DNA of 64,000 nucleotides. Source: Mycolicibacterium gilvum (GTDB lineage: Bacteria > Actinomycetota > Actinomycetes > Mycobacteriales > Mycobacteriaceae). Below, piece after piece: positions 1-64,000 of this stretch (its first letter is position 1; every line of letters begins with the position of its first letter). The translations under genes were made by a program, and so were the position numbers. The notes beneath the pieces are model-generated. The model ran no database searches. It was not told the DNA's origin and saw only the letters and a program-made list of their open reading frames with translations. Location of the stretch: assembly GCF_900454025.1 (NCBI RefSeq), contig NZ_UGQM01000001.1:558001-622000 (forward strand), written 5' to 3'.

Positions 1-521
1 AACAGGTGCAATGGCGCGGGATGGTAGGCCTCCAAGATCGAACGCAGCCGGTTTTCGGTGTCGACCTGCATGTCGAGGATGCGTTGACGGTCGCGACTGA
101 TCGCGGTCAGCTCGGCAAGGACCGGCGACGGGGTGGCTAACGGCCGCCACTGGGCATGCTGGTGACGCAACGTGTCGGCCAGCACGTAGGCGTCGAACTC
201 GTCGGATTTTGCTGCCGCCATCCGATACCGTTCACGGGCCCGAGCCGAGATCTTCGGTGATACGCAATAGATTTCAGCTTCGCATTGCTGTTGGAGATGT
301 TCGACAAGCAAGCCCTCGGCGCGTTCGATAGCGATGAGCACTGAGCCGGCCAACGAAGCGATCACCTCGACCAGGGCCATCAGACCGTCGACGGTGTGCG
401 CGATTTTGCGGCTGAGGAGCTGTTGGCCGTCGTCGTCGAGGACGCAGAGGTGATGGGAGCGTCCGCCCCAATCGATGCCGCACCAGAAACGTTTCCCACC
501 GTCCGGACTATCCTGAATCAC
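1..521 (-). CDS. IS110-family transposase, N-terminal part (cut by window edge)
   Basis: The minus-strand frame starts at a GTG near 521 and runs off the left edge, so only about 173 N-terminal residues are visible. They form the RuvC-like DEDD domain of IS110 transposases: CGIDWGGRSHHLCVLDDDG carries the first Asp, AIERAEG the Glu, and KSDEFDAYVLAD the paired Asp residues. IS110 enzymes cut and join DNA guided by an RNA made from the element's own non-coding end. The C-terminal domain with its Ser nucleophile lies outside the window. The start is a choice; in-frame TTG codons lie a little further upstream. The protein differs from the other IS110 transposase at 2518-3681. Confidence 0.88.
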   Translation of the reverse strand, partial: MIQDSPDGGKRFWCGIDWGGRSHHLCVLDDDGQQLLSRKIAHTVDGLMALVEVIASLAGSVLIAIERAEGLLVEHLQQQCEAEIYCVSPKISARARERYRMAAAKSDEFDAYVLADTLRHQHAQWRPLATPSPVLAELTAISRDRQRILDMQVDTENRLRSILEAYHPAPLHL

Positions 522-766
522 TGCAGTCAGATCCCTTCGATCCGAAAGTTCACGCTGCAATGACGGGGCGTGCCCGGAACCTCATCTCGGCACTCACCGC
601 TGATACCGGTGGTGCTGCTCTCGCTGGCCGGTCCATGCCCCGCAGCCACCACGGGCGGACGGGTCTGCATGTGGACCTCGAAGGTGACGCGTTTGCACAG
701 GTCCTGCCCGTGGTGGTGCAGGTGAACGCCGAGACCATCCCGGCTCGTCCATTGTTAATAGATGAG
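522..766 (-). ncRNA. Candidate IS110 bridge RNA in the non-coding element end
   Basis: This 245-base stretch separates the IS110 start codon from the point where IS256 sequence is interrupted (about 766), so it is the element's upstream non-coding end. In the IS110 group this end is known to encode the bridge RNA. Two hairpins are visible. The first pairs 646-660 with 701-716 (15 pairs, one bulged base at 705) around a 40-base loop at 661-700. The second pairs 590-599 with 607-615 (arms of 4 and 5 pairs, one bulge) around a 7-base loop. No convincing protein is encoded on either strand. The RNA itself, its ends and its guides are inferred. Confidence 0.5.
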
Positions 767-1590
767 GTCTGCACCACGGTCTCGGGGTAGATCGAGCGGA
801 TCGCGTCGGGCAGCCCGGTCAGCCCGTCGCAGCAGGCGATCAGGATGTCGCGCACCCCGCGGTTGCGCAGATCGATCACGACTTTCTGCCAGAACTTCGC
901 CCCCTCGGAGTCTTGGATCCAGACCCCCAGGGCGTGTTTGCGGCCGTCGAGATCCACGCCGATGGCCAGATAGGCCACCTTGGTGGTGACGACCCCGTTG
1001 TCTTTGATGCGCAGCCGCAGCCCGTCGATGTAGAGGATCGGATAGACCTCGTCGAGCGGGCGCGATTGCCAGGCCTTGATCTCATCGACCACCACCTCGG
1101 TGATGTTGGAGATCAGCTCTCGCGACACCGACGCGCCGTACACCTCCTCGAGATGTGCTTCGATGTCGCGGGTGGTCATGCCGCGCGAGTACAGCGACAA
1201 CACCACCGAGTTGAGGTTGCCCAGCCGGCGGACCTTTTTGGGCACGATCGCCGGCTCGAACGAGCCGTTACGATCACGCGGCACCGCGATGGCCACCGGG
1301 CCGTTGACCGTGGACACCGTCTTCGGTGTCGTGCCGTTGCGGGAATTGCCGCTGCCGCGCCCGGCCGGGTCACCGGCCTCGTATCCCAAGTGGTGGGTCA
1401 GTTCCGAATCCAACGCCCGTTCCAGCACCGCCTTGGTCAACTCGTTGAGCAAACCATCGGCGCCATCAATCGGGGTTCCCGACTTCACCGCATCCTTGAT
1501 CAACGAATCCAGCGTCTCAGCCGAAAACGTCTCCGCCAGTTGCCGAGCCGCCGACTTTCCCGAACCCGACGACGCTATGGCCTTGGTCAC
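767..1590 (-). pseudogene. IS256-family (mutator) transposase, copy A, 3' truncated
   Basis: The GTG start at 1590 is preceded by AGGAG at good spacing. About 275 residues match the N-terminal two-thirds of a mutator-type DDE transposase: the LTHHLGYE region, the GNSRNGTTPKTV segment, the first catalytic Asp in PILYIDGLRLRI, and the second in ILIACCDGLTGLPDAI. After YPETVVQT the frame runs into IS110 sequence and continues as unrelated residues to a stop at 550. The C-terminal part with the last catalytic Glu is missing, so the protein should be inactive. A family member is normally about 400 residues. Confidence 0.9.
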
Positions 1591-1668
1591 AAATCACTCC
1601 TTCTGTCCGCCCGAACGGCGGTCCGATCTTGGACCACCCCGGACTTACACAGATGGAATGACACGCCC

Positions 1669-2439
1669 TCAGCCGTCGCAGCAGGCGATCAGGATGTCGC
1701 GCACCCCGCGGTTGCGCAGATCGATCACGACTTTCTGCCAGAACTTCGCCCCCTCGGAGTCTTGGATCCAGACCCCCAGGGCGTGTTTGCGGCCGTCGAG
1801 ATCCACGCCGATGGCCAGATAGGCCACCTTGGTGGTGACGACCCCGTTGTCTTTGATGCGCAGCCGCAGCCCGTCGATGTAGAGGATCGGATAGACCTCG
1901 TCGAGCGGGCGCGATTGCCAGGCCTTGATCTCATCGACCACCACCTCGGTGATGTTGGAGATCAGCTCTCGCGACACCGACGCGCCGTACACCTCCTCGA
2001 GATGTGCTTCGATGTCGCGGGTGGTCATGCCGCGCGAGTACAGCGACAACACCACCGAGTTGAGGTTGCCCAGCCGGCGGACCTTTTTGGGCACGATCGC
2101 CGGCTCGAACGAGCCGTTACGATCACGCGGCACCGCGATGGCCACCGGGCCGTTGACCGTGGACACCGTCTTCGGTGTCGTGCCGTTGCGGGAATTGCCG
2201 CTGCCGCGCCCGGCCGGGTCACCGGCCTCGTATCCCAAGTGGTGGGTCAGTTCCGAATCCAACGCCCGTTCCAGCACCGCCTTGGTCAACTCGTTGAGCA
2301 AACCATCGGCGCCATCAATCGGGGTTCCCGACTTCACCGCATCCTTGATCAACGAATCCAGCGTCTCAGCCGAAAACGTCTCCGCCAGTTGCCGAGCCGC
2401 CGACTTTCCCGAACCCGACGACGCTATGGCCTTGGTCAC
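1669..2439 (-). pseudogene. IS256-family transposase, copy B, 3' truncated
   Basis: This copy is identical to copy A from the GTG start at 2439 through residue 256 (ending in CCDG). There a single-base loss (two C instead of three near 1673) creates an immediate TGA. Four bases later the sequence meets the terminal end of copy A at 1668. Only the N-terminal region with the first two catalytic Asp residues remains. It is a fragment and cannot give active transposase. Confidence 0.9.
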
Positions 2440-2517
2440 AAATCACTCCTTCTGTCCGCCCGAACGGCGGTCCGATCTTGGACCACCCCGGACTTACACA
2501 GATGGAATGACACGCCC

Positions 2518-3681
2518 GCCGCCGAGGGAACCAGGCTGGCATCGCGTCGCTTACCAGAAGGGCTGGCTGGCATTCGCGGGTTCCACGAACTGGTGGCTGC
2601 CCACGCCCAGGATCCCACCGAGGTGGTAATCGGCATCGAAACCGACCGCGGCCTGTGGGTCGAAGCACTCGCCGCGGCCGGCTACGAAGTGTTCGCGGTC
2701 AATCCGCTCGCCGTGGCCCGCTACCGCGACCGCCACCAGGTATCGGGTGCGAAGTCTGATGCTGCTGACGCCAAACTCTTGGCTGATCTGGTGCGCACCG
2801 ACCGGCACAATCACCGCCCGATCGCCGGGGACACCCCGGAGGTGGAGGCGATCAAAGTCCTGGCACGGGCGCATCAAAACCTGATCTGGAGCCGCAACCG
2901 CAACACCAACGCGCTGCGCAGCGCGCTGCGCGAGTACTACCCCGCTGCGTTGGAGGCCTTCGCCTCGCTGTCCGACCGCGACGCCCTGGCGATCCTGGGC
3001 CGCGCTCCCACCCCGACCGACGCCGCACGGCTGAGTGTCTCAAAGATCCGATCAGCGCTCAAAGCTGCTGGGCGACAACGCAACCTCGACGCCAAGGCAC
3101 TCGAGATCCAAACCGCATTGCGCAGCGACCAGCTCGCCGCCGCGCCCGCGGTCACCGCCGCGTTCGGGGCCACCACCCGCGCCGCGGTCGCCATCATCAC
3201 CGAGTTGAACCACCACATCGCCGACCTCGAAGCCGAATTGGCGGCACATTTTGAGACACACCCGGACGCCGACATCTACCTCTCCCTGCCAGGACTCGGT
3301 GTCATCCTCGGCGCCCGGGTGCTCGGTGAGTTCGGGGACGACCCCAACCGCTACACCACCGCCAAGTCTCGCAAGAACTACGCCGGAACCTCCCCATTGA
3401 CCATCGCGTCGGGCAAGAAACGCGCCGTACTGGCCCGCCACGTCCGCAACCGCCGCCTCTACGACGCGATCGACCAATGGGCCTTCTGCGCCCTGACCAA
3501 CAGTCCCGGCGCACGCACCTTTTACGACCAACACCGCGCCGCCGGCGACCTGCACCACCAAGCACTACGCGCCCTGGGCAACCGCCTCGTCGGCATCCTG
3601 CACGGCTGCCTCCGCCACCACACGCCCTACAGCGAACACAAAGCCTGGGCCCACCGCCAAACCGACTCCCGAGCTGCTTGA
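2518..3681 (+). pseudogene. IS110-family transposase B, 5' truncated by IS256
   Basis: From the IS256 end at 2517 the plus strand encodes about 387 residues of an IS110 transposase. The RuvC-like part retains the Glu (VIGIETDRG) and the Asp pair (KSDAADAKLLADL). The C-terminal Transposase_20 domain is intact (YLSLPGLGVILGARVLGEFG, then KNYAGTSPLTIASGKK, which contains the expected nucleophilic Ser). The first 20-25 codons, including the first catalytic Asp and the natural start, are gone. The frame stays open through the antisense of both IS256 copies, giving a long chimeric frame that is not a real gene. The 5' end was not found elsewhere in the window. Confidence 0.88.
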
Positions 3682-3708
3682 CAACCTACGGTCCTGGGAT
3701 GTCTAGGC

Positions 3709-4332
3709 TCACAATCCGCCCCGGGACTTCTTCACCCGCTCGACCAGATCGGCCGGACCGTCGAACGACACCCAGGCCTCATCGCGGCCCGCGGCGAACA
3801 TCAACAGCTCACCGGGGTCCCCGGTCACGGCGACCTCGGCGCCCTTGCCGACGGTGGCCAGGGTGTCACCCTGCGGGGTGCGGAACACGACCTTCGCCGG
3901 CGCTTTGCGCAGAGTCATCCTGGCCATCATCGCGACCGGCCGGCGCAGCGCCGACACCGTCTGGTCGTCGAGGGGACGCGGTTCCCAGTCGGCCCCGGCG
4001 CGCCGGACGTCCTCGTGGTGGATGAACATCTCCGCGACGTTGGCGATCGGATCGAGCAGCTTGAACGGCGAGTACAGCGGCGGGCCCTCGGCGACCCGGC
4101 CCAGCAGCACATCCCAGTCCGTCGACGACGCGACCTGCTCCTGCACGCGTTCGGTGTAGTCGGCGAACGCCGGGATCAGGATCCCCGGCGCCGCGTCGAG
4201 GCGACGCTCCCGGACCACGAGGTGCGCGGTCAGATCGCGGACGTCCCACCCTTCGCACAGCGTCGGGGAGTCGGGTGCGGTGTCGCGGAAGGTGGCCACC
4301 AGGGCGGCCCGCTCTTGCTGAGCAACGGTCAT
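3709..4332 (-). CDS. TIGR03085-type metal-binding protein (mycothiol maleylpyruvate isomerase-like, DinB superfamily)
   Basis: The 207-residue protein has the N-terminal four-helix DinB/MDMPI fold: ALVATFRDTAPDSPTLCEGWDVRDLTAHL near residues 10-40, with a His on the AHLV helix, and FIHHEDVRRA near 105. A C-terminal SCP2-like segment includes TVGKGAEVAVTGDPGELLMF. Members of this superfamily often act as mycothiol-dependent transferases or isomerases; the substrate here is unknown. It lies 30 bases after the glucose-6-phosphate dehydrogenase gene on the same strand and is probably the last gene of a redox operon with mycothione reductase. The ATG at 4332 is the natural start. Confidence 0.85.
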   Translation of the reverse strand: MTVAQQERAALVATFRDTAPDSPTLCEGWDVRDLTAHLVVRERRLDAAPGILIPAFADYTERVQEQVASSTDWDVLLGRVAEGPPLYSPFKLLDPIANVAEMFIHHEDVRRAGADWEPRPLDDQTVSALRRPVAMMARMTLRKAPAKVVFRTPQGDTLATVGKGAEVAVTGDPGELLMFAAGRDEAWVSFDGPADLVERVKKSRGGL

Positions 4333-4362
4333 CGGGTGCCTTTCGGTTCATCGGGACGGAGG

Positions 4363-5766
4363 TCAGTCATCATCGGGCAGCCACCATCCTGACCGCGGCA
4401 GTTCCACCGCGGATTGTGGACCCCAGGAGCCCTTGTCGTAGGCCTCGACGGCAGGGGGATCGTCGAGGACCGGTTGGCACACCTGCCAGAGCCGGTCGAC
4501 CTCGTCACCGCGCGCGAACAGTGTCTGATCGCCGCGCAGCACGTCGAGCAGCAACCGCTCGTAGGCGTCGAGGCCGTCGCCGCCGGTGCCGTCGGGAGTC
4601 AGCGCCACCGGCACGCCGACCCGCTCCACCGTCAGCTCGGGGCCCGGGCGTTTCACGTTCAGCGCCAGCTGCGCCGTCGGGGTCTCGGTCAGGTCCAGCA
4701 CCAGCCGGTCCGGCCGTCGAGTGTCACCGAACAGCTCCCCGGGCGGCGTGCGGAACGTCAGAGTGACCGTTCTGCGGTTGTCCTCCATGGCTTTTCCGGT
4801 GCGCAGGTAGAACGGGACGTCACGCCACCGCTCGTTGTCGACGTAGGCCTCGAGCGCCACGAACGTCTCCACGTCGGAGTCGTCGTCCACCCCGTCCTCG
4901 TCGCGGTAGCCGGCGTACTGCCCGAACACCACCCGGGCGGGATCCAACGGCCGCATGTCCTCGAACACCTGGGCCTTGGCGTTGCGCAGACCGTCGGCGT
5001 CCAGAGCGGACGGCGGCTCCATCGCGAGAAATCCGAGCACCTGGCACAGGTGGGTGGAGACCATGTCGCGGAAGCACCCGGTCGATTCGTAGAAGCTGCC
5101 CCGGCCCTCCAGCGCGATGTCCTCGGGCACATCGATCTGGACCGATTCGATGTGGTGTCTGTTCCAGGCCGGTTCGATCAGGCCGTTGGCGAACCGCAAC
5201 GCGAGGATGTTCTGGACGGCTTCCTTACCCAGGAAGTGGTCGATGCGGTAGATGCGCTGCTCGTCGGCGACGGACTCGGTGGCCGCGCCGAGTTCGCGTG
5301 AGCTGTCCAGGTCGGTGCCGAAGGGCTTCTCGACGATGAGGCGCGCGCCCTCGGCCATGCCCTCGCGGCCCAGCATGGCGATCATCGGTTTCATCGCCGA
5401 CGGTGGTACGGACAGGTAGATCAGCGTCCGGACGTCCTCACCCAGTTCCTTCTGCGCGGACGCCACCGCGGCGGCGAGGTCGGCGCCGTCGTCGGCGTCG
5501 GCGGACTGGAACGACAAGCGTTGCAGCAGGCCCTCGACCACCGCGTCGTCGAGATCGTCGATCGACTCGGACAAACCCTCGCGCACCGAGTCCCGGAACT
5601 CCTCGACGCTGTCGGGGGAGGACCGTCCCGAGCCGATGATGCGATGGTCGGCAGGCAGCCGGCCGGCCGCGGCGAGCCGGTAGAGGCTCGGAAAAAGCAT
5701 GCGGCGGGCCAGATCTCCGCGGGCGCCGAACAGCACGAGGATCACGGGATGGTCGTCGCCGGTCAT
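4363..5766 (-). CDS. zwf: Glucose-6-phosphate 1-dehydrogenase
   Basis: The 467-residue protein oxidises glucose 6-phosphate to 6-phosphogluconolactone and yields NADPH (pentose phosphate pathway, cytosol). The Rossmann motif VLFGARGDLARR lies near residues 11-22, EKPFG at 146-150, and the active-site segment RIDHFLGKE at 174-182, where the usual Tyr is Phe. The frame stays open upstream of the chosen ATG, but the ATG at 5766 overlaps the mtr stop as ATGA, so the two are probably translationally coupled. Mycobacteria often carry more than one zwf paralogue, so this may be a secondary copy. The neighbouring mycothione reductase would use its NADPH. Confidence 0.88.
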   Translation of the reverse strand: MTGDDHPVILVLFGARGDLARRMLFPSLYRLAAAGRLPADHRIIGSGRSSPDSVEEFRDSVREGLSESIDDLDDAVVEGLLQRLSFQSADADDGADLAAAVASAQKELGEDVRTLIYLSVPPSAMKPMIAMLGREGMAEGARLIVEKPFGTDLDSSRELGAATESVADEQRIYRIDHFLGKEAVQNILALRFANGLIEPAWNRHHIESVQIDVPEDIALEGRGSFYESTGCFRDMVSTHLCQVLGFLAMEPPSALDADGLRNAKAQVFEDMRPLDPARVVFGQYAGYRDEDGVDDDSDVETFVALEAYVDNERWRDVPFYLRTGKAMEDNRRTVTLTFRTPPGELFGDTRRPDRLVLDLTETPTAQLALNVKRPGPELTVERVGVPVALTPDGTGGDGLDAYERLLLDVLRGDQTLFARGDEVDRLWQVCQPVLDDPPAVEAYDKGSWGPQSAVELPRSGWWLPDDD

Positions 5767-7175
5767 GAACCGTCCTTGTCGAGGGCGAGTAGTGCGTTCT
5801 CCACGACCTCGGTCAGCGCAGGGTGGATCCAGTAGGGCCGCCGGGCCAGCTCTGCGGCGGTGATGCCGAAATTCATGGCGACGACGAAGATCTGGACCAG
5901 TGTGGCGGCCTGCGGACCGATGACGTGCGCGCCGAGGATGCGCCCGTCCGGGGCGGCGAGCACCTTGCACAGACCGGACTCGTCCTGCATCGCCCACCCG
6001 TAGGCGACGTCGGAGAACTCGGCGACCCCGGTCCGGTAGTCGAGATTCTCGTCGCGGCAGTCCTTTTCGGTCCGCCCGATCGACGCGATCTGCGGGTGGG
6101 TGAACACCGCCGACGGCACCAGTTCGTGGCTGACGGCACGCAGGTCGGCGGGGTGGAGCAGATTGTGTTTGACGACGGCGGCCTCGCGGTTGGCGACGTG
6201 TTTGAGCGGGATCTCGGTGCTGACGTCACCGAGCGCGAAGACCCCGTCGGCGGTGGTGCGGCAGTATTCGTCGACGACGACGCGGCCGTCCTCGTGGGTG
6301 TCGATGTCCCCTTTGGCCACGTCGAGGCGATCGCTGTTGGAGCGGCGTCCCGCCGCGACCAGCAGCATGTCGGCGTCGACGATTGACCCGTCGTCCAGTC
6401 GGATGCGCAGATCGCCTGGCGCACCGGATATCTCGGCAATCTGACTCCCGCAACGCAGGTCGTAGCGGGAGCGCATCAGCTCGGTGTAGGTCGTGCGGAC
6501 CGCGTCGTCCTGGAAGCCGCCGAGCAGCCGGTCGGAACGCTCGATCACCGTGATCCGGCTACCCGCCGCGGCGAAGACGTGGGCGAGTTCGGCCGCGATG
6601 TAGCCGCCGCCCAGCACGGCCAGATGGGCCGGCGCGGCGTCGACGCGCATCACGGTGTCGGAGGTCTCGTAGGGCAGGCCGGACCCGGCGACGACGTCGG
6701 GGATCACCGGCCGGCTTCCGGCGGCGATGACGATCCGGTCCGCGGCGATCTCGACGGTGTCCCCGTCGACGGCGACCTGCAGCCGGCCCGGCTGGGTGAA
6801 CCGGGCGTGTCCGTTGTAGACGGTGATGAAATCGCTGTCCCGGCGGCCTTGTTCGCCGTCGGCGGCGATCGCGTCGGTGCGCCCGAAGACGCGGTCCCGC
6901 AATTGTGCCCACCGGAGCCGGCCGAAGTCGGCGTCGGTGTCGGTGTCGGTGTCGGCGTCGATGTCGATGTGGATGTCGAAGTCGCCCGCGGCCGCGACGG
7001 TGTCGGCGACCTGGGCGGTGTAGGACAGCATTTTCGACGGGATGCACCCGTAGTTGACGCAGGTGCCGCCGAACTTGCGGTCGTCGATGATGGCGACGTC
7101 GAGATCGGAGAAGCGGTCGTCGACGACCATGTTGCCCGACCCCGCGCCGATGACGACCAGGTCGTGTGTGCGCAC
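5763..7175 (-). CDS. mtr: Mycothione reductase
   Basis: This 470-residue FAD-dependent pyridine nucleotide-disulfide oxidoreductase uses NADPH to reduce mycothione (oxidised mycothiol). Visible are the FAD motif VVIGAGSGN (7-15), the redox pair in GGTCVNYGCIPSK (Cys39, Cys44), the NADPH-binding VLGGGYIAAELAHVF, the second FAD segment GVFALGDV, and the C-terminal dimer-interface WIHPALTEVVENALL with the catalytic His. GSGN and AYGWAMQDESG are typical of Mtr rather than lipoamide dehydrogenase. An acidic Asp-Thr/Ile/Ala run at about residues 66-81 is encoded by a hexanucleotide repeat and looks like an insertion. The start is GTG. Confidence 0.9.
   Translation of the reverse strand: MRTHDLVVIGAGSGNMVVDDRFSDLDVAIIDDRKFGGTCVNYGCIPSKMLSYTAQVADTVAAAGDFDIHIDIDADTDTDTDADFGRLRWAQLRDRVFGRTDAIAADGEQGRRDSDFITVYNGHARFTQPGRLQVAVDGDTVEIAADRIVIAAGSRPVIPDVVAGSGLPYETSDTVMRVDAAPAHLAVLGGGYIAAELAHVFAAAGSRITVIERSDRLLGGFQDDAVRTTYTELMRSRYDLRCGSQIAEISGAPGDLRIRLDDGSIVDADMLLVAAGRRSNSDRLDVAKGDIDTHEDGRVVVDEYCRTTADGVFALGDVSTEIPLKHVANREAAVVKHNLLHPADLRAVSHELVPSAVFTHPQIASIGRTEKDCRDENLDYRTGVAEFSDVAYGWAMQDESGLCKVLAAPDGRILGAHVIGPQAATLVQIFVVAMNFGITAAELARRPYWIHPALTEVVENALLALDKDGS
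6931..6978. repeat. Eight-unit hexanucleotide repeat inside mtr
   Basis: Eight head-to-tail hexamers of the form (G/A)(T/C)GTCG or a one-base variant fill 48 bases. On the coding (minus) strand they encode alternating Asp-Ile, Asp-Ala and Asp-Thr pairs. The unit length is a multiple of three, so unit gain or loss would keep the mtr frame. Confidence 0.85.
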
Positions 7176-7198
7176 CCGCCTGCTGTTCCCGCAACGCG

Positions 7199-7216
7199 GC
7201 GGGGATCAAACCCCGC
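7199..7216 (-). terminator. Weak hairpin after the lipoprotein gene
   Basis: GCGGGG (7199-7204) pairs with CCCCGC (7211-7216) across a 6-base loop, between the lipoprotein stop and the mtr start on the minus strand. There is no T-run, so termination would be weak and readthrough into mtr is possible. Confidence 0.3.
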
Positions 7217-7223
7217 GAGGATC

Positions 7224-7772
7224 TCAGAAGCTCTCGACGCCCTCGATGCGGACGACCATGCCCCGGCCGGTGGCGTCGTTGGTGAACCGGGTGCCGCTCT
7301 CGGTGGCCTCGATCGTCCACCCCAGCGCGCTGTAGGTGCGGTAGTCCAGCGTCACCGCCGGAATGGCGCCGAGGTTGCCGACCACCCAGCTCAGCTCACC
7401 GTCGGCGCTCAGGCGCACGCCGTTGGCGGGCATGCCGTCGATCACGGGCGCGTCGGTGAACGCCGACTCGCAGCCGACCTCCTGCTCGTCGAGCTGGCAG
7501 CGCGTCTTGCCCGACTTCGTCTGGATGAACACGTAGCCGTTCTGCGGTCGGAGGACCTCGCCGCCCGGCGGTCGGGGCCGCGTGGGGGTGGGGGTCGGCG
7601 CCGACGTCGACGGAGGCGCTGTGGTCGGCCGGCTGGGGCGCGGCGTCGGGAACTCCGGCTCGGTGAACGACGAATCGGGGGTGCGGGTCGCGGTCCCGTC
7701 GATCACCGTCTGGCACCCCGCGAGCACAGTCGCCGAGGCCAGCACCGCCGCCGCCATCAATCGCGTCCTCAT
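7224..7772 (-). CDS. Putative lipoprotein
   Basis: The 182-residue protein starts at ATG 7772 with a signal peptide (MRTRLMAAAVLASATVLAGC) whose lipobox LAGC puts the lipidated Cys at residue 20. A Pro/Thr/Ser-rich linker follows (about residues 35-70), then a compact C-terminal domain with a likely disulfide (TRCQLDEQEVGC). It should be anchored on the outer face of the cytoplasmic membrane. The function is not recognised; the architecture resembles many mycobacterial Lpp proteins. It lies 48 bases upstream of mtr on the same strand and might share its transcript, although a weak hairpin separates them. Confidence 0.85.
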   Translation of the reverse strand: MRTRLMAAAVLASATVLAGCQTVIDGTATRTPDSSFTEPEFPTPRPSRPTTAPPSTSAPTPTPTRPRPPGGEVLRPQNGYVFIQTKSGKTRCQLDEQEVGCESAFTDAPVIDGMPANGVRLSADGELSWVVGNLGAIPAVTLDYRTYSALGWTIEATESGTRFTNDATGRGMVVRIEGVESF

Positions 7773-7796
7773 CGGGTGCCAGCCTAACCTGGGGCC

Positions 7797-9272
7797 ATGG
7801 GCACACCCGGGAACCTCGACGCGCAGATCCACGAGACGCACACGGGTCTCGTCGTTCTTCTCGGCGAGCGGGCGTACAAGGCCAAGAAAGCGGTGAAGAC
7901 CGACTTCCTCGACTTCAGCACCGTCGAGCAGCGGGCGCGGGCCCTGCACCACGAGGTGACCCTCAACCGACGTCTCGCCCCGCAGAGTTACCTCGGGGTC
8001 GGCGAGTTCGCCATGCCGGGCGGTTCGCAGCCCGAGCCGGTGATCGTGATGCGCCGTTACCCGGACTCGGCGCGCCTGACCTCGCTTGTGGCACAGGGTA
8101 AACCGCTCACCGCCGAGCTCCGTGAGATCGCGGGCAGGCTCGCCGATTTCCACCGCGACGCCCGCCGCGGACCCGACATCGACGCGCAGGGCCGCCCGGA
8201 GGCGGTGTGGGAGCGCTGGGCGCAGAACCTCACCGAGCTTGGCCGCCACGCCGACGTGGTGTTCGACCGCGCGGACCTCGACGAGATCCATGCGCTCGCA
8301 CAGCGGTTCCTCGCGGGCCGGTCGGTGTTGATGGCGCAGCGCATCGCGCAGGGGCGCATCGTCGACGGGCACGCCGATCTGCTGACCGACGACATCTTCT
8401 GTATGCCCGACGGTCCCGCGATGCTGGACTGCCTGGAATTCGACGACCTGCTGCGCTATGTCGACGGCGTCGACGACGCGGCGTTCCTCGCGATGGATCT
8501 GGAGTTCCACGGCAGGGGCGACCTCGGCGACGAGTTCCTTCGCGAGTACGTGGCGCGTGCGGCGGATCCGGCACCGCGGTCGCTGCAGAACTTCTACATC
8601 GCCTACCGCGCCGTGGTCCGCGCCAAGGTCGACTGTGTGCGCGTCGAGCAGGGTCACCCCGAGCCGGCCGACGACGCCCGCCGGCACCTGCACCTCGCCG
8701 CCGATCGTCTGCGGGACGGGGCGGTCCGCTTGGTCATCGTCGGTGGCGGCCCCGGCTCGGGGAAGACCACGGTGTCCCGGGCGCTCGCGGAAGTACTTGG
8801 CGCGCAGGTGATCTCCACCGACGACGTCCGCAGGGAGCTGCGCGACGCCGGCGTCATCAGCGGCGCCGTCGGTGCTCTCGACAGCGGGCTGTATGCGCCC
8901 GAGAGCGTTGCGCGGGTCTACGACGAGGTGCTGCGGCGGGCGGAGGCGGCGGTGACCGGCGGGTGTTCGGTGATACTCGACGGCACGTGGCGCGACGAGG
9001 AGGCGACCGGGCGGGCACGCCGGCTCGCCGAGAGCACCGAGACCCCGCTGACCGAATTCACCTGTGTGCTCCCGGTCGAGGAGGCCGGCGCACGGATCCG
9101 CGCGCGGACGCAGACCACGTCGGATGCGACCCCGCAGATCGCTGAGGCACTCGCCGGACGCACAGGCGTCGCCGGCAGGCACCCGCTCGACACCGGGCGT
9201 CCGTTGGCCGAATCGGTGGCCGAGGCGCAGCGCATCTGTCGAAAGGTCATTTCGCCGTTCACCCGCGGGTAA
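7797..9272 (+). CDS. Two-domain protein: aminoglycoside-phosphotransferase-like kinase plus AAA ATPase
   Basis: The 491-residue protein has an N-terminal kinase-like half with a possible ATP lysine in YKAKKAVKTDFLDF, a catalytic-loop-like HADLLTDDIF near 197 and DCLEFDDLLRY near 215. The C-terminal half is a P-loop kinase/ATPase with Walker A GGGPGSGKTT at about 317-326. The arrangement is that of Mycobacterium tuberculosis Rv2004c and related proteins of unknown substrate. I see no DosR-type box upstream. Its 3' end lies 27 bases before the pyruvate-kinase-like gene, so the two are probably co-transcribed. It starts at ATG 7797 in the divergent gap with the lipoprotein gene. Confidence 0.85.
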   Translation: MGTPGNLDAQIHETHTGLVVLLGERAYKAKKAVKTDFLDFSTVEQRARALHHEVTLNRRLAPQSYLGVGEFAMPGGSQPEPVIVMRRYPDSARLTSLVAQGKPLTAELREIAGRLADFHRDARRGPDIDAQGRPEAVWERWAQNLTELGRHADVVFDRADLDEIHALAQRFLAGRSVLMAQRIAQGRIVDGHADLLTDDIFCMPDGPAMLDCLEFDDLLRYVDGVDDAAFLAMDLEFHGRGDLGDEFLREYVARAADPAPRSLQNFYIAYRAVVRAKVDCVRVEQGHPEPADDARRHLHLAADRLRDGAVRLVIVGGGPGSGKTTVSRALAEVLGAQVISTDDVRRELRDAGVISGAVGALDSGLYAPESVARVYDEVLRRAEAAVTGGCSVILDGTWRDEEATGRARRLAESTETPLTEFTCVLPVEEAGARIRARTQTTSDATPQIAEALAGRTGVAGRHPLDTGRPLAESVAEAQRICRKVISPFTRG

Positions 9273-9299
9273 CCCGGCTTCGATAGCGTCGCCCGCACC

Positions 9300-11165
9300 A
9301 TGACCACACAGCGATCGGATGCGCGGGCCCACGATGACGGGGCCGACGGCCGGATCGGCGACCTTGCCGGCCTCGCCGAGGAGCTCGACTCGCTCCTGGA
9401 CAACCTCGCCGCCGGCGAGGCCGCCTGGGCGGATGCCCTCCCCGCGGTGCCGGCGACCCGCCGGGCCAGTGCCCGCAACATGGCGCACTACTGGTCGCTG
9501 CGGCAGACCGACCTGCGGGATCTGCAACGTCGCCTCGCCGACCACGGATTGTCCTCCCTGGGCCGCAGCGAAGCTCATGTCGAGGCGACACTGCAAAGGG
9601 TCCGCGCCGCCGCCCGGGCGATGGCCGGAGAAGGATTCGGCGACCCCGCTCCTGCGGGACTGAGTCCGTCGGCGGGACGGGAGCTGTTGCAGCGCAGGAC
9701 TGTCGAGCTGTTGGGTGCCGCGCCGCGGGATCGCGAGACCCGCATCATGGTGACCCTTCCGACGGAGGCGGCCACCGACCCGGACGTCGCCCGGAACCTG
9801 CTCGAACGCGGGATGGACGTCGCACGGATCAACTGCGCCCACGACGACGCGTCCGCGTGGGGGGCGATGGCGCACCACGTCCGCACCGCAGCCGCGGCGA
9901 TCGACCGCCCGTGTCTGATCGCGATGGACCTCGGTGGGCCCAAGCTGCGAACCGGGCCGATCCGGCCGGGTCCGCGAGTGGTCAAGATGAAGCCGCGACG
10001 CGACGGCTGGGGACGTGTCAGCGCACCCGCGGAGGCGTTGCTGATCGCGCAGGAGGCGCCGGAGCCCTCGACCGGCCGGCTCCTGCTTCCCGTGCCGGGC
10101 GACTGGTTGGCGCGGCGGCGGGCCGGCGACGAGATCACCGTGCGCGACACCCGGGGAGCCGCCCGCCGTCTCGTCGTCGGCGGAACTGCGGACCGCGGCC
10201 GGATCGTCACGGCGACCAAGACGACGTACCTGAGCACCGGGACGGCGTTGCACGCAGACGGCCGGCGCGACAGCGCCGCGCTGGGCACGGTGCCCGATCT
10301 CGCACAGAGCGTGCTTCTGCGGCCCGGGGACCAACTGCGCGTCACCCGGGACTGCTCGCCGGCCGCACCGGACGCCGACGGTATCCCGAGGATCGGCTGC
10401 ACCCTGCCCGAGGTGTTCGACAACGCCCGCGCAGGCGACCGGATCTTCTTCGACGACGGCAAGATCAGCGGCGTCGTCGTCGCGGCGACCCCCGACGCGC
10501 TGGACGTGCGGATCGCGCGCGCTGCCGAGACCGGCTCGAAACTGCGAGAAGCCAAGGGCATCAACGTTCCCGACACCCACCTGCCCATCTCGGCGCTGAC
10601 CGGGAAGGACCTCGCGGACCTGGCGACCGTCGTCGAGGTCGCCGACATCGTGCAGCTGTCCTTCGTGCAGAGCCCCGCCGACGTCGGCGCGCTCTACGAC
10701 GCGCTGGAGCAGTTCGGCGACGACGGCATCGGCGTGGTGCTCAAGATCGAGACCCGTCGGGCGTTCGAGAATCTGCCCCGGTTGCTGTTCGCCGCGATGC
10801 GCCGCCCCCGCGTCGGCGTGATGATCGCGCGCGGGGACCTCGCGGTGGAGGTCGGCTACGAACGCCTCGCGGAGTTGCAGGAGGAGATCCTGTGGTTGTG
10901 CGAATCGGCGCATCTGCCGGTCATCTGGGCGACCCAGGTGCTGGAGTCGCTGGCCAAGAGCGGTCTGCCGTCACGCGCGGAGGTCAGCGATGCGGCGATG
11001 GGAGCGCGGGCCGAGTGCGTGATGCTCAACAAGGGCCCGCACATCGGTGACGCGGTCACGGTGCTCGACGACATCCTGTGCCGCATGACCGAGCACCATC
11101 ACAAGAAGAGCGCGCTGATGCGGCGACTCCGATCTTGGCATCCGCAATCCGGCGACGATGGGTAG
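9300..11165 (+). CDS. Pyruvate-kinase-like protein with N-terminal extension, lacking the allosteric domain
   Basis: The 621-residue protein contains divergent pyruvate kinase motifs: ARINCAHDDASAW (usually RxNxSHG), IAMDLGGPKLRTG, VVLKIETRRAFENL with the catalytic Lys at 482, VMIARGDLAVEV, and ATQVLESLAKSGLPSRAEVSDAA. About 145 residues precede the barrel and are mostly helical. The B domain is enlarged. The protein ends soon after the barrel (VMLNKGPHIGDAV), so the C-terminal effector-binding domain of normal pyruvate kinase is absent. It may be a phosphoenolpyruvate-using enzyme of changed specificity. The gene lies downstream of the kinase/AAA gene on the same strand. Confidence 0.82.
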   Translation: MTTQRSDARAHDDGADGRIGDLAGLAEELDSLLDNLAAGEAAWADALPAVPATRRASARNMAHYWSLRQTDLRDLQRRLADHGLSSLGRSEAHVEATLQRVRAAARAMAGEGFGDPAPAGLSPSAGRELLQRRTVELLGAAPRDRETRIMVTLPTEAATDPDVARNLLERGMDVARINCAHDDASAWGAMAHHVRTAAAAIDRPCLIAMDLGGPKLRTGPIRPGPRVVKMKPRRDGWGRVSAPAEALLIAQEAPEPSTGRLLLPVPGDWLARRRAGDEITVRDTRGAARRLVVGGTADRGRIVTATKTTYLSTGTALHADGRRDSAALGTVPDLAQSVLLRPGDQLRVTRDCSPAAPDADGIPRIGCTLPEVFDNARAGDRIFFDDGKISGVVVAATPDALDVRIARAAETGSKLREAKGINVPDTHLPISALTGKDLADLATVVEVADIVQLSFVQSPADVGALYDALEQFGDDGIGVVLKIETRRAFENLPRLLFAAMRRPRVGVMIARGDLAVEVGYERLAELQEEILWLCESAHLPVIWATQVLESLAKSGLPSRAEVSDAAMGARAECVMLNKGPHIGDAVTVLDDILCRMTEHHHKKSALMRRLRSWHPQSGDDG

Positions 11166-11175
11166 CATCACGCGC

Positions 11176-11598
11176 ATGCCCTCAGAGCCGCAACCGGTTT
11201 CGATCCTCCCGGTCTCCGAATGCTGGGAACTGCTGGCCGGCGCCCCGATCGGTCGACTGGTCACCAATTTCGAGGGTCAGTCCAACATCTTCCCGGTGAA
11301 CTTCGCCGTGCAGAACCGCACCGTGCTGTTCCGCACCGCCGAGGGCACGAAACTCGTCGCCTCGGCGGTCAGCAGGGAAGTGCTGTTCGAGGCCGACGGA
11401 TACTCGGGCGGCGAAGGGTGGAGCGTGATCGTGCGGGGGCCGGCGCGGTCGCTGCACACCAACGAGGAGATCGCCGAGGCCGAAGAGGCCGCGCTGTTGC
11501 CGTGGACGAACCCGGACGACAAGTCGCATTACGTGCGCATCCGCCCGATGAACGTCACGGGCCGGCGGTTCTTCTTCCGCGACGACATCACGCGTTAG
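11176..11598 (+). CDS. Pyridoxamine 5'-phosphate oxidase-like split-barrel protein
   Basis: This protein of about 140 residues has the flavin/F420-binding split-barrel fold. It opens with PVSECWELLAGAPIGRLVTNFEGQ, followed by NIFPVNFAVQNRTVLFRTAEGTKL and a C-terminal strand that ends VTGRRFFFRDD. Such proteins bind FMN, F420 or haem and reduce or oxidise small molecules; the substrate is unknown. I chose ATG 11176, just after the pyruvate-kinase-like stop (11165), because homologues start close to the CWELL segment; an upstream start at 11158 would overlap. It may belong to the same transcript as the two genes before it. Confidence 0.8.
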   Translation: MPSEPQPVSILPVSECWELLAGAPIGRLVTNFEGQSNIFPVNFAVQNRTVLFRTAEGTKLVASAVSREVLFEADGYSGGEGWSVIVRGPARSLHTNEEIAEAEEAALLPWTNPDDKSHYVRIRPMNVTGRRFFFRDDITR

Positions 11599-11625
11599 AC
11601 ACCGCGCACAAATTCTTCGCCGGGC

Positions 11626-11652
11626 GGGAACAAACCCCGCAGGGGTGCCGTT
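11626..11652 (+). promoter_or_regulatory. SigH/SigE-type promoter for dnaK operon
   Basis: GGGAACA (11626-11632) and CGTT (11649-11652) are separated by 16 bases, matching the SigH-type consensus (GGAAC and GTT). It lies 130 bases before dnaK. The dnaK operon is a known SigH target in M. tuberculosis; activity here is inferred. Confidence 0.6.
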
Positions 11653-11666
11653 GACCCTTTCGACAG

Positions 11667-11685
11667 TTGAGTCACATAGACTCAA
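11667..11685 (+). promoter_or_regulatory. HAIR operator for HspR (dnaK promoter, site 1)
   Basis: TTGAGT (11667-11672), seven bases, then ACTCAA (11680-11685) is the HspR-associated inverted repeat with both half-sites matching and the standard 7-base spacer. HspR, encoded at the end of this operon, would repress here. Confidence 0.9.
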
Positions 11686-11720
11686 GTCTCGCTTGACACG
11701 GTGGACCCGGGTGGAGCAGT

Positions 11721-11741
11721 CTTGAGCCCGGTGCACTCATA
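11721..11741 (+). promoter_or_regulatory. Degenerate second HAIR-like site
   Basis: CTTGAGC, seven bases, then ACTCATA. The left arm matches 6 of 7 and the right arm 5 of 7 consensus bases, with the same spacer. Several HAIR copies per dnaK promoter are known in Streptomyces. Confidence 0.55.
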
Positions 11742-11782
11742 CAACTGAGAACCAGGAAACGTCTATTCAGGAGGCAGTAACT

Positions 11783-13647
<1,865 letters not shown>

Positions 13648-13651
<4 letters not shown>

Positions 13652-14265
13652 GTGACGCAGATCGAGTAGAAGAACCGATCACCGTCACCGACAAGCGCCG
13701 CATCGATCCCGACACCGGGCAGGTGCGCGAGAACCCGTCCGAGCCGGCCCCCAGCGGGCCGGCCACGGACGAGTTCGCCGGGGAGACGGAGGAGGAGGCC
13801 GGTAAGGCCGCCGAGTTGCTCGCCGATCTGCAGCGGGTGCAGGCGGACTTCTCCAACTACCGGAGACGGACGCTGCGGGACCAGCAGGTGATCGCCGACC
13901 GGGCCAAGGCGTCGGTGATCACCCAGCTGCTGCCCGTGCTCGACGACCTCGACCGCGCACGCAGCCACGGCGACCTGGATTCCGGTCCGCTCAAGGCCGT
14001 CGCCGACAAGATCGTGACAACCCTTGAGGGGCTCGGACTTTCGGGCTTCGGCGAGGAGGGTGACGAGTTCGACCCCGAGTTGCACGAAGCTGTGCAACAC
14101 GAGGGAGAGGGCACCCATCCGGTCCTCGGCTCGGTGATGCGGCGCGGTTACAAGGTCGGCGACGTGGTCGTCCGCCACGCGATGGTCGGTGTCGTCGACA
14201 CCGTGCCCGACGCGTCCGGATCCGGTAATGCCGACTCTGGGGCCCAACAGCCTTCAGAATCGTAA
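13648..14265 (+). CDS. grpE: Nucleotide exchange factor GrpE
   Basis: The 205-residue cytosolic GrpE releases ADP from DnaK. The N-terminal about 50 residues are acidic and disordered. A coiled-coil helix follows ([18 protein letters not shown]), and the beta domain carries the family signature [18 protein letters not shown] and [16 protein letters not shown]. The GTG start at 13648 overlaps the dnaK stop (GTGA), showing tight coupling. It is the second gene of the HspR-regulated operon, and its length is normal for actinobacterial GrpE. Confidence 0.97.
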
Positions 14266-14310
14266 GAATTGACGTATCAGAGATGACAACAGGTGAGGAG
14301 GTGACGCGTC

Positions 14311-15495
14311 ATGGCCCAGCGTGAGTGGGTTGAGAAGGACTTCTACAAAGTGCTCGGCGTCGCTTCCGATGCCGACGAGAAGGAGATCAAGCGGGCCGCC
14401 CGCAAGATTCTCGCCGAGAACCACCCCGACCGGAATCCGGGCAACTCCGCCGCCGAGGAACGCTACAAAGAGGCGTCCGAGGCCAAAGAGGTGCTGACCG
14501 ATCCCGCGAAGCGCAAGGAGTACGACGAGACCCGTCGACTGTTCGCCGGAGGCGGGTTCGGCCGCGGCCGCTACAGCGGTGGCGGGGGTGGTTTCGGCGG
14601 GTTCGGTGGTGACGGCGCGCAGGAGTTCAACCTCAACGATCTGTTCGACGCCGCCGGTCAGGCCGGCGGCGCGAACATCGGCGACCTCTTCGGCGGACTG
14701 TTCGGGCGCGGCGCACAACAGCCGCGGCCGAGCCGTCCCCGCCGGGGCAACGACCTGGAGACCGAGACCGAACTCAGCTTCCTGGAAGCCACCAAGGGCG
14801 TGGCGATGCCGCTGAGGCTGACCAGCCCGGCTCCGTGCACGAACTGCCACGGCAGCGGTGCGCGCCCGGGAACCAGCCCGAGGGTGTGCGCCAACTGCAA
14901 CGGCGCCGGCGTCGTGAGCCGCAACCAGGGGGCGTTCGGGTTCTCCGAACCGTGTACCGAATGCCGGGGCAGCGGGTCGATCATCGACAACCCCTGCGAC
15001 GAGTGCAAGGGCACCGGTGTCACCACCCGCACCCGCACCATCAACGTGCGGATCCCCCCGGGAGTCGAGGACGGACAACGGATCCGGCTCGCCGGCCAGG
15101 GCGAGGCTGGGCTACGGGGTGCGCCCTCGGGCGACCTCTACGTGACCGTGCATGTCAAGCCCGACAAGGTCTTCGGCCGCAACGGTGACGACCTGACGGT
15201 CAGCGTCCCGGTCAGCTTCCACGAATTGGCGCTCGGCACAACACTTTCGGTGCCGACGCTGGAAGGGAAGGTCGGAGTGCGGGTGCCCAAGGGCACCTCT
15301 GACGGCCGAATCCTGCGGGTCCGCGGTCGCGGCGTGCCGAAACGCGCAGGCGGCCACGGGGATCTGCTGGTGACCGTCAAGGTCGCGGTGCCGCCGAACC
15401 TCGAAGGCGAGGCCGCCGAGGCATTGGAGACGTACGCCAAGGCCGAGCGTGCGAGTGGGTTCGACCCCCGGGCAGGATGGGCGGGGAATATCTGA
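14311..15495 (+). CDS. dnaJ: Chaperone protein DnaJ (DnaJ1)
   Basis: This 394-residue Hsp40 stimulates the DnaK ATPase. The J domain (about 8-73) has the HPD triad at residues 38-40 (AENHPDRNPG). A Gly/Phe region follows (about 85-125), then four CxxCxGxG zinc motifs (CTNCHGSG, CANCNGAG, CTECRGSG, CDECKGTG) and the C-terminal substrate-binding domains. GAGG at 14295-14298 precedes the ATG by about 12 bases. The stop overlaps the hspR start (TGATG). The arrangement is that of DnaJ1 in mycobacterial dnaK operons. Confidence 0.97.
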   Translation: MAQREWVEKDFYKVLGVASDADEKEIKRAARKILAENHPDRNPGNSAAEERYKEASEAKEVLTDPAKRKEYDETRRLFAGGGFGRGRYSGGGGGFGGFGGDGAQEFNLNDLFDAAGQAGGANIGDLFGGLFGRGAQQPRPSRPRRGNDLETETELSFLEATKGVAMPLRLTSPAPCTNCHGSGARPGTSPRVCANCNGAGVVSRNQGAFGFSEPCTECRGSGSIIDNPCDECKGTGVTTRTRTINVRIPPGVEDGQRIRLAGQGEAGLRGAPSGDLYVTVHVKPDKVFGRNGDDLTVSVPVSFHELALGTTLSVPTLEGKVGVRVPKGTSDGRILRVRGRGVPKRAGGHGDLLVTVKVAVPPNLEGEAAEALETYAKAERASGFDPRAGWAGNI

Positions 15496-15857
15496 TGAGC
15501 GGCCGTAAGGAAGAAGCACGCACGTTTCTGATCTCGGTGGCCGCCGAGCTGGCCGGTATGCATGCGCAGACCCTGCGCACCTACGACCGGCTCGGCCTCG
15601 TCAGCCCGCAACGGAGTTCCGGTGGCGGACGCCGCTATTCGCAGCGCGACGTGGATCTGTTGCGCGAGGTGCAGCGGCTGTCGCAGGACGAGGGCGTGAA
15701 CCTGGCCGGCATCAAACGCATCATCGAGCTGACCAATCAGGTCGAAGCGCTGCAGTCGCGGGTCCGCGAACTCACCAACGAGGTCGAGCACCTGCGTTCG
15801 CAGCCGCGGCCCAAGAGCACGGCCCTGGTGGTCTGGCAGCCACGCCACCAACGCTAG
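15495..15857 (+). CDS. hspR: Heat-shock repressor HspR (MerR family)
   Basis: The 120-residue repressor has an N-terminal winged-helix domain: FLISVAAELAGMHAQTLRTYDRLGLVSPQRSSGGGRRYS gives the helix-turn-helix and wing in segments typical of MerR. A short coiled coil follows (ELTNQVEALQSRVREL) and a hydrophobic tail ends TALVVWQ. It binds HAIR operators together with DnaK and represses dnaK and clpB; both promoters in this window carry HAIR sites. ATG 15495 overlaps the dnaJ stop and fits the family length better than an upstream start at 15477. Confidence 0.96.
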   Translation: MSGRKEEARTFLISVAAELAGMHAQTLRTYDRLGLVSPQRSSGGGRRYSQRDVDLLREVQRLSQDEGVNLAGIKRIIELTNQVEALQSRVRELTNEVEHLRSQPRPKSTALVVWQPRHQR

Positions 15858-15864
15858 ACGACAT

Positions 15865-15927
15865 CGCCGAAATTGCATTCCAGCAGGCGTCTTCTCGAAC
15901 TTTCCCTGCTGGATTGCAATTTCGGCG
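15865..15927. terminator. Long inverted repeat between convergent hspR and epimerase genes
   Basis: A 23-base left arm (15865-15887) pairs with 15905-15927 with a single mismatch across a 17-base loop, followed by TTTT on the plus strand. It sits between two convergent stop codons, so it probably terminates both transcripts. The stem is unusually long for a simple terminator. Confidence 0.75.
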
Positions 15928-15935
15928 TTTTGGGG

Positions 15936-16838
15936 TCAGGAGACCTTGATCCGGAACCGGGCCACGGCCGACTCCCCGGGCTGGACTTCGTGGTACCCGC
16001 CGCGGCGCAGCGCGTCGGTCGCCGCGGCCATCGGCTCGAAGCACACGACGTCGTCGTCGCCCGGGGCGTAAACCTGCGCGGCGGTGTAGCCCTGGTCGAA
16101 GTGCACCTCGATGCGGCGGTCGCCGCCCGAGAGCGCGAACACTGACCCGGCGGGAACCTCATCGAAGCCGTCGTCGATGAACTTGTCTCCCAACACTTCT
16201 GTGGCTGCGGGACGTTGCTCCACCCGGCCCGTGGGAATGCCCCACGCGTTCACCGGCTGATAGCGCATCGCGGGCGTCTCGATCTGCCACTGGGATCTGG
16301 GCACACCGGGCAGTTGCAGATACGGGTGGAATCCGAAGCACAGCGGCACCCGGGCGCCGGTCGTCGCGGTGACGGTGGTCGTCACCGTCAGCGTGCGGTC
16401 GGCCAGCGTGATGTCCAGCGTCAGCAGGTGCGGGAACGGGAACGTCGCCAGCAGCGCGGGCCGGGCCGCGAAATCGAGTTCGGCCGTCAGCTGGGACTCC
16501 AGCAGCGTCGTGACGGTCCAGTCCCGGTAGCCGCCCAACGTGCCGTGGATCGGCACGCCGTGCTGATCGGTGCGCACACCGCCGGTGCCGGGCGTCAGCG
16601 TCACCACAGCGCCGTCGACGCCGTAACCCATGCTGCTCAGCCGGTTGGCCCACGGGTAGAGGATCGGGATCCCCATCGTCTTGTGGTTGGACACGTAGGC
16701 CTGCAGGCCGCGGCGCTGGCCGAGCAGTTCCACCCCGTCGTCGGACAGCGACGTCGCGACCATGCCGGCGATCGGGACATAGGTCGCGGTCAGCGCCGAG
16801 GACGGATCGCGCAACGTGACGGTTTCGAACTCCTCCAT
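15936..16838 (-). CDS. Aldose 1-epimerase family protein
   Basis: The 300-residue beta-sandwich protein belongs to the GalM/YeaD-like family. The substrate-site signatures are GIPILYPWANRL near residue 56, HGVPIHGTLGGYRDW near 92, with the conserved His, and LCFGFHPYLQLPG near 165, with the second His; the catalytic Glu is probably in VCFEPMAAATDAL. It interconverts anomers of a sugar or sugar phosphate; the true substrate is not clear. The start is ATG 16838. It follows the flavohaemoglobin gene by 24 bases on the same strand but has no evident functional link to it. Confidence 0.88.
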   Translation of the reverse strand: MEEFETVTLRDPSSALTATYVPIAGMVATSLSDDGVELLGQRRGLQAYVSNHKTMGIPILYPWANRLSSMGYGVDGAVVTLTPGTGGVRTDQHGVPIHGTLGGYRDWTVTTLLESQLTAELDFAARPALLATFPFPHLLTLDITLADRTLTVTTTVTATTGARVPLCFGFHPYLQLPGVPRSQWQIETPAMRYQPVNAWGIPTGRVEQRPAATEVLGDKFIDDGFDEVPAGSVFALSGGDRRIEVHFDQGYTAAQVYAPGDDDVVCFEPMAAATDALRRGGYHEVQPGESAVARFRIKVS

Positions 16839-16862
16839 GGCAGCGATCCTGCCATGCGACCC

Positions 16863-18029
16863 TCAGTTGCCCAGCGGATCGTGCTGGATCCTCTCGGCAG
16901 GTGCGCCTTTGGCGATCAGCGCCGACCGTGTGGCGGCCACCATCTCCGGCCGCCCGCACACCAGGATCTGCCGGTCCCCCCAGCTGCCGTACCTCGTCAC
17001 GACCTCGTCGAGGCGGCCGGTCTGGCGGACGTGCAACCCGCGGGGCGGCCGGTTGTCGGGATACTCGGCGGCCCACGGCGGGTCGAAGTCGAACTCGGAG
17101 ACCGGCGTCACCGACAGCCAGGGGTTCATGGACGCGACCTCCCACAGCGTCGGCAGGTCGTAGAGCTCGCACGGGTACTTCGCGCCGAAGAACAGGTGCA
17201 CCCGCGGGTTCGCCGCGAACCGGCACATGTCCATGATCAGTGCCCGCAGCGGCGCCAGCCCGGTGCTACCCGCGACCATCAGCACATCGCCGGCCTCCCG
17301 ATCGACGTGCATCGCGCCGTGTGGGGCGGCCAGGCGCCAGCGATCCCCGGGCCGCGTCTCCCCGAGGATCGTGGTGCTGACCATGCCGCCGGCGACCGAA
17401 CGGACGTGGAATTCGACGTATCCCTGCGGATCCGCCGGGATCGCCGGGCTCAGAAAGCGCCAGCGCCGCGGCCACTGTGGCACCTGTACTGAGACGTATT
17501 GGCCTGCGTGGTAATCGATGTGGTGATCCATCTTGAGACGGATCACCGAGACGTCGCGGGTGGGACGGAGATGTTCGAGCACGGTGCCGTCGCAGAACGG
17601 GGGAGCGGTCTCGGCCTCGCCGGCCCCGCTCATCACCCCGACGGCCAGTGTCACGACGTCGGTCGCGGCTTCTTCCAGGCGCGCGTCCCACCGGTCGGTG
17701 AGCGTGGTGCGCACGGTGGCCAGCAGCGCGTCCTGCAGTCCCGCGTAGTGCTCCGGTGTGACGCCGTACTTGCGGTGATCGCGACCGAGTTGGGCGAGGA
17801 ACGCGACGGGCTCCTCGGCCCGCTGGGCGATCAGTTCGTCGCACAGCCAGCGCATGGCGTGGGCGAAGACCTGGCGTTGCCCGGCCATGTCCGGCGGGAA
17901 CAGGTCGCGGGCCGTCAGATCGGCGGCGAACCACCGCGTGTAGAACTCGCCGACGAGCCGCTCGGACCCCGGCCCGGGCTCGAACGCCTCCCGGAGGATG
18001 CGCACCGAGTCACGGTCTTCGAGTCCCAC
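16863..18029 (-). CDS. Type II flavohaemoglobin-like protein (globin plus FAD/NAD reductase)
   Basis: The 388-residue protein has an N-terminal globin domain (about 8-140) with the proximal His at residue 85 (GRDHRKYGVTPEHY). A ferredoxin-reductase domain follows with FAD segment YVSVQVPQWPRRWRFLSPA, where classic Hmp has RxYS, and NAD segments VAGSTGLAPLRALI and ILVCGRPEMV. The altered FAD motif fits the type II mycobacterial group (M. tuberculosis Rv0385), reported to differ from nitric-oxide-dioxygenase Hmp. The start is GTG 18029. It is cytosolic and probably linked to oxidative or lipid-peroxide stress; the precise reaction is uncertain. Confidence 0.85.
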   Translation of the reverse strand: MGLEDRDSVRILREAFEPGPGSERLVGEFYTRWFAADLTARDLFPPDMAGQRQVFAHAMRWLCDELIAQRAEEPVAFLAQLGRDHRKYGVTPEHYAGLQDALLATVRTTLTDRWDARLEEAATDVVTLAVGVMSGAGEAETAPPFCDGTVLEHLRPTRDVSVIRLKMDHHIDYHAGQYVSVQVPQWPRRWRFLSPAIPADPQGYVEFHVRSVAGGMVSTTILGETRPGDRWRLAAPHGAMHVDREAGDVLMVAGSTGLAPLRALIMDMCRFAANPRVHLFFGAKYPCELYDLPTLWEVASMNPWLSVTPVSEFDFDPPWAAEYPDNRPPRGLHVRQTGRLDEVVTRYGSWGDRQILVCGRPEMVAATRSALIAKGAPAERIQHDPLGN

Positions 18030-18045
18030 GCCGCCCGATACTAAG

Positions 18046-19059
18046 TCACTGCGCCGGCACCGCGCGGGCGCGAACTGCTGCGGCCGCGACGAGAGCGGTG
18101 CCTAACACGATCCAGCAGGTCAGCACGGTGATCGCGGTGGTGGCGCCGGCACCGCCGAAGGCGGCCGCCGACCGCAGCAGGGTGGCGGTCGCGCCCTGGG
18201 GCAGCAGCTGGCCGAACTGCCCCCAGCCCGCCGGCAGCATCTCCGGCGCACTGGCCAGGCCCGACAACGGGTTGCCCACCAGCAGCGCCAACGCCGCGCC
18301 GGCACCGAGGCCCGCGCGACCGAAGAGCGACCCGAGCCCGAGCACGCTCAGGACCGCCGCGGCGACCCCGAGCGACAGGGCGGCGGCGACGGCCCAGAAG
18401 TTGTGGTCGATGGCGCCGAGGGTGAACCTCAGCAGGGCTGCGGTCGTAATGCCGGCGAGCCCCGAGAAGACCACCGCGGCGGCGTACCGGATCCAGACCT
18501 CGCGGCGCAGAGCGAGGAGGAGTGCGATCGCGGGCAGGATCCCTGCGAGCGTGAGTGGCAGCGCGGACGCGGCCAGACCCACGCCGCGGGGATCGCGGGC
18601 GGTCGGGGGCGCGAGGTCCTCGGTGGTCAGCGGCATCCCGGTCTGGCGGCTGATCTCGGTGCCGAGTTGTGTCAGCACCTGCGCCACCGCGGGTCCCGCC
18701 TGGGTGGCGATGAGCATCGCGGGCTGGTCGCCCGGCGAACCTGGGAGCGCGATACCGCCGTAGACGTCCCCGCGCCGGATCGCGTCGCGCAACGCCTCCT
18801 CCCCGGGGTAGAACGTGACGTCGAAGGCTCCGGGCGCCTTCTGTTCGAGGACGTCGGCGATCCGGCCGCCGGCGGACTGTGGCCCGGCCGCGCCGATCGG
18901 GACGTCATGCGGCGCGGACCTGGTCGCGGGCAGCGCGAACGCGACCGTGACGACCGCGAGCAGGGCGGTGATGGCGAGGACGATGCCGGCGGCGCGAGCG
19001 CCCGCGGGCGGGTGATGTGCGTGGGCGTGGGTGACCCGGTGGGAGACGGCTGACGACAT
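18046..19059 (-). CDS. Multi-span membrane protein, YhgE/ABC-2 permease-like
   Basis: The 337-residue protein has an N-terminal membrane span (about 25-45), a soluble extracytoplasmic segment of about 130 residues (with DVTFYPGEEALRDAIRRGDVYGGIALPG), and then about six hydrophobic spans from residue 165 to the end. This matches the Pip/YhgE or ABC-2-type permease layout. No ATPase gene is adjacent, so function is uncertain. It is transcribed divergently from a TetR gene, and an operator-like sequence lies 12 bases before its start, so the regulator probably controls it. Confidence 0.75.
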   Translation of the reverse strand: MSSAVSHRVTHAHAHHPPAGARAAGIVLAITALLAVVTVAFALPATRSAPHDVPIGAAGPQSAGGRIADVLEQKAPGAFDVTFYPGEEALRDAIRRGDVYGGIALPGSPGDQPAMLIATQAGPAVAQVLTQLGTEISRQTGMPLTTEDLAPPTARDPRGVGLAASALPLTLAGILPAIALLLALRREVWIRYAAAVVFSGLAGITTAALLRFTLGAIDHNFWAVAAALSLGVAAAVLSVLGLGSLFGRAGLGAGAALALLVGNPLSGLASAPEMLPAGWGQFGQLLPQGATATLLRSAAAFGGAGATTAITVLTCWIVLGTALVAAAAVRARAVPAQ

Positions 19060-19070
19060 GACGCCCTCTA

Positions 19071-19086
19071 TTCATTGGCTGTTGAA
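19071..19086. promoter_or_regulatory. Operator half of a TetR pair, near the membrane-protein start
   Basis: TTCATT-GGCT-GTTGAA is identical at 14 of 16 positions to the perfect palindrome at 19126-19141, 55 bases away. It lies 12 bases upstream of the membrane-protein start at 19059. Confidence 0.65.
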
Positions 19087-19125
19087 TTACTGGTGAGGAT
19101 AAGGCTAGGACTCTGGTGCCCATAA

Positions 19126-19141
19126 TTCAATGGCTATTGAA
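19126..19141. promoter_or_regulatory. Perfect palindromic operator near the TetR start
   Basis: TTCAAT-GGCT-ATTGAA has exact 6-base arms. It lies 16 bases before the TetR start (19158). With the site at 19071-19086 it would let one regulator close both divergent promoters. Confidence 0.72.
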
Positions 19142-19157
19142 ATGTTAGGGTGATCCG

Positions 19158-19784
19158 GTGCCCCCACCAGCCCAGACAGGCCGCCGCCGCGGGCGTCGAA
19201 AGGGTGACCCGGTGTCCAGGGAGACGGTGCTCGCCGCGGCCAAGGGCCGGTTCGCCCGGGACGGTTTCGAGAAGACGACGCTGCGGGCCATCGCCGAGGA
19301 CGCCGGCGTGGACGCGTCGATGGTGCTGTATCTGTTCGGCTCCAAGGAGGCGCTGTTCCGCGAGTCGCTGCGCCTGATCCTCGATCCCGGCGTTCTGATC
19401 GAGGCCCTGTCCGGGGGTGAGGCCGACATCGGCACGCGCATGGTGCGGGCCTATCTCGGGGTGTGGGAATCCCCGGAGAGCGCGGAGAGCATGCGCACGA
19501 TGCTGGCCTCGGCGACGTCGAACCCCGACGCCCGGGAGGCCTTCCGCGGATTCATCCAGGACTATGTGCTCGCCGCGGTGGCCGGCACCCTGGGCGGCGA
19601 CGATCGGGCCAGGCTGCGCGCGATGCTCGCGGCGAGCAGCCTGGTGGGCACGGCGATGATGCGGTACCTGATGGAGATCCCACCGCTGTCCGAACTGGCC
19701 ACCGAGGATGTCATCAGACTGGTCGCACCGACGGTCACCCGCTATCTGACCGCGCCCGCCGACGAGCTCGGGTTACCCGGCTAG
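19158..19784 (+). CDS. TetR-family transcriptional regulator
   Basis: The 208-residue protein has an N-terminal DNA-binding domain (about 18-65): TVLAAAKGRFARDGFEKTTLRAIAEDAGVDASMVLYLFGSKEALF in segments gives the TetR helix-turn-helix. The C-terminal ligand-binding domain is helical with a TetR_C-like ending. It is divergent to the membrane-protein gene, and the 98-base gap holds two copies of a palindromic element, so autoregulation and control of that gene are likely. The start is GTG 19158; a second GTG at about 19212 is possible. Confidence 0.9.
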   Translation: MPPPAQTGRRRGRRKGDPVSRETVLAAAKGRFARDGFEKTTLRAIAEDAGVDASMVLYLFGSKEALFRESLRLILDPGVLIEALSGGEADIGTRMVRAYLGVWESPESAESMRTMLASATSNPDAREAFRGFIQDYVLAAVAGTLGGDDRARLRAMLAASSLVGTAMMRYLMEIPPLSELATEDVIRLVAPTVTRYLTAPADELGLPG

Positions 19785-20450
19785 CGCGTGAATACCCTTG
19801 TAGAGCACCAGAAGACCGATGACGACCAGGATCGCCGCGATCAACGTGGCGTGCTGACGCTCCATCCACGCCTGCACCCGGTTCAGCGTCGGGTCGAGGC
19901 GCTCACCGGAGATCGCGTAGGCCACGATCGGCGCCGCGACGGTCGATGCCGCCACAAGCACGAACCACAGCACGGCGGCCCACACGGTGGGCGTATCCAG
20001 ACCCGACGACCCAATCGCCAATCCTGCTGCGGCGCAGATGAACAGGACCTTGACATTGAGCACGGTCAGCGCCGCTGCCGTCGCGGCGGCTTTCGCCGGG
20101 GTCAGCGCGCTGATGCGGGTCATCCACCCCGGCATGTGCTCTGAGCTCGCACGCTTCAGCCAGCGGTAGGCGCCCCAGAGGATGAGGAGAACGCCGACAA
20201 CGATCCGCAGCCACGACGCCCAACTCGGCGGTTTGGTGCCGATGCCGCCGACCAGATCCGACAGCTGCAGGAAGACCGCGGTCAGCGCGGCCAGACCGAG
20301 TACCCAGCCGGCCAGGAACGCCAGTCCCGTCGGCCTGGGCCGCGCGGCGCTGAGCACCAGCACCGCCGGAATGATCGACAGCGGGGACAACGCGATGACG
20401 AGGGCGAGCGGAATGAGCTCGATCAGGATGGATCCCCAGGTACCCGGCAC
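19773..20450 (-). CDS. GAP-family (Sap/LysE-like) membrane protein
   Basis: The 225-residue protein has about six membrane spans. The N-terminal signature LIPLALVIALSPLSIIPAVLVLSAARPRPTG is typical of the GAP family (SfLAP/Sap-like proteins linked to export of mycobacterial surface glycolipids) and resembles LysE transporters. It would lie in the cytoplasmic membrane; cargo is unknown. It overlaps the TetR gene end by 12 bases in convergent orientation and is divergent from the VOC-family gene. The start is ATG 20450. Confidence 0.85.
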   Translation of the reverse strand: MPGTWGSILIELIPLALVIALSPLSIIPAVLVLSAARPRPTGLAFLAGWVLGLAALTAVFLQLSDLVGGIGTKPPSWASWLRIVVGVLLILWGAYRWLKRASSEHMPGWMTRISALTPAKAAATAAALTVLNVKVLFICAAAGLAIGSSGLDTPTVWAAVLWFVLVAASTVAAPIVAYAISGERLDPTLNRVQAWMERQHATLIAAILVVIGLLVLYKGIHALAG

Positions 20451-20551
20451 CGACAGAAGGTAGCAAGCGACGCCAGGGGTTGCGATGAGTTCGGCGGCAG
20501 TGCCCGGTCGGTACGGAGGAGACCGTTCGAATCAGACGAGAAGGGAGCCGC

Positions 20552-20905
20552 ATGTCGCTCACCCATGTGCTCGCGGTCGTCCACGTCACCGACGTCGACG
20601 CCGGCAGAAGGTGGTACGCCACGCTGTTCGGCAGACCCGAGGGCAACAACCCGATGCCGACGCTGGTCGAATGGCAGGTGCTGCCCGGAGCCTGGGTACA
20701 GGTCTTCCTTGACCCGGACAGGGCGGGCACCGACGAGCTGAACTTCGCGGTCGACGACCTCGACCGGCATGTCCGGGAACTGCGGGCCCGCGGTCTGGAG
20801 CCCGGTGACATCGTCGACGCGAGCAACGGGGTTCGCCTGTCGCGCATGCCGGATCCCGACGGCAACGTCGTCACCCTGATAGGCGGGTTCCGGGTCGTGT
20901 ACTGA
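20552..20905 (+). CDS. VOC-superfamily (glyoxalase/bleomycin-resistance-like) protein
   Basis: The 117-residue protein forms one vicinal-oxygen-chelate unit: LTHVLAVVHVTDVDAGRRWYATLFGRPE at the start, ELNFAVDDLDRHVRELRARGL in the middle and RLSRMPDPDGNVVTLIGGF at the end. His near residue 4 is a possible metal ligand, and the terminal Glu ligand is replaced here by Thr/Asp-rich sequence, so catalysis is uncertain. AAGGGAG precedes ATG 20552. It is divergent from the GAP-family gene. Confidence 0.85.
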   Translation: MSLTHVLAVVHVTDVDAGRRWYATLFGRPEGNNPMPTLVEWQVLPGAWVQVFLDPDRAGTDELNFAVDDLDRHVRELRARGLEPGDIVDASNGVRLSRMPDPDGNVVTLIGGFRVVY

Positions 20906-20927
20906 CCCGACTCACCCGGTCCTGAGA

Positions 20928-22256
20928 TCAATACTCCCGCAGGCTCTCTCGCAGTGTGGTTCCGGGGTAGCGGGTGCGGAACCGGCCGCGCTTCTGCAGT
21001 TCGGGGACCAGCAGCTCGGTCATGTCGTTGAAGCAGCCGGGGGTGTCGGTGGCCAGCATCATGAAGCCGTTGCAGTCGCCTTCGTCGAGGTACTGCTCCA
21101 TCTGGTCGGCCACGTCGGCGGGCATGCCGACCGCGACCGGCGCGCCCATCGAGACCCCGTAGATCTGGGCGGCTTCGCGCACGGTGACGGGGGCGCCGTC
21201 CTTGGCTTCGAGGATCGCGTCGAACAGACCGCGGATGCCTTGGACGTCGGCGTCGACGACGTTGTCGTCGAGGCCGAGGGTGGAGAAGTCGAAACCGGTG
21301 TGGCCGGACAGGATTCCGAGTGCGCTTTCGATCTGGACGTTCTCGACGAACTCGGCGTAGCGGTCGTTGGCGCGGCCCTTGTCGCGGTCGATGATGGTCT
21401 GCAGGCCGTAGATCAGCTTCACCGACTCCGGGTCACGTCCGGCGTCGCTGGCGCGGGTGCGGATGTCGGTGGCGTAGGCTCGCATGCTCTTCGGGGTGGG
21501 GAAGATGCCGAACACCGATTCGGCGTGGCGGGAGGCGAATTCGCGTCCCTGATCCGAGGAGCCGGCCTGCCAGAGCACCGGGCGCTTCTGCGGTGACGGC
21601 GCGACGAAGTGCCGTCCCCTGGACTGGAAGAACTCGCCCTGGAAGTTCACTTCACGGACCTTGGCCGGGTCGGCGAAGACGCCGTTGTCGCGGTCGTAGA
21701 CGATCGCGTCGTCATCCCAGGAGTCCCACAGCTGATAGAGCAGCTGCATGTACTCCTCGACCACCTCGTAGCGCTTGTCGCGCGGGGTGAGGTTCTCCTT
21801 GCCCATGGCCTGGAACTCGCTCTTGGAGTACGAGGTGACGATGTTCCAGCCGACGCGGCCGCCGGTGAGGTGATCGAGGGTGGAGAGTTGGCGGGCCATC
21901 ATGTAGGGCGGCACGAAGGACGTCGACAAGGTGATGCCGATGCCGAGGTGCTTGGTGAAGGCGCCGACGATCGGTACGACGCTGGCGGGTTCGTGCACCG
22001 GGCATTGGCCGGCGAACTTCACCACCGGATCGGAACTGCCCTTGTAGGTGGTGTAAGGGGCCAGCTCGTCGGCGATGAACATCGCGTCGAACAGCCCGCG
22101 TTCCATGGTCCGGCCCAGGTCGCGCCAGTACTCGGGGCGTGACCAGTGGTATCCGACCTTGTCGCGCGGGTGCGCCCACATCGTCGAGGCGTGGTTCATC
22201 ACACCGTGCTGAACGAACCCCAGCAGATGGGCTTTGCGCTTAGCGCTGTCGGTCAT
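20928..22256 (-). CDS. NtaA/DszA-type flavin-dependent monooxygenase (luciferase-like)
   Basis: The 442-residue protein belongs to the LLM class C group (nitrilotriacetate and dibenzothiophene-sulfone monooxygenases), which use FMNH2 supplied by a separate reductase. Visible are WRDLGRTMERGLFDAMFIADEL near the N-terminus, LSTLDHLTGGRVGWNIVTSYSKSEF, the FMN-site segment RPVLWQAGSSDQGREFASRHAESVF, and a C-terminal TTLRESLREY. The start overlaps the stop of the small membrane protein (ATGA). It sits last in an operon with a sodium:solute symporter, suggesting that the transporter imports its substrate. Confidence 0.88.
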   Translation of the reverse strand: MTDSAKRKAHLLGFVQHGVMNHASTMWAHPRDKVGYHWSRPEYWRDLGRTMERGLFDAMFIADELAPYTTYKGSSDPVVKFAGQCPVHEPASVVPIVGAFTKHLGIGITLSTSFVPPYMMARQLSTLDHLTGGRVGWNIVTSYSKSEFQAMGKENLTPRDKRYEVVEEYMQLLYQLWDSWDDDAIVYDRDNGVFADPAKVREVNFQGEFFQSRGRHFVAPSPQKRPVLWQAGSSDQGREFASRHAESVFGIFPTPKSMRAYATDIRTRASDAGRDPESVKLIYGLQTIIDRDKGRANDRYAEFVENVQIESALGILSGHTGFDFSTLGLDDNVVDADVQGIRGLFDAILEAKDGAPVTVREAAQIYGVSMGAPVAVGMPADVADQMEQYLDEGDCNGFMMLATDTPGCFNDMTELLVPELQKRGRFRTRYPGTTLRESLREY

Positions 22257-22573
22257 GCGGCAACTCTCCGATCGATGAGGAATGCGACTGTCACCGCGAC
22301 CGCCGAGCCGATCGCGAGAATGGCCGGCAGGTACCAGAACACGCTGTCGACACCGAGCAGGACGATCACCGATGTGGAAGCGATGACCGCAGCGCCGGCC
22401 TTCCAGGTGAACGTCGTCGCGGCCCCTTCGAGCTCCCCGGCGGAGTCGGGTCCGGCATCACCGTCACTGGTCAGGATGTCCCGACGGACCCGCAGGAACG
22501 TCTGAATTCCCAGTGCGACATAGACGATTCCGATGGCGACGCCCGCGATGACGGCGATCCAGAACGCGATCAT
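22253..22573 (-). CDS. Small two- or three-span membrane protein, symporter partner
   Basis: The 106-residue protein has an N-terminal span (MIAFWIAVIAGVAIGIVYVA) and two C-terminal hydrophobic segments around residues 60-75 and 82-100. Both ends are ATGA overlaps: its start overlaps the symporter stop and its stop overlaps the monooxygenase start. Small membrane partners of sodium:solute symporters are known in other systems (for example YhdT/PanF, MctP/MctB types), so this is probably an accessory subunit. The family itself is not recognised. Confidence 0.75.
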   Translation of the reverse strand: MIAFWIAVIAGVAIGIVYVALGIQTFLRVRRDILTSDGDAGPDSAGELEGAATTFTWKAGAAVIASTSVIVLLGVDSVFWYLPAILAIGSAVAVTVAFLIDRRVAA

Positions 22574-24072
22574 CGGACCGGATCCGGTTCTGCGACAGGG
22601 GCTTCGGTGATCACATCGCCGGCCAGGGCGTCGCCCCGGCGCAGCGATCCGTAATCGAAGGTCTGCCTGGACAGCAGGCTGATGCCGACGGCGGCCACGA
22701 GTGAGATCCCTTCCAACGTGATGATTCCGGCGAGTTCGCCGACGTACTGACGTACCGGGTAACCGACGGCGACGGCGAGCACCAGGCTGGCGACGAACGC
22801 CGTGGAGGTCATGCGCTTCCAGAAGATGGCCAGGCCCAGCGGAATGATCAGCGCTGCCTTGAGGAAGAACACGGTGGTGACGAGCTCGACGTAGTCGATG
22901 CCCGAGCTGACCACGATGCCGCCGATCACGCCGGCGACCAGGATCGAGGTCTTGGTGTAGCGGAACAACGACTTCGGCGCGATGTCCGGTTTGGCCTGCT
23001 TGAGGATGTCGACCGCGACCACGGAGGACAGCGCCGAGAACGCACCGTCGATCGACGAGTAGCAGGCGTTCAGGATGATCAGCACGTACAGCGCGATCAG
23101 GATCACCGGCAGACCCAGGTGGCTGATGACGTACGGCCCGATGCCGCCGGCGCCCGCGTCGCCGAGATCCTCTGGGGTCACCCCGAATCCGAGACCCACC
23201 AGGCCGAGCAGGCCGAGCACGATCGGGATCGGATAGAACCACAGCCCGGCCCACACGAAGGTGCGGCCCATCGACGCCGGCTTGAGCGCCCAGGCCTTCT
23301 GCCAGAACGTCTGGTCGGCCATCGTCGAGGCGAGCAGGCCCAGCGCCAGCGAGATGCCGAATGCCGCTGCGGCAGAACCGTCGAACGCGTCGAGGGTGTT
23401 CGCGCCGGCCTCGTCGACCTTCAGGAACACGAGCTCGGGTCCGCCGACCTTCTGCAGCACGAACAGCACGACGATCGCGGCGGGCACGGTGATGAGCAGG
23501 GTGTTGAACGTCGCGGTGATCGCCGAGGTCCACAACCCGCCGAAGTAGGAGTAGACGGTGACCGTCAGCAGCGTCAGGATCAGCACCGCGGTCGGATCGA
23601 GGCCGAAGACGACGCCCATCACCAGCACCACGCCGAACAGGTTGATGAAGATCTCGGCGAGTAGCCCGAGCAGCATCGCGACCAGCATCACCGTCGTCGC
23701 GGGCTTGTTCTGGAAACGCTCACGGATGAACTCGACGATCGTGTAGCCGGCCGGCATCTGACGGCGCAGCCGCAGCGCGAACGGCACCATCACCATGACC
23801 GCCAGGCCGTTGGGCACCACGAACCAGAGCAGGCCCGAGGTGCCGAACGAGAAGGCCTGCGCCGAGGACATCATCACCGCCATCGACCAGGTCCAGACGG
23901 CGATGACGGATCCGACGCCGAAGCCGAAACCGATGCGGCGGTCGGCAATCACGAAACCGTGGGTGTTCCTGACCATCGTGCGCACCGCGAAGGCCACGAC
24001 GAACATCAGGGCACCCAGCCCGAGCATCAGCGCGATGCCGATGCCCGGTGAGAGGTTGGACGGGTGGAACAC
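22570..24072 (-). CDS. Sodium:solute symporter family transporter
   Basis: The 500-residue protein has about 13 membrane spans and the layout of the SSS family. WTWSMAVMMSSAQAFSFGTSGLLWF (first third, in two segments), GYTIVEFIRERFQ and YSYFGGLWTSAITATFNTLLI are family-typical. It resembles the DUR3/urea-type branch, but the substrate cannot be assigned. It is the first gene of an operon coupled by ATGA overlaps to a small membrane protein and a flavin monooxygenase. A 13-base palindrome lies in its upstream region. Confidence 0.85.
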   Translation of the reverse strand: MFHPSNLSPGIGIALMLGLGALMFVVAFAVRTMVRNTHGFVIADRRIGFGFGVGSVIAVWTWSMAVMMSSAQAFSFGTSGLLWFVVPNGLAVMVMVPFALRLRRQMPAGYTIVEFIRERFQNKPATTVMLVAMLLGLLAEIFINLFGVVLVMGVVFGLDPTAVLILTLLTVTVYSYFGGLWTSAITATFNTLLITVPAAIVVLFVLQKVGGPELVFLKVDEAGANTLDAFDGSAAAAFGISLALGLLASTMADQTFWQKAWALKPASMGRTFVWAGLWFYPIPIVLGLLGLVGLGFGVTPEDLGDAGAGGIGPYVISHLGLPVILIALYVLIILNACYSSIDGAFSALSSVVAVDILKQAKPDIAPKSLFRYTKTSILVAGVIGGIVVSSGIDYVELVTTVFFLKAALIIPLGLAIFWKRMTSTAFVASLVLAVAVGYPVRQYVGELAGIITLEGISLVAAVGISLLSRQTFDYGSLRRGDALAGDVITEAPVAEPDPVR

Positions 24073-24158
24073 GCGGGACTCCTCGGGCGGGCTGACTCTC
24101 GCCGCAGTGCAGCGGCTGCGCCAGCTTCGTCGCCCCGGAGGCTTCGGAGAAGACTTGA

Positions 24159-24171
24159 ACTCAGGGTGAGT
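24159..24171. promoter_or_regulatory. Short palindrome upstream of symporter operon
   Basis: ACTCA-GGG-TGAGT lies 87 bases upstream of the symporter start in a 127-base gap. It is a possible operator; no regulator gene is adjacent. Short palindromes occur by chance, so support is weak. Confidence 0.35.
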
Positions 24172-24199
24172 CGAATCGTCCCAAGCGTTGTATCAGCGC

Positions 24200-24823
24200 C
24201 TAGGTGCCCTCGAACTGGTTCTGTCCGAGGCTGTCGACGAACCGCGGTCCGATCAGGTCGAGCTCGCGGCCGTACGCCTCGGCCCACCCGCCGAACGGAT
24301 GGTGCGCGAGGTACTCGTTGCGGAAGCGGTCGTCCTCGGAGACCTCGGTGGTGCAGAACGACGGGATCGCGAGATCGACGACGGGTCCGTCGCGTTCGAC
24401 CTCGGTCAGCACCAGCGGAGCGTTGCCGCCCAGGAACCGGTCGATCACCCAGCCGTCCTCACCCAGCCAGACCGACGACCGGATCTTGAGGACGACGTGG
24501 GCGGCGCGCGTGACGATCTGGCCGGCGACCAACGGATCGAGTTCACGCTCGGCCTCATAGCGGGTGCCGCCCGCGGCGGGGCCCTTGGCGGTCATGGTGC
24601 CGATCGCGTCGTCGCCGAGCGCCGTCACGAGATCGGAGACCTCCCGGTCCAGGTCCGCGGGCGCCGGGCCCTGCAGCCGGACCCGGACCGCGTAGCCGTC
24701 CGAGGCGAACAGATACGCCTGCGCGATCAGGACCGGGGACGGGTCGGACGCGGCGACGGCGGGCATGTCACGGACGAAGAACTTGCGTTCGAACTCGAAA
24801 TCACCGATGCCGGAATCGGACAT
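24200..24823 (-). CDS. CYTH-domain protein (triphosphate tunnel metalloenzyme)
   Basis: The 207-residue protein starts with the CYTH signature FEFERKFFV (residues 9-17, ExExK type), followed by YAVRVRLQG, the basic/acidic strand MTAKGPAAGGTRYEAERELD, and VWLGEDGWVIDRF and LVLTEVERD, giving the eight-strand tunnel with Lys/Arg and Glu ligands. Family members hydrolyse inorganic or thiamine triphosphate or make cAMP; the substrate here is unknown. The start is ATG 24823, divergent to clpB. It is separated from the symporter operon by 127 bases. Confidence 0.88.
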   Translation of the reverse strand: MSDSGIGDFEFERKFFVRDMPAVAASDPSPVLIAQAYLFASDGYAVRVRLQGPAPADLDREVSDLVTALGDDAIGTMTAKGPAAGGTRYEAERELDPLVAGQIVTRAAHVVLKIRSSVWLGEDGWVIDRFLGGNAPLVLTEVERDGPVVDLAIPSFCTTEVSEDDRFRNEYLAHHPFGGWAEAYGRELDLIGPRFVDSLGQNQFEGT

Positions 24824-24908
24824 CTGGCGACGTTAACCCGGCCGCGGCCGGTTGTGTCGGCACGCGGTCCGTGTCCAGGCTTGAAAATCCCGCCGAAATT
24901 GATCAGAG

Positions 24909-24940
24909 TTGAGCGGAACAGACTCAACCTTGACGGCGTT
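24909..24940 (+). promoter_or_regulatory. Superimposed HAIR operator and SigH-type promoter of clpB
   Basis: TTGAGC (24909-24914), seven bases, ACTCAA (24922-24927) is a HAIR with one mismatch. Inside the spacer, GGAAC (24915-24919) is followed 18 bases later by GTT (24938-24940), a SigH/SigE-type promoter. Bound HspR would cover the -35 element. Confidence 0.78.
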
Positions 24941-25004
24941 GAGGAAGGCGAGAAGCATTTTTCCAGGGCCACCTCATGGCCCTCTGTATACGAAAGGGAG
25001 TGTC

Positions 25005-27551
25005 GTGGACTCGTTCAATCCGACGACCAAGACCCAGGCGGCCCTGACTTCGGCGCTGCAGGCGGCGACAGCCGCGGGCAACCCGCAGATCACTCCCGCC
25101 CACCTGTTGATGGCATTGCTCACCCAGAACGATGGCATTGCCGCACCTCTGCTCGAGGCCGTCGGTGTCGAACCCGCGACCATCCGCGCCGAGACGCAGC
25201 GTCTGCTCGACCGGCTGCCCAGCGCAACCGGCTCGGCGTCGCAACCCCAGCTGTCCCCACCGGCGATCGCCGCGATCACCGCGGCGACGCACCTGGCCAC
25301 CGAGATGGACGACGAGTACGTCTCCACCGAACACCTGTTGGTCGGCCTCGCCACCGGTGACAGCGACGTCGCCAAGGTGCTCACCGGGCACGGCGCCTCA
25401 CCGCAGGCGCTGCGCGAGGCGTTCGTCAAGGTCCGCGGCAGCGCCCGGGTCACCAACCCCGATCCCGAGGGCACCTATCAGGCGCTGGAGAAGTACTCCA
25501 CCGACCTGACCGCGCGCGCCAGGGAGGGCAAGCTCGACCCGGTCATCGGCCGCGACCACGAGATCCGTCGTGTCGTGCAGGTCCTGAGCCGCCGCACCAA
25601 GAACAACCCGGTGCTCATCGGCGAACCCGGTGTCGGCAAGACCGCGATCGTGGAGGGCCTGGCCCAGCGCATCGTCGCCGGCGACGTCCCCGAGAGCCTG
25701 CGCGACAAGACCGTCGTCTCGCTCGACATGGGCTCGATGGTGGCCGGCGCGAAGTACCGCGGTGAGTTCGAGGAGCGGCTCAAGGCCGTCCTCGACGACA
25801 TCAAGAACTCGGCCGGACAGATCATCACCTTCATCGACGAGTTGCACACCATCGTCGGCGCCGGTGCCACCGGCGAATCGGCGATGGACGCCGGCAACAT
25901 GATCAAGCCGATGCTGGCCCGCGGCGAGCTGCGGCTGGTGGGCGCGACCACCCTCGACGAGTACCGCAAGTACATCGAGAAGGATGCCGCGCTGGAACGA
26001 CGCTTCCAGCAGGTGCTGGTCGGCGAACCGTCCGTCGAGGACACCGTCGGCATTCTGCGCGGGCTCAAGGACCGCTACGAGGTGCACCACGGTGTGCGCA
26101 TCACCGACTCCTCGCTGGTCGCGGCGGCCACCCTCAGTGACCGCTACATCACGTCGCGCTTCCTGCCCGACAAGGCCATCGACCTGGTCGACGAGGCGGC
26201 GTCGCGGCTGCGGATGGAGATCGACTCCCGGCCTGTCGAGATCGACGAGGTCGAGCGGCTGGTCCGTCGCCTCGAGATCGAGGAGATGGCACTCGCCAAG
26301 GAGGAAGACGCCGCGTCGAAGGACCGCCTGGAGAAGCTGCGCGCCGAGCTGGCCGACAAGAAGGAACAACTGGCCGAGCTGACCACGCGCTGGCAGAACG
26401 AGAAGAGCGCCATCGACGTCGTCCGCGAACTCAAGGAACAGCTGGAATCGCTGCGCGGCGAGGCCGACCGGGCCGAGCGTGACGGCGATCTGGCCAAGGC
26501 CGCCGAGCTCCGCTACGGACGCATCCCCGAGGTCGAGAAGAAGCTCGACGCGGCGCTGCCCCACGCGGAGGCACGCGAGAACGTGATGCTCAAGGAGGAG
26601 GTCGGTCCCGACGACATCGCCGAGGTGGTCGAGGCGTGGACCGGCATCCCGGCCGGCCGCATGCTCGAAGGCGAGACCGCCAAGCTGCTCCGGATGGAGG
26701 AGGAGCTGGGCAAGCGGGTGGTCGGCCAGCGCAAGGCCGTCACCGCGGTCTCCGATGCGGTGCGCCGGTCGCGGGCCGGTGTCGCCGACCCGAACCGGCC
26801 GACGGGCTCGTTCATGTTCCTCGGCCCGACCGGTGTCGGTAAGACCGAGCTGGCCAAGGCACTTGCCGAGTTCCTGTTCGACGACGAGCGCGCGATGGTC
26901 CGCATCGACATGAGCGAGTACGGCGAGAAGCACTCGGTGGCTCGCCTGGTCGGTGCGCCTCCCGGCTACGTCGGCTACGACCAGGGCGGTCAGCTGACCG
27001 AGGCGGTGCGGCGGCGTCCGTACACGGTAATCCTGTTCGACGAGATCGAGAAGGCCCACCCGGACGTGTTCGACGTGCTGCTGCAGGTCCTCGACGAGGG
27101 CAGGCTGACCGACGGGCAGGGACGCACGGTCGACTTCCGCAACACCATCCTGATCCTGACGTCCAACCTCGGCGCCGGCGGTTCCGAGGAGCAGGTGATG
27201 GCCGCGGTGCGGGCGGCGTTCAAGCCGGAGTTCATCAACCGGCTCGACGACGTGATCATGTTCGACGCGCTCGATCCCGAGCAGCTGGTGTCGATCGTCG
27301 ACATCCAGCTCGAGCAGCTCGCCAAGCGGCTGGCTCAGCGCAGGCTGACGCTGGAGGTGTCGCTGCCCGCCAAGAAGTGGCTGGCCGAGCGTGGGTTCGA
27401 CCCGCTCTACGGCGCGCGGCCGCTGCGGCGGCTGGTGCAGCAGGCCATCGGCGACCAGCTGGCCAGGATGCTGCTGGCGGGTCAGGTGCACGACGGCGAC
27501 GTGGTGCCGGTGAACCTCAGCGCGGACGGGGACTCCCTGGTTCTGGGATGA
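25005..27551 (+). CDS. clpB: ATP-dependent disaggregase ClpB
   Basis: This 848-residue Hsp100 protein works with DnaK/DnaJ/GrpE to rescue aggregated proteins. It has an N domain (1-145), a first AAA module with Walker A GEPGVGKT at 206-213 and [15 protein letters not shown], a middle coiled-coil domain (about 405-525), a second AAA module with GPTGVGKT near 607-614 and [14 protein letters not shown], and a C-terminal domain. GTG 25005 follows AAAGGGAG; the frame is open further upstream, but that sequence holds the promoter. It is controlled by HspR and a SigH-type promoter, and a strong terminator follows. Confidence 0.98.
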
Positions 27552-27601
27552 GCGCTCGCGCGAAGACCCGACAGCTGGGCTGAGCGCTGGCGCGAAGACC
27601 C
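27550..27601 (+). repeat. 20-base direct repeat after clpB
   Basis: Bases 27550-27569 and 27582-27601 agree at 19 of 20 positions (both begin GAGCGCT and end GAAGACCC), 32 bases apart, just before the terminator stem. The first copy overlaps the clpB stop. Function unknown. Confidence 0.7.
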
Positions 27602-27630
27602 CGCCACACCCTCGGTGTGGCGGGGTTTTT
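27599..27630 (+). terminator. Intrinsic terminator of clpB
   Basis: CCCCGCCACACC (27599-27610), loop CTC, and the exact complement (27614-27625) followed by five T form a classical 12-pair rho-independent terminator, 48 bases after the clpB stop. Confidence 0.93.
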
Positions 27631-27739
27631 CGTGTGTGGACGTCGCGAGCGAGCGTCCAGAGCGTCGATCCACCTCGTGACCTGGTTGTGATCTGCTCGA
27701 ATTCTCAGATCCCGCCGCCGAGAAGTTACTCTGGAGCCA

Positions 27740-28537
27740 ATGGTCCCGCTTTGGTTCACGCTGTCCGCACTCTGCTTCGTGGGTGCGGCTGTATTGCTGT
27801 ACGTCGATCTCGACCGTCGTCGCGGGTTGGGCCGTCGCCGCAAGTCATGGGCGAAATCGCACGGCTTCGACTACGAACACGAGTCCACCGACATCATCAA
27901 GCGCTGGAAGCGCGGCGTGATGTCGACCGTCGGCGACGTGACCGCCAGGAACGTGGTGCTCGGGCAGATCCGCGGCGAGGCGGTGTTCATCTTCGACCTC
28001 GACGACGTCGCGACGGTGATCGCGCTGCACCGCAAGGTCGGCACCAACGTCACCGTCGACATGCGGCTCAAGGACGTCAAGGAGCCCCGCGAGAGCGACA
28101 TCTGGCTGCTCGGTGCGATCGGACCGCGGATGGTGTATTCCACCAACCTCGACGCCGCGCGCCGCGCCTGCGACCGCCGCATGGTGACGTTCGCCCACAC
28201 CGCGCCGGACTGCGCCGAGATCATGTGGAACGAAGGCAACTGGACGCTGATCAGCATGCCGGTCACCAGCACCCGCGCCCAGTGGGACGAGGGGCTGCGC
28301 ACCGTGCGGCAGTTCAACGACCTGCTGCGCGTGCTGCCGCCGGTGCCGACCGCGGCCACCGGTCAGCCCGTCGCCCGCCGCACAGGCTCGCCGAGTCGCC
28401 CGCTCACGCCCGCACCCGCAGGCCGCGACCTGCCGCCCGGCCCCGCCGGCCCGGTCGGTCCGCCGCCGCGTCGACCGGCACCTCAGGGCCCGCCCCCGCC
28501 CCGCAGCGGGCAGCAGTCGCCCAACTATCAGCGGTAA
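27740..28537 (+). CDS. ttfA: TtfA, trehalose monomycolate transport factor
   Basis: The 265-residue protein has a single N-terminal membrane span (MVPLWFTLSALCFVGAAVLLYVDL), a cytosolic domain (about 40-200: GFDYEHESTDIIKRWKRG, VFIFDLDDVATVIALHRKVGTNVTVDMRL in parts) and a Pro-rich disordered tail. It matches the family of M. tuberculosis Rv0383c / M. smegmatis TtfA, which supports MmpL3 in moving trehalose monomycolate to the mycomembrane. The position directly after clpB is the same as in other mycobacteria. The start is ATG 27740. Confidence 0.88.
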   Translation: MVPLWFTLSALCFVGAAVLLYVDLDRRRGLGRRRKSWAKSHGFDYEHESTDIIKRWKRGVMSTVGDVTARNVVLGQIRGEAVFIFDLDDVATVIALHRKVGTNVTVDMRLKDVKEPRESDIWLLGAIGPRMVYSTNLDAARRACDRRMVTFAHTAPDCAEIMWNEGNWTLISMPVTSTRAQWDEGLRTVRQFNDLLRVLPPVPTAATGQPVARRTGSPSRPLTPAPAGRDLPPGPAGPVGPPPRRPAPQGPPPPRSGQQSPNYQR

Positions 28538-28551
28538 GTATTCTCTGGGGC

Positions 28552-29328
28552 ATGACCCGCCCCGTCGCACTGATCACCGGACCCACGTCCGGTCTGGGCG
28601 AGGGTTTCGCGCGCCGCTACGCCGTCGACGGTTACGACCTGGTGCTGGTCGCCCGCGACGAGTCACGGCTGAACACGCTGGCCGCCGAGCTGCGCGACGA
28701 GGCGGGAACCGCCGTCGAGGTGATCCGCGCCGATCTGGCGGATGCCGCGGACCGCGCCCTGGTCGCCGACCGTCTGCGCGCCGGGGTTCAGGTCCTGGTC
28801 AACAACGCGGGCTTCGGCACCTCCGGTGAATTCTGGACCACCGACTACGCCGTGCTGCAGTCCCAGCTGGACGTCAACGTCACCGCCGTCATGCAGCTCA
28901 CCCACGCGGCCCTGCCGTCGATGCTCGACGCCGGGCGGGGCACGGTCCTCAACGTCGCCAGCGTGGCGGGGCTGCTCCCGGGACGCGGCTCGACGTACTC
29001 GGCGTCGAAGGCGTGGGTGGTGTCGTTCACCGAAGGCCTGGCCAACGGTCTCGACGGCACCGGCGTTGGGGTGCACGCGCTGTGTCCGGGCTTCGTGCAC
29101 ACCGAGTTCCACGAGCGGGCCGGCATCGACATGGCCGGCACCGCGGGATTCCTGTGGCTCGAGGTCGACGACGTCGTGCGCGAGACGATGGCCGATGTGG
29201 CCAAGAACCGGGTCGTCATCATCCCGGGTCTGCAGTACAAGGCGCTGACCACCGGGGGCCGGCTGGTGCCGCGCAACGTGGTGCGCGCGCTGACGAAAGT
29301 GGTGGGCAAGGGCCGTGGCCGGACCTGA
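28552..29328 (+). CDS. Short-chain dehydrogenase/reductase
   Basis: The 258-residue protein has the classical SDR pattern: NAD(P) motif TGPTSGLGEGFA (TGxxxGxG) near residues 9-20, VNNAGFG near 85, catalytic Ser in NVASVAGLLPG near 136 and YSASK (Tyr, Lys) near 150. It is probably an NADPH-dependent oxidoreductase of unknown substrate. ATG 28552 lies 14 bases after ttfA, and the stop directly abuts the lipoprotein GTG, so ttfA, this gene, the lipoprotein and the methyltransferase probably form an operon. As I recall, pyrE occupies this position in M. tuberculosis. Confidence 0.88.
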   Translation: MTRPVALITGPTSGLGEGFARRYAVDGYDLVLVARDESRLNTLAAELRDEAGTAVEVIRADLADAADRALVADRLRAGVQVLVNNAGFGTSGEFWTTDYAVLQSQLDVNVTAVMQLTHAALPSMLDAGRGTVLNVASVAGLLPGRGSTYSASKAWVVSFTEGLANGLDGTGVGVHALCPGFVHTEFHERAGIDMAGTAGFLWLEVDDVVRETMADVAKNRVVIIPGLQYKALTTGGRLVPRNVVRALTKVVGKGRGRT

Positions 29329-30231
29329 GTGCCTGTGCGTCTGATCGCTCTGCTGGCCGCGCTGGTGCTCGCGGTCGCCTCGTGCTCGGGTGATTCCGCC
29401 GATCGCCGCGATGTCTTCTCGGTGCCGACGGCGACGCTGGGCGAGTCGCAGACGCTGCTCGGATGGAACATGTCGGTGGCCAACCTGCGGTTCGAGGCCG
29501 AGTACGTCCTCGTCGACGTGGACGCCGCACCCGCCCGGGAGGGCGAGCCGCACGCGGCGCCCGAGGACCTGCGGTTCGGGCTCTACGGCGCCCTCGTCCA
29601 CCCTCTGGAGGCCGACGGACTCGGCAGCTGCGAGGACGTGACAAGCCTTGGCGTCAACCCTGTTTCGGCGTCACCGGACCGGATGAGCGGAACGGTGTGC
29701 ATCGGCCCGCTGCGTGACCGGTCCCAGGTGCGCGGGGTATACGCGTATTCGCCGCGCGACCGCATCGCCGAAACCACCGTCGCGTACCCGGCGGCGTTCC
29801 CGGTCGGGGTGCTGCCCACCAATTCCAGCGAGACCGGACTGTCGGTGAAGACCAGCAGTGTGGATGCGTTCCGTGCCGACGGCGCGCAGCTGAACCCGAC
29901 CGCCCTCGGTGACCCCGCCGCGTTCACCGGCAACGGATACATGCTGCTCGGACTCGAAGTCGACGGCCTGGCGGCGCGATACCGGGACGACTCGGCGCAG
30001 CGCGGCGGGCCGATGATGGTGCTGACCGCGCCGACCATCCCGGGCAAGGGGCTCAGCCACGCCTGCGACGTCTACGGCTCCTCGGTGCTGGTGCTCCCGG
30101 AGGCGTCACGGGAGGCGGTCCAGTTGCGAGCGTCGCTGTGCACGCAGGGCGAGATCAACGCCGCGCTGCTGTACGCGACGGTGTCCCTGGTCGGGACGCA
30201 CGCGGCGCTGTGGACCACCGACGATGGCTGA
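29329..30231 (+). CDS. Putative lipoprotein (Rv0381c-like)
   Basis: The 300-residue protein starts at GTG 29329 immediately after the SDR stop. The signal peptide (VRLIALLAALVLAVASC) ends in a lipobox AVASC with the Cys at residue 19. The mature part is about 280 residues, beta-rich, with several Cys (GSCEDV, GTVCIG, HACDVYG, LCTQG) that could form two disulfides. No known enzymatic motif is visible. The position between ttfA/SDR and the TrmH-type gene matches Rv0381c of M. tuberculosis. It overlaps the next gene by 8 bases. Confidence 0.82.
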   Translation: MPVRLIALLAALVLAVASCSGDSADRRDVFSVPTATLGESQTLLGWNMSVANLRFEAEYVLVDVDAAPAREGEPHAAPEDLRFGLYGALVHPLEADGLGSCEDVTSLGVNPVSASPDRMSGTVCIGPLRDRSQVRGVYAYSPRDRIAETTVAYPAAFPVGVLPTNSSETGLSVKTSSVDAFRADGAQLNPTALGDPAAFTGNGYMLLGLEVDGLAARYRDDSAQRGGPMMVLTAPTIPGKGLSHACDVYGSSVLVLPEASREAVQLRASLCTQGEINAALLYATVSLVGTHAALWTTDDG

Positions 30232-30871
30232 GCCGCCCGGTCCCACCGAGTGGGGCGGCGACGGTCACGGTGTCGGCCCCTGGTCCGGTCCGCCACCCGA
30301 CGACCCGCGCTACGACCCGGCATTGCTCAGGGACGGTGACAGCCGCAATGTCGTTGACGCCTACCGGTATTGGACGCGTGAGGCCATCATCGCCGACATC
30401 GACACCCGCAGACACCCGCTGCATGTGGCGATCGAGAACTTCGGCAACGACGCCAACATCGGCGGCGTGGTGCGGACGGCGAACGCGTTCGCGGTGGACA
30501 CCGTCCACATCGTCGGCCGGCGCCGCTGGAACCGGCGCGGTGCGATGGTGACCGATCGCTATCAACGGCTGTGCCATCACGACACCACGGCCGGGCTGCT
30601 CGGCTTCGCCGCCGAGGCCGGACTGACCGTCGTGGCCGTCGACAACGTGCCGGGCGCCGTCAGGGTCGAGGAGCTCAGCTTGCCCCGCGAGTGCCTGCTG
30701 ATCTTCGGCGCCGAAGGTCCCGGGATCACCGAGGACGCGAAAACCGGTGCGGCACTAGCTGTGTCGATTGCCCAATTCGGCTCCACCCGCAGTATCAACG
30801 CCTCCGTCGCCGCGGGCATCGTGATGCACGCCTGGATCAGGCAGCACGCCGACCTCAGCCGGGCCTGGTGA
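30224..30871 (+). CDS. SpoU/TrmH-family RNA 2'-O-methyltransferase
   Basis: The 215-residue SPOUT enzyme transfers methyl from S-adenosylmethionine to an RNA ribose. The three motifs are present: IENFGNDANIGGVVRTANAF (motif 1, near 67, with the conserved Asn and Arg), LLIFGAEGPGITEDA (motif 2, near 160) and STRSINASVAAGIVMHAW (motif 3, near 190). The N-terminal about 60 residues are Pro/Gly-rich. The target RNA is unknown. It overlaps the upstream lipoprotein gene by 8 bases, and its 3' end overlaps the convergent MFS gene by 117 bases. Confidence 0.9.
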   Translation: MAEPPGPTEWGGDGHGVGPWSGPPPDDPRYDPALLRDGDSRNVVDAYRYWTREAIIADIDTRRHPLHVAIENFGNDANIGGVVRTANAFAVDTVHIVGRRRWNRRGAMVTDRYQRLCHHDTTAGLLGFAAEAGLTVVAVDNVPGAVRVEELSLPRECLLIFGAEGPGITEDAKTGAALAVSIAQFGSTRSINASVAAGIVMHAWIRQHADLSRAW

Positions 30872-32356
30872 CCGCAGCAGCCACCACACCGCGACGGCCG
30901 AGGTCAGCAGCAGTGCCGCTCCGACACCGGCCGAGACCGAAAGGCCAAGGGTGAACGACTCTTTCGCGGAGTCGAGAAGCGCGCTCTGCGCAGCGTCGGG
31001 GAGCCCGCGGGCGGCGTCGATGGCCTTCGGGAGCGAGTCGCGGGCCTGCGCCGCGGCGTCGGCCGGGACGCCCGCGGGGATGGTGACCGTGCGGTACACC
31101 GCGGTGAGGATCGAACCCAGCACCGCGATACCCAGGGCCATACCGAGTTCGTAGGCGGTCTCGGACACCGCGGCTGCCGCGCCGGCACGTTCCTTCGGGA
31201 CGCTGGCGAGGATCACGTCGCTGGCGACGGTGAACGCCAGACCGAGCCCGACGCCGACCACGAACAGCGAGATCCCCAGTGGCAGATACGGGGTGAGGGG
31301 CCGGAAGATCAGCAACGACGCCATCAGAGCGGCCATCGCGGTCCCGACGAGCGCCAGCCCCGTGGTGAGCACGCTGCGATGCGAGAAGTAGCGCACGGCC
31401 ACTCCGGCCAGGACGCCGAACACCGTGGCGGTCACGGCCGCGGGCAGCTCGGCCAGCCCGGCCTTCAAAGGCCCGTAACCGTGCACGAGCTGGAAGTACT
31501 GGGACAGGAAGAACACCAGGCCGGACAGGCCGAGCACGGAGAACAGGTTGGCGCCCACCACGCCGGAGAACCTCGGGTTGGCGAACAGCCGGACGTCGAT
31601 GAGCGGGTGGGGCAGCCGCAGCTGGCGCCGCACGAACAGCGTCAGCGCCGCGGCCCCGACGGCGGCCGCGATCACCACCTCGGCGCCGAGCCCGTGCACC
31701 AGGCCGGTGAAGCCCTCCTTGATCGCGTAGACGATGCCCAGCATCCCGACCATCGACAGCGCGACACTGGGCAGGTCCCAGGGGCCCGGGTCGGGATCGC
31801 GGTGTTCGGGCAGCAGCACCAGTCCGCCCACGAGCAGGATCACCATGACCGGGATGTTGATCAGGAAGACCGACCCCCACCAGAAGTGCTCCAGCAGAAC
31901 GCCACCCACCACCGGACCCAGTGCGGCGCCGGCCGAGAACGCCGAAGCCCAGATGCCGACGGCGATGCTGCGCTCACGAGAGTCGGGGAACAGGCCGCGG
32001 ATCAGGGCCAGCGTTGCGGGTGCCAGCGTCGCTCCGGCCATGCCCAGCAGCGCGCGGGTCCCGATCAGCATCTCGGGGCTGGTCGAGTACGCGGTCAGTG
32101 CCGAGACGGCGCCGAATGCCGTTGCGCCGCAGAGCAACAGCTTGCGGTGGCCGACGCGGTCGCCGAGGCTGCCCATCGTGACCAGCAGCGCGGCCAGCAC
32201 GAACGAGTAGATGTCGCCGATCCACAGCAGTTCGGTGCCCGTCGCGCCGAGGTCGGCGCTGATGAACGGGGTGGCCAGCGCGAGCACGGTGCCGTCGACA
32301 CCGATGAGCAGCACGGCCAGGGTCAGGACGCCCAGGGCGAGCCAGCGTCTGCTCAT
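30755..32356 (-). CDS. MFS drug exporter, DHA2 (14-span, EmrB/QacA-like)
   Basis: The 533-residue protein has 14 predicted spans. The first span bears LIGVDGTVLALATPFISADLGA, and the loop after span 2 contains GSLGDRVGHRKLLL (motif A). Family motif C is present as GPVVGGVLLEHFWWGSVFLINIP. It would expel antimicrobial or toxic compounds using the proton gradient. The start at ATG 32356 overlaps the TetR stop (ATGA), so the pair is an autoregulated operon. The C-terminal 39 codons overlap the convergent methyltransferase gene; no earlier stop exists. Confidence 0.9.
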   Translation of the reverse strand: MSRRWLALGVLTLAVLLIGVDGTVLALATPFISADLGATGTELLWIGDIYSFVLAALLVTMGSLGDRVGHRKLLLCGATAFGAVSALTAYSTSPEMLIGTRALLGMAGATLAPATLALIRGLFPDSRERSIAVGIWASAFSAGAALGPVVGGVLLEHFWWGSVFLINIPVMVILLVGGLVLLPEHRDPDPGPWDLPSVALSMVGMLGIVYAIKEGFTGLVHGLGAEVVIAAAVGAAALTLFVRRQLRLPHPLIDVRLFANPRFSGVVGANLFSVLGLSGLVFFLSQYFQLVHGYGPLKAGLAELPAAVTATVFGVLAGVAVRYFSHRSVLTTGLALVGTAMAALMASLLIFRPLTPYLPLGISLFVVGVGLGLAFTVASDVILASVPKERAGAAAAVSETAYELGMALGIAVLGSILTAVYRTVTIPAGVPADAAAQARDSLPKAIDAARGLPDAAQSALLDSAKESFTLGLSVSAGVGAALLLTSAVAVWWLLRSPGPAEVGVLPDPGVHHDARGDGGVDTAGGAELGNRHS

Positions 32357-32895
32357 CGGGGAGTCGCTCCGTTGAGTAGTAGGTCGAGGATCAGTCGGTT
32401 GAAGTCGCGGGCGGCGGCCCGCCCGGCGCGCACGCTCCACGCCGTGCCCCCGATCAGGCCGTAGAGCGCCTCGGTGAGCCAGGCCGCGGGCAGTTCGGGG
32501 CGGAAGTCGCCGTCGCGCTGCCCGCGCAGGAACAGGTCGGTAATCGCCGTGTCGATCTCCTGCCAGGCGTCCAGCGTGGAGTCGAAGTCGAGTTCCTGGC
32601 TCTGGCTGTACAGCAACGCGAGGTACGGCGACACCGGTTCGCACGCGGTGACCAGCCGGCGCAGCGCGTCGATGGCTGAATCCTCCTGTAGCCGAGCGTC
32701 TTCGAGGACATCGCGCATCTCCGCCACGGCGAGTTCCTCGAGCGCCGCCATCAACGCCGGACGCCCCGCGAAGTGCCGGTGCAGGGTCGCGCGGCTCACG
32801 CCCACCGCGGCGGCGATCTCGTCCTGCGTCGCGTTGGGACGCCGACCGAGAAAATCCGCGGCAGCGCGCAGGAGATCGTCCCGGGACAGCGCCAT
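32353..32895 (-). CDS. TetR-family repressor of the MFS exporter
   Basis: The protein is about 180 residues from ATG 32895 (MALSRDDLLRAAADFLG). The helix-turn-helix is ATQDEIAAAVGVSRATLHRHFAGRPALMAAL. An upstream start at 32970 is possible but would place a 20-base palindromic operator inside the coding region, so the inner ATG is preferred. The C-terminal ligand domain is typical of drug-efflux TetRs. It is coupled to the MFS gene by ATGA and is divergent from the GH76 gene. Confidence 0.88.
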   Translation of the reverse strand: MALSRDDLLRAAADFLGRRPNATQDEIAAAVGVSRATLHRHFAGRPALMAALEELAVAEMRDVLEDARLQEDSAIDALRRLVTACEPVSPYLALLYSQSQELDFDSTLDAWQEIDTAITDLFLRGQRDGDFRPELPAAWLTEALYGLIGGTAWSVRAGRAAARDFNRLILDLLLNGATPR

Positions 32896-32913
32896 GCGAC
32901 GAGAGTATCTCAA

Positions 32914-32933
32914 ATGAGACAAAAATGTCTCAT
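32914..32933. promoter_or_regulatory. TetR operator palindrome
   Basis: ATGAGACA-AAAA-TGTCTCAT is a perfect 20-base palindrome 18 bases upstream of the TetR start. An overlapping palindrome TCTCA-AA-TGAGA lies at 32908-32919. Likely the autorepression site. Confidence 0.78.
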
Positions 32934-32968
32934 AGCTGTCGGACCGCCGATAGGGCAGGATCAACGTC

Positions 32969-34102
32969 ATGGATCAGATGTGGGCCAACCGCGCCGCCAG
33001 CGCCGAAGCCGCCATCACCACCCGGCACCTGCGTCGGGTGTGGGGACTACCCGGCACGCAGCTCGGGGTGGTCGCCTGGCCCGCGGCGACCGGCCACCGC
33101 CGGTTCGGCACGTGGCACTACTGGTGGCAGGCACATCTGCTCGACAACCTCGTCGACGCCCAGCTGCGGGACCCTGCGCCCGAGCGCCTCACCCGGATCA
33201 ACCGCCAGATCCGGGGTCAGCGGATCCGCAACATCGGCAAGTGGACCAACAGCTACTACGACGACATGGCCTGGCTGGCACTGGCGCTCGAACGCGCGCA
33301 GCGGCTCACCGGCGTCGGCCGGCCCAAGGCGCTGGACACGCTGGCCGACCAGTTCCTCACGGCGTGGGTGCCCGAGGACGGCGGCGGAATCCCATGGCGC
33401 AAGCAGGACCAGTTCTTCAACGCGCCCGCCAACGGGCCCGCGGCGATCTTCCTGGCACGGCACCTGGCCGCGCAGGGCGAGAGCCTGCGCCGGGCCCAGC
33501 AGATGGCCGACTGGATCGACGAGACGCTGCTCGACCCGCAGACCCATCTGATCTTCGACGGCATCAAGGGCGGCTCGCTGGTCCGCGCGCAGTACACCTA
33601 CTGCCAGGGTGTGGTGCTGGGCGTCGAGACCGAGCTCGCCGCGCGCACATCCGACTCCCGGCACGCCGAACGCGTGCACCGCTTGGTGGCCGCAGTCGCC
33701 GAACACATGGCGCCGGGCGGCGTCATCAACGGCGCCGGCGGCGGTGACGGCGGGCTGTTCAACGGCATCCTCGCGCGCTACCTGGCGCTGGTCGCGACCG
33801 CGCTGCCCGGCACCTCGCCGGCCGACGAGCAGGCCCGCCGGACCGCGACGGAGCTGGTGCTCGCCTCGGGCCGGGCGGCCTGGGACAACCGCCAGACCGG
33901 CAAGGACACCGAGGATCTCCCCCTGTTCGGCGCGTTCTGGGACCGGCCCGCGCAGGTGCCCACCGCGGGGACGGCGGACGCCCGCAGCGTCGACGGCGCG
34001 GTCAACTCCTCGGAGATCCCAGAGCGGGACCTGTCGGTCCAGTTGGCGGGATGGATGCTCATGGAGGCCGCCTGCGTTGTGACCGCAGGTGACAGTGACT
34101 GA
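32969..34102 (+). CDS. Glycoside hydrolase family 76 (alpha-1,6-mannanase-like)
   Basis: The 377-residue (alpha/alpha)6-barrel protein carries the GH76 signature NSYYDDMAWLALALERA, with the catalytic Asp pair at 98-99. QFFNAPANGPAAIFLARHLA and QYTYCQGVVLGVETELA are also family-typical. Such enzymes cut alpha-1,6-mannan, the backbone of mycobacterial lipomannan; no signal peptide is visible, so an intracellular role or substrates taken up are likely. It resembles M. tuberculosis Rv0365c. The start is ATG 32969, close to the divergent TetR promoter; the stop overlaps nhaA by 14 bases. Confidence 0.88.
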   Translation: MDQMWANRAASAEAAITTRHLRRVWGLPGTQLGVVAWPAATGHRRFGTWHYWWQAHLLDNLVDAQLRDPAPERLTRINRQIRGQRIRNIGKWTNSYYDDMAWLALALERAQRLTGVGRPKALDTLADQFLTAWVPEDGGGIPWRKQDQFFNAPANGPAAIFLARHLAAQGESLRRAQQMADWIDETLLDPQTHLIFDGIKGGSLVRAQYTYCQGVVLGVETELAARTSDSRHAERVHRLVAAVAEHMAPGGVINGAGGGDGGLFNGILARYLALVATALPGTSPADEQARRTATELVLASGRAAWDNRQTGKDTEDLPLFGAFWDRPAQVPTAGTADARSVDGAVNSSEIPERDLSVQLAGWMLMEAACVVTAGDSD

Positions 34103-35942
34103 ACCGGCCACGCAGCGGGGTTTCCCGCTGCTCCCGTCGCGGCTCAGCCGGGGCAGCAAGGCCACCAGAACCACCGACAACACCGCAGCCGCACTGCTGC
34201 TGACGTTCACCGTCGTCGCGATCCTGTGGGCGAACTCCCCATGGGCGCACACGTATTCGGCGCTGTTGGACACCCATGTGGGGTTCAGCTTCGGGAGCCA
34301 TCACGCCGAGATGACGGTCAAGCACGTCGTCAACGACGCGCTGATGACGTTCTTCTTCTTCATCGTCGGGCTCGAGGTGACCCGCGAGTTCACCATCGGC
34401 GAGCTCACCGACCGCTCGCGCGCAGCCGTCCCGGTCGTCGCGGCCGCCGCCGGACTGATCCTGCCGGCCGTCGTGTTCCTGACGTTCAACCCGTCGGGGG
34501 AGAACGCGCACGCGTGGGGTGTGGTGATCTCGACCGACACGGCGTTCCTCGTCGGCGCGCTGGCGATCATCAAGCCGAAGTTCCCCGCCCGCGTGCGGCT
34601 GTTCCTGCTGACCCTCGCGGTGGTCGACGACGTCGGCGCGCTGATCGCGATCGCGGTGTTCTACTCCGACAGCATCCAGGTGGCGCCGCTCGTGGTGGCG
34701 GTGGCGCTGCTCGGCGCGCTCGCGTTGGTGCGCTACCTGCCCAAGGCGCGCGGTCCGGCGTACGCGGTGCTCGGCGCCGCGCTGTGGATCGCTCTGTACC
34801 TGGCCGGGATCCACCCCACCCTGGCCGGTGTCGCCGTCGCGCTGCTGATCCCCGTCTTCACCCCGGAGCGGGCGCCCGTGGAACGGGCCGTCCAGCAGAT
34901 CCGGGCTTTCCGGCAGTCGCCGAACTCCCGTTACGCCCGCGCGGCGAGCCGCTCGCTGCGCGACTCGATCTCGATCAACGAGCGCCTGCAGACCGCGGTG
35001 AGCCCCGTGGTGTCGTTCGTGATCCTGCCGCTGTTCGCGCTGGTCAACGCCGGTGTGCTGCTCGACGGGCCGAGCCTGACGGCCGCCTTGCGGTCACCGC
35101 TGACCTGGGGCATCGTCGCGGGCCTGGTGGTCGGCAAATTCGTCGGGATCACCGGCGCCACGTGGCTGATCCGCAGGACCGGTCTCGGGGTGCTCGCCCC
35201 GGGGCTCACGTTGCGCCGCATCGCCGGCGGCGCGGCCCTGTCGGGTATCGGCTTCACGATCTCGCTGTTCATCGTCGATATCGCGATCGACGATCCGTCG
35301 CGCCAGGATCAGGCCCGCATCGGCGTCCTGGCCGCCTCGGTGCTCGCGTTCGCCCTCGGCTGGGCCATCTTCCGGATCACCGACTGGCTCAGCCCGCCCG
35401 AGCCCGTCGGCCTGAAACTGCTGCGGCCGATCGACCCGGAGCGCGACCACGTGCGCGGCCGTCCCGACGCACCGCTGACGCTGGTCGAGTACGGCGACTT
35501 CGAGTGCCCGTTCTGCAGCCGGGTGACGGGCGCGATCGACGAGGTCCGCGCGCACTTCGGCGACGACCTCCTCTACGTGTGGCGACACTTCCCGCTCGAA
35601 CGTGCCCATCCTCGGGCGTTCGACGCGGCGCGGGCCAGCGAGGCGGCGGCGCTGCAGGGCCGGTTCTGGGAGATGACGCACGAACTGTTCACCCATCAGG
35701 ACGACCTGGAGTGGTCGGACATGTACCGCTACGCGGTGGCGGCCGGGTGCGACATCGAGCAGTTCGACCAGGACGTCCGGGTGCACTCGTCGAAGGTGCT
35801 GCACCGGGTGAGCGACGACGCCGAGGACGCCGACGCGATGGATCTCAACGCCACACCGACGCTGTTCGTCAACGGCAAGCGGCACCGCGGGCCGTGGGAT
35901 GCCGCGAGCCTGATCCGGGCGCTCGAAGCGGGCAGAGGCTAG
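34089..35942 (+). CDS. nhaA: NhaA-type Na+/H+ antiporter fused to a C-terminal DsbA-like thioredoxin domain
   Basis: The 617-residue protein is a fusion. The NhaA part (about 25-435) has the ion-site pair in VVDDVGALIAIAVFY and the segments STDTAFLVGAL and FFFFIVGLEVTREF. After a short linker, residues about 450-615 form a DsbA/thioredoxin_4 domain with the redox motif CPFC at 473-476, and the cis-Pro segment is LNATPTLFVNGKRH. Such fusions occur in actinobacteria and some proteobacteria. The redox domain may sense or modify the antiporter. The start is GTG 34089, inside the GH76 gene end. Confidence 0.9.
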   Translation: MTVTEPATQRGFPLLPSRLSRGSKATRTTDNTAAALLLTFTVVAILWANSPWAHTYSALLDTHVGFSFGSHHAEMTVKHVVNDALMTFFFFIVGLEVTREFTIGELTDRSRAAVPVVAAAAGLILPAVVFLTFNPSGENAHAWGVVISTDTAFLVGALAIIKPKFPARVRLFLLTLAVVDDVGALIAIAVFYSDSIQVAPLVVAVALLGALALVRYLPKARGPAYAVLGAALWIALYLAGIHPTLAGVAVALLIPVFTPERAPVERAVQQIRAFRQSPNSRYARAASRSLRDSISINERLQTAVSPVVSFVILPLFALVNAGVLLDGPSLTAALRSPLTWGIVAGLVVGKFVGITGATWLIRRTGLGVLAPGLTLRRIAGGAALSGIGFTISLFIVDIAIDDPSRQDQARIGVLAASVLAFALGWAIFRITDWLSPPEPVGLKLLRPIDPERDHVRGRPDAPLTLVEYGDFECPFCSRVTGAIDEVRAHFGDDLLYVWRHFPLERAHPRAFDAARASEAAALQGRFWEMTHELFTHQDDLEWSDMYRYAVAAGCDIEQFDQDVRVHSSKVLHRVSDDAEDADAMDLNATPTLFVNGKRHRGPWDAASLIRALEAGRG

Positions 35943-36650
35943 CCCGCCTGCTCGCCGGCCTCCATCGGCGGTGTCGCGATGCCTGCCTGCTTGGCGGCTT
36001 TGCGACGCTTGTACCACTCGATCGCGATGGGCAGCACCGACAGGATGACGATGCCGATCACGATCGGCTCGAGGAGCTTCTGGATGATCTCGATGCGACC
36101 CAGGAAGAAGCCGAGCAGCGTCAGACCCACACCCCAGACGATGGCGCCGACGGCGTTGTAGAGGGTGAACACCGCGTAGTTCATCTTGGCTGCGCCCGCG
36201 GTGATCGGCGCCAGGGTGCGCACGATCGGAACGAAGCGCGCGATGACGATCGCGAACGGACCGCGCTGCTCGAAGAACAGGTGGGCCTCGTCGAGGTACT
36301 TCTGCTTCAGGAACCGCGCGTTCGGCGTGAACATCGCGGTGCCGACGTTGCGGCCGATCCAATACCCCACCTGGGCGCCGAGGACCGCCGCGATCGGGAT
36401 GAACACCAGCAGCTGCCACAGCTGGAAGTTCACGACGGCGACGTTGCCCTCCGCCGACTGCGCCGAGATACCGGCCGCCAGCATGCCGGCGACGAACAGC
36501 AACGAGTCACCCGGAAGGATCGGGAACAGCACCCCGGACTCGACGAAGACGACCACGAGCAGACCGATCAGAGCCCACGTACCGAAGTAGCTCAGAAGGT
36601 TGATCGGGTCCAGGAAATCGGGCATCAGCGCGAGATTGTCGACGACCACG
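35939..36650 (-). CDS. DedA-family membrane protein
   Basis: The protein is about 230 residues with five or six hydrophobic segments. The DedA (SNARE-associated) signatures are FVESGVLFPILPGDSLLFVAGML near residue 35 and FEQRGPFAIVIARFVPIVRTLAPITAGAAKMNY near 130, with the essential Arg residues, in pieces shown here. DedA proteins act as lipid scramblases or flippases for carrier lipids. A GTG at 36650 or an ATG at 36626 could be the start; neither has a clear Shine-Dalgarno site. The C-terminus is basic then Pro/Gly-rich. It matches Rv0364 by position next to fba and GH76, and is divergent from the alcohol dehydrogenase gene. Confidence 0.87.
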
Positions 36651-36682
36651 GATACCAAGGGTACCGGCGCTAGTCTTCGACC

Positions 36683-37696
36683 ATGCCCACCCACAAGGCC
36701 GTGCATGTCGCCGGTGCCAACGAAGATCTGACTCTCGTCGAGGTGGAGACCGCGCCACCACCGCCCGGCCACGTCCGCCTCGCCGTGAAGGCCTGCGGCG
36801 TCTGTGGCACCGACCGGGAGTTCCGCGCCGGCCATTTCCCCGGTCTGCAGTGGCCGTTGACGCTGGGCCACGAGATCGCCGGGGCCGTCGCCGAGGTCGG
36901 TGACGGCGTCGAGGATTTCTCGGTCGGCGACCGGGTCGCCGTCGGCTGGTTCGGCGGCAACTGCAACCGCTGCATCCCGTGCCGGCGCGGATCGTTCATG
37001 CAGTGCGAGCGCATGCAGGTGCCCAGCTGGCACTACCCCGGCGGGTACGCCGAGTCGGTGACGGTGCCGTGGACGGCCCTGGCGCGCATCCCGGACGGAC
37101 TGTCATTCGTCGAGGCCGCACCGATGGGGTGCGCCGGGGTCACCACGTTCAACGGTCTGCGGCAGACGCGCGCCAAAGCGGGTGACGTCGTCGCGGTGCT
37201 CGGGGTCGGTGGGCTCGGCCACCTCGGTGTGCAGTGGTCGCGGGCGATGGGCTTCGAGACGGTCGCGATCGCGCGGGGGACGGGTAAGGCCGAGGAAGCC
37301 CGCGAGCTGGGAGCCCACCACTACATCGACTCGACGGGGCAGGATGTCGCCGCGGAACTGAAGAAGCTCGGCGGCGCGGCGGTCGTGCTGGCCACGGCCA
37401 ACAACGCCGAGGCGATGGCCGCCACCGTCGGGGGGCTGGGTCCGGCCGGCGAGCTGGTGGTCGTCGGCGTCTCCGCGGACAATCTCCCGATCAGCCCGCT
37501 GCACCTGATCAACGACGGGCTGTCGGTGACCGGCCACCCGTCGGGCACCTCGCGCGATGTCGAGGAGACCCTGCACTTCGCGATGCTGTCCGGGGTACGG
37601 GCCAGGGTGGAGGAAGTGCCGTTGGCTCAGGCCGCGGAGGCCTACGAGGCGATGGACTCCAGCCGGGCCCGCTACCGGATGGTGCTGACCGTCTGA
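36683..37696 (+). CDS. Zinc-dependent alcohol dehydrogenase
   Basis: This 337-residue medium-chain dehydrogenase has catalytic zinc ligands in CGVCGTD (Cys38) and LGHEIAG (His63, Glu64). The structural-zinc Cys residues are 94, 97, 100 and 108 (CNRCIPCRRGSFMQC). NAD(P) binding is by VLGVGGLGHLGVQW near residue 172. It oxidises an alcohol or reduces an aldehyde; substrate not assignable. The start is ATG 36683, 32 bases from the divergent DedA gene; no clear operon partner. Confidence 0.9.
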   Translation: MPTHKAVHVAGANEDLTLVEVETAPPPPGHVRLAVKACGVCGTDREFRAGHFPGLQWPLTLGHEIAGAVAEVGDGVEDFSVGDRVAVGWFGGNCNRCIPCRRGSFMQCERMQVPSWHYPGGYAESVTVPWTALARIPDGLSFVEAAPMGCAGVTTFNGLRQTRAKAGDVVAVLGVGGLGHLGVQWSRAMGFETVAIARGTGKAEEARELGAHHYIDSTGQDVAAELKKLGGAAVVLATANNAEAMAATVGGLGPAGELVVVGVSADNLPISPLHLINDGLSVTGHPSGTSRDVEETLHFAMLSGVRARVEEVPLAQAAEAYEAMDSSRARYRMVLTV

Positions 37697-37709
37697 GGCC
37701 GGCGGCGTT

Positions 37710-38540
37710 CTAGAAGCTCGAAAAGTCCTGCTGCACGCGACCTATTTCAACGTTCTGGCCGTTGAAGTCGGCGCGGCACGCCACCACGACGGTGTAGGTC
37801 TGCCCGGGAAGCGGAGCCGCGAACTCCAGCGGCGTGGTGCCCTTCGGGTTGACCTCGAACTCGCGGCTGACCGGAATGCCCAGACCGTTGACCTCCGTGG
37901 CGTTGTAGGTGCACTGCGCCCGCAGATTCGACGTGTTTCCCACAGTCACCTTGGCACGCAACCCTTCCCGCACGATGTCCAGCGTGACGGCGTTCGTCGG
38001 TGCCTGTTCGACGGCCGCGGGAGGCGGTTTGGGCGGGCACGTCTGCCCGGCAGGCACGGTTCCACCTCCGGTGCACCGGATGGGCTTCTGCGCCGCGGGT
38101 GGGGGTGGCGGCGCGGCGGGCGGTTCGCCGAGCGCGAGACTCACGACACTGAATTCCCGGTCGTCGTTGCGGACCATGCCCACGCCGAAGTCCTTGTACG
38201 CGCAGTTGGTGATCAAGGGACGCATCTTGTCGACCAGAACCCGGATCGCCTCCGAGGTCGGATCCTCCTGCGAGTCGCCCTCGGCGGTCTTGCCGTTGTA
38301 GCGGCCGGCCGGGGGTACACCCGGTGATCTGTTGCCCACCATCGCCTGCGCATTGCCCTCGAGGTCGATGTTGTAGTTCAGCGGCCCGCACGGCGACCCA
38401 CTGCGCGCCGCGTTGACGGCCGCACGGATACCGTCGAGCGGACTGGCCTGCGCCGTCGGCGCCGCCACCCCGGACAGCGCGACAGCGGCCACGAAAAGTG
38501 TTGCAGAAGAAGCAGATAAAGTTGATCGAGTCTTGGTCAC
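37710..38540 (-). CDS. Exported Pro-rich protein with CAP-like N-terminal region
   Basis: The 276-residue protein starts at GTG 38540 (AAGGAGA upstream). The signal peptide TLFVAAVALSGVAAPTAQAS has a likely cleavage after AQA near residue 32. A first domain (about 33-140) with LDGIRAAVNAARS, CGPLNYN and FGVGMVRNDDREFSVVSLALG resembles SCP/CAP or related mycobacterial exported domains. A Pro-rich linker with CTGGGTVPAGQTCPPKPPP follows, then an immunoglobulin-like C-terminal domain. Secreted or surface located; function unknown. The frame is open upstream, but that region carries no signal sequence. Convergent with the alcohol dehydrogenase gene, 13 bases apart. Confidence 0.8.
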   Translation of the reverse strand: MTKTRSTLSASSATLFVAAVALSGVAAPTAQASPLDGIRAAVNAARSGSPCGPLNYNIDLEGNAQAMVGNRSPGVPPAGRYNGKTAEGDSQEDPTSEAIRVLVDKMRPLITNCAYKDFGVGMVRNDDREFSVVSLALGEPPAAPPPPPAAQKPIRCTGGGTVPAGQTCPPKPPPAAVEQAPTNAVTLDIVREGLRAKVTVGNTSNLRAQCTYNATEVNGLGIPVSREFEVNPKGTTPLEFAAPLPGQTYTVVVACRADFNGQNVEIGRVQQDFSSF

Positions 38541-38781
38541 GGCCGTCTCCTTGGATGCGTTCGGTGGGTCGACCGTAAGCCGCGACAGGCCGAGGACTGT
38601 AGAGGGTGTCTCCCTGTTTCCGGGCGGCGCCATCGGGACGGGAATAGGGGAAAACACCCTGTCCGGCCGCGCTCCGGACTCCGCATCCGGCTGCAGCGCT
38701 GTGCGGCGGGGTCGTTCTTGACATACTCGACACACGCACGCCGGCCCAATCGCCGGCTCAGCCGGCCCGAGAGGAACCGCC
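38541..38781. other. Divergent promoter region between exported-protein gene and fba
   Basis: This 241-base gap must hold both promoters. A possible TTGACA -35 lies at 38717-38722, before fba. I see no strong palindrome, RNA structure or additional coding frame. Confidence 0.4.
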
Positions 38782-39819
38782 ATGCCGATCGCCACGCCCG
38801 AGGTCTACGCCGAGATGCTGGCCCGGGCCAAGGAACACTCGTTCGCGTTCCCGGCCATCAACTGTGTGGGTTCGGAGAGCGTCAACGCCGCCATCAAGGG
38901 GTTCGCCGATGCCGGTTCCGACGGAATCATCCAATTCTCTACCGGCGGTGCGGAATTCGCGTCCGGTCTGGGTGTCAAGGACATGGTCACCGGCGCGGTG
39001 GCGCTCGCGGAGTTCGCGCACGTGATCGCCGAGAAGTATCCGATCACCGTCGCGCTGCACACCGATCACTGTCCGAAGGACAAGCTCGACACCTACGTGC
39101 GCCCGCTGCTGGCGATCTCCTCGGAGAGAGTGCAGGCCGGCCGCAACCCGCTGTTCCAGTCGCACATGTGGGACGGCTCGGCGGTGCCGATCGACGAGAA
39201 CCTGTCGATCGCCCAGGAACTGCTCAAGCAGGCCGCGGCGGCAAAGATCATCCTCGAGATCGAGATCGGCGTCGTCGGCGGTGAAGAGGACGGCGTCGAA
39301 GCCGAGATCAACGACAAGCTCTACACCACGCCCGAGGACTTCGAGAAGACCATCGAGGCGCTCGGGGTCGGCGAGCACGGCAAGTACCTGCTCGCCGCCA
39401 CGTTCGGCAACGTGCACGGCGTCTACAAGCCGGGCAACGTCAAGCTCAAGCCCGAGGTGCTCGCCGAGGGGCAGAAGGTGGCGTCGGCCAAGCTCGGCCT
39501 CGAGGACGGGTCCAAGCCGTTCGACTTCGTCTTCCACGGTGGTTCGGGTTCGCTGAAGTCCGAGATCGAGGATTCGCTGCGCTACGGCGTGGTCAAGATG
39601 AACGTCGACACCGATACCCAGTACGCGTTCACGCGGCCCGTCGCGGCGCACATGTTCTCGAACTACGACGGTGTGCTCAAGGTCGACGGCGAGGTCGGCA
39701 ACAAGAAGGTCTACGACCCGCGCAGCTATTTCAAGAAGGCCGAGGCGTCGATGGCCGAACGCGTCGTCGAGGCGTGCAACGACCTGCACAGCGCGGGCCG
39801 GAGCGTGTCAGCGGGCTGA
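38782..39819 (+). CDS. fba: Class II fructose-bisphosphate aldolase
   Basis: The 345-residue zinc aldolase reversibly splits fructose 1,6-bisphosphate to dihydroxyacetone phosphate and glyceraldehyde 3-phosphate (glycolysis/gluconeogenesis, cytosol). ALHTDHCPKDKLDTYV holds Asp95 and zinc ligand His96; ILEIEIGVVGGEEDGVE, FGNVHGVYKPGNVKLKPE and FVFHGGSGS (near 252) complete the zinc and phosphate sites; VKMNVDTDTQYAF is also conserved. GAGGAA precedes ATG 38782. It is the essential aldolase of mycobacteria (Rv0363c). A long inverted repeat follows the stop. Confidence 0.97.
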   Translation: MPIATPEVYAEMLARAKEHSFAFPAINCVGSESVNAAIKGFADAGSDGIIQFSTGGAEFASGLGVKDMVTGAVALAEFAHVIAEKYPITVALHTDHCPKDKLDTYVRPLLAISSERVQAGRNPLFQSHMWDGSAVPIDENLSIAQELLKQAAAAKIILEIEIGVVGGEEDGVEAEINDKLYTTPEDFEKTIEALGVGEHGKYLLAATFGNVHGVYKPGNVKLKPEVLAEGQKVASAKLGLEDGSKPFDFVFHGGSGSLKSEIEDSLRYGVVKMNVDTDTQYAFTRPVAAHMFSNYDGVLKVDGEVGNKKVYDPRSYFKKAEASMAERVVEACNDLHSAGRSVSAG

Positions 39820-39834
39820 CCCTGCCGCAGGCGC

Positions 39835-39897
39835 CGTCGAGATCCACCTTTTGCGACGGAAGTGCGAGTGAACCCCTGCAAAAAGCGGATCTCGACG
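39835..39897. terminator. Long inverted repeat between convergent fba and membrane-protein genes
   Basis: A 20-base arm (39835-39854) pairs with 39878-39897 with two mismatches across a 23-base loop. It lies between two convergent stop codons, like the repeat at 15865-15927, and probably serves both transcripts. Confidence 0.7.
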
Positions 39898-39945
39898 CAG
39901 TCGCCGGGCCGCGGGGGCTGAGCCTGAGGCGGGGTGCCTGAGTCC

Positions 39946-40707
39946 CTACTGCGGCGCCTGGCAGATCTTCCACTGGTCGTCGCGGAACTGCAGGTCGAAG
40001 CTGCGGGTCGAACGGGTCTGGGGTGCGAACGCCATGAACGTCGTGACGTTGGCCTCGGCGTGGTCGCCGTTGATGACGATCTCGTCGATGCTCGCGACGA
40101 CCGGGTACCGGCCGGCCTCGGCGACGCGGCTGTGGGTGTCCTTCCACTGACGTTCGTCGAATTTGTTGTAGCTCTCGGCGGTCGCGCCGCAGGTGATGCT
40201 GCGCAGCGTCGCCAGGTCACCCTTCTCGATCGCCGCGTCGTAGTTCTGGATGGCGGTGCGGACACTGTCCTCCTGCGACACCGAGGTCGCCGATCCGCGG
40301 GTGAGCAGCAGCGTGCCGACCACCGCGGCGGCCGCGAGCGCGGCGATCACCAGGATGATCGCGATCACCCAGCCCCAGTTCCTGCGTCCCGTCTTCGGCG
40401 GTTTGGGAGTCTCGCCCCGCGGCGGGATCATCTGCGGCGCCGCGGGTTTGTGCGCGGCGAAGGCCTCGGTGGGCAGTTCGTGCGGGCGGTTGATGACCTG
40501 GGTCGAACCGGCGTCGAACCCCGACGGGGCCGTGAAGCGCCGCTCGCCGGCATCGTCCGACGGGTCGCCGTCCTGCGGCTCGGCGGGGGCGAACACCTCG
40601 GTGGCCGGCTCGTGCTCGGCATCGGTGCCGGGCAGCACCTCGGTCTCGGCTTCCGATGACTCGGCGGGCGCGTCGTCCTCGCCGTCTGGCCCTGGTGCGT
40701 TCGACAT
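39946..40707 (-). CDS. Single-span membrane protein with extracytoplasmic domain (Rv0361-like)
   Basis: The 253-residue protein has an acidic, disordered N-terminal half (about 1-105), one membrane span (WGWVIAIILVIAALAAAAVVGTLLL, in segments, near 110-133) and a C-terminal NTF2/DUF4878-like domain (EDSVRTAIQNYDAAIEKGDLATLRSITCG at its start, WKICQ at its end). The C-terminal domain should be extracytoplasmic. Function unknown. A similar layout is seen in the protein at 51375-51833. The start is ATG 40707, divergent to the DUF3151 gene. Confidence 0.83.
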   Translation of the reverse strand: MSNAPGPDGEDDAPAESSEAETEVLPGTDAEHEPATEVFAPAEPQDGDPSDDAGERRFTAPSGFDAGSTQVINRPHELPTEAFAAHKPAAPQMIPPRGETPKPPKTGRRNWGWVIAIILVIAALAAAAVVGTLLLTRGSATSVSQEDSVRTAIQNYDAAIEKGDLATLRSITCGATAESYNKFDERQWKDTHSRVAEAGRYPVVASIDEIVINGDHAEANVTTFMAFAPQTRSTRSFDLQFRDDQWKICQAPQ

Positions 40708-40768
40708 ACCGCGGAGCTTATCCATGCGCGGTGACGGCTGCGGGGAGCCGCACGGCACAATGGGCCAC

Positions 40769-41185
40769 ATGACAAGGATGGGCGATCTCCTCGGACCGGA
40801 ACCTGTGCTGCTGCCGGGCGATCCCGCGGCGGAGGCCGAGCTGGACGCGGCCGAGAACCCGTCCATCGTGGCGGCGGCGCACCCGGCGGCGTCGATCGCG
40901 TGGGCGGTGCTCGCCGAGCAGGCACTCGAGGCCGATCAGGCCGTCGCCGCGTACGCCTACGCCCGCACCGGCTACCACCGGGGGCTGGACTCGCTGCGGC
41001 GCAACGGCTGGAAGGGCTTCGGTCCGGTGCCGTTCGCGCACGAACCCAACCAGGGTTTCCTGCGGTGCGTCGCCGCGCTGGCCCGTGCCGCCGATGCCAT
41101 CGGCGAGACGCCGGAGTATCAGCGCTGCCTCGACCTGCTCGACGACTGCGACCCGGCCGCTCGCGGCCGGCTCGGGCTGGGCTAA
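40769..41185 (+). CDS. DUF3151-family protein (Rv0360c-like)
   Basis: The 138-residue cytosolic, helical protein begins MTRMGDLLGPEPVLLPGD and ends RCLDLLDDCDPAARGRLGLG. RTGYHRGLDSLRRNGWKGFGPVPF is typical of this actinobacterial family. No function is known. ATG 40769 is chosen over an in-frame ATG at 40760 because homologues start with MTxMGDLLG. It is convergent with and overlaps the CDF gene by 4 bases. Confidence 0.88.
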   Translation: MTRMGDLLGPEPVLLPGDPAAEAELDAAENPSIVAAAHPAASIAWAVLAEQALEADQAVAAYAYARTGYHRGLDSLRRNGWKGFGPVPFAHEPNQGFLRCVAALARAADAIGETPEYQRCLDLLDDCDPAARGRLGLG

Positions 41186-42084
41186 CGCTTCTCGGTTTCG
41201 CACTCGCAGTCGGCGGCGCTGTCGGGCGGTTCGACCTGAACGGTCGCGTGTCCCAGGCCCCGGGCGGTCAGCACCGCGCGTGCGTCGTCGAGCACCGCGG
41301 CCGACTCCCGCACGCTGGTCAGGTGCGCGGTGACCATGTCCTTGCCGGGCACCAGCGTCCACACGTGCAGGTCGTGGACCTCGGTCACCCCGTCGACCGC
41401 GCACAGCGCGTCGCGCAGCTCGTCGACGTCGATGTGCGCCGGTGAGGACTCCGACAGGATCCGCAGCGCGGCCCGGGCCAGTGCGATGGCGCGGGGGAGC
41501 ACCCACAGCGCGACCAGGACCGCGACGACGACGTCGGCGTAGGGCCAGGCGGTGGTCACCGTGACGATGCCCGCGATCAGCACCCCGATGCTGCCGACGG
41601 TGTCGGCGACGACCTCCATGTAGGCGCCCTTGACCGCGAGGCTCTCCTTGGAGTGCGACCGCAGCAGCAGCACGACGATGAGGTTGGCCAGCAGGCCCGC
41701 CAGCGCGACGACGATCATCGGCACGCCGGGCACGTCCGGTGCGTCGCCGAGACGCTCGACCGCCTCGTAGAGGATGAAGCCGGCGACGCCGAGCAGGAGT
41801 GCGGCATTGGCGACCGCGGTGAACACCTCGGCGCGGTGCCAGCCGTAGGTCCGCGACGGGGAGGCGCTGCCACGCTTGGCGAGCAGGACCGCGGTCAGGC
41901 CCATGAACATCGCGACGAGGTCGGTGAGCATGTGCCCGGCGTCGGCCAGCAGCGCGATCGAGTTGATCGCCAGCGCGGTGGTGAGCTCGACGACGAAGAA
42001 GATCGTCAGGATGCCCGCGGCGATCACCATCCGGGAGACTTTGGTGTCACCGCCGCCGTGGCTGTGATCGTGTCCGGCACCCAT
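41182..42084 (-). CDS. Cation diffusion facilitator (zinc/divalent metal exporter)
   Basis: The protein is about 300 residues with six spans and the CDF metal site: ALLADAGHMLTDLVAM (HxxxD in span 2) and VKGAYMEVVADTVGSIGVL (span 5, where the more usual His is Glu/Val). The N-terminus MGAGHDHSHGGG is a His-rich metal-binding stretch, as in ZitB/CzcD. The C-terminal cytoplasmic domain is ferredoxin-like (VHDLHVWTLVPGKDMVTAHL). ATG 42084 is favoured by the His-rich start; another ATG lies at 42105. An AT-rich imperfect palindrome lies directly upstream. Confidence 0.88.
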   Translation of the reverse strand: MGAGHDHSHGGGDTKVSRMVIAAGILTIFFVVELTTALAINSIALLADAGHMLTDLVAMFMGLTAVLLAKRGSASPSRTYGWHRAEVFTAVANAALLLGVAGFILYEAVERLGDAPDVPGVPMIVVALAGLLANLIVVLLLRSHSKESLAVKGAYMEVVADTVGSIGVLIAGIVTVTTAWPYADVVVAVLVALWVLPRAIALARAALRILSESSPAHIDVDELRDALCAVDGVTEVHDLHVWTLVPGKDMVTAHLTSVRESAAVLDDARAVLTARGLGHATVQVEPPDSAADCECETEKR

Positions 42085-42096
42085 AGGCCAGAAATA

Positions 42097-42114
42097 TATG
42101 CGCATTACTGCATA
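42097..42114. promoter_or_regulatory. Possible metal-sensor operator upstream of the CDF gene
   Basis: TATGC (42097-42101), eight bases, GCATA (42110-42114), in an AT-rich patch just before the CDF start. The layout recalls ArsR/SmtB-type operators, but arms are short and no regulator gene is adjacent. Confidence 0.35.
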
Positions 42115-42126
42115 CGTTGCAAGCGT

Positions 42127-42897
42127 CTACAGCCAGGGCGACCAGAACCGGGTGAGACCGCCGCCCAGCTGCGAGAGGTACACGTCCACCCCGGACAGTT
42201 CGAAGAGCCAGTACACCGCCGTGAAGAACCACTGGTTCAGCGGCGGCGCGATCAGCAGGATCAGCAGGATGAAGAACCCCCACTGCCTCGCCGGCGCCAG
42301 GGCACGCCGGGTCTCCGGGCTCAGGTGCGGCTCCAGCGCGCCGTAGCCGTCCAGGCCGGGGATCGGCAGCATGTTCAGCACGAACGCCGTCACTTGAAGA
42401 AAGCCCAGGAACGCGACACCGGCCCAGAACACCGCGTGCGCCGGGTCGTACATCAGCCGGGTCAGCCCGAGCAGCAGCACCGCGAACAGCAGGTTCACCG
42501 CAGGCCCGGCGAGGCTGACCACCGTCTTCTGCCGATCGGTCATCAATGCCGTCTGCACGTACACCGCCCCGCCGGGCAGGCCGATGCCGCCGAGGGCGAT
42601 GAACAGCACCGGCAGCCCCAGCGACAGCAGCGGGTGGGTGTACTTGAGCGGGTTCAGCGTCAGGTAGCCGCGCACGGCGACGTCGCGGTCACCGAACCGG
42701 TACGCCGAGTACGCATGGCCGAACTCGTGCAGGCACAGCGTGACCAGCCAGCCGAAGATGACCAGGACGAAGACCGCGGCGTAGGACAGCGGGCGGACGT
42801 CGTCGCCGGACGTCCACGCCAGCGCGCCCCCGGCGGCCGTGACCGCCACCAGGGCGGCGAAGACCGGGCTCGGACGCACCCCGACGAGGCTAACCAC
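42127..42897 (-). CDS. Site-2-protease-type M50 metallopeptidase (Rv0359-like)
   Basis: The protein is about 256 residues, six-span intramembrane zinc protease fold. The zinc motif LCLHEFGHAYS (His57, Glu58, His61) lies in an early span, and the third ligand is in LNMLPIPGLDGYG near residue 190. It would cut a membrane-bound substrate; none is identified. The start at GTG 42897 is three bases beyond the upstream gene's stop, so translation is probably coupled; a GTG at 42879 is possible. It lies next to the Rv0358-like gene as in M. tuberculosis. Confidence 0.87.
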   Translation of the reverse strand: MVSLVGVRPSPVFAALVAVTAAGGALAWTSGDDVRPLSYAAVFVLVIFGWLVTLCLHEFGHAYSAYRFGDRDVAVRGYLTLNPLKYTHPLLSLGLPVLFIALGGIGLPGGAVYVQTALMTDRQKTVVSLAGPAVNLLFAVLLLGLTRLMYDPAHAVFWAGVAFLGFLQVTAFVLNMLPIPGLDGYGALEPHLSPETRRALAPARQWGFFILLILLIAPPLNQWFFTAVYWLFELSGVDVYLSQLGGGLTRFWSPWL

Positions 42898-42899
42898 GG

Positions 42900-43511
42900 C
42901 TAACCACGACCGACCCGCAGCCAGCCCTGCGTGTGCCGGTAGAACGTCGAGCGGCGCACCGGCCGCTTGGCCGGCTCGCCGTCGCGGACGACCATCGCAC
43001 CGCTGGTGCCCAGCTGCGCGGCGCGACCGCTGATCCAACGCTTCGGACGCATCGGGCCGGTCAGCACGGTGGCGCGCAGCCCCGGCATCGCCGTCGTAGG
43101 TTCGATCCGGACACCGGTGACGTCGCCGTCGAACAGGCGCTCGTCGTCGACGATGGCCTCGCCCCGCACCGTGCGGGCGCCGTCGGGGGGCAGCCACAAC
43201 GCCGCGCCGGCGATCACGGTGCCGGTCTCGTCGCGGATCAGCGGAACGCGGCCGGCGGGTGCGGTGCGCGCGGCCCGCGCCGCCCAGGGGCGCCGCAGGT
43301 GGGCGACCTCGATGTCGAGGCGGTCGGCGCGCAGCAGCTTGGTGAGCACGGCCGACAGGTCGCGGTCGGATCCGACGACGAGGAGGCGGCGGTACCCGGT
43401 GATGTCGTCGCTGAGATCCGAGCCGGTGCCGGTGAGCACCGGAAGGTCCCGCAGCGACCGCGGGACGCGACGTGCGCCGGGGCGCACGACGGCGATGCTG
43501 GACGGGTCCAA
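42900..43511 (-). CDS. Conserved protein of unknown function (Rv0358-like)
   Basis: The 203-residue protein starts at TTG 43511, supported by an AAGGAG five bases before it. It contains RRLLVVGSDRDLSAVLTKLLRADRLDIEVAHLRR, which resembles a nucleotide- or sugar-binding (diacylglycerol-kinase-like) N-terminal segment, and a second half with ALWLPPDGARTVRGEAIVDDERLFDGDVTGVRIEP in parts. No catalytic motif is clear. It is conserved next to purA and the M50 protease in mycobacteria. Divergent from purA across 125 bases. Confidence 0.82.
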   Translation of the reverse strand: MDPSSIAVVRPGARRVPRSLRDLPVLTGTGSDLSDDITGYRRLLVVGSDRDLSAVLTKLLRADRLDIEVAHLRRPWAARAARTAPAGRVPLIRDETGTVIAGAALWLPPDGARTVRGEAIVDDERLFDGDVTGVRIEPTTAMPGLRATVLTGPMRPKRWISGRAAQLGTSGAMVVRDGEPAKRPVRRSTFYRHTQGWLRVGRG

Positions 43512-43600
43512 TCTGCTCCTTGCAAACGACTGGTGATCAGGCCGGATGTAATCGGATAGGGTGGGTCACCGGCTGCACACAGTATCGAAGCGCAGCTTGA

Positions 43601-45576
<1,976 letters not shown>

Positions 45577-45591
45577 GGAGATGATGGCCCG

Positions 45592-46275
45592 ATGACCCAT
45601 CCGGCCGACCGTCACCTGCGCCGCCTCACGACGCCGCGCGCCGCCGCGTTCGCCGGGGTGCTGTTCGCGTTGCTGTTCGGGGCGGCGCTGGTGCTGATCC
45701 GGACGGAGCTGCCCGGCGGTGGCTCCGCCGGGATGCAGTGGGAGGACGGCTCGACGCATCGGCTGCGGATCGCGATCGTGTTGATGCCCTTCGCGGGCAT
45801 CGCGTTCCTGTGGTTCCTCGGGGTGGTCCGCGACGGTCTCGGCACCCTGGAGGACAGGTTCTTCTCGACCGTGATGATCGGCAGTGCGCTGGTGTTCCTC
45901 GCGATGATCTTCGCGTCGACCGCCGTGGGCGCGGGGCTGCTGGCCGCCAGGCAGATCGCGGTTCCCGGCACCCGCTCGGAAGTCGCGGCATTCGGCGAGG
46001 GCCTTCTGCTGGCGCTGTCGAACACCTACGCGCTGCGGATGGCCGGGGTGTTCATGATGTCGCTGGCCACCATCTGGCTGCGGACGAGGCTGATGCCGAC
46101 CTGGCTCGTGGTGCTCACCTATGTGGTGTCGCTGACCGTGCTGGTGGGCAGTGACGTCAGCAAGTGGATGACGGTGCTGTTCCCGGTCTGGGTGCTGATC
46201 GTCAGCGTGATGATGCTGGCCCGCGCCGGGGTCATCGATCGTCGAGGCGCAACGCGGTCGCCGGACACAGTTTGA
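45592..46275 (+). CDS. Five- or six-span membrane protein of unknown function
   Basis: The 227-residue protein has hydrophobic segments near residues 20-38, 60-78, 92-115, 140-160, 167-187 and 190-207. RLRIAIVLMPFAGIAFLWFLGVVRDGLG and FFSTVMIGSALVFLAM are distinctive of an uncharacterised actinobacterial family. It lies 15 bases after the thioesterase gene and is probably in the purA operon. Its 3' end overlaps the convergent ferredoxin gene by 44 bases. Confidence 0.78.
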   Translation: MTHPADRHLRRLTTPRAAAFAGVLFALLFGAALVLIRTELPGGGSAGMQWEDGSTHRLRIAIVLMPFAGIAFLWFLGVVRDGLGTLEDRFFSTVMIGSALVFLAMIFASTAVGAGLLAARQIAVPGTRSEVAAFGEGLLLALSNTYALRMAGVFMMSLATIWLRTRLMPTWLVVLTYVVSLTVLVGSDVSKWMTVLFPVWVLIVSVMMLARAGVIDRRGATRSPDTV

Positions 46276-46426
46276 CTGCCTCGGCGGCACGCGCGGCCTG
46301 CTCGTCGGCGACCTCCTCCTGCAGGATCACCACGATGCCCTCGTCGTCCTGATCGAAGACGTCGCCGGCGACCATCACGCAGTTGCCCGCCTGGATGCAG
46401 AGTTCACGGTCCGCGGAAACCTTCAC
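46232..46426 (-). CDS. Small iron-sulfur ferredoxin, partner of the P450
   Basis: The 64-residue protein has cluster ligands Cys10, Cys16 and Cys54 (LCIQAGNC, LCPATAL), the pattern of 3Fe-4S or 4Fe-4S ferredoxins that feed electrons to actinobacterial P450s. GTG 46426 follows GGAGGTGA, and the start overlaps the P450 stop (GTGA), so the two proteins are made together. It is cytosolic. The electron source (a ferredoxin reductase) is not in the window. Confidence 0.92.
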   Translation of the reverse strand: MKVSADRELCIQAGNCVMVAGDVFDQDDEGIVVILQEEVADEQAARAAEAVKLCPATALRLDDR

Positions 46427-47643
46427 CAGCTCACCTCCAATGACTTCAGACCGTAGATGAAGTGGAAGGACCGGAACGCGACATCGGCGAAGTCCTCGGC
46501 CGGTTCCAGCGACGGAAAGCGGCGAAACAGTGCGGGGAACGCGATCGCCATCTCCATCCGCGCGAGCGGCGCACCGAGGCAGTGGTGCACGCCGTGCCCG
46601 AACGCCAGGTGCCCGGGCGCACCTCTGCCGATGTCGAGAACCTCGGGGTGCTCGATGAACTCGGGATCCCGGTTGCCCGCGGGCAGTGACGCGAAGACCA
46701 GCTGCCCGGCGGGGATCGCGACACCGGCGATCTCGACGTCGGTGGTGGTGATCCGGGGGATCGAGGTCTGCACGATGGACAGCCACCGCAACAGCTCCTC
46801 GACCGCGGGTGCGACGGCCGCGGGATCGTCGCGGATCGCGGGGAGCTGGTCGGGGTGGCGCAGCAGCGCGAGCACACCGAGGGCCAGCATGTTCGACGTG
46901 GTCTCGTGGCCGGCGAGCAACAGCAGGCTCGCGACGCCGATCAGCTCGTCGTCGGTGAGTTCGCCGCCGTGCTCGCGGATCAGCATCCCGAGGATGTCGT
47001 CGCCGGGGTGACGTCTGGCGCCGGCGACGAGCGCGGCCATGTACTCGCGGCCCTCGCGCTGCAGCTCGAGGCGCTCGGGGATCGGGATCGACAGGTCGAG
47101 TTGGCGGGCGCTGCGGCGCTGGAAGTCGTCGCGGTCGGCGTACGGGACGCCGAGCAGTTCGCAGATCACCAGCGACGGGATGGGCAGGGCGAAGTGCTCG
47201 ACCAGGTCTGCCGGGGGACCGGCGGCGGCCAGCGCGTCGATCTGGGTGTCGACGATCTCGGCGATGCGGGGTCGCAGCCGCTGCATGCGCCGGTGCGTGA
47301 ACTCCGGGGTGAGCATGCGCCGCAACCGCTGGTGTTCGGGCGGGTCGAGCCCGAGCAGGTTGCCGGCCCGGGCCCGCGCCTGGGTCTCCTCGTCGACGGG
47401 CGGTGCGCCGGGGACGACGAAGCCGGGCGGCCGGCCGTTGGAGAACCGGGAGTGGTCCGACAGCACGGTCTTGATGTCGTCGTAGCGGGTGACGAGGTAG
47501 ACCTGCATGCCGAACGCGTTGGTGACGCTGCGGACGCCTTCGCGCTCGCGGATCTCCCGCAGGTGCGGGGTGGGATCGAATCCGTCGCGCCGCATGTGCA
47601 GCGGTGGCAGATCGGGTGCGGCCTCTCCGGTGGCCTGACTCAT
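46423..47643 (-). CDS. Cytochrome P450
   Basis: This 406-residue haem monooxygenase shows the oxygen-activation motif LLAGHETTSN (244-251), the ExxR motif in VEELLRWL (282-288) and the haem-binding loop FGHGVHHCLG (348-357, axial Cys355). NLLGLDPPEHQRLRRMLTPEF in parts is typical of soluble bacterial class I P450s. The CYP family cannot be fixed by eye (CYP105/107/123-like). It is coupled to the ferredoxin gene and lies 9 bases after the MMPL gene, so all three probably respond to the MarR regulator. Confidence 0.95.
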   Translation of the reverse strand: MSQATGEAAPDLPPLHMRRDGFDPTPHLREIREREGVRSVTNAFGMQVYLVTRYDDIKTVLSDHSRFSNGRPPGFVVPGAPPVDEETQARARAGNLLGLDPPEHQRLRRMLTPEFTHRRMQRLRPRIAEIVDTQIDALAAAGPPADLVEHFALPIPSLVICELLGVPYADRDDFQRRSARQLDLSIPIPERLELQREGREYMAALVAGARRHPGDDILGMLIREHGGELTDDELIGVASLLLLAGHETTSNMLALGVLALLRHPDQLPAIRDDPAAVAPAVEELLRWLSIVQTSIPRITTTDVEIAGVAIPAGQLVFASLPAGNRDPEFIEHPEVLDIGRGAPGHLAFGHGVHHCLGAPLARMEMAIAFPALFRRFPSLEPAEDFADVAFRSFHFIYGLKSLEVSW

Positions 47644-47652
47644 CTTTCGACG

Positions 47653-49689
47653 CTACGCGTCGGAACGGGTCTCCTGCCGCAGCGCGGGCCACCAGATCTT
47701 CGGCCCGATCAGGGTGAACAGCGCCGGGATGATCACGGTGCGCACCAGGAACGTGTCGAGCAGGATGCCGAGCCCGACGATGATGCCGACCTGGGTCAGC
47801 ACGATCAACGGCAGCACTCCGAGCACACAGAACACCGCGGCCAGCACGATGCCCGCGCTGCTGATCACCGCGCCGGTCGCCGAGACGGCGCGCACGATGC
47901 CGTCGCGGGTGCCGTGCCCGGGTGTCTCCTCGCGGGCGCGGGTGACCAGGAAGATCGTGTAGTCCACGCCGAGGGCGACCAGGAACAGGAACGCGAACAG
48001 CGGTGCGGTGTTGTCCAGGGCCGGGAAGCCGAACAGGTGCACGCTGGCCCAGCCGCCCAGGCCCAGGGCCGCGACGGAGCTCAGCACGGTGACGCCGACG
48101 AGCACCAGCGGTGCCAGCGCCGAGCGCAGCAGCACGTAGAGCACGATCAGCACCACCACCAGGATGGCCGGGATGACGACGGCGCGGTCGTGTCCGGCGG
48201 CCGCGGCGGCGTCGCGTGCGGTCGCGTCCGATCCGCCCACCAGCGCATCGGGGTCGGCCCGATGGACCGATTCGCGCAGTGCGTCGATGGTGTCGAAGGC
48301 CTCGTCGCTGGCCGGCTCGGCTTCGAGGACCACCGACCACTGGCTGCGGCCGTCGGCCTCGGCGCCCGCGGGGAACGCGGACACCACGCCCGGGGTGGCG
48401 GTGATGGCGCGTTGGACCTCGGCGCTGCGATCGCTTGTGGCGATGACACGGGTGGGGTCGGTCAGACCGCTCGGGAAGTGTGCGGCGAGGGTGTCGAAGC
48501 CGCGGACGGACTCGGCCTCGACGCGGAACTGCTCGGTCTGTGACAGGCCGACCGGGGTGCCGAGGATGCCGGTGCACAGCAGCGCGAGGCCGCCGATCGA
48601 CACGATCGCGACCCGCGCGGGCCGGCGGGCCACCGCCGCGGCGATGCGGTGCCACACCCCGCTGTCGGTGAGCGGTTGGTCCCCGACGGCAGGGATGAAC
48701 GGCCAGAACAGCTTTCGGCCGAAGACGGCCAGCGCGGGGGGAAGGACGAGAAGCACGAACACCGCGGCGACGACGAGTCCTGCGGCGGCCTGCACGCCCA
48801 GACTGCGGGTGCTCGGCGACGACGCGAACAGCAGGGTCAGCAGCGCCAGCACCACCGTCGCGTTGCTGGCGATGATCGCCGGGCCGGCGCGACGGACCGC
48901 GGTGTCGATGGCGTCGTTGTGAGAATCGGTGCGGCCCAGCTCCTCCCGGTAGCGCGAGATCAGCAGCAGGGCGTAGTTGGTGCCGGCGCCGAACACCAGC
49001 ACGCTCATGATTCCGGAGGTCGACCCGTCCGGGCTCATGCCGAGCGCCTCGGCCACGGCGGAGCCGATGACGGCGGCGACGCGGTCGGCGAAGCCGATGA
49101 CCAGCAGCGGCACCAGCCACAGCACCGGCGAGCGGTAGGTGATGATCAGCAACAGCGCCACCACGGCGGCGGTGACGGCCAGCAGGGTGAAGTTGGCCCC
49201 GGAGAACGAGTTCGCGATGTCGGCACCGAAGGCCGGGCCACCGGTCACCTGGGCCTGCAATCCCTCGGGCAGCCCGTCGGTGGCGGCGCCACGCAGCTCG
49301 GTGACCGTGTCGGTCAGATCGAACCCGGACAGGTCCGACGACATCGGCACGGTGGCCACCGCCGCCTGTCCGTCGTCGGAGACCTGGACGGGTGGCCCGG
49401 CGGGGCCGGACTGCGCCGCGGCGAGCATCCGGTCGCGGGCCCCGTCGACCGCGGCCAGGTCGGCCGGACCGAGCGGTGCCGAATCGGTGCGTGTGACGAC
49501 CAGGATCGCGGGTACCTGATCTCCGCCGGGTAGCGCGGCCCGGGCGGCGTCGGCGCGGGCGGACTCCGAATCGGCGGGCACAGCGACGGGGGACTGCGAA
49601 CTGGAGTCGCCACCGCCGAGCAGACCCATCAGGGCGCCGGAGACCAGGACGACGAGAAGCGCGATCACCCACGAAAATCGACGGCTCAT
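47653..49689 (-). CDS. MMPL-family (RND) membrane transporter
   Basis: The 678-residue protein has two repeats, each with an extracytoplasmic loop (about 30-165 and 375-480) followed by a block of five or six spans. SVLVFGAGTNYALLLISRYREEL and LFLVALGVDYTIFLVTRAREE are the MMPL signatures, with Tyr/Asp residues for proton coupling. MMPL proteins export lipids, siderophores or drugs; substrate unknown, but the neighbouring P450/ferredoxin suggests it moves an oxidised metabolite or gives solvent or drug resistance. It is first in the operon, and a 31-base palindrome lies 11 bases upstream. Confidence 0.92.
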   Translation of the reverse strand: MSRRFSWVIALLVVLVSGALMGLLGGGDSSSQSPVAVPADSESARADAARAALPGGDQVPAILVVTRTDSAPLGPADLAAVDGARDRMLAAAQSGPAGPPVQVSDDGQAAVATVPMSSDLSGFDLTDTVTELRGAATDGLPEGLQAQVTGGPAFGADIANSFSGANFTLLAVTAAVVALLLIITYRSPVLWLVPLLVIGFADRVAAVIGSAVAEALGMSPDGSTSGIMSVLVFGAGTNYALLLISRYREELGRTDSHNDAIDTAVRRAGPAIIASNATVVLALLTLLFASSPSTRSLGVQAAAGLVVAAVFVLLVLPPALAVFGRKLFWPFIPAVGDQPLTDSGVWHRIAAAVARRPARVAIVSIGGLALLCTGILGTPVGLSQTEQFRVEAESVRGFDTLAAHFPSGLTDPTRVIATSDRSAEVQRAITATPGVVSAFPAGAEADGRSQWSVVLEAEPASDEAFDTIDALRESVHRADPDALVGGSDATARDAAAAAGHDRAVVIPAILVVVLIVLYVLLRSALAPLVLVGVTVLSSVAALGLGGWASVHLFGFPALDNTAPLFAFLFLVALGVDYTIFLVTRAREETPGHGTRDGIVRAVSATGAVISSAGIVLAAVFCVLGVLPLIVLTQVGIIVGLGILLDTFLVRTVIIPALFTLIGPKIWWPALRQETRSDA

Positions 49690-49699
49690 CGCACCAACA

Positions 49700-49730
49700 T
49701 TTCAGAAGATTAACAATTAATCAACTGAAA
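49700..49730. promoter_or_regulatory. MarR-type operator, 31-base palindrome
   Basis: Symmetric arms TTTCAG and CTGAAA flank an inner pair GATTAA and TTAATC around CAA, all in register within the 60-base gap between the MMPL and MarR starts. It would cover both divergent promoters. Confidence 0.8.
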
Positions 49731-49749
49731 CTTCGGTTAGGGTGGTCAC

Positions 49750-50244
49750 GTGCAGAACGGAGATCGCGCCCAGGTCGAGGCGCTCATCGCCGCCGATGTG
49801 CGGGCGCTGAGCGCGGCATCGGATGGGATCGGACAGAGTTTCGCGGCCCTGCACGGGTTGACGGCGTCGGACTTCCGGGCGCTGCTGCACGTCACGGTCG
49901 CCGAGGATGACGGCGCGCCGCTCACAGCCGGCGAGCTCAGGGCGCGGATGGGCACCTCGGGCGCGGCCATCACCTACCTGGTGGAGCGCATGATCGAATC
50001 CGGGCACGTGCTGCGCGACACCGACCCGACGGACCGTCGCAAGGTCATGCTCCGGGTCGCCGACCACGGGATGGCCGTCGCGCGCGACTTCTTCAGCCCG
50101 CTCAGCGCGCACACCCACGCCGCCCTGGCAGACCTGCCCGACGAGGATCTGTTGGCGGCCCACCGGGTGTTCGCGGCGCTGACCGCCGCGATGGTCTCGT
50201 TCGGTGCGGAACTCGGATCTGGCAGGCTGAAAACCGATGACTGA
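49750..50244 (+). CDS. MarR-family transcriptional regulator
   Basis: The 164-residue winged-helix protein has LHGLTASDFRALLHVTVAE, then the recognition helix region PLTAGELRARMGTSGAAITYLVERMIESGHVLR, and the wing DPTDRRKVMLRVADHG. It is probably a ligand-released repressor of the divergent MMPL-P450-ferredoxin operon and of itself, acting at the palindrome at 49700-49730. The start is GTG 49750. The end overlaps the purT-like gene by 8 bases. Confidence 0.92.
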   Translation: MQNGDRAQVEALIAADVRALSAASDGIGQSFAALHGLTASDFRALLHVTVAEDDGAPLTAGELRARMGTSGAAITYLVERMIESGHVLRDTDPTDRRKVMLRVADHGMAVARDFFSPLSAHTHAALADLPDEDLLAAHRVFAALTAAMVSFGAELGSGRLKTDD

Positions 50245-51370
50245 GATGGAGACAGCGCACGAAGGCCGGACAGTGGTGCTGCTGCTGGGTGCCGGTGAGC
50301 GCACCCGCGAGCTCGCCCCTGCGTTCGAGCATCTGGGTGCGCAGGTCGTGACGGCCGACGCCGCGGCCGACGCCCAGACGCTCACGGCCCTGATCGAACA
50401 GAACGCGGCGCGCTACGTGGTGGCCGACCTGGATACTGCCGAGGCGACGAACGTGGCGACGACGGGGGCGTTGCACGCGATCGCCGATCGCGACGACGTC
50501 GAGGTCTTCCCGACGCTGCGCAGCATCCGGTTCGCGCTCGACGGGGAGGCGCTGCGCAGGCTCGCCGCAGATGAGCTCGGTCTGCCGACCGCGCCGTTCT
50601 GGTTCGCCGGCACGGTCGAGGAGCTGACCGCGATCGGGCAGCACGCGGGCTTCCCGCTGGTCGTCAAGCCGGTGTCCGGCGCGCCGGGCGAGGGTGAATC
50701 GGTGTTGCTGCGGCCCGAGGACGTCGAACCCGCGTGGCAGCGTGCGGTGGCCGCCGGCGCGCCGACCCGCCGGCGGGTCATCGCCGAATCGGTGGTCGAG
50801 GTCGACGTCGAGGTGACGTTGTTGACGGTGCGCACCGCCGGCCCGGCCGGGCCCACGGTGTCCTTCTGCGAACCGATCGGGCATCACCAGTCGCCCGAAG
50901 GATCCCTGGAATCATGGCAGCCGCAACAGCTTTCGCCGGTGGCGCTGGACTCCGCGAAGTCGATCGCCGCGCGGATCGTCAACTCGCTGGGCGGCCGCGG
51001 TGTCTTCGCGGTGGAGCTGCTCGTGCGTGGGGACGAGGTCTACTTCTCCGATGTGCGCCCGCGCCTGCAGGACAGCGGGCTTGTCACGCTGCGGTCCCAA
51101 CGGCTGTCGCAGTTCGAGCTGCACGCACGCGCCGTCCTCGGTCTGCCCGTGGACACGATCATGATCTCGCCGGGCGCCGCCGAGGTGACCTGTTCCGCGG
51201 ACGCCGATGCCCGTCTGGTGCTCGGCGAGGCCCTCGCGGTCGCCGAGAGCGACGTCCGCGTGCTGCGGTCCGAACCGCCGGTACGGGTGTCCCTGGCCAC
51301 CGCCCCGGACCCGATCGTGGCCCGGGACCGGGCGCGGCGGGTGGCCTCGGCGCTGCGCAGGTCGGTGTGA
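50237..51370 (+). CDS. purT: PurT-like formate-dependent GAR transformylase (ATP-grasp)
   Basis: The 377-residue protein has the ATP-grasp fold: an N-terminal Rossmann domain (VVLLLGAGERTRELAPAFEHLGAQV), a central ATP-binding part (FPLVVKPVSGAPGEGESVLL) and a C-terminal part with VFAVELLVRGDEVYFSDVRPRLQDSGLVTL. PurT makes formyl-GAR from GAR, formate and ATP in purine synthesis. It matches Rv0389 by position before rhodanese and metZ genes. The identity is shorter and more divergent than enterobacterial PurT; a carboxylase-like role cannot be excluded. The start is ATG 50237 or 50246. Confidence 0.8.
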   Translation: MTEMETAHEGRTVVLLLGAGERTRELAPAFEHLGAQVVTADAAADAQTLTALIEQNAARYVVADLDTAEATNVATTGALHAIADRDDVEVFPTLRSIRFALDGEALRRLAADELGLPTAPFWFAGTVEELTAIGQHAGFPLVVKPVSGAPGEGESVLLRPEDVEPAWQRAVAAGAPTRRRVIAESVVEVDVEVTLLTVRTAGPAGPTVSFCEPIGHHQSPEGSLESWQPQQLSPVALDSAKSIAARIVNSLGGRGVFAVELLVRGDEVYFSDVRPRLQDSGLVTLRSQRLSQFELHARAVLGLPVDTIMISPGAAEVTCSADADARLVLGEALAVAESDVRVLRSEPPVRVSLATAPDPIVARDRARRVASALRRSV

Positions 51371-51374
51371 CGTG

Positions 51375-51833
51375 ATGTCCGAACCACAGGGGAATGCCTC
51401 CGACGACTCGTCGAGCGGTTCCGCGATCGCGCCGTTCCTGGGGGCGCTGACGATCATTGTCGCCGTCGTGATCGGAATCTGGCTGATCAACGTGTTCTCC
51501 GGCGAGGAGCTCACCGACGCGCAGCAGATCGCGCGGGCGGCATCCGGTCAGAACGACGCGTTGCAGCGGGGGAGCTACCCCGATTACCAGGCGTTCACCT
51601 GTCCCGCGCAGCACGGCGACGAGTCGAAAGTGCTGTCCGAGCACCAGGATTCGGTGGCCGAGCGTGGGGACCGGTATGTCGACCGGGTCGAGGGTGTCGA
51701 CATCGAGGGCGACCGCGCGACCGCGGACGTGACCTACTACTTCGACGGCGATCGCGAGGCCAAACAGACCGTCGAGATGTCCTTCGTGCGCGAGGACGGG
51801 ACGTGGAAGGTGTGTTCGACCGGTCCCAGCTAG
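51375..51833 (+). CDS. Single-span protein with DUF4878-like domain
   Basis: The 152-residue protein has a short Ser/Asp-rich N-terminus, one membrane span (IAPFLGALTIIVAVVIGIWLI near 18-38) and a C-terminal NTF2-like domain ending EDGTWKVCSTGPS. The C-terminal domain should face outward; the two Cys residues may form a disulfide. Unknown function; similar layout to the protein at 39946-40707. It starts 4 bases after the purT-like stop (ATG 51375), so it is in the same operon. Confidence 0.8.
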   Translation: MSEPQGNASDDSSSGSAIAPFLGALTIIVAVVIGIWLINVFSGEELTDAQQIARAASGQNDALQRGSYPDYQAFTCPAQHGDESKVLSEHQDSVAERGDRYVDRVEGVDIEGDRATADVTYYFDGDREAKQTVEMSFVREDGTWKVCSTGPS

Positions 51834-51852
51834 CTGTGGGACACTCACGGGC

Positions 51853-52266
51853 GTGAGCTACGCCGGAGACATCACGCCTGAGCAGGCCTGGAAGCTGCTG
51901 AACGAGAACCCCGATGCGGTGCTCGTCGACGTCCGCACCGACGCCGAGTGGCGGTTCGTCGGGGTGCCCGACCTGTCCGGCCTCGACCGAGATGTCGTCT
52001 ACATCGAGTGGAACCGCACCGACGGCACCCGCAACGCCGGCTTCGTCGACGACCTGCAGGCTGCCGGCGTCACGCCCGGCGAACGGCCCGTCGTGTTCCT
52101 GTGTCGCTCGGGCAACCGCTCCATCGGCGCGGCCGAGGCGGCCACCGAGGCGGGTATCGGTCCGTCGTACAACGTTCTGGACGGGTTCGAGGGCAACCCC
52201 GACGACAACGGGCACCGCGGTGTCACCGGCTGGAAGGCGGTCGGACTGCCGTGGAGGCAGTCGTGA
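51853..52266 (+). CDS. Rhodanese-like sulfurtransferase (Rv0390-like)
   Basis: The 137-residue single-domain rhodanese has VLVDVRTDAEWRFVGVPD near 23 and the active-site loop FLCRSGNRS with Cys84, which carries a persulfide. It probably moves sulfur for cysteine/methionine metabolism. The stop overlaps the metZ start (GTGA), and co-translation with a sulfhydrylase fits a role in sulfur delivery. The start is GTG 51853. Confidence 0.9.
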   Translation: MSYAGDITPEQAWKLLNENPDAVLVDVRTDAEWRFVGVPDLSGLDRDVVYIEWNRTDGTRNAGFVDDLQAAGVTPGERPVVFLCRSGNRSIGAAEAATEAGIGPSYNVLDGFEGNPDDNGHRGVTGWKAVGLPWRQS

Positions 52267-53486
52267 GCTCCGAACCCGATTCCGTTCCGTCGGTCCGGAT
52301 ACCGACGCCGTTGCCCGACGGCGTCGGTCAGGCCACCATCGGTGTGCGGGGCGGACTGCTGCGGTCGGGGTTCGAGGAGACCGCGGAGGCGATCTACCTG
52401 ACGTCCGGGTACGTCTACGAATCGGCGGCCGAGGCGGAGAAGGCGTTCACCGGCGAGATCGACCGCTACGTCTACTCGCGCTACGGCAACCCGACGATCT
52501 CGATGTTCGAGGAGCGGCTGCGGTTGCTCGAAGGCGCTCCCGCATGCTTCGGCACCGCCAGCGGCATGTCGGCGGTGTTCACGTCCCTGGGTGCGCTGCT
52601 CGGGGCCGGGGACCGACTCGTCGCGGCGCGCAGTCTGTTCGGCTCCTGCTTCGTGGTGTGTAACGAGATCCTGCCGCGCTGGGGCGTGGAGACGGTGTTC
52701 GTCGACGGTGAGGACCTCGCCCAGTGGGAGGAGGCACTGTCTGTGCCCACCCAGGCGGTGTTCTTCGAGACCCCGTCGAACCCGATGCAGTCGCTGGTCG
52801 ACATCGCCGCGGTGTGCGACCTCGCTCATGCGGCCGGGGCAAAAGTGGTGTTGGACAACGTCTTCGCCACTCCGATCCTGCAGCAGGGGATGCCGCTGGG
52901 CGCCGACGTCGTGGTGTATTCGGGCACCAAGCACATCGACGGGCAGGGCCGGGTGCTCGGCGGGGCGATCCTGGGCGACAAGGAGTACATCGACGGCCCG
53001 GTGCAGAAGTTGATGCGCCACACCGGTCCTGCGCTGAGCCCGTTCAACGCGTGGACCCTGCTCAAGGGCCTGGAGACGATGGCTCTCCGTGTGCAGCACC
53101 AGAATTCGTCGGCGCACCGCATCGCCGAGTTCCTCGAAGGCCACTCGGCGGTGAGCTGGGTGAAGTACCCGTTCCTGGAGTCGCATCCGCAGTACGACCT
53201 GGCCAAGAGGCAGATGACGGGTGGCGGCACGGTGGTCACGTTCGAGCTCGCGGGTGCGACGAAGGAGCGCGCCTTCGAGGTGCTCGACAAGCTGCAGATC
53301 GTCGACATCTCCAACAACCTCGGTGACGCGAAATCGTTGATCACCCACCCCGCCACCACGACTCACCGGGCGATGGGCCCGGAGGGACGCGCCGCGATCG
53401 GCCTCGGTGACGGCGTCGTCCGGATATCGGTCGGACTCGAGGGCACCGAGGACCTGATCGCCGACCTCGACAGGGCACTCGGGTAG
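52263..53486 (+). CDS. metZ: O-succinylhomoserine sulfhydrylase
   Basis: The 407-residue Cys/Met-metabolism PLP enzyme makes homocysteine from O-succinylhomoserine and sulfide. Visible are YSRYGNPTISMFEERL, FGTASGMSAVFTSLGALL, the PLP segment VVYSGTKHIDGQGR with Lys223, and the C-terminal GVVRISVGLEGTEDLIADLDRALG. It matches Rv0391 by position. GTG 52263 overlaps the rhodanese stop; upstream in-frame sequence is the rhodanese gene in another frame, so it is not used. Confidence 0.94.
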   Translation: MSSEPDSVPSVRIPTPLPDGVGQATIGVRGGLLRSGFEETAEAIYLTSGYVYESAAEAEKAFTGEIDRYVYSRYGNPTISMFEERLRLLEGAPACFGTASGMSAVFTSLGALLGAGDRLVAARSLFGSCFVVCNEILPRWGVETVFVDGEDLAQWEEALSVPTQAVFFETPSNPMQSLVDIAAVCDLAHAAGAKVVLDNVFATPILQQGMPLGADVVVYSGTKHIDGQGRVLGGAILGDKEYIDGPVQKLMRHTGPALSPFNAWTLLKGLETMALRVQHQNSSAHRIAEFLEGHSAVSWVKYPFLESHPQYDLAKRQMTGGGTVVTFELAGATKERAFEVLDKLQIVDISNNLGDAKSLITHPATTTHRAMGPEGRAAIGLGDGVVRISVGLEGTEDLIADLDRALG

Positions 53487-53891
53487 TTGTCGCGCGCATC
53501 GGAGGCGAAGAAGGCGCGCCGCAGGAAACGCCGGACGGTCCGCGACCAGACCTGGCTACCGGCCGGGGTGCTCGACGAACTCGAGATCGCCTCGCAGCTC
53601 GAGGAATTCGATGCCCGCCTGACCGAGCGCGGTTGGGTGTTCGGCGAAGAGGCCGACGAGGGCTCGGGTGTGTTCTGGGTCTGGCCCGACTCGGCCGGCG
53701 ACGTCGACCACGACGCGGAGCGCGCTGACGCAACCGTGATCCTGCTGAGCCCCGACGACGGCGGTGAGACGGCGCACGTCGTCTTCGTCGGAACCGCGGC
53801 CGACTACCAGTTCAACCTCGATGAGCTCTTCGAGCACATCGACATGATCGAGGCGTTCCGGCTCGGCGACCCGGCCCCGGTCTTCGACTAA
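53487..53891 (+). CDS. Small conserved protein of unknown function
   Basis: The 134-residue protein begins at TTG 53487, directly after the metZ stop. The N-terminus is very basic (AKKARRRKRRTVRDQ), then an acidic body with FDARLTERGWVFGEEADEGSGVFWVWPDSAGD in parts and LDELFEHIDMIEAFRLGD. No catalytic motif or membrane span is visible. The last 4 bases overlap the convergent SDR gene. Co-transcription with metZ is likely; function not recognised. Confidence 0.75.
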   Translation: MSRASEAKKARRRKRRTVRDQTWLPAGVLDELEIASQLEEFDARLTERGWVFGEEADEGSGVFWVWPDSAGDVDHDAERADATVILLSPDDGGETAHVVFVGTAADYQFNLDELFEHIDMIEAFRLGDPAPVFD

Positions 53892-54748
53892 CCCTGCGAT
53901 CCCTCGACGACGCCCCGGGCGGCGCGGGCGCGCTCCTCGTAGCCCTTGCGCTTGTCGGTGTCGACATCGAGGAACACCGTGTCCAGGCCGAGCGCCTTGT
54001 TCATCGCACGCCGGCCCTTGGGCGGCAGCATCTGCGCGGCCTGGGCGGTGAACCGCAGCGGCGGCGGCACCGACACGTGGGTCTTCGGCTTGTTCAACGT
54101 CTTGACGATGGCCGCGGCGATGTCTTCGGGTTCGACGGGTTTGATCGCCCCGCCGGACTTGGTGCCCGCGATCAGTTCGGTGTTGGTGAACGGCGGCATG
54201 ATCACCGAGACGTTCACCCCGTGCGGCGCCATCTCGTCGGCGAGCGCGGTGGTGAGCCCGACGACCGCGTACTTGGCGCCGACGTAGACGACCTGACCGG
54301 GCAGCGGTATGACGCCCGACAGCGACGCGATGTTGATGATGTGCCCGCTGCGGCGCTTGACCATGTCCGGCAGTGCGAGCCGGCAGCCGGTGAGCACCCC
54401 GTAGACGTTGACCTCCAGCGACGACCGGATGGACTGTTCGGTCTCGTCGAGGAAGGGGCCGACGGGCATCACGCCGGCGTTGTTGATCAGGACGTCGATG
54501 TGCCCGCCACCGTCGGTGCGGGCCTTGTCGAGGAACGTCGCGAACGACTCCTGGTCGGTCACGTCGAGGGGATAGCCCGACACCGGTCCGAGGTTGGTCA
54601 GCTTGGCGACCGAGGACTCCTGCAGCGCTACGTCGCGGTCGCCGATCACGACCCGCGCGCCGTGGGCGAGCAGCGCCTCCGCGGTGGCGTAGCCGATACC
54701 TCGGGCGGCACCGGTGATGGCGATGGTCTTGCCTCGGATGTTGTCCAT
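53888..54748 (-). CDS. Short-chain dehydrogenase/reductase with own operator
   Basis: The 286-residue classical SDR has the NAD(P) motif TGAARGIGYATAEALL near 13, LINNAGVMPVGPF near 88, catalytic Ser in NIASLSGVIPL near 136 and YVGAKYA (Tyr, Lys) near 150, followed by a C-terminal extension with PPKGRRAMNKALGLD. Probably oxidises or reduces a lipid or steroid-like alcohol; substrate unknown. ATG 54748 is chosen; a near-perfect 24-base palindrome with a TTGACA element lies just before it, so the gene is probably regulated by a TetR-type protein encoded elsewhere. Confidence 0.9.
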   Translation of the reverse strand: MDNIRGKTIAITGAARGIGYATAEALLAHGARVVIGDRDVALQESSVAKLTNLGPVSGYPLDVTDQESFATFLDKARTDGGGHIDVLINNAGVMPVGPFLDETEQSIRSSLEVNVYGVLTGCRLALPDMVKRRSGHIINIASLSGVIPLPGQVVYVGAKYAVVGLTTALADEMAPHGVNVSVIMPPFTNTELIAGTKSGGAIKPVEPEDIAAAIVKTLNKPKTHVSVPPPLRFTAQAAQMLPPKGRRAMNKALGLDTVFLDVDTDKRKGYEERARAARGVVEGSQG

Positions 54749-54753
54749 GCGGC

Positions 54754-54777
54754 GAAACTTTACACGTGTCAAGTTTC
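54754..54777. promoter_or_regulatory. 24-base palindromic operator upstream of the SDR gene
   Basis: Arms GAAACTT and AAGTTTC enclose ACACGTGT; only one base pair of the twelve is unmatched. The minus strand carries TTGACA within it, so a bound regulator would cover the -35 box. Confidence 0.75.
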
Positions 54778-54872
54778 TGTGGGAAGAGGCGTTCGGTCGG
54801 CCCGCAGAACGGGCATTGCGGTCCTGCGCTAGACATGTAGGTGATGTCCGGTCCGGTGAGGGGTGAGCTGCG

Positions 54873-55805
54873 GTGAGCGGCGCACCGCACGTCGCCGTGG
54901 CGCTGGAGGGGTACGGCTGGCACCCGCAGGCGTGGCGGCACAGCGCCGGCGCCCCTCCGGTCACCAGCGGCGGATACTGGGCGGAGCTGGTCGCCACCGC
55001 CGAGCGCGGACTGCTGGATTTCGTGACGTTCGACGACGCACTGGCCCCGCAACGCCGCAGGCGCCCCGAGATCGACCCGCGCTGGCTTGCCGGGCGGCCC
55101 GACGCGGTGCTGGTGGCGGCGCGGGTCGCGCCGCTGACACGCCACATCGGTCTGATCCCGGTCGCGACCACCACGCACACCGAGCCGGCCGCCCTGTCCG
55201 AATCCCTTGCCACACTTGATCACCTCTCGCAGGGGCGCGCCGGCTGGCAGGTCAGGATCAGCGCCTCGCGTCATGAGGCGCAGCTGTTCGGCCGTCGTGA
55301 CCCCGACGACCTCGGAGACCTGTTCGCCCACGCTCGCGGCGTGGTCGAGATCGTTCGGACGCGCTGGGAGGGTGGGGGAGGCCGGCCGGTGGTGACCGCG
55401 CTCGCCCACACCCCCACCGTCTACGAGTTCGCCGCGGACAGTGCGGATCTCGTGTTCGTCACGCCCCGCGACGACGAGTCGCTGTCGACCATCCTCGCCG
55501 AGGTGCGGGAGGCCGGCGGGCACGAACTCCGGGTGTACGCCGACCTCTACGTCACGTTCACCGGGGTGGTGGACGAACGCTCGGACGCGCGGGTGTTCTC
55601 CGGTACCGCGGACGAACTCGCCGACACGATCGCCGGATGGCACCGCCACGGTGTGCACGGCGTCCGGCTGCGGCCCGCCGTCAACGCCGTCGATCTGCCC
55701 GTCATCGCCGACGAGGTGATCCCATTGCTGCAGTGCCGCACAGGGTTTCGCAGCACCTACCGCCCCGGGGAGACGCTGCGCGGCCGGCTGGGGATCGAGT
55801 CATGA
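54873..55805 (+). CDS. Luciferase-like (LLM) flavin/F420 monooxygenase 1
   Basis: The 310-residue TIM-barrel protein of the bacterial luciferase superfamily begins VAVALEGYGWHPQAWR and has WAELVATAERGLLDFVTFDDAL, LATLDHLSQGRAGWQVRIS (family loop) and PVIADEVIPLLQCRTGFRSTYRPGETLRGRLG at the end in parts. It is shorter than NtaA-type proteins. Cofactor (FMN or F420) and substrate are unknown. GTG 54873 follows GAGGGG. It is the first of three overlapping LLM genes; the stop overlaps the next start (ATGA). Confidence 0.85.
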   Translation: MSGAPHVAVALEGYGWHPQAWRHSAGAPPVTSGGYWAELVATAERGLLDFVTFDDALAPQRRRRPEIDPRWLAGRPDAVLVAARVAPLTRHIGLIPVATTTHTEPAALSESLATLDHLSQGRAGWQVRISASRHEAQLFGRRDPDDLGDLFAHARGVVEIVRTRWEGGGGRPVVTALAHTPTVYEFAADSADLVFVTPRDDESLSTILAEVREAGGHELRVYADLYVTFTGVVDERSDARVFSGTADELADTIAGWHRHGVHGVRLRPAVNAVDLPVIADEVIPLLQCRTGFRSTYRPGETLRGRLGIES

Positions 55806-56926
55806 ACGTTCCGCTGTCCGTTCTGGATCTCGCACCGATCTGCGACGGTTCCGATGCGGCCACCGCGCTGCGCAACACCGTCGACCTCGCCCGGCACGCC
55901 GAACGCTGGGGCTACAGGCGGTTCTGGGTGGCCGAGCACCATTTCGTCGCGGTCGCGAGCACCGCGCCGGCGGTGCTGATCGGGCAGATCGCCGCCGCGA
56001 CCCGGACCATCCGCGTCGGCGCTGCGGCAGTCCAGCTCGGTCAGACCACCGCGGTGGCGGTCGTCGAGACGTTCGGCATGCTCGACGCGTTCCACCCCGG
56101 CCGCATCGACCTCGGCATCGGGCGATCGGGCCGACGCGCCCGCCCGCCGCGCCCCGACGGGCAGAAGCGGACACCCAGACCGGTGCCGCCGTGGCGGGAG
56201 ATCGACGGTGTCGTCATCCCGTCCCCGTTCGACCTCTCCACCCTGATGCGCAACCCGCGGCTGAAGGCCCGCATGTCGGTGCTGCAGCAACCGGGTGCGG
56301 TGTCACCGGAGTTCGCCGACCAGGTCGACGACATCCTCGCGCTGATCGCGGGACGCTATGAGATCGACGGGTTCGCCGCGCACGTCGTTCCGGGCGAGGG
56401 TTCCGCGCTGACGCCCTGGGTGTTCGGCAGCAGCAAAGGCGAGAGCGCGCGCGTCGCCGGCGCGCGTGGCCTGCCGTTCGTCGCGAGCTACCACCTCACG
56501 CCCGCGACGGCGCTCGATGCGGTCGACGTCTACCGTGCGCACTTCCGTCCCTCGGCCACGCTGACCGAACCGTACGTGGTGGTCTCGGCGGACGTCGTCG
56601 TCGCCGAGGACACCGCGACGGCCCGGCATTTGGCGTCCAGCTACGGCCACTGGGTGCACGCGATCCGCACCGGCGACGGCGCCGTACCCTACCCCGACCC
56701 GGACAGGGTCGCGCCGCTGCCCGACGAGCAGGCGGCGACGGTGAAAGACCGCACCGCAACACAATTCGTCGGTGATCCCGACGAGGTGGCGCACCGGCTG
56801 GAGGCGCTGCGGCGGGTCGCGGACGCTGACGAACTCGTGATCACCTCGGTCACGCACGGTCACGAAGACCGCCTGCGCTCACACCGTCTGCTCGCCGAAC
56901 GCTGGGGTATCACCGGTGAAGGCTGA
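55802..56926 (+). CDS. Luciferase-like (LLM) monooxygenase 2
   Basis: The 374-residue protein begins at ATG 55802 with LSVLDLAPICDGSDAATALRNTVDLARHAERWGYRRFWVAEHH, in pieces, the typical N-terminus of the MsnO8/YhbW-type LLM group. AAVQLGQTTAVAVVETFGMLDAFHPGRIDLGIGRSG follows in parts. A 70-residue insertion rich in Arg/Pro (about 112-185) is specific to this subgroup. VFGSSKGESARVAGARGLPFVASYH is a flavin-site segment. It overlaps its neighbours at both ends, which points to joint production of the three proteins. Confidence 0.86.
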   Translation: MNVPLSVLDLAPICDGSDAATALRNTVDLARHAERWGYRRFWVAEHHFVAVASTAPAVLIGQIAAATRTIRVGAAAVQLGQTTAVAVVETFGMLDAFHPGRIDLGIGRSGRRARPPRPDGQKRTPRPVPPWREIDGVVIPSPFDLSTLMRNPRLKARMSVLQQPGAVSPEFADQVDDILALIAGRYEIDGFAAHVVPGEGSALTPWVFGSSKGESARVAGARGLPFVASYHLTPATALDAVDVYRAHFRPSATLTEPYVVVSADVVVAEDTATARHLASSYGHWVHAIRTGDGAVPYPDPDRVAPLPDEQAATVKDRTATQFVGDPDEVAHRLEALRRVADADELVITSVTHGHEDRLRSHRLLAERWGITGEG

Positions 56927-57827
56927 GCGGCGCAAGCACATTCACCTGGGTGCGCGCCTCCCTGCCTCGTTCGACTCGTGCGACTCGCTCGTCCACCTCG
57001 CCCGCACCGCCGAACGCGGCCAGTTCGACTTCGTCCTCGTCGACGACGGCGCGCGGCTGCGCGAACAGCGGTCCGACGCCCTGACGATGCTCGCGGCCCT
57101 GGCCGCCGTCACCGACCGGGTCGGGCTCGTCGGCACCGTCGACACCGGTGCCACCGAGCCCTTCGAGGTGGCGCGCAGAATCGCGACGCTCGACCATCTG
57201 TCCGACGGCCGGGCGGGGTGGCACCGCGCAGGGGCCGATGTCCGTCGCGCCTGGGAGTTCCTCGCCGTCGCCCGGTTGTTCTGGGACAGCTGGGCTGAGG
57301 ACGCCGTGCTCGCCGACCACGACGCCGGCCGCTACGTCGACCCCGACCGGATCAGGGCCGTCGAACACCGCGGTCCGCACTTCGATGTCCGGGGTTTCGC
57401 GACGTTGCCGCGTTCACCGCAGCGCCACCCGGTGCTGGTTCAGGACGGTGACTCCGAGGACGGCACCGCATTCGCGGCCGCGCACGCCGACGCGGTGATC
57501 ACCCCGCACGCCGGACTGGAGGCGCGGCAGCGGTACGTCGCCGACGTCAGGACGAAGGTGGCTGCGGCCGGCCGTAATCCGGACAGCGTCACGGTGTTCG
57601 CGCTGACAAAACTCTCCCCCGGGAGCCCCGCGAAGGTCGCCGACGAGATGGACCTCCACGTCCAGTCGGGCGCCTGCGACGGGTTCCTCCTCGTGCCCGA
57701 CCCGACGCCGCACGGCCTCGACGAGTTCGTCGACGACGTGGTGCCGCTGCTGCAGGAGCGGGGGAGTCTGCGCACCGGCTACTGCGGTCACACGCTGCGG
57801 GACCACCTGGCGCAGCCGGCCCTATAG
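56916..57827 (+). CDS. Luciferase-like (LLM) monooxygenase 3
   Basis: The 303-residue protein starts at GTG 56916, 11 bases inside the preceding gene. IHLGARLPASFDSCDSLVHLARTAERGQFDFVLVDDG in segments opens the barrel; ATLDHLSDGRAGWHRAGADVRRAWEF and HPVLVQDGDSEDGTAFAAAHADAVI are NtaA-like segments, and SLRTGYCGHTLRDHL is the end. It looks like a shortened NtaA-type enzyme. Cofactor and substrate are unknown. The small membrane protein gene follows after 10 bases. Confidence 0.85.
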   Translation: MKAERRKHIHLGARLPASFDSCDSLVHLARTAERGQFDFVLVDDGARLREQRSDALTMLAALAAVTDRVGLVGTVDTGATEPFEVARRIATLDHLSDGRAGWHRAGADVRRAWEFLAVARLFWDSWAEDAVLADHDAGRYVDPDRIRAVEHRGPHFDVRGFATLPRSPQRHPVLVQDGDSEDGTAFAAAHADAVITPHAGLEARQRYVADVRTKVAAAGRNPDSVTVFALTKLSPGSPAKVADEMDLHVQSGACDGFLLVPDPTPHGLDEFVDDVVPLLQERGSLRTGYCGHTLRDHLAQPAL

Positions 57828-57837
57828 GCTTGGCGAT

Positions 57838-58128
57838 GTGTCGCAGGCGACCGTGGGCTGGCTGTTGCTGGCCGCTGCGGCGGTGACCTTCGTCTTCGGT
57901 GGCGTCTCACGGCTGGTGATCGGCGCGCGGCGCGACAGCAGAGCGGTACGCATGGTCGTCCACACCTTCCGCCGCACGGGCATCGCCCGCGTGCTGTTCG
58001 GCCGTTTCGACGACGACGTGCTCGACGACGACGAACTCGACGCGATGATCCTGATGCCGTCGATCGTCGTCGCCTGCGGTCTGGTGCTGACAGCGATCTT
58101 CCTGCTGCTCTACCGCACGCTCGCCTGA
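57838..58128 (+). CDS. Small two-span membrane protein
   Basis: The 96-residue protein has an N-terminal span (VGWLLLAAAAVTFVFGGVSRLVIGA in pieces), a charged middle (RFDDDVLDDDELDA) and a C-terminal span (SIVVACGLVLTAIFLLLYRTLA). It starts at GTG 57838, 10 bases after the third LLM gene, so it may belong to that operon. Its last 19 bases overlap the convergent metallo-hydrolase gene. Function unknown. Confidence 0.75.
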   Translation: MSQATVGWLLLAAAAVTFVFGGVSRLVIGARRDSRAVRMVVHTFRRTGIARVLFGRFDDDVLDDDELDAMILMPSIVVACGLVLTAIFLLLYRTLA

Positions 58129-58853
58129 GCCGCCTGCGCGGCGGCGTCGCGCACCGGACCCCGCCACAGCGGGCCGTGGCCCGGCAGGATCACCTCCGTA
58201 TCCAGTGCGCCCAGCGTGGTGAGGCTGCGCCGGCAGGCGTCCTCGTCGTGGTTGAAGACCGACGGCAGCAGCTGAGGCCCGCGCCGTGACGCGACCGGGT
58301 GACCGGTGATCAGCGCGTCGCCGCTGACCAGAACCCCGTCCACGACGTAGGAGCAGTGCCCGCCGGTGTGCCCGGGCGTCGGAATGCACACCGGCGAGCC
58401 GGGTAGCGCCGCGGCGATGTGGTCGGTCAACGGCGCGGTGGACGCGATGCCGGCATGGGTCAGCGCTCCCTTGCCGATGATCGACACCGACCACTTCAGC
58501 CACGTCGGCTGCCAGGCATGTTTGGCGATGTCGAGCGGGGACGCCTGTTCCAGATGGTCCCGACGGGAGTGCGCGACCTCGTCGGCGTGGCAGTAGACCG
58601 GGGTGCCGTGGGTGGCCGCGAACCAGATCGCGGTGCCGAAGTGGTCGATGTGCGCGTGGGTCAACAGGATTGCGCGGACATCACCCACGCCGAAGCCGAG
58701 GCCGTGCAGTGACGTCAGCACCTCGTCACGGTGGCCGGGGAAGCCCGCGTCGATCAAGATCACGCCGTCGTCATCGCGCACGAGCGTCCAGTTGACGAGC
58801 TCGGTCCGGACGAAGTGGACGCGATCGGTCACGGCCGTGACGACGGGTGCCAT
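58110..58853 (-). CDS. Metallo-beta-lactamase-fold hydrolase (Rv0406c-like)
   Basis: The 247-residue hydrolase has the zinc-binding THAHIDHFG motif (His66, His68, Asp70, His71), further ligands in TPGHTGGH near 160 and SGDAL near 178, and PGHGP near 225. It probably cleaves an ester, thioester or lactone; substrate unknown. It lies head-to-head with fgd1 with only 23 bases between the starts, the same pairing as Rv0406c/Rv0407 in M. tuberculosis. Confidence 0.9.
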   Translation of the reverse strand: MAPVVTAVTDRVHFVRTELVNWTLVRDDDGVILIDAGFPGHRDEVLTSLHGLGFGVGDVRAILLTHAHIDHFGTAIWFAATHGTPVYCHADEVAHSRRDHLEQASPLDIAKHAWQPTWLKWSVSIIGKGALTHAGIASTAPLTDHIAAALPGSPVCIPTPGHTGGHCSYVVDGVLVSGDALITGHPVASRRGPQLLPSVFNHDEDACRRSLTTLGALDTEVILPGHGPLWRGPVRDAAAQAAQASVR

Positions 58854-58876
58854 GGGGCGAGTGTAGAAACTAACGT

Positions 58877-59887
58877 ATGGCTGAACTGAAATTGGGCTAC
58901 AAGGCGTCGGCGGAGCAGTTCGCGCCTCGTGAACTCGTCGAACTCGCTGTCGCCGCCGAAGAGCACGGCATGGACAGCGCCACCGTCAGCGACCACTTCC
59001 AGCCCTGGCGGCACGAGGGTGGCCACGCCCCGTTCTCGCTGGCATGGATGACCGCCGTCGGCGAGCGCACCACGCGGCTGCAGCTGGGCACCTCGGTGCT
59101 GACGCCGACGTTCCGCTACAACCCGGCCGTCATCGCCCAGGCGTTCGCGACGATGGGCTGCCTGTACCCGGACCGGATCTTCCTCGGTGTGGGCACCGGC
59201 GAGGCCCTCAACGAGATCGCCACCGGATACGAGGGTGAGTGGCCCGAGTTCAAGGAGCGTTACGCGCGGCTGCGCGAGTCGGTCCGGCTGATGCGTGAGC
59301 TGTGGCTCGGTGACCGTGTCGATTTCGAGGGCGAGTACTACAAGACCAAGGGCGCGTCGATCTACGACGTCCCCGAGGGCGGGATCCCGATCTACATCGC
59401 CGCGGGTGGACCGCAGGTCGCCAAGTACGCAGGGCGCGCCGGCGACGGATTCATCTGCACCTCGGGCAAGGGCGAGGAGCTCTACAAGGAGAAGCTCATC
59501 CCGGCGATGCGCGAAGGCGCTGAGGCCGCGGGCAAGAACCCCGACGACGTCGACCGGATGATCGAGATCAAGATCTCCTACGACACCGATCCGGAACTCG
59601 CGCTGGAGAACACCCGGTTCTGGGCGCCGCTGTCGTTGACCGCCGAGCAGAAGCACTCCATCGACGATCCGATGGAGATGGAGAAGGCCGCCGACGAGCT
59701 GCCGATCGAGCAGGTCGCCAAGCGCTGGATCGTGGCATCCGATCCCGACGAGGCCGTCGCGAAGGTCGCCGACTACGTCGACTACGGACTGAACCACCTC
59801 GTGTTCCACGCGCCCGGGCACGATCAGCGCCGGTTCCTGGAGCTGTTCCAGCGGGATCTGGAGCCGAGGCTGCGCAAGCTCGGCTGA
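58877..59887 (+). CDS. fgd1: F420-dependent glucose-6-phosphate dehydrogenase
   Basis: The 336-residue TIM-barrel enzyme oxidises glucose 6-phosphate while reducing coenzyme F420 to F420H2, the main source of reduced F420 in mycobacteria. [41 protein letters not shown] with the active-site His40, [28 protein letters not shown] and [20 protein letters not shown] are characteristic (in segments). Length and motifs equal those of Fgd1 (Rv0407). AAC-rich leader and ATG 58877. Reduced F420 could be used by the LLM enzymes encoded just upstream. Confidence 0.96.
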
Positions 59888-59904
59888 CATCCGCAGTCCG
59901 CGAG

Positions 59905-60876
59905 ATGATCCGGATTCTCGCGACGCTGCTGGGCCTCGGTGCCCTGGCCGTCGCGGTGACGGGGTTCGCCGCCCGCTATCTGCCGATCGCAGGGCATCCT
60001 ACGTTGATCCTGGCCGCGGCGGCGCCCTACCTGTCGGTGGCGGCGCTCGCGGCGATGCTGTTGTTCGTGGTCGCGCGGCGCTGGGTGCTCGCTCTGCTCG
60101 CCGTGGCGCTGACGGTTGCGCTGATGTGGGTCTATGTTCCTCGCTACCTACCGGGGCCGAGCGAGCAGACCGACGCCGTCGACGTGCGGGTGCTGACCTC
60201 CAATCTCGGTATGGGAGAAGCGGATCCGAGGCAGTTGGTCGCGCTGGCCGGCGCCGGTGCGGATGTGGTCGCGGTGCAGGAGTTGACACAGGAGGCCGCT
60301 GACGGCTTGTCGGCGGCCGGTATGGACACCGTGTTCCCGCACCGGGTGATCGTTCCCGCGCCCGGGGCGACGGGTATCGGCATCTGGAGCAGACACCCCA
60401 TCGTCCATTCCGGACGGATCGACGGCTATGCGCTGCCGATGGTGGGCACGAGGATCCGGGTACCGGGTGTCCGCGTCGACGCGACGGTGCTGTCGGTGCA
60501 CCTGGCCGCGCCGTGGCCGATGCCCATCGAGGACTGGAAGTCCGACTACGCCACGTTTCCCGACACGCTGCGCGAGATGGGCGTCGCCGCCGGCGCGGGT
60601 GCGGTGATCGTGGCGGGCGATTTCAACGCGACCTACGAGATGGCGCCGTTCCGGCGGTTGCTCGACGGGGGGTACTCCGATGCGGGCAACGAGTCCGGTG
60701 CCGGCCTGGCCCGCAGCTATCCGGCAGGTGGCATCGGTCTGCCCCTGATCGGCATCGACCACATCCTGATCAAGAACTGTGCGGCGGCGACCGCACGGAC
60801 CGTGGTGGTGCCGGGCGCGGACCACCGGGGGCTGCTCGCCACGCTCCGGGTGCCGGTGGACATGACCGCGAGCTGA
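59905..60876 (+). CDS. Membrane-anchored endonuclease/exonuclease/phosphatase-fold protein
   Basis: The 323-residue protein has three N-terminal hydrophobic segments (about 1-30, 33-57, 61-79) followed by an EEP hydrolase domain from residue 92: VLTSNLGMGEADP, VVAVQELTQE with the metal Glu, VLSVHLAAPWP, VIVAGDFNATYEM (Asp/Asn pair), GIDHILIKN and ADHRGLLATL. It probably acts outside the membrane on phosphodiesters or phospholipids; substrate unknown. It starts 17 bases after the fgd1 stop and may be co-transcribed. Confidence 0.88.
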   Translation: MIRILATLLGLGALAVAVTGFAARYLPIAGHPTLILAAAAPYLSVAALAAMLLFVVARRWVLALLAVALTVALMWVYVPRYLPGPSEQTDAVDVRVLTSNLGMGEADPRQLVALAGAGADVVAVQELTQEAADGLSAAGMDTVFPHRVIVPAPGATGIGIWSRHPIVHSGRIDGYALPMVGTRIRVPGVRVDATVLSVHLAAPWPMPIEDWKSDYATFPDTLREMGVAAGAGAVIVAGDFNATYEMAPFRRLLDGGYSDAGNESGAGLARSYPAGGIGLPLIGIDHILIKNCAAATARTVVVPGADHRGLLATLRVPVDMTAS

Positions 60877-60881
60877 AGGGG

Positions 60882-62552
60882 TCAGCGGGGAGTACGGACG
60901 GGGTCAGGCAGGTCAGGTTTGCTGATCCGGTACAGCCGCCATTGCTCCTGGCCGAAGGCACCCTGCGCCGAGTGGACCAGGGTGCCGATCCCCGCGCCGT
61001 CGAACCACAGTGTGGGATATCGCATCTGCACTGTGTCCGGGGCTGCGTTGTAGGCCGGGTTGGTGACCAGGATGTACTGCACCCCGAAATCCCAGGGTCT
61101 GTTCAATGTTGCGGTGTAGTCGTAATCGGTGTCGATGATGAACTGTCGGGGTCTGTCCGAGGCGAGCCAGATCCCCCAGTTCATGAACGTGTCCATCAGG
61201 ATCGCCCCATCCGGCAGTTGCCGTCTGTCCAGGTATCGGGCGAGGATCCGGTCGTCCACGCCGACCCGTCGATACCACTGCTCGTCCGCCGGATACTCGT
61301 CGGGGAGGACCAGCGACTTCAGCCCGAACTGCAGTTGGTGATTTCCGATGTCTTTGTTCAGCATCGACACCGCCGTCACAGGGAGCCCGACCACGAGCGA
61401 CAACGCGAGCGTTGCGCCACCCAACCGTTGAGGCAGTGCGCGTGCGGTGATCTTGTCGCGGGGTGACATGCCCGGCGTGAGCCAGATCAACGCGACCACG
61501 ATCACCATCGGCACGGCCGGCATGTAATAGCGAAACCACCCGAACGTCGTCTCGGTGTATGCGCCCCAGATGGAGAACGCCAGGATCCCCCCGAGTGTGA
61601 GGAGCGGAACCGCGATGTCGGCACGGCGCCGGTAGATCGCCATCGCAACCCCGACCGCGACGGCAATCCCCGCGAACGGCTGCATGGCGGTCAAGCGGAC
61701 GGCTTGGGTGATCCAGTCCTGGTCCTCACTGAGGCTGTTCCGGGTCAGCGCTGTCGTCACCTGGCTCGCGTTGCCGTACTGGGATGTGAGCGTCGGGAAC
61801 ATCTGACCGGTCATGATCCAGCTGGCCAGCGCCCACGTCACGAAGGAAACCATCAACGGAAAAACCAGCACGATCACGTTGAGAATCGTCGACGAGAACC
61901 GTGCGCGGGTAGCGCGTGTCGTTGCGGTGATGACACCGACGAACAATGCCGCGCCGGCAGCCGCCACGATCACCTCGTAGCGTGCCAGGTAGCCCAAGCC
62001 CAGTGCGATGCCGGCGACAGCCAATTGCTGCACGCTTCGGGTGTCAAGCCACAACAGGAGATATCGCACGCACAGCAGGACGAAGAACAGAGCGGCGGCT
62101 TCACTCAGACCGGACCCGCCGTACGTGACCACCATGGGATGAAGAGCGAAAACCCCTACTGCCACAATCCGCCACGCGCTCGGGACGCCCCTGTCGATGG
62201 CGATCCGGCGGACGACCAGAGCGGCGCCCGCCATGAACGGTGCGCTCTGGAGTCCGCCCGCCAGGCCGTAGGTCTTGAGCTCCGGCCATATCCGGTGAAG
62301 CGGCAGCAAGGGGAGTTCGAGCAAGCTGGGCAAGGGGTTCCAGACGAAACCGATCGCCGACAGATGCGGGTGGCGGCTCATCAGAGCGAAGCCTGCATGC
62401 GCGACGCGACTCGGTCCGTCGCCGTCGAAGAGGTTGTATCTGACCGAAAGCACCGCGCTGACGGCAATGTAGAACGCGGTCAGTGAGACGAACAGTGCGC
62501 CGGCATACCACCTTTCGGTGGACGGGCTTCTCCCGACGGGATCAACTGCCAC
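60882..62552 (-). CDS. Multi-span glycosyltransferase-like membrane protein (GT-C/PMT-like)
   Basis: The 556-residue protein has about 11 membrane spans. The first loop after span 1 contains NLFDGDGPSRVAHAGFALMSR, with the Asp/Gly-Asp pattern of GT-C transferases, and the last 150 residues form a soluble domain (VGVDDRILARYLDRRQLPDGAILMDTFMNWG in parts). It may transfer a sugar from a lipid carrier to an outer polymer; no experimental relative is recognised. GTG 62552 lies 11 bases inside the upstream BcsB-like gene, so the two are coupled. The region is less GC-rich than the rest of the window. Confidence 0.75.
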   Translation of the reverse strand: MAVDPVGRSPSTERWYAGALFVSLTAFYIAVSAVLSVRYNLFDGDGPSRVAHAGFALMSRHPHLSAIGFVWNPLPSLLELPLLPLHRIWPELKTYGLAGGLQSAPFMAGAALVVRRIAIDRGVPSAWRIVAVGVFALHPMVVTYGGSGLSEAAALFFVLLCVRYLLLWLDTRSVQQLAVAGIALGLGYLARYEVIVAAAGAALFVGVITATTRATRARFSSTILNVIVLVFPLMVSFVTWALASWIMTGQMFPTLTSQYGNASQVTTALTRNSLSEDQDWITQAVRLTAMQPFAGIAVAVGVAMAIYRRRADIAVPLLTLGGILAFSIWGAYTETTFGWFRYYMPAVPMVIVVALIWLTPGMSPRDKITARALPQRLGGATLALSLVVGLPVTAVSMLNKDIGNHQLQFGLKSLVLPDEYPADEQWYRRVGVDDRILARYLDRRQLPDGAILMDTFMNWGIWLASDRPRQFIIDTDYDYTATLNRPWDFGVQYILVTNPAYNAAPDTVQMRYPTLWFDGAGIGTLVHSAQGAFGQEQWRLYRISKPDLPDPVRTPR

Positions 62553-64000
62553 CGGTCCGACCTCGTCGGCGCCACAGCCGGCAAATGACGATCCAGCAGA
62601 CGGCGATCGCCGCCACGGCGCCGACAGACACGGTCAGCCATATCCACCATTTCCAGCCATCGGCGAAGTCCGGTTGCGGCAGGATCGGACCTCCGGCGAC
62701 CAACGCCAGGTTCACCGTCGTCCCGGCGGAACCGGTGGCGATCGTGTCACCGGTCAACGTCGCCCAGCGGTTCTCGAGGCGCCACACGTATTCCAAACTC
62801 TCATCGAGCAATTCCGGATCGTCGCCGGCGTCGAGGGCCAGCACCACTCGATCGTTGTGTGTGAACGCCTGGACGACACCGAGCGGGCCTTTGATGTCGA
62901 TGTCGGTGACCGGGACGCCCTCGACGTTGACATTGGTGCCGGTGGAGAGCATCGGAGGAGCGACACCGGCAGTGGCGAGATCCTCGCTGGGGCCGACCAT
63001 CAACCACCCGGTACCTCGCTGGGAAGCCTCCGTGAGGCCAATGAGCCGCGGACGGAGTGTGGTGGTCGTCTGCTGACCCATCAGATTGATTGCCTGCGAG
63101 GCGAAGCGGAGGTTCTCGGGACGGTCGACGGAGACGTCGAAGTCCGGCGAGAATGCCATCGGTAGCACCGGGAACCCGCCGCGATTCGCGTTTCCGGGAT
63201 CGACGCTCACCGTCGACCTGGGATCAACGACGAATGTGATCCTGTCGGTGAGTGGCGCGCAAGCTTGCTGCGGGTTGTAGCGGAGCTCAAGAGAAAAGCC
63301 GGTACTCGAGGACACGGCCTCTCGTGGGACGTCGAAAGAGAGGTCGAGGAGCCCAGATTCGTCGAGGCGGTGTGAAGCCACCACCGCGCCGCCGGACCGA
63401 ACGAGCACCGAGGCATCGCCCGAGACGACCGGAGTGTGGTTGGCCATCAATCGGATCCGCGCGTTGTCGATGGACCCCACGGCGAACGAGGTCGCATCGA
63501 ATCCCAGGTACAGCATCGACATGCCCAACACCGAAGACTCCGCAGCCATCCCCAGTTGACCGAATGTCGCTGTGTAGGAGGCTGTTTGAACTTCGGCGGA
63601 TGTCGAGTCCACGGAAGCATCGGGTGTCTGGGCCAATTCGAATCGGCGGTCGGCGAAGATGCTCACCTGCCGTTCCAGCTCATCACCGGTACCGGTGATG
63701 ACGAGGGATGCTTCAGGCGTTCCGGCCCTGTCGACCGAGATTCCCGCGGTATCGCCGCGGCGTACGACGATCGTTCGCTGAGCCACCCCCGCTCGGGCCG
63801 TACCGAGATTGATGTCGGTGGTTATCGCGATACGTACGGGTATGGGTCGGTAGAGACGGGTCAATTGGGCGACGAGGGTGAGCGCGGCCTGTTGTTCGTC
63901 CGGGCCGGGGTCCGGTCCGAGAGCAACGGTGATGCGCTCGAGATAGCCGGGCAGGAAATCGGCGACCGTGCGGGGCAGTTCCGCCTCCCCGGAGTACGTC
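62542..64000 (-). CDS. BcsB-like cellulose-synthase-subunit protein, C-terminal part (cut by window edge)
   Basis: The frame is open from the right edge to the stop at 62542, giving about 485 residues of the C-terminal part. Beta-rich, carbohydrate-binding-like segments include LYLGFDATSFAVGSIDNARIRL and LDLSFDVPREAVSSSTGFSLELRYNPQQACA in pieces, and the protein ends in a membrane span (WWIWLTVSVGAVAAIAVCWIVI) and a basic tail. This fits the periplasmic BcsB family, which guides beta-glucan through the envelope. The partner synthase (BcsA-like) would be expected further right, outside the window. Coupled to the membrane glycosyltransferase-like gene. Confidence 0.78.
   Translation of the reverse strand, partial: TYSGEAELPRTVADFLPGYLERITVALGPDPGPDEQQAALTLVAQLTRLYRPIPVRIAITTDINLGTARAGVAQRTIVVRRGDTAGISVDRAGTPEASLVITGTGDELERQVSIFADRRFELAQTPDASVDSTSAEVQTASYTATFGQLGMAAESSVLGMSMLYLGFDATSFAVGSIDNARIRLMANHTPVVSGDASVLVRSGGAVVASHRLDESGLLDLSFDVPREAVSSSTGFSLELRYNPQQACAPLTDRITFVVDPRSTVSVDPGNANRGGFPVLPMAFSPDFDVSVDRPENLRFASQAINLMGQQTTTTLRPRLIGLTEASQRGTGWLMVGPSEDLATAGVAPPMLSTGTNVNVEGVPVTDIDIKGPLGVVQAFTHNDRVVLALDAGDDPELLDESLEYVWRLENRWATLTGDTIATGSAGTTVNLALVAGGPILPQPDFADGWKWWIWLTVSVGAVAAIAVCWIVICRLWRRRGRTGGS

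Follow-up and report, generated by a model that had tools for sequence, protein, structure and literature searches.

Aiming at another mobile element is a habit that the element described here shares with IS4321 and IS5075, members of the IS1111 group with a downstream non-coding region, which insert in the terminal repeats of Tn21-type transposons and have a terminal repeat rather than transposase codons as their target. The target of IS4321 is mentioned in the main text of PMC11187229 (Siddiquee et al. 2024), which also describes ISEc21, an IS110-family element guided to the codons surrounding the second DDE aspartate of IS3 transposases, as tested in the laboratory, together with its relative ISMch6, which has been naturally retargeted. 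According to the main text of PMC11208160, a bridge RNA is predicted in 85.7% of IS110-group members.

The window analysed here is a stretch of 64,000 nucleotides from Mycolicibacterium gilvum (contig NZ_UGQM01000001.1, positions 558,001 to 622,000), and an earlier note had read its positions 522-766 as the bridge RNA of an IS110 element. We put the probability that this region is the bridge RNA of an IS110-group element, guided to codons of an IS256 transposase, at about 0.92. As described in the main texts on IS621 (Durrant et al. 2024, PMC11208160; Hiraizumi et al. 2024, PMC11208158), the present locus resembles that element in having a 5' stem-loop, a target loop and a donor loop in the same order in the left end, in the strand sense of its left and right guides, in a core whose T is fixed and whose first letter is free, and in five catalytic residues; it differs in its left target guide, which in IS621 takes in the core and here mostly does not. 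Compared with ISEc21, as far as the main text goes, it likewise has a guide RNA, called seekRNA in that system and predicted here, in the non-coding DNA upstream of its gene, targets conserved catalytic-domain codons in the transposase of another IS family and has been naturally retargeted, whereas the victim of ISEc21 is IS3 and that of the present element, known here from sequence alone, is IS256 at its C-x-x-H codons (PMC11187229). Because guided insertion into transposase catalytic codons has already been published for ISEc21, we regard our element as a known type with a different victim family. A literature search, with ISfinder and most subscription papers outside its scope, found no description of an IS110 bridge RNA aimed at IS256, and the main texts of PMC11208160 and PMC11187229 contain neither 'IS256' nor 'mycobacter'.

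The element, its recombinase and its relatives

The IS110-group element is 1556 bp long and lies on the minus strand, as do all of its features given below, with 790 bp falling beyond the start of the window. Its left non-coding end (522..766, 245 bp, complete, read from 766 to 522, with ends taken from the IS256 junctions) is followed by the 5' part of the recombinase gene (1..521), the remainder of which lies outside the window together with a 90-bp right end. The start codon is probably GTG (521-519), relatives having ATG at this place by eye. Membership of the IS1111 group was considered and ruled out on the long end, since the RNA-bearing end lies upstream rather than downstream of the gene (245 bp of non-coding DNA upstream vs 90 bp downstream). 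The element boundary drawn in the earlier note proved correct: the core dinucleotide is found at positions 766-765, where the element meets the IS256 gene that it interrupts, the end at 766 is common to the close-clade copies introduced below, and the boundary takes in the whole of 590-716. That note had also placed the right end outside the window, where we located it; in the close-clade copies in which a right end was located, it lies 1551-1562 bp from the shared end at 766. The core dinucleotide itself (765..766) is CT, the target's core at the left junction, and reads CT in 34, GT in 11 and AT in one of 46 copies.

Beyond the junction lies the interrupted IS256-family element, comprising the 5' part of its transposase gene and the element end (767..1668, minus strand, translated start 1590). 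Its frame reads to ...ETVVQT and continues with CVVHVIRN on the far side of the IS110 element. The interrupted frame is also open on into the bridge RNA region (550-1590, minus strand), and directly beside the interrupted copy lies a further, truncated one (1669-2518, minus strand), with about 99.7% identity across 857 bases.

The recombinase matches the domains DEDD_Tnp_IS110 (E 2.1e-32) and Transposase_20 (E 1.7e-16), both above cut-offs, and scores 176.4 bits against NCBIfam NF033542, for which the cut-off is 140. Its similarity to the IS621 protein is distant only (E 8.9e-10), and in its 419-aa translation residues D30, E79, D120, D123 and S335 correspond by alignment to D11, E60, D102, D105 and S241 of IS621, the PDB chain numbering being shifted by 2. 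A 100% match to the recombinase is found in Mycolicibacterium frederiksbergense LB 501T. A weak candidate -10 (TAACAA, 752..757) lies 17 nt after the right-end TTGACA once the two ends are joined; TTGACA is present in 40 of 42 right ends, with TTCACA in the copies of genomes G353 and G087. We infer that a promoter formed where the ends join may drive transcription.

Close-clade elements occur in 11 of 396 genomes of the genus, plus a fragment in G030, and a left-end search of 14 genomes, in which up to 40 candidates per genome were scored, yielded at least 41 full close-clade copies, spread over 11 of the 14. A second clade shares 50-58% protein identity with the close clade; of 7997 candidates scored against its protein, 928 are related at E 1e-80 or below, 120 of them listed. 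More distant relatives from a separate search (mostly 32-41% identical, among loci L039-L083), among the matches listed, have other left ends and flanks. A class-level search gave two of 394 genomes, both previously known, and a viral scan gave one relative, at 36%. The genome under study carries four copies of the element, which, with the surrounding IS256, have about 2975 bp in common with one mismatch relative to the window copy. At two of its IS256 copies, the outer flanks (the left of L007 and the right of L008) are reverse complements of one stretch, the pattern expected from inversion between oppositely placed IS256 copies.

Guides and uninterrupted IS256 sites

The predicted bridge RNA runs from about 746 to 560, limits that we set by the outermost predicted stems, and consists, within the left end, of a 5' stem-loop followed first by the target-binding and then by the donor-binding loop. 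Both hairpins described in the earlier note are present as claimed. The first, in which 646-660 and 701-716 form 15 pairs with one bulge around a loop of 40 bases, supplies the outer stem of the target-binding loop, with its 5' arm at 701..716 and its 3' arm at 646..660; the second, in which 590-599 and 607-615 form 9 pairs with one bulge around a loop of 7 bases, is the inner hairpin of the donor-binding loop (590..615). That description did not include the 5' stem-loop (728..744), which has 7 pairs and a 3-nt loop.

Four putative guides are placed in these loops. The left target guide GUGCAAAC (691..698) pairs at seven of eight positions with its own target GTGCAGAC, and the right target guide CAUGCAG (665..671) at all seven, one of them G-U, with its own target CTGCGTG. 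The left donor guide CAGCGAGAG (618..626) pairs at eight of nine positions with the right end CAGCGGGAG, and the right donor guide AGAUGAG (581..587) pairs with the core and right-donor letters CTCATCT (760..766). Their sense is as published, left guides facing the bottom strand and right guides the top strand. With order and strand sense fixed, and with guide lengths that were set after inspection of the sequences, the four guides jointly reached 28.5 of 31, as high as none of 2000 shuffles, the best of which gave 27.5; singly they were unremarkable, being reached by 512, 434, 218 and 17 of 2000 shuffles.

We surveyed the guides and their sites in 46 copies, 41 of the close clade and five of the second. 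The right donor guide makes seven of seven pairs in 44 of them, the exceptions being the copies in G353 and G087, both with a broken recombinase reading. Among the 39 close-clade copies whose right end was found, the left donor guide pairs at eight of nine positions in 38 and at seven of nine in the other one, and it pairs at nine of nine in all three second-clade copies with a right end; across the 46 copies the donor guides did not separate the two clades. When all left target guides were paired with all sites, G-U counted, the mean was 6.1 of 8 within the close clade and 7.5 of 8 within the second, against 3.3 and 4.0 of 8 across clades. The right target guide gave 5.5 and 6.0 of 7 within clades against 5.0 and 4.4 across, a comparison that includes one distinct second-clade right target only. 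The two clades carry different target guides and hit different IS256 lineages, and it is as this natural retargeting between clades that the possible 'programmable' recombinase of the earlier note is seen here. Both right guides end in AG, which pairs with core CT, and the core letters are left unpaired by the left target guide in most copies, as judged by eye. In genome G319 the left target guide begins ACGC, not GTGC, and most targets begin ACCC or ATCC; two of the eight left-target-guide positions are mismatched in every copy there.

IS256 genes without an insertion provided a natural control. From four genomes we took 40 stretches with uninterrupted or partial IS256 genes, picked among the matches listed, and kept 38 after excluding L230 (no motif) and L229 (motif in the wrong frame). 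Among the matches listed, 10 of these 38 sites pair at six or more of eight positions with the local left target guide (0/15 in the genome under study, 0/5 in G319, 7/9 in G004 and 3/9 in G342), and 34 of 34 insertions in the same four genomes do so, L174 included; copies are not independent. Some matching IS256 genes are uninterrupted, so that matching sites have not all been hit.

The same control bears on the possibility that the region is a true bridge RNA in a window copy that is now immobile because matching IS256 sites are exhausted: all 15 uninterrupted IS256 sites of the own genome, among the matches listed, pair at only three to four of eight positions. The frame of the window copy is nevertheless open, its catalytic residues are present and proteins 99-100% identical to its recombinase occur in three other genomes, and we hold this explanation to be rather unlikely; it would bear on present activity and not on the identity of the RNA. 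Read as a guided series, the 46 copies span two clades and hold 24 distinct combinations of guide, target and donor, and with matching and mismatching uninterrupted sites in the same genomes they make mismatch tolerance and natural retargeting testable on natural sequences.

Insertion before the C-x-x-H codons of IS256 transposases

In nearly all copies the insertion lies directly before the codons for the C-x-x-H motif in an IS256-type transposase frame. Close-clade left flanks end with (V/I/T)QT in such a frame in 40 of 41 copies, and C(V/I/F)(V/I)H resumes on the right in 38 of the 39 with a right end found. Left flanks of the second clade end in QR in all five copies (WQR in four, with a stop replacing W in L074), and CRVH resumes in all three right ends found. 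The IS256 identity of these genes was established by a PF00872 match in 12 genomes and by the translated flank alone for G353, G087, L192 and L074, and in the interrupted genes the break in the PF00872 profile falls near position 252-255. In the codons for Q, T, C and H, the 19 distinct close-clade sites agree at the first and second base and vary at the third. The IS110 and IS256 genes are co-oriented in 45 of 45 IS256 insertions. Insertion is specific for site and orientation and proceeds without target duplication, the IS256 codons continuing across the element. A by-eye check of the four own IS256 copies revealed no flanking target duplications. NT is kept at the left junction in 46 of 46 copies, and CT is found at the right junction in all 42 that were found by a search pattern permitting CT or TT only; exactly these junction letters are expected if the top strands are exchanged after the core T.

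The target is well defined and unusual. In the mechanism that we propose, the recombinase would carry the bridge RNA. The donor loop of this RNA would pair with the excised element at its joined ends, and its target loop with the DNA for (V/I/T)-Q-T-C-(V/I) at the IS256 C-x-x-H motif. The top strands would then be exchanged after the core T, which would lead to insertion at one position and in one orientation and split the IS256 transposase. The circle, the recombination itself and the silencing of IS256 by insertion are steps that we infer from these sequences.

The only close-clade copy outside an IS256 frame, L174 (G319:C1:2740000-2742600), lies at CCCCAAAC-CT-GCTGT. This site retains CAAAC-CT-GC, and an off-target insertion is plausible. 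An initial guess that L174 lay within an IS3 transposase was abandoned once its flanks were read.

A common position might also have arisen from one old insertion that was spread by IS256 transposition or recombination rather than by guidance, as the near-identity of the four own copies, IS256 included, the identical short target in six of seven G342 copies and the flanks of L093 and L182, which derive from different IS256 genes as recombination would give, could indicate. Such spread could account for copy number inside one genome and not for the whole set, given that the 19 distinct close-clade targets lie across different IS256 genes, that the second clade sits in another IS256 lineage and that the core letters vary; we therefore consider it very improbable.

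Under guided insertion, two related Actinomycetota IS110 lineages may be specialised RNA-guided parasites of IS256, with guides that follow the codons of a functional motif, tolerate synonymous change and have changed along with the shift in lineage from VQTC to WQRC, and hosts may thereby gain a natural brake on IS256; to this wider proposal we give even odds. Together with ISEc21 and its IS3 targets, the present element suggests that the codons of transposase motifs are a recurring aim of IS110 elements.

Mixed IS256 halves were also observed around the element. In L093 and L182 of G319 the left and right halves, or parts of one half, come from different genes, and the same holds for L098 and L099 (G248 and G134), as recombination between copies would yield. 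In the G342 copies the IS256 part and the IS110 protein lie within one open frame of 770 aa, and a fused product is possible.

Folding and covariation of the left end

To describe the conservation of the predicted stems we aligned 12 left ends (seven close-clade and five second-clade), giving 11 distinct alignment rows. Pairing is kept among these related elements, with compensatory changes. Over the 22 stem pairs 98.3% of cells are paired, compared with 32-50% in slid structures, and 20 cells are changed on both sides, compared with 7.9 in shuffles and 0-5 in slid structures. Double-sided changes affect six pairs, vs 3.8 in shuffles and 0-3 in slid structures, with 18 of 500 shuffles attaining six; 'further pair types' showed no excess over shuffles (500/500). 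In the 5' stem-loop 98.7% of cells are paired and one pair is changed on both sides, and the outer stem of the target-binding loop is likewise supported by pairing, folding and covariation. The four-pair outer stem of the donor-binding loop, formed by CCGG at 628..631 and its partner CCGG at 574..577 (628-631 with 577-574), is kept in every one of the 12 left ends, and two of its positions show C-G/T-A double changes; for the inner hairpin, folding, the centroid structure and the left-end comparison agree.

A covariance model of the first part of the RNA scored 121.9 bits at this site and at most 18.5 bits elsewhere in the window. In the genome under study it matched the four copies only, and in 297 genomes of the genus it found 18 places in eight genomes, all of them previously known copies, some of which were included in its training set.

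Minus-strand folding energies are -44.6 kcal/mol for 640-722 (z -4.5), -14.4 kcal/mol for 585-620 (z -3.4) and -113.0 kcal/mol for the whole of 522-766 (z -3.3), equalled in each case by none of 200 dinucleotide shuffles. Folding of the plus strand is about equal (z -3.5, 0/200, and z -3.6, 1/200). As both strands fold alike, folding alone carries no strand information, and the strand was set by gene order and guides. The fold energy of 560-640 is unremarkable (z -0.95), and the centroid nonetheless has the shape of a donor loop. That the hairpins are ordinary G+C-rich folds (an attenuator, a terminator or chance) without guide function is scarcely credible, for although both strands fold well, the energy of the donor part does not stand out and chance can produce single guide matches, the stems show compensatory changes, the loop letters follow the target between clades and the four guides match jointly in order. 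The reading of the region as a bridge RNA is backed by stem covariation, by the boundary and by the match of the guides to target and donor in the IS621 arrangement, and by all tests run it appears to be a real one.

When 1-4000 was searched against Rfam with E values of up to 5 admitted, there were three matches, none of which overlaps 522-766. Further into the window, beside IS256 sequence, a second, different IS110-type transposase without its N-terminal part lies on the plus strand (2614-3539), and antisense to it, on the minus strand, is a match to the Actinobacteria sRNA Ms_AS-4 (3285-3366, 101.8 bits, gathering threshold 50).
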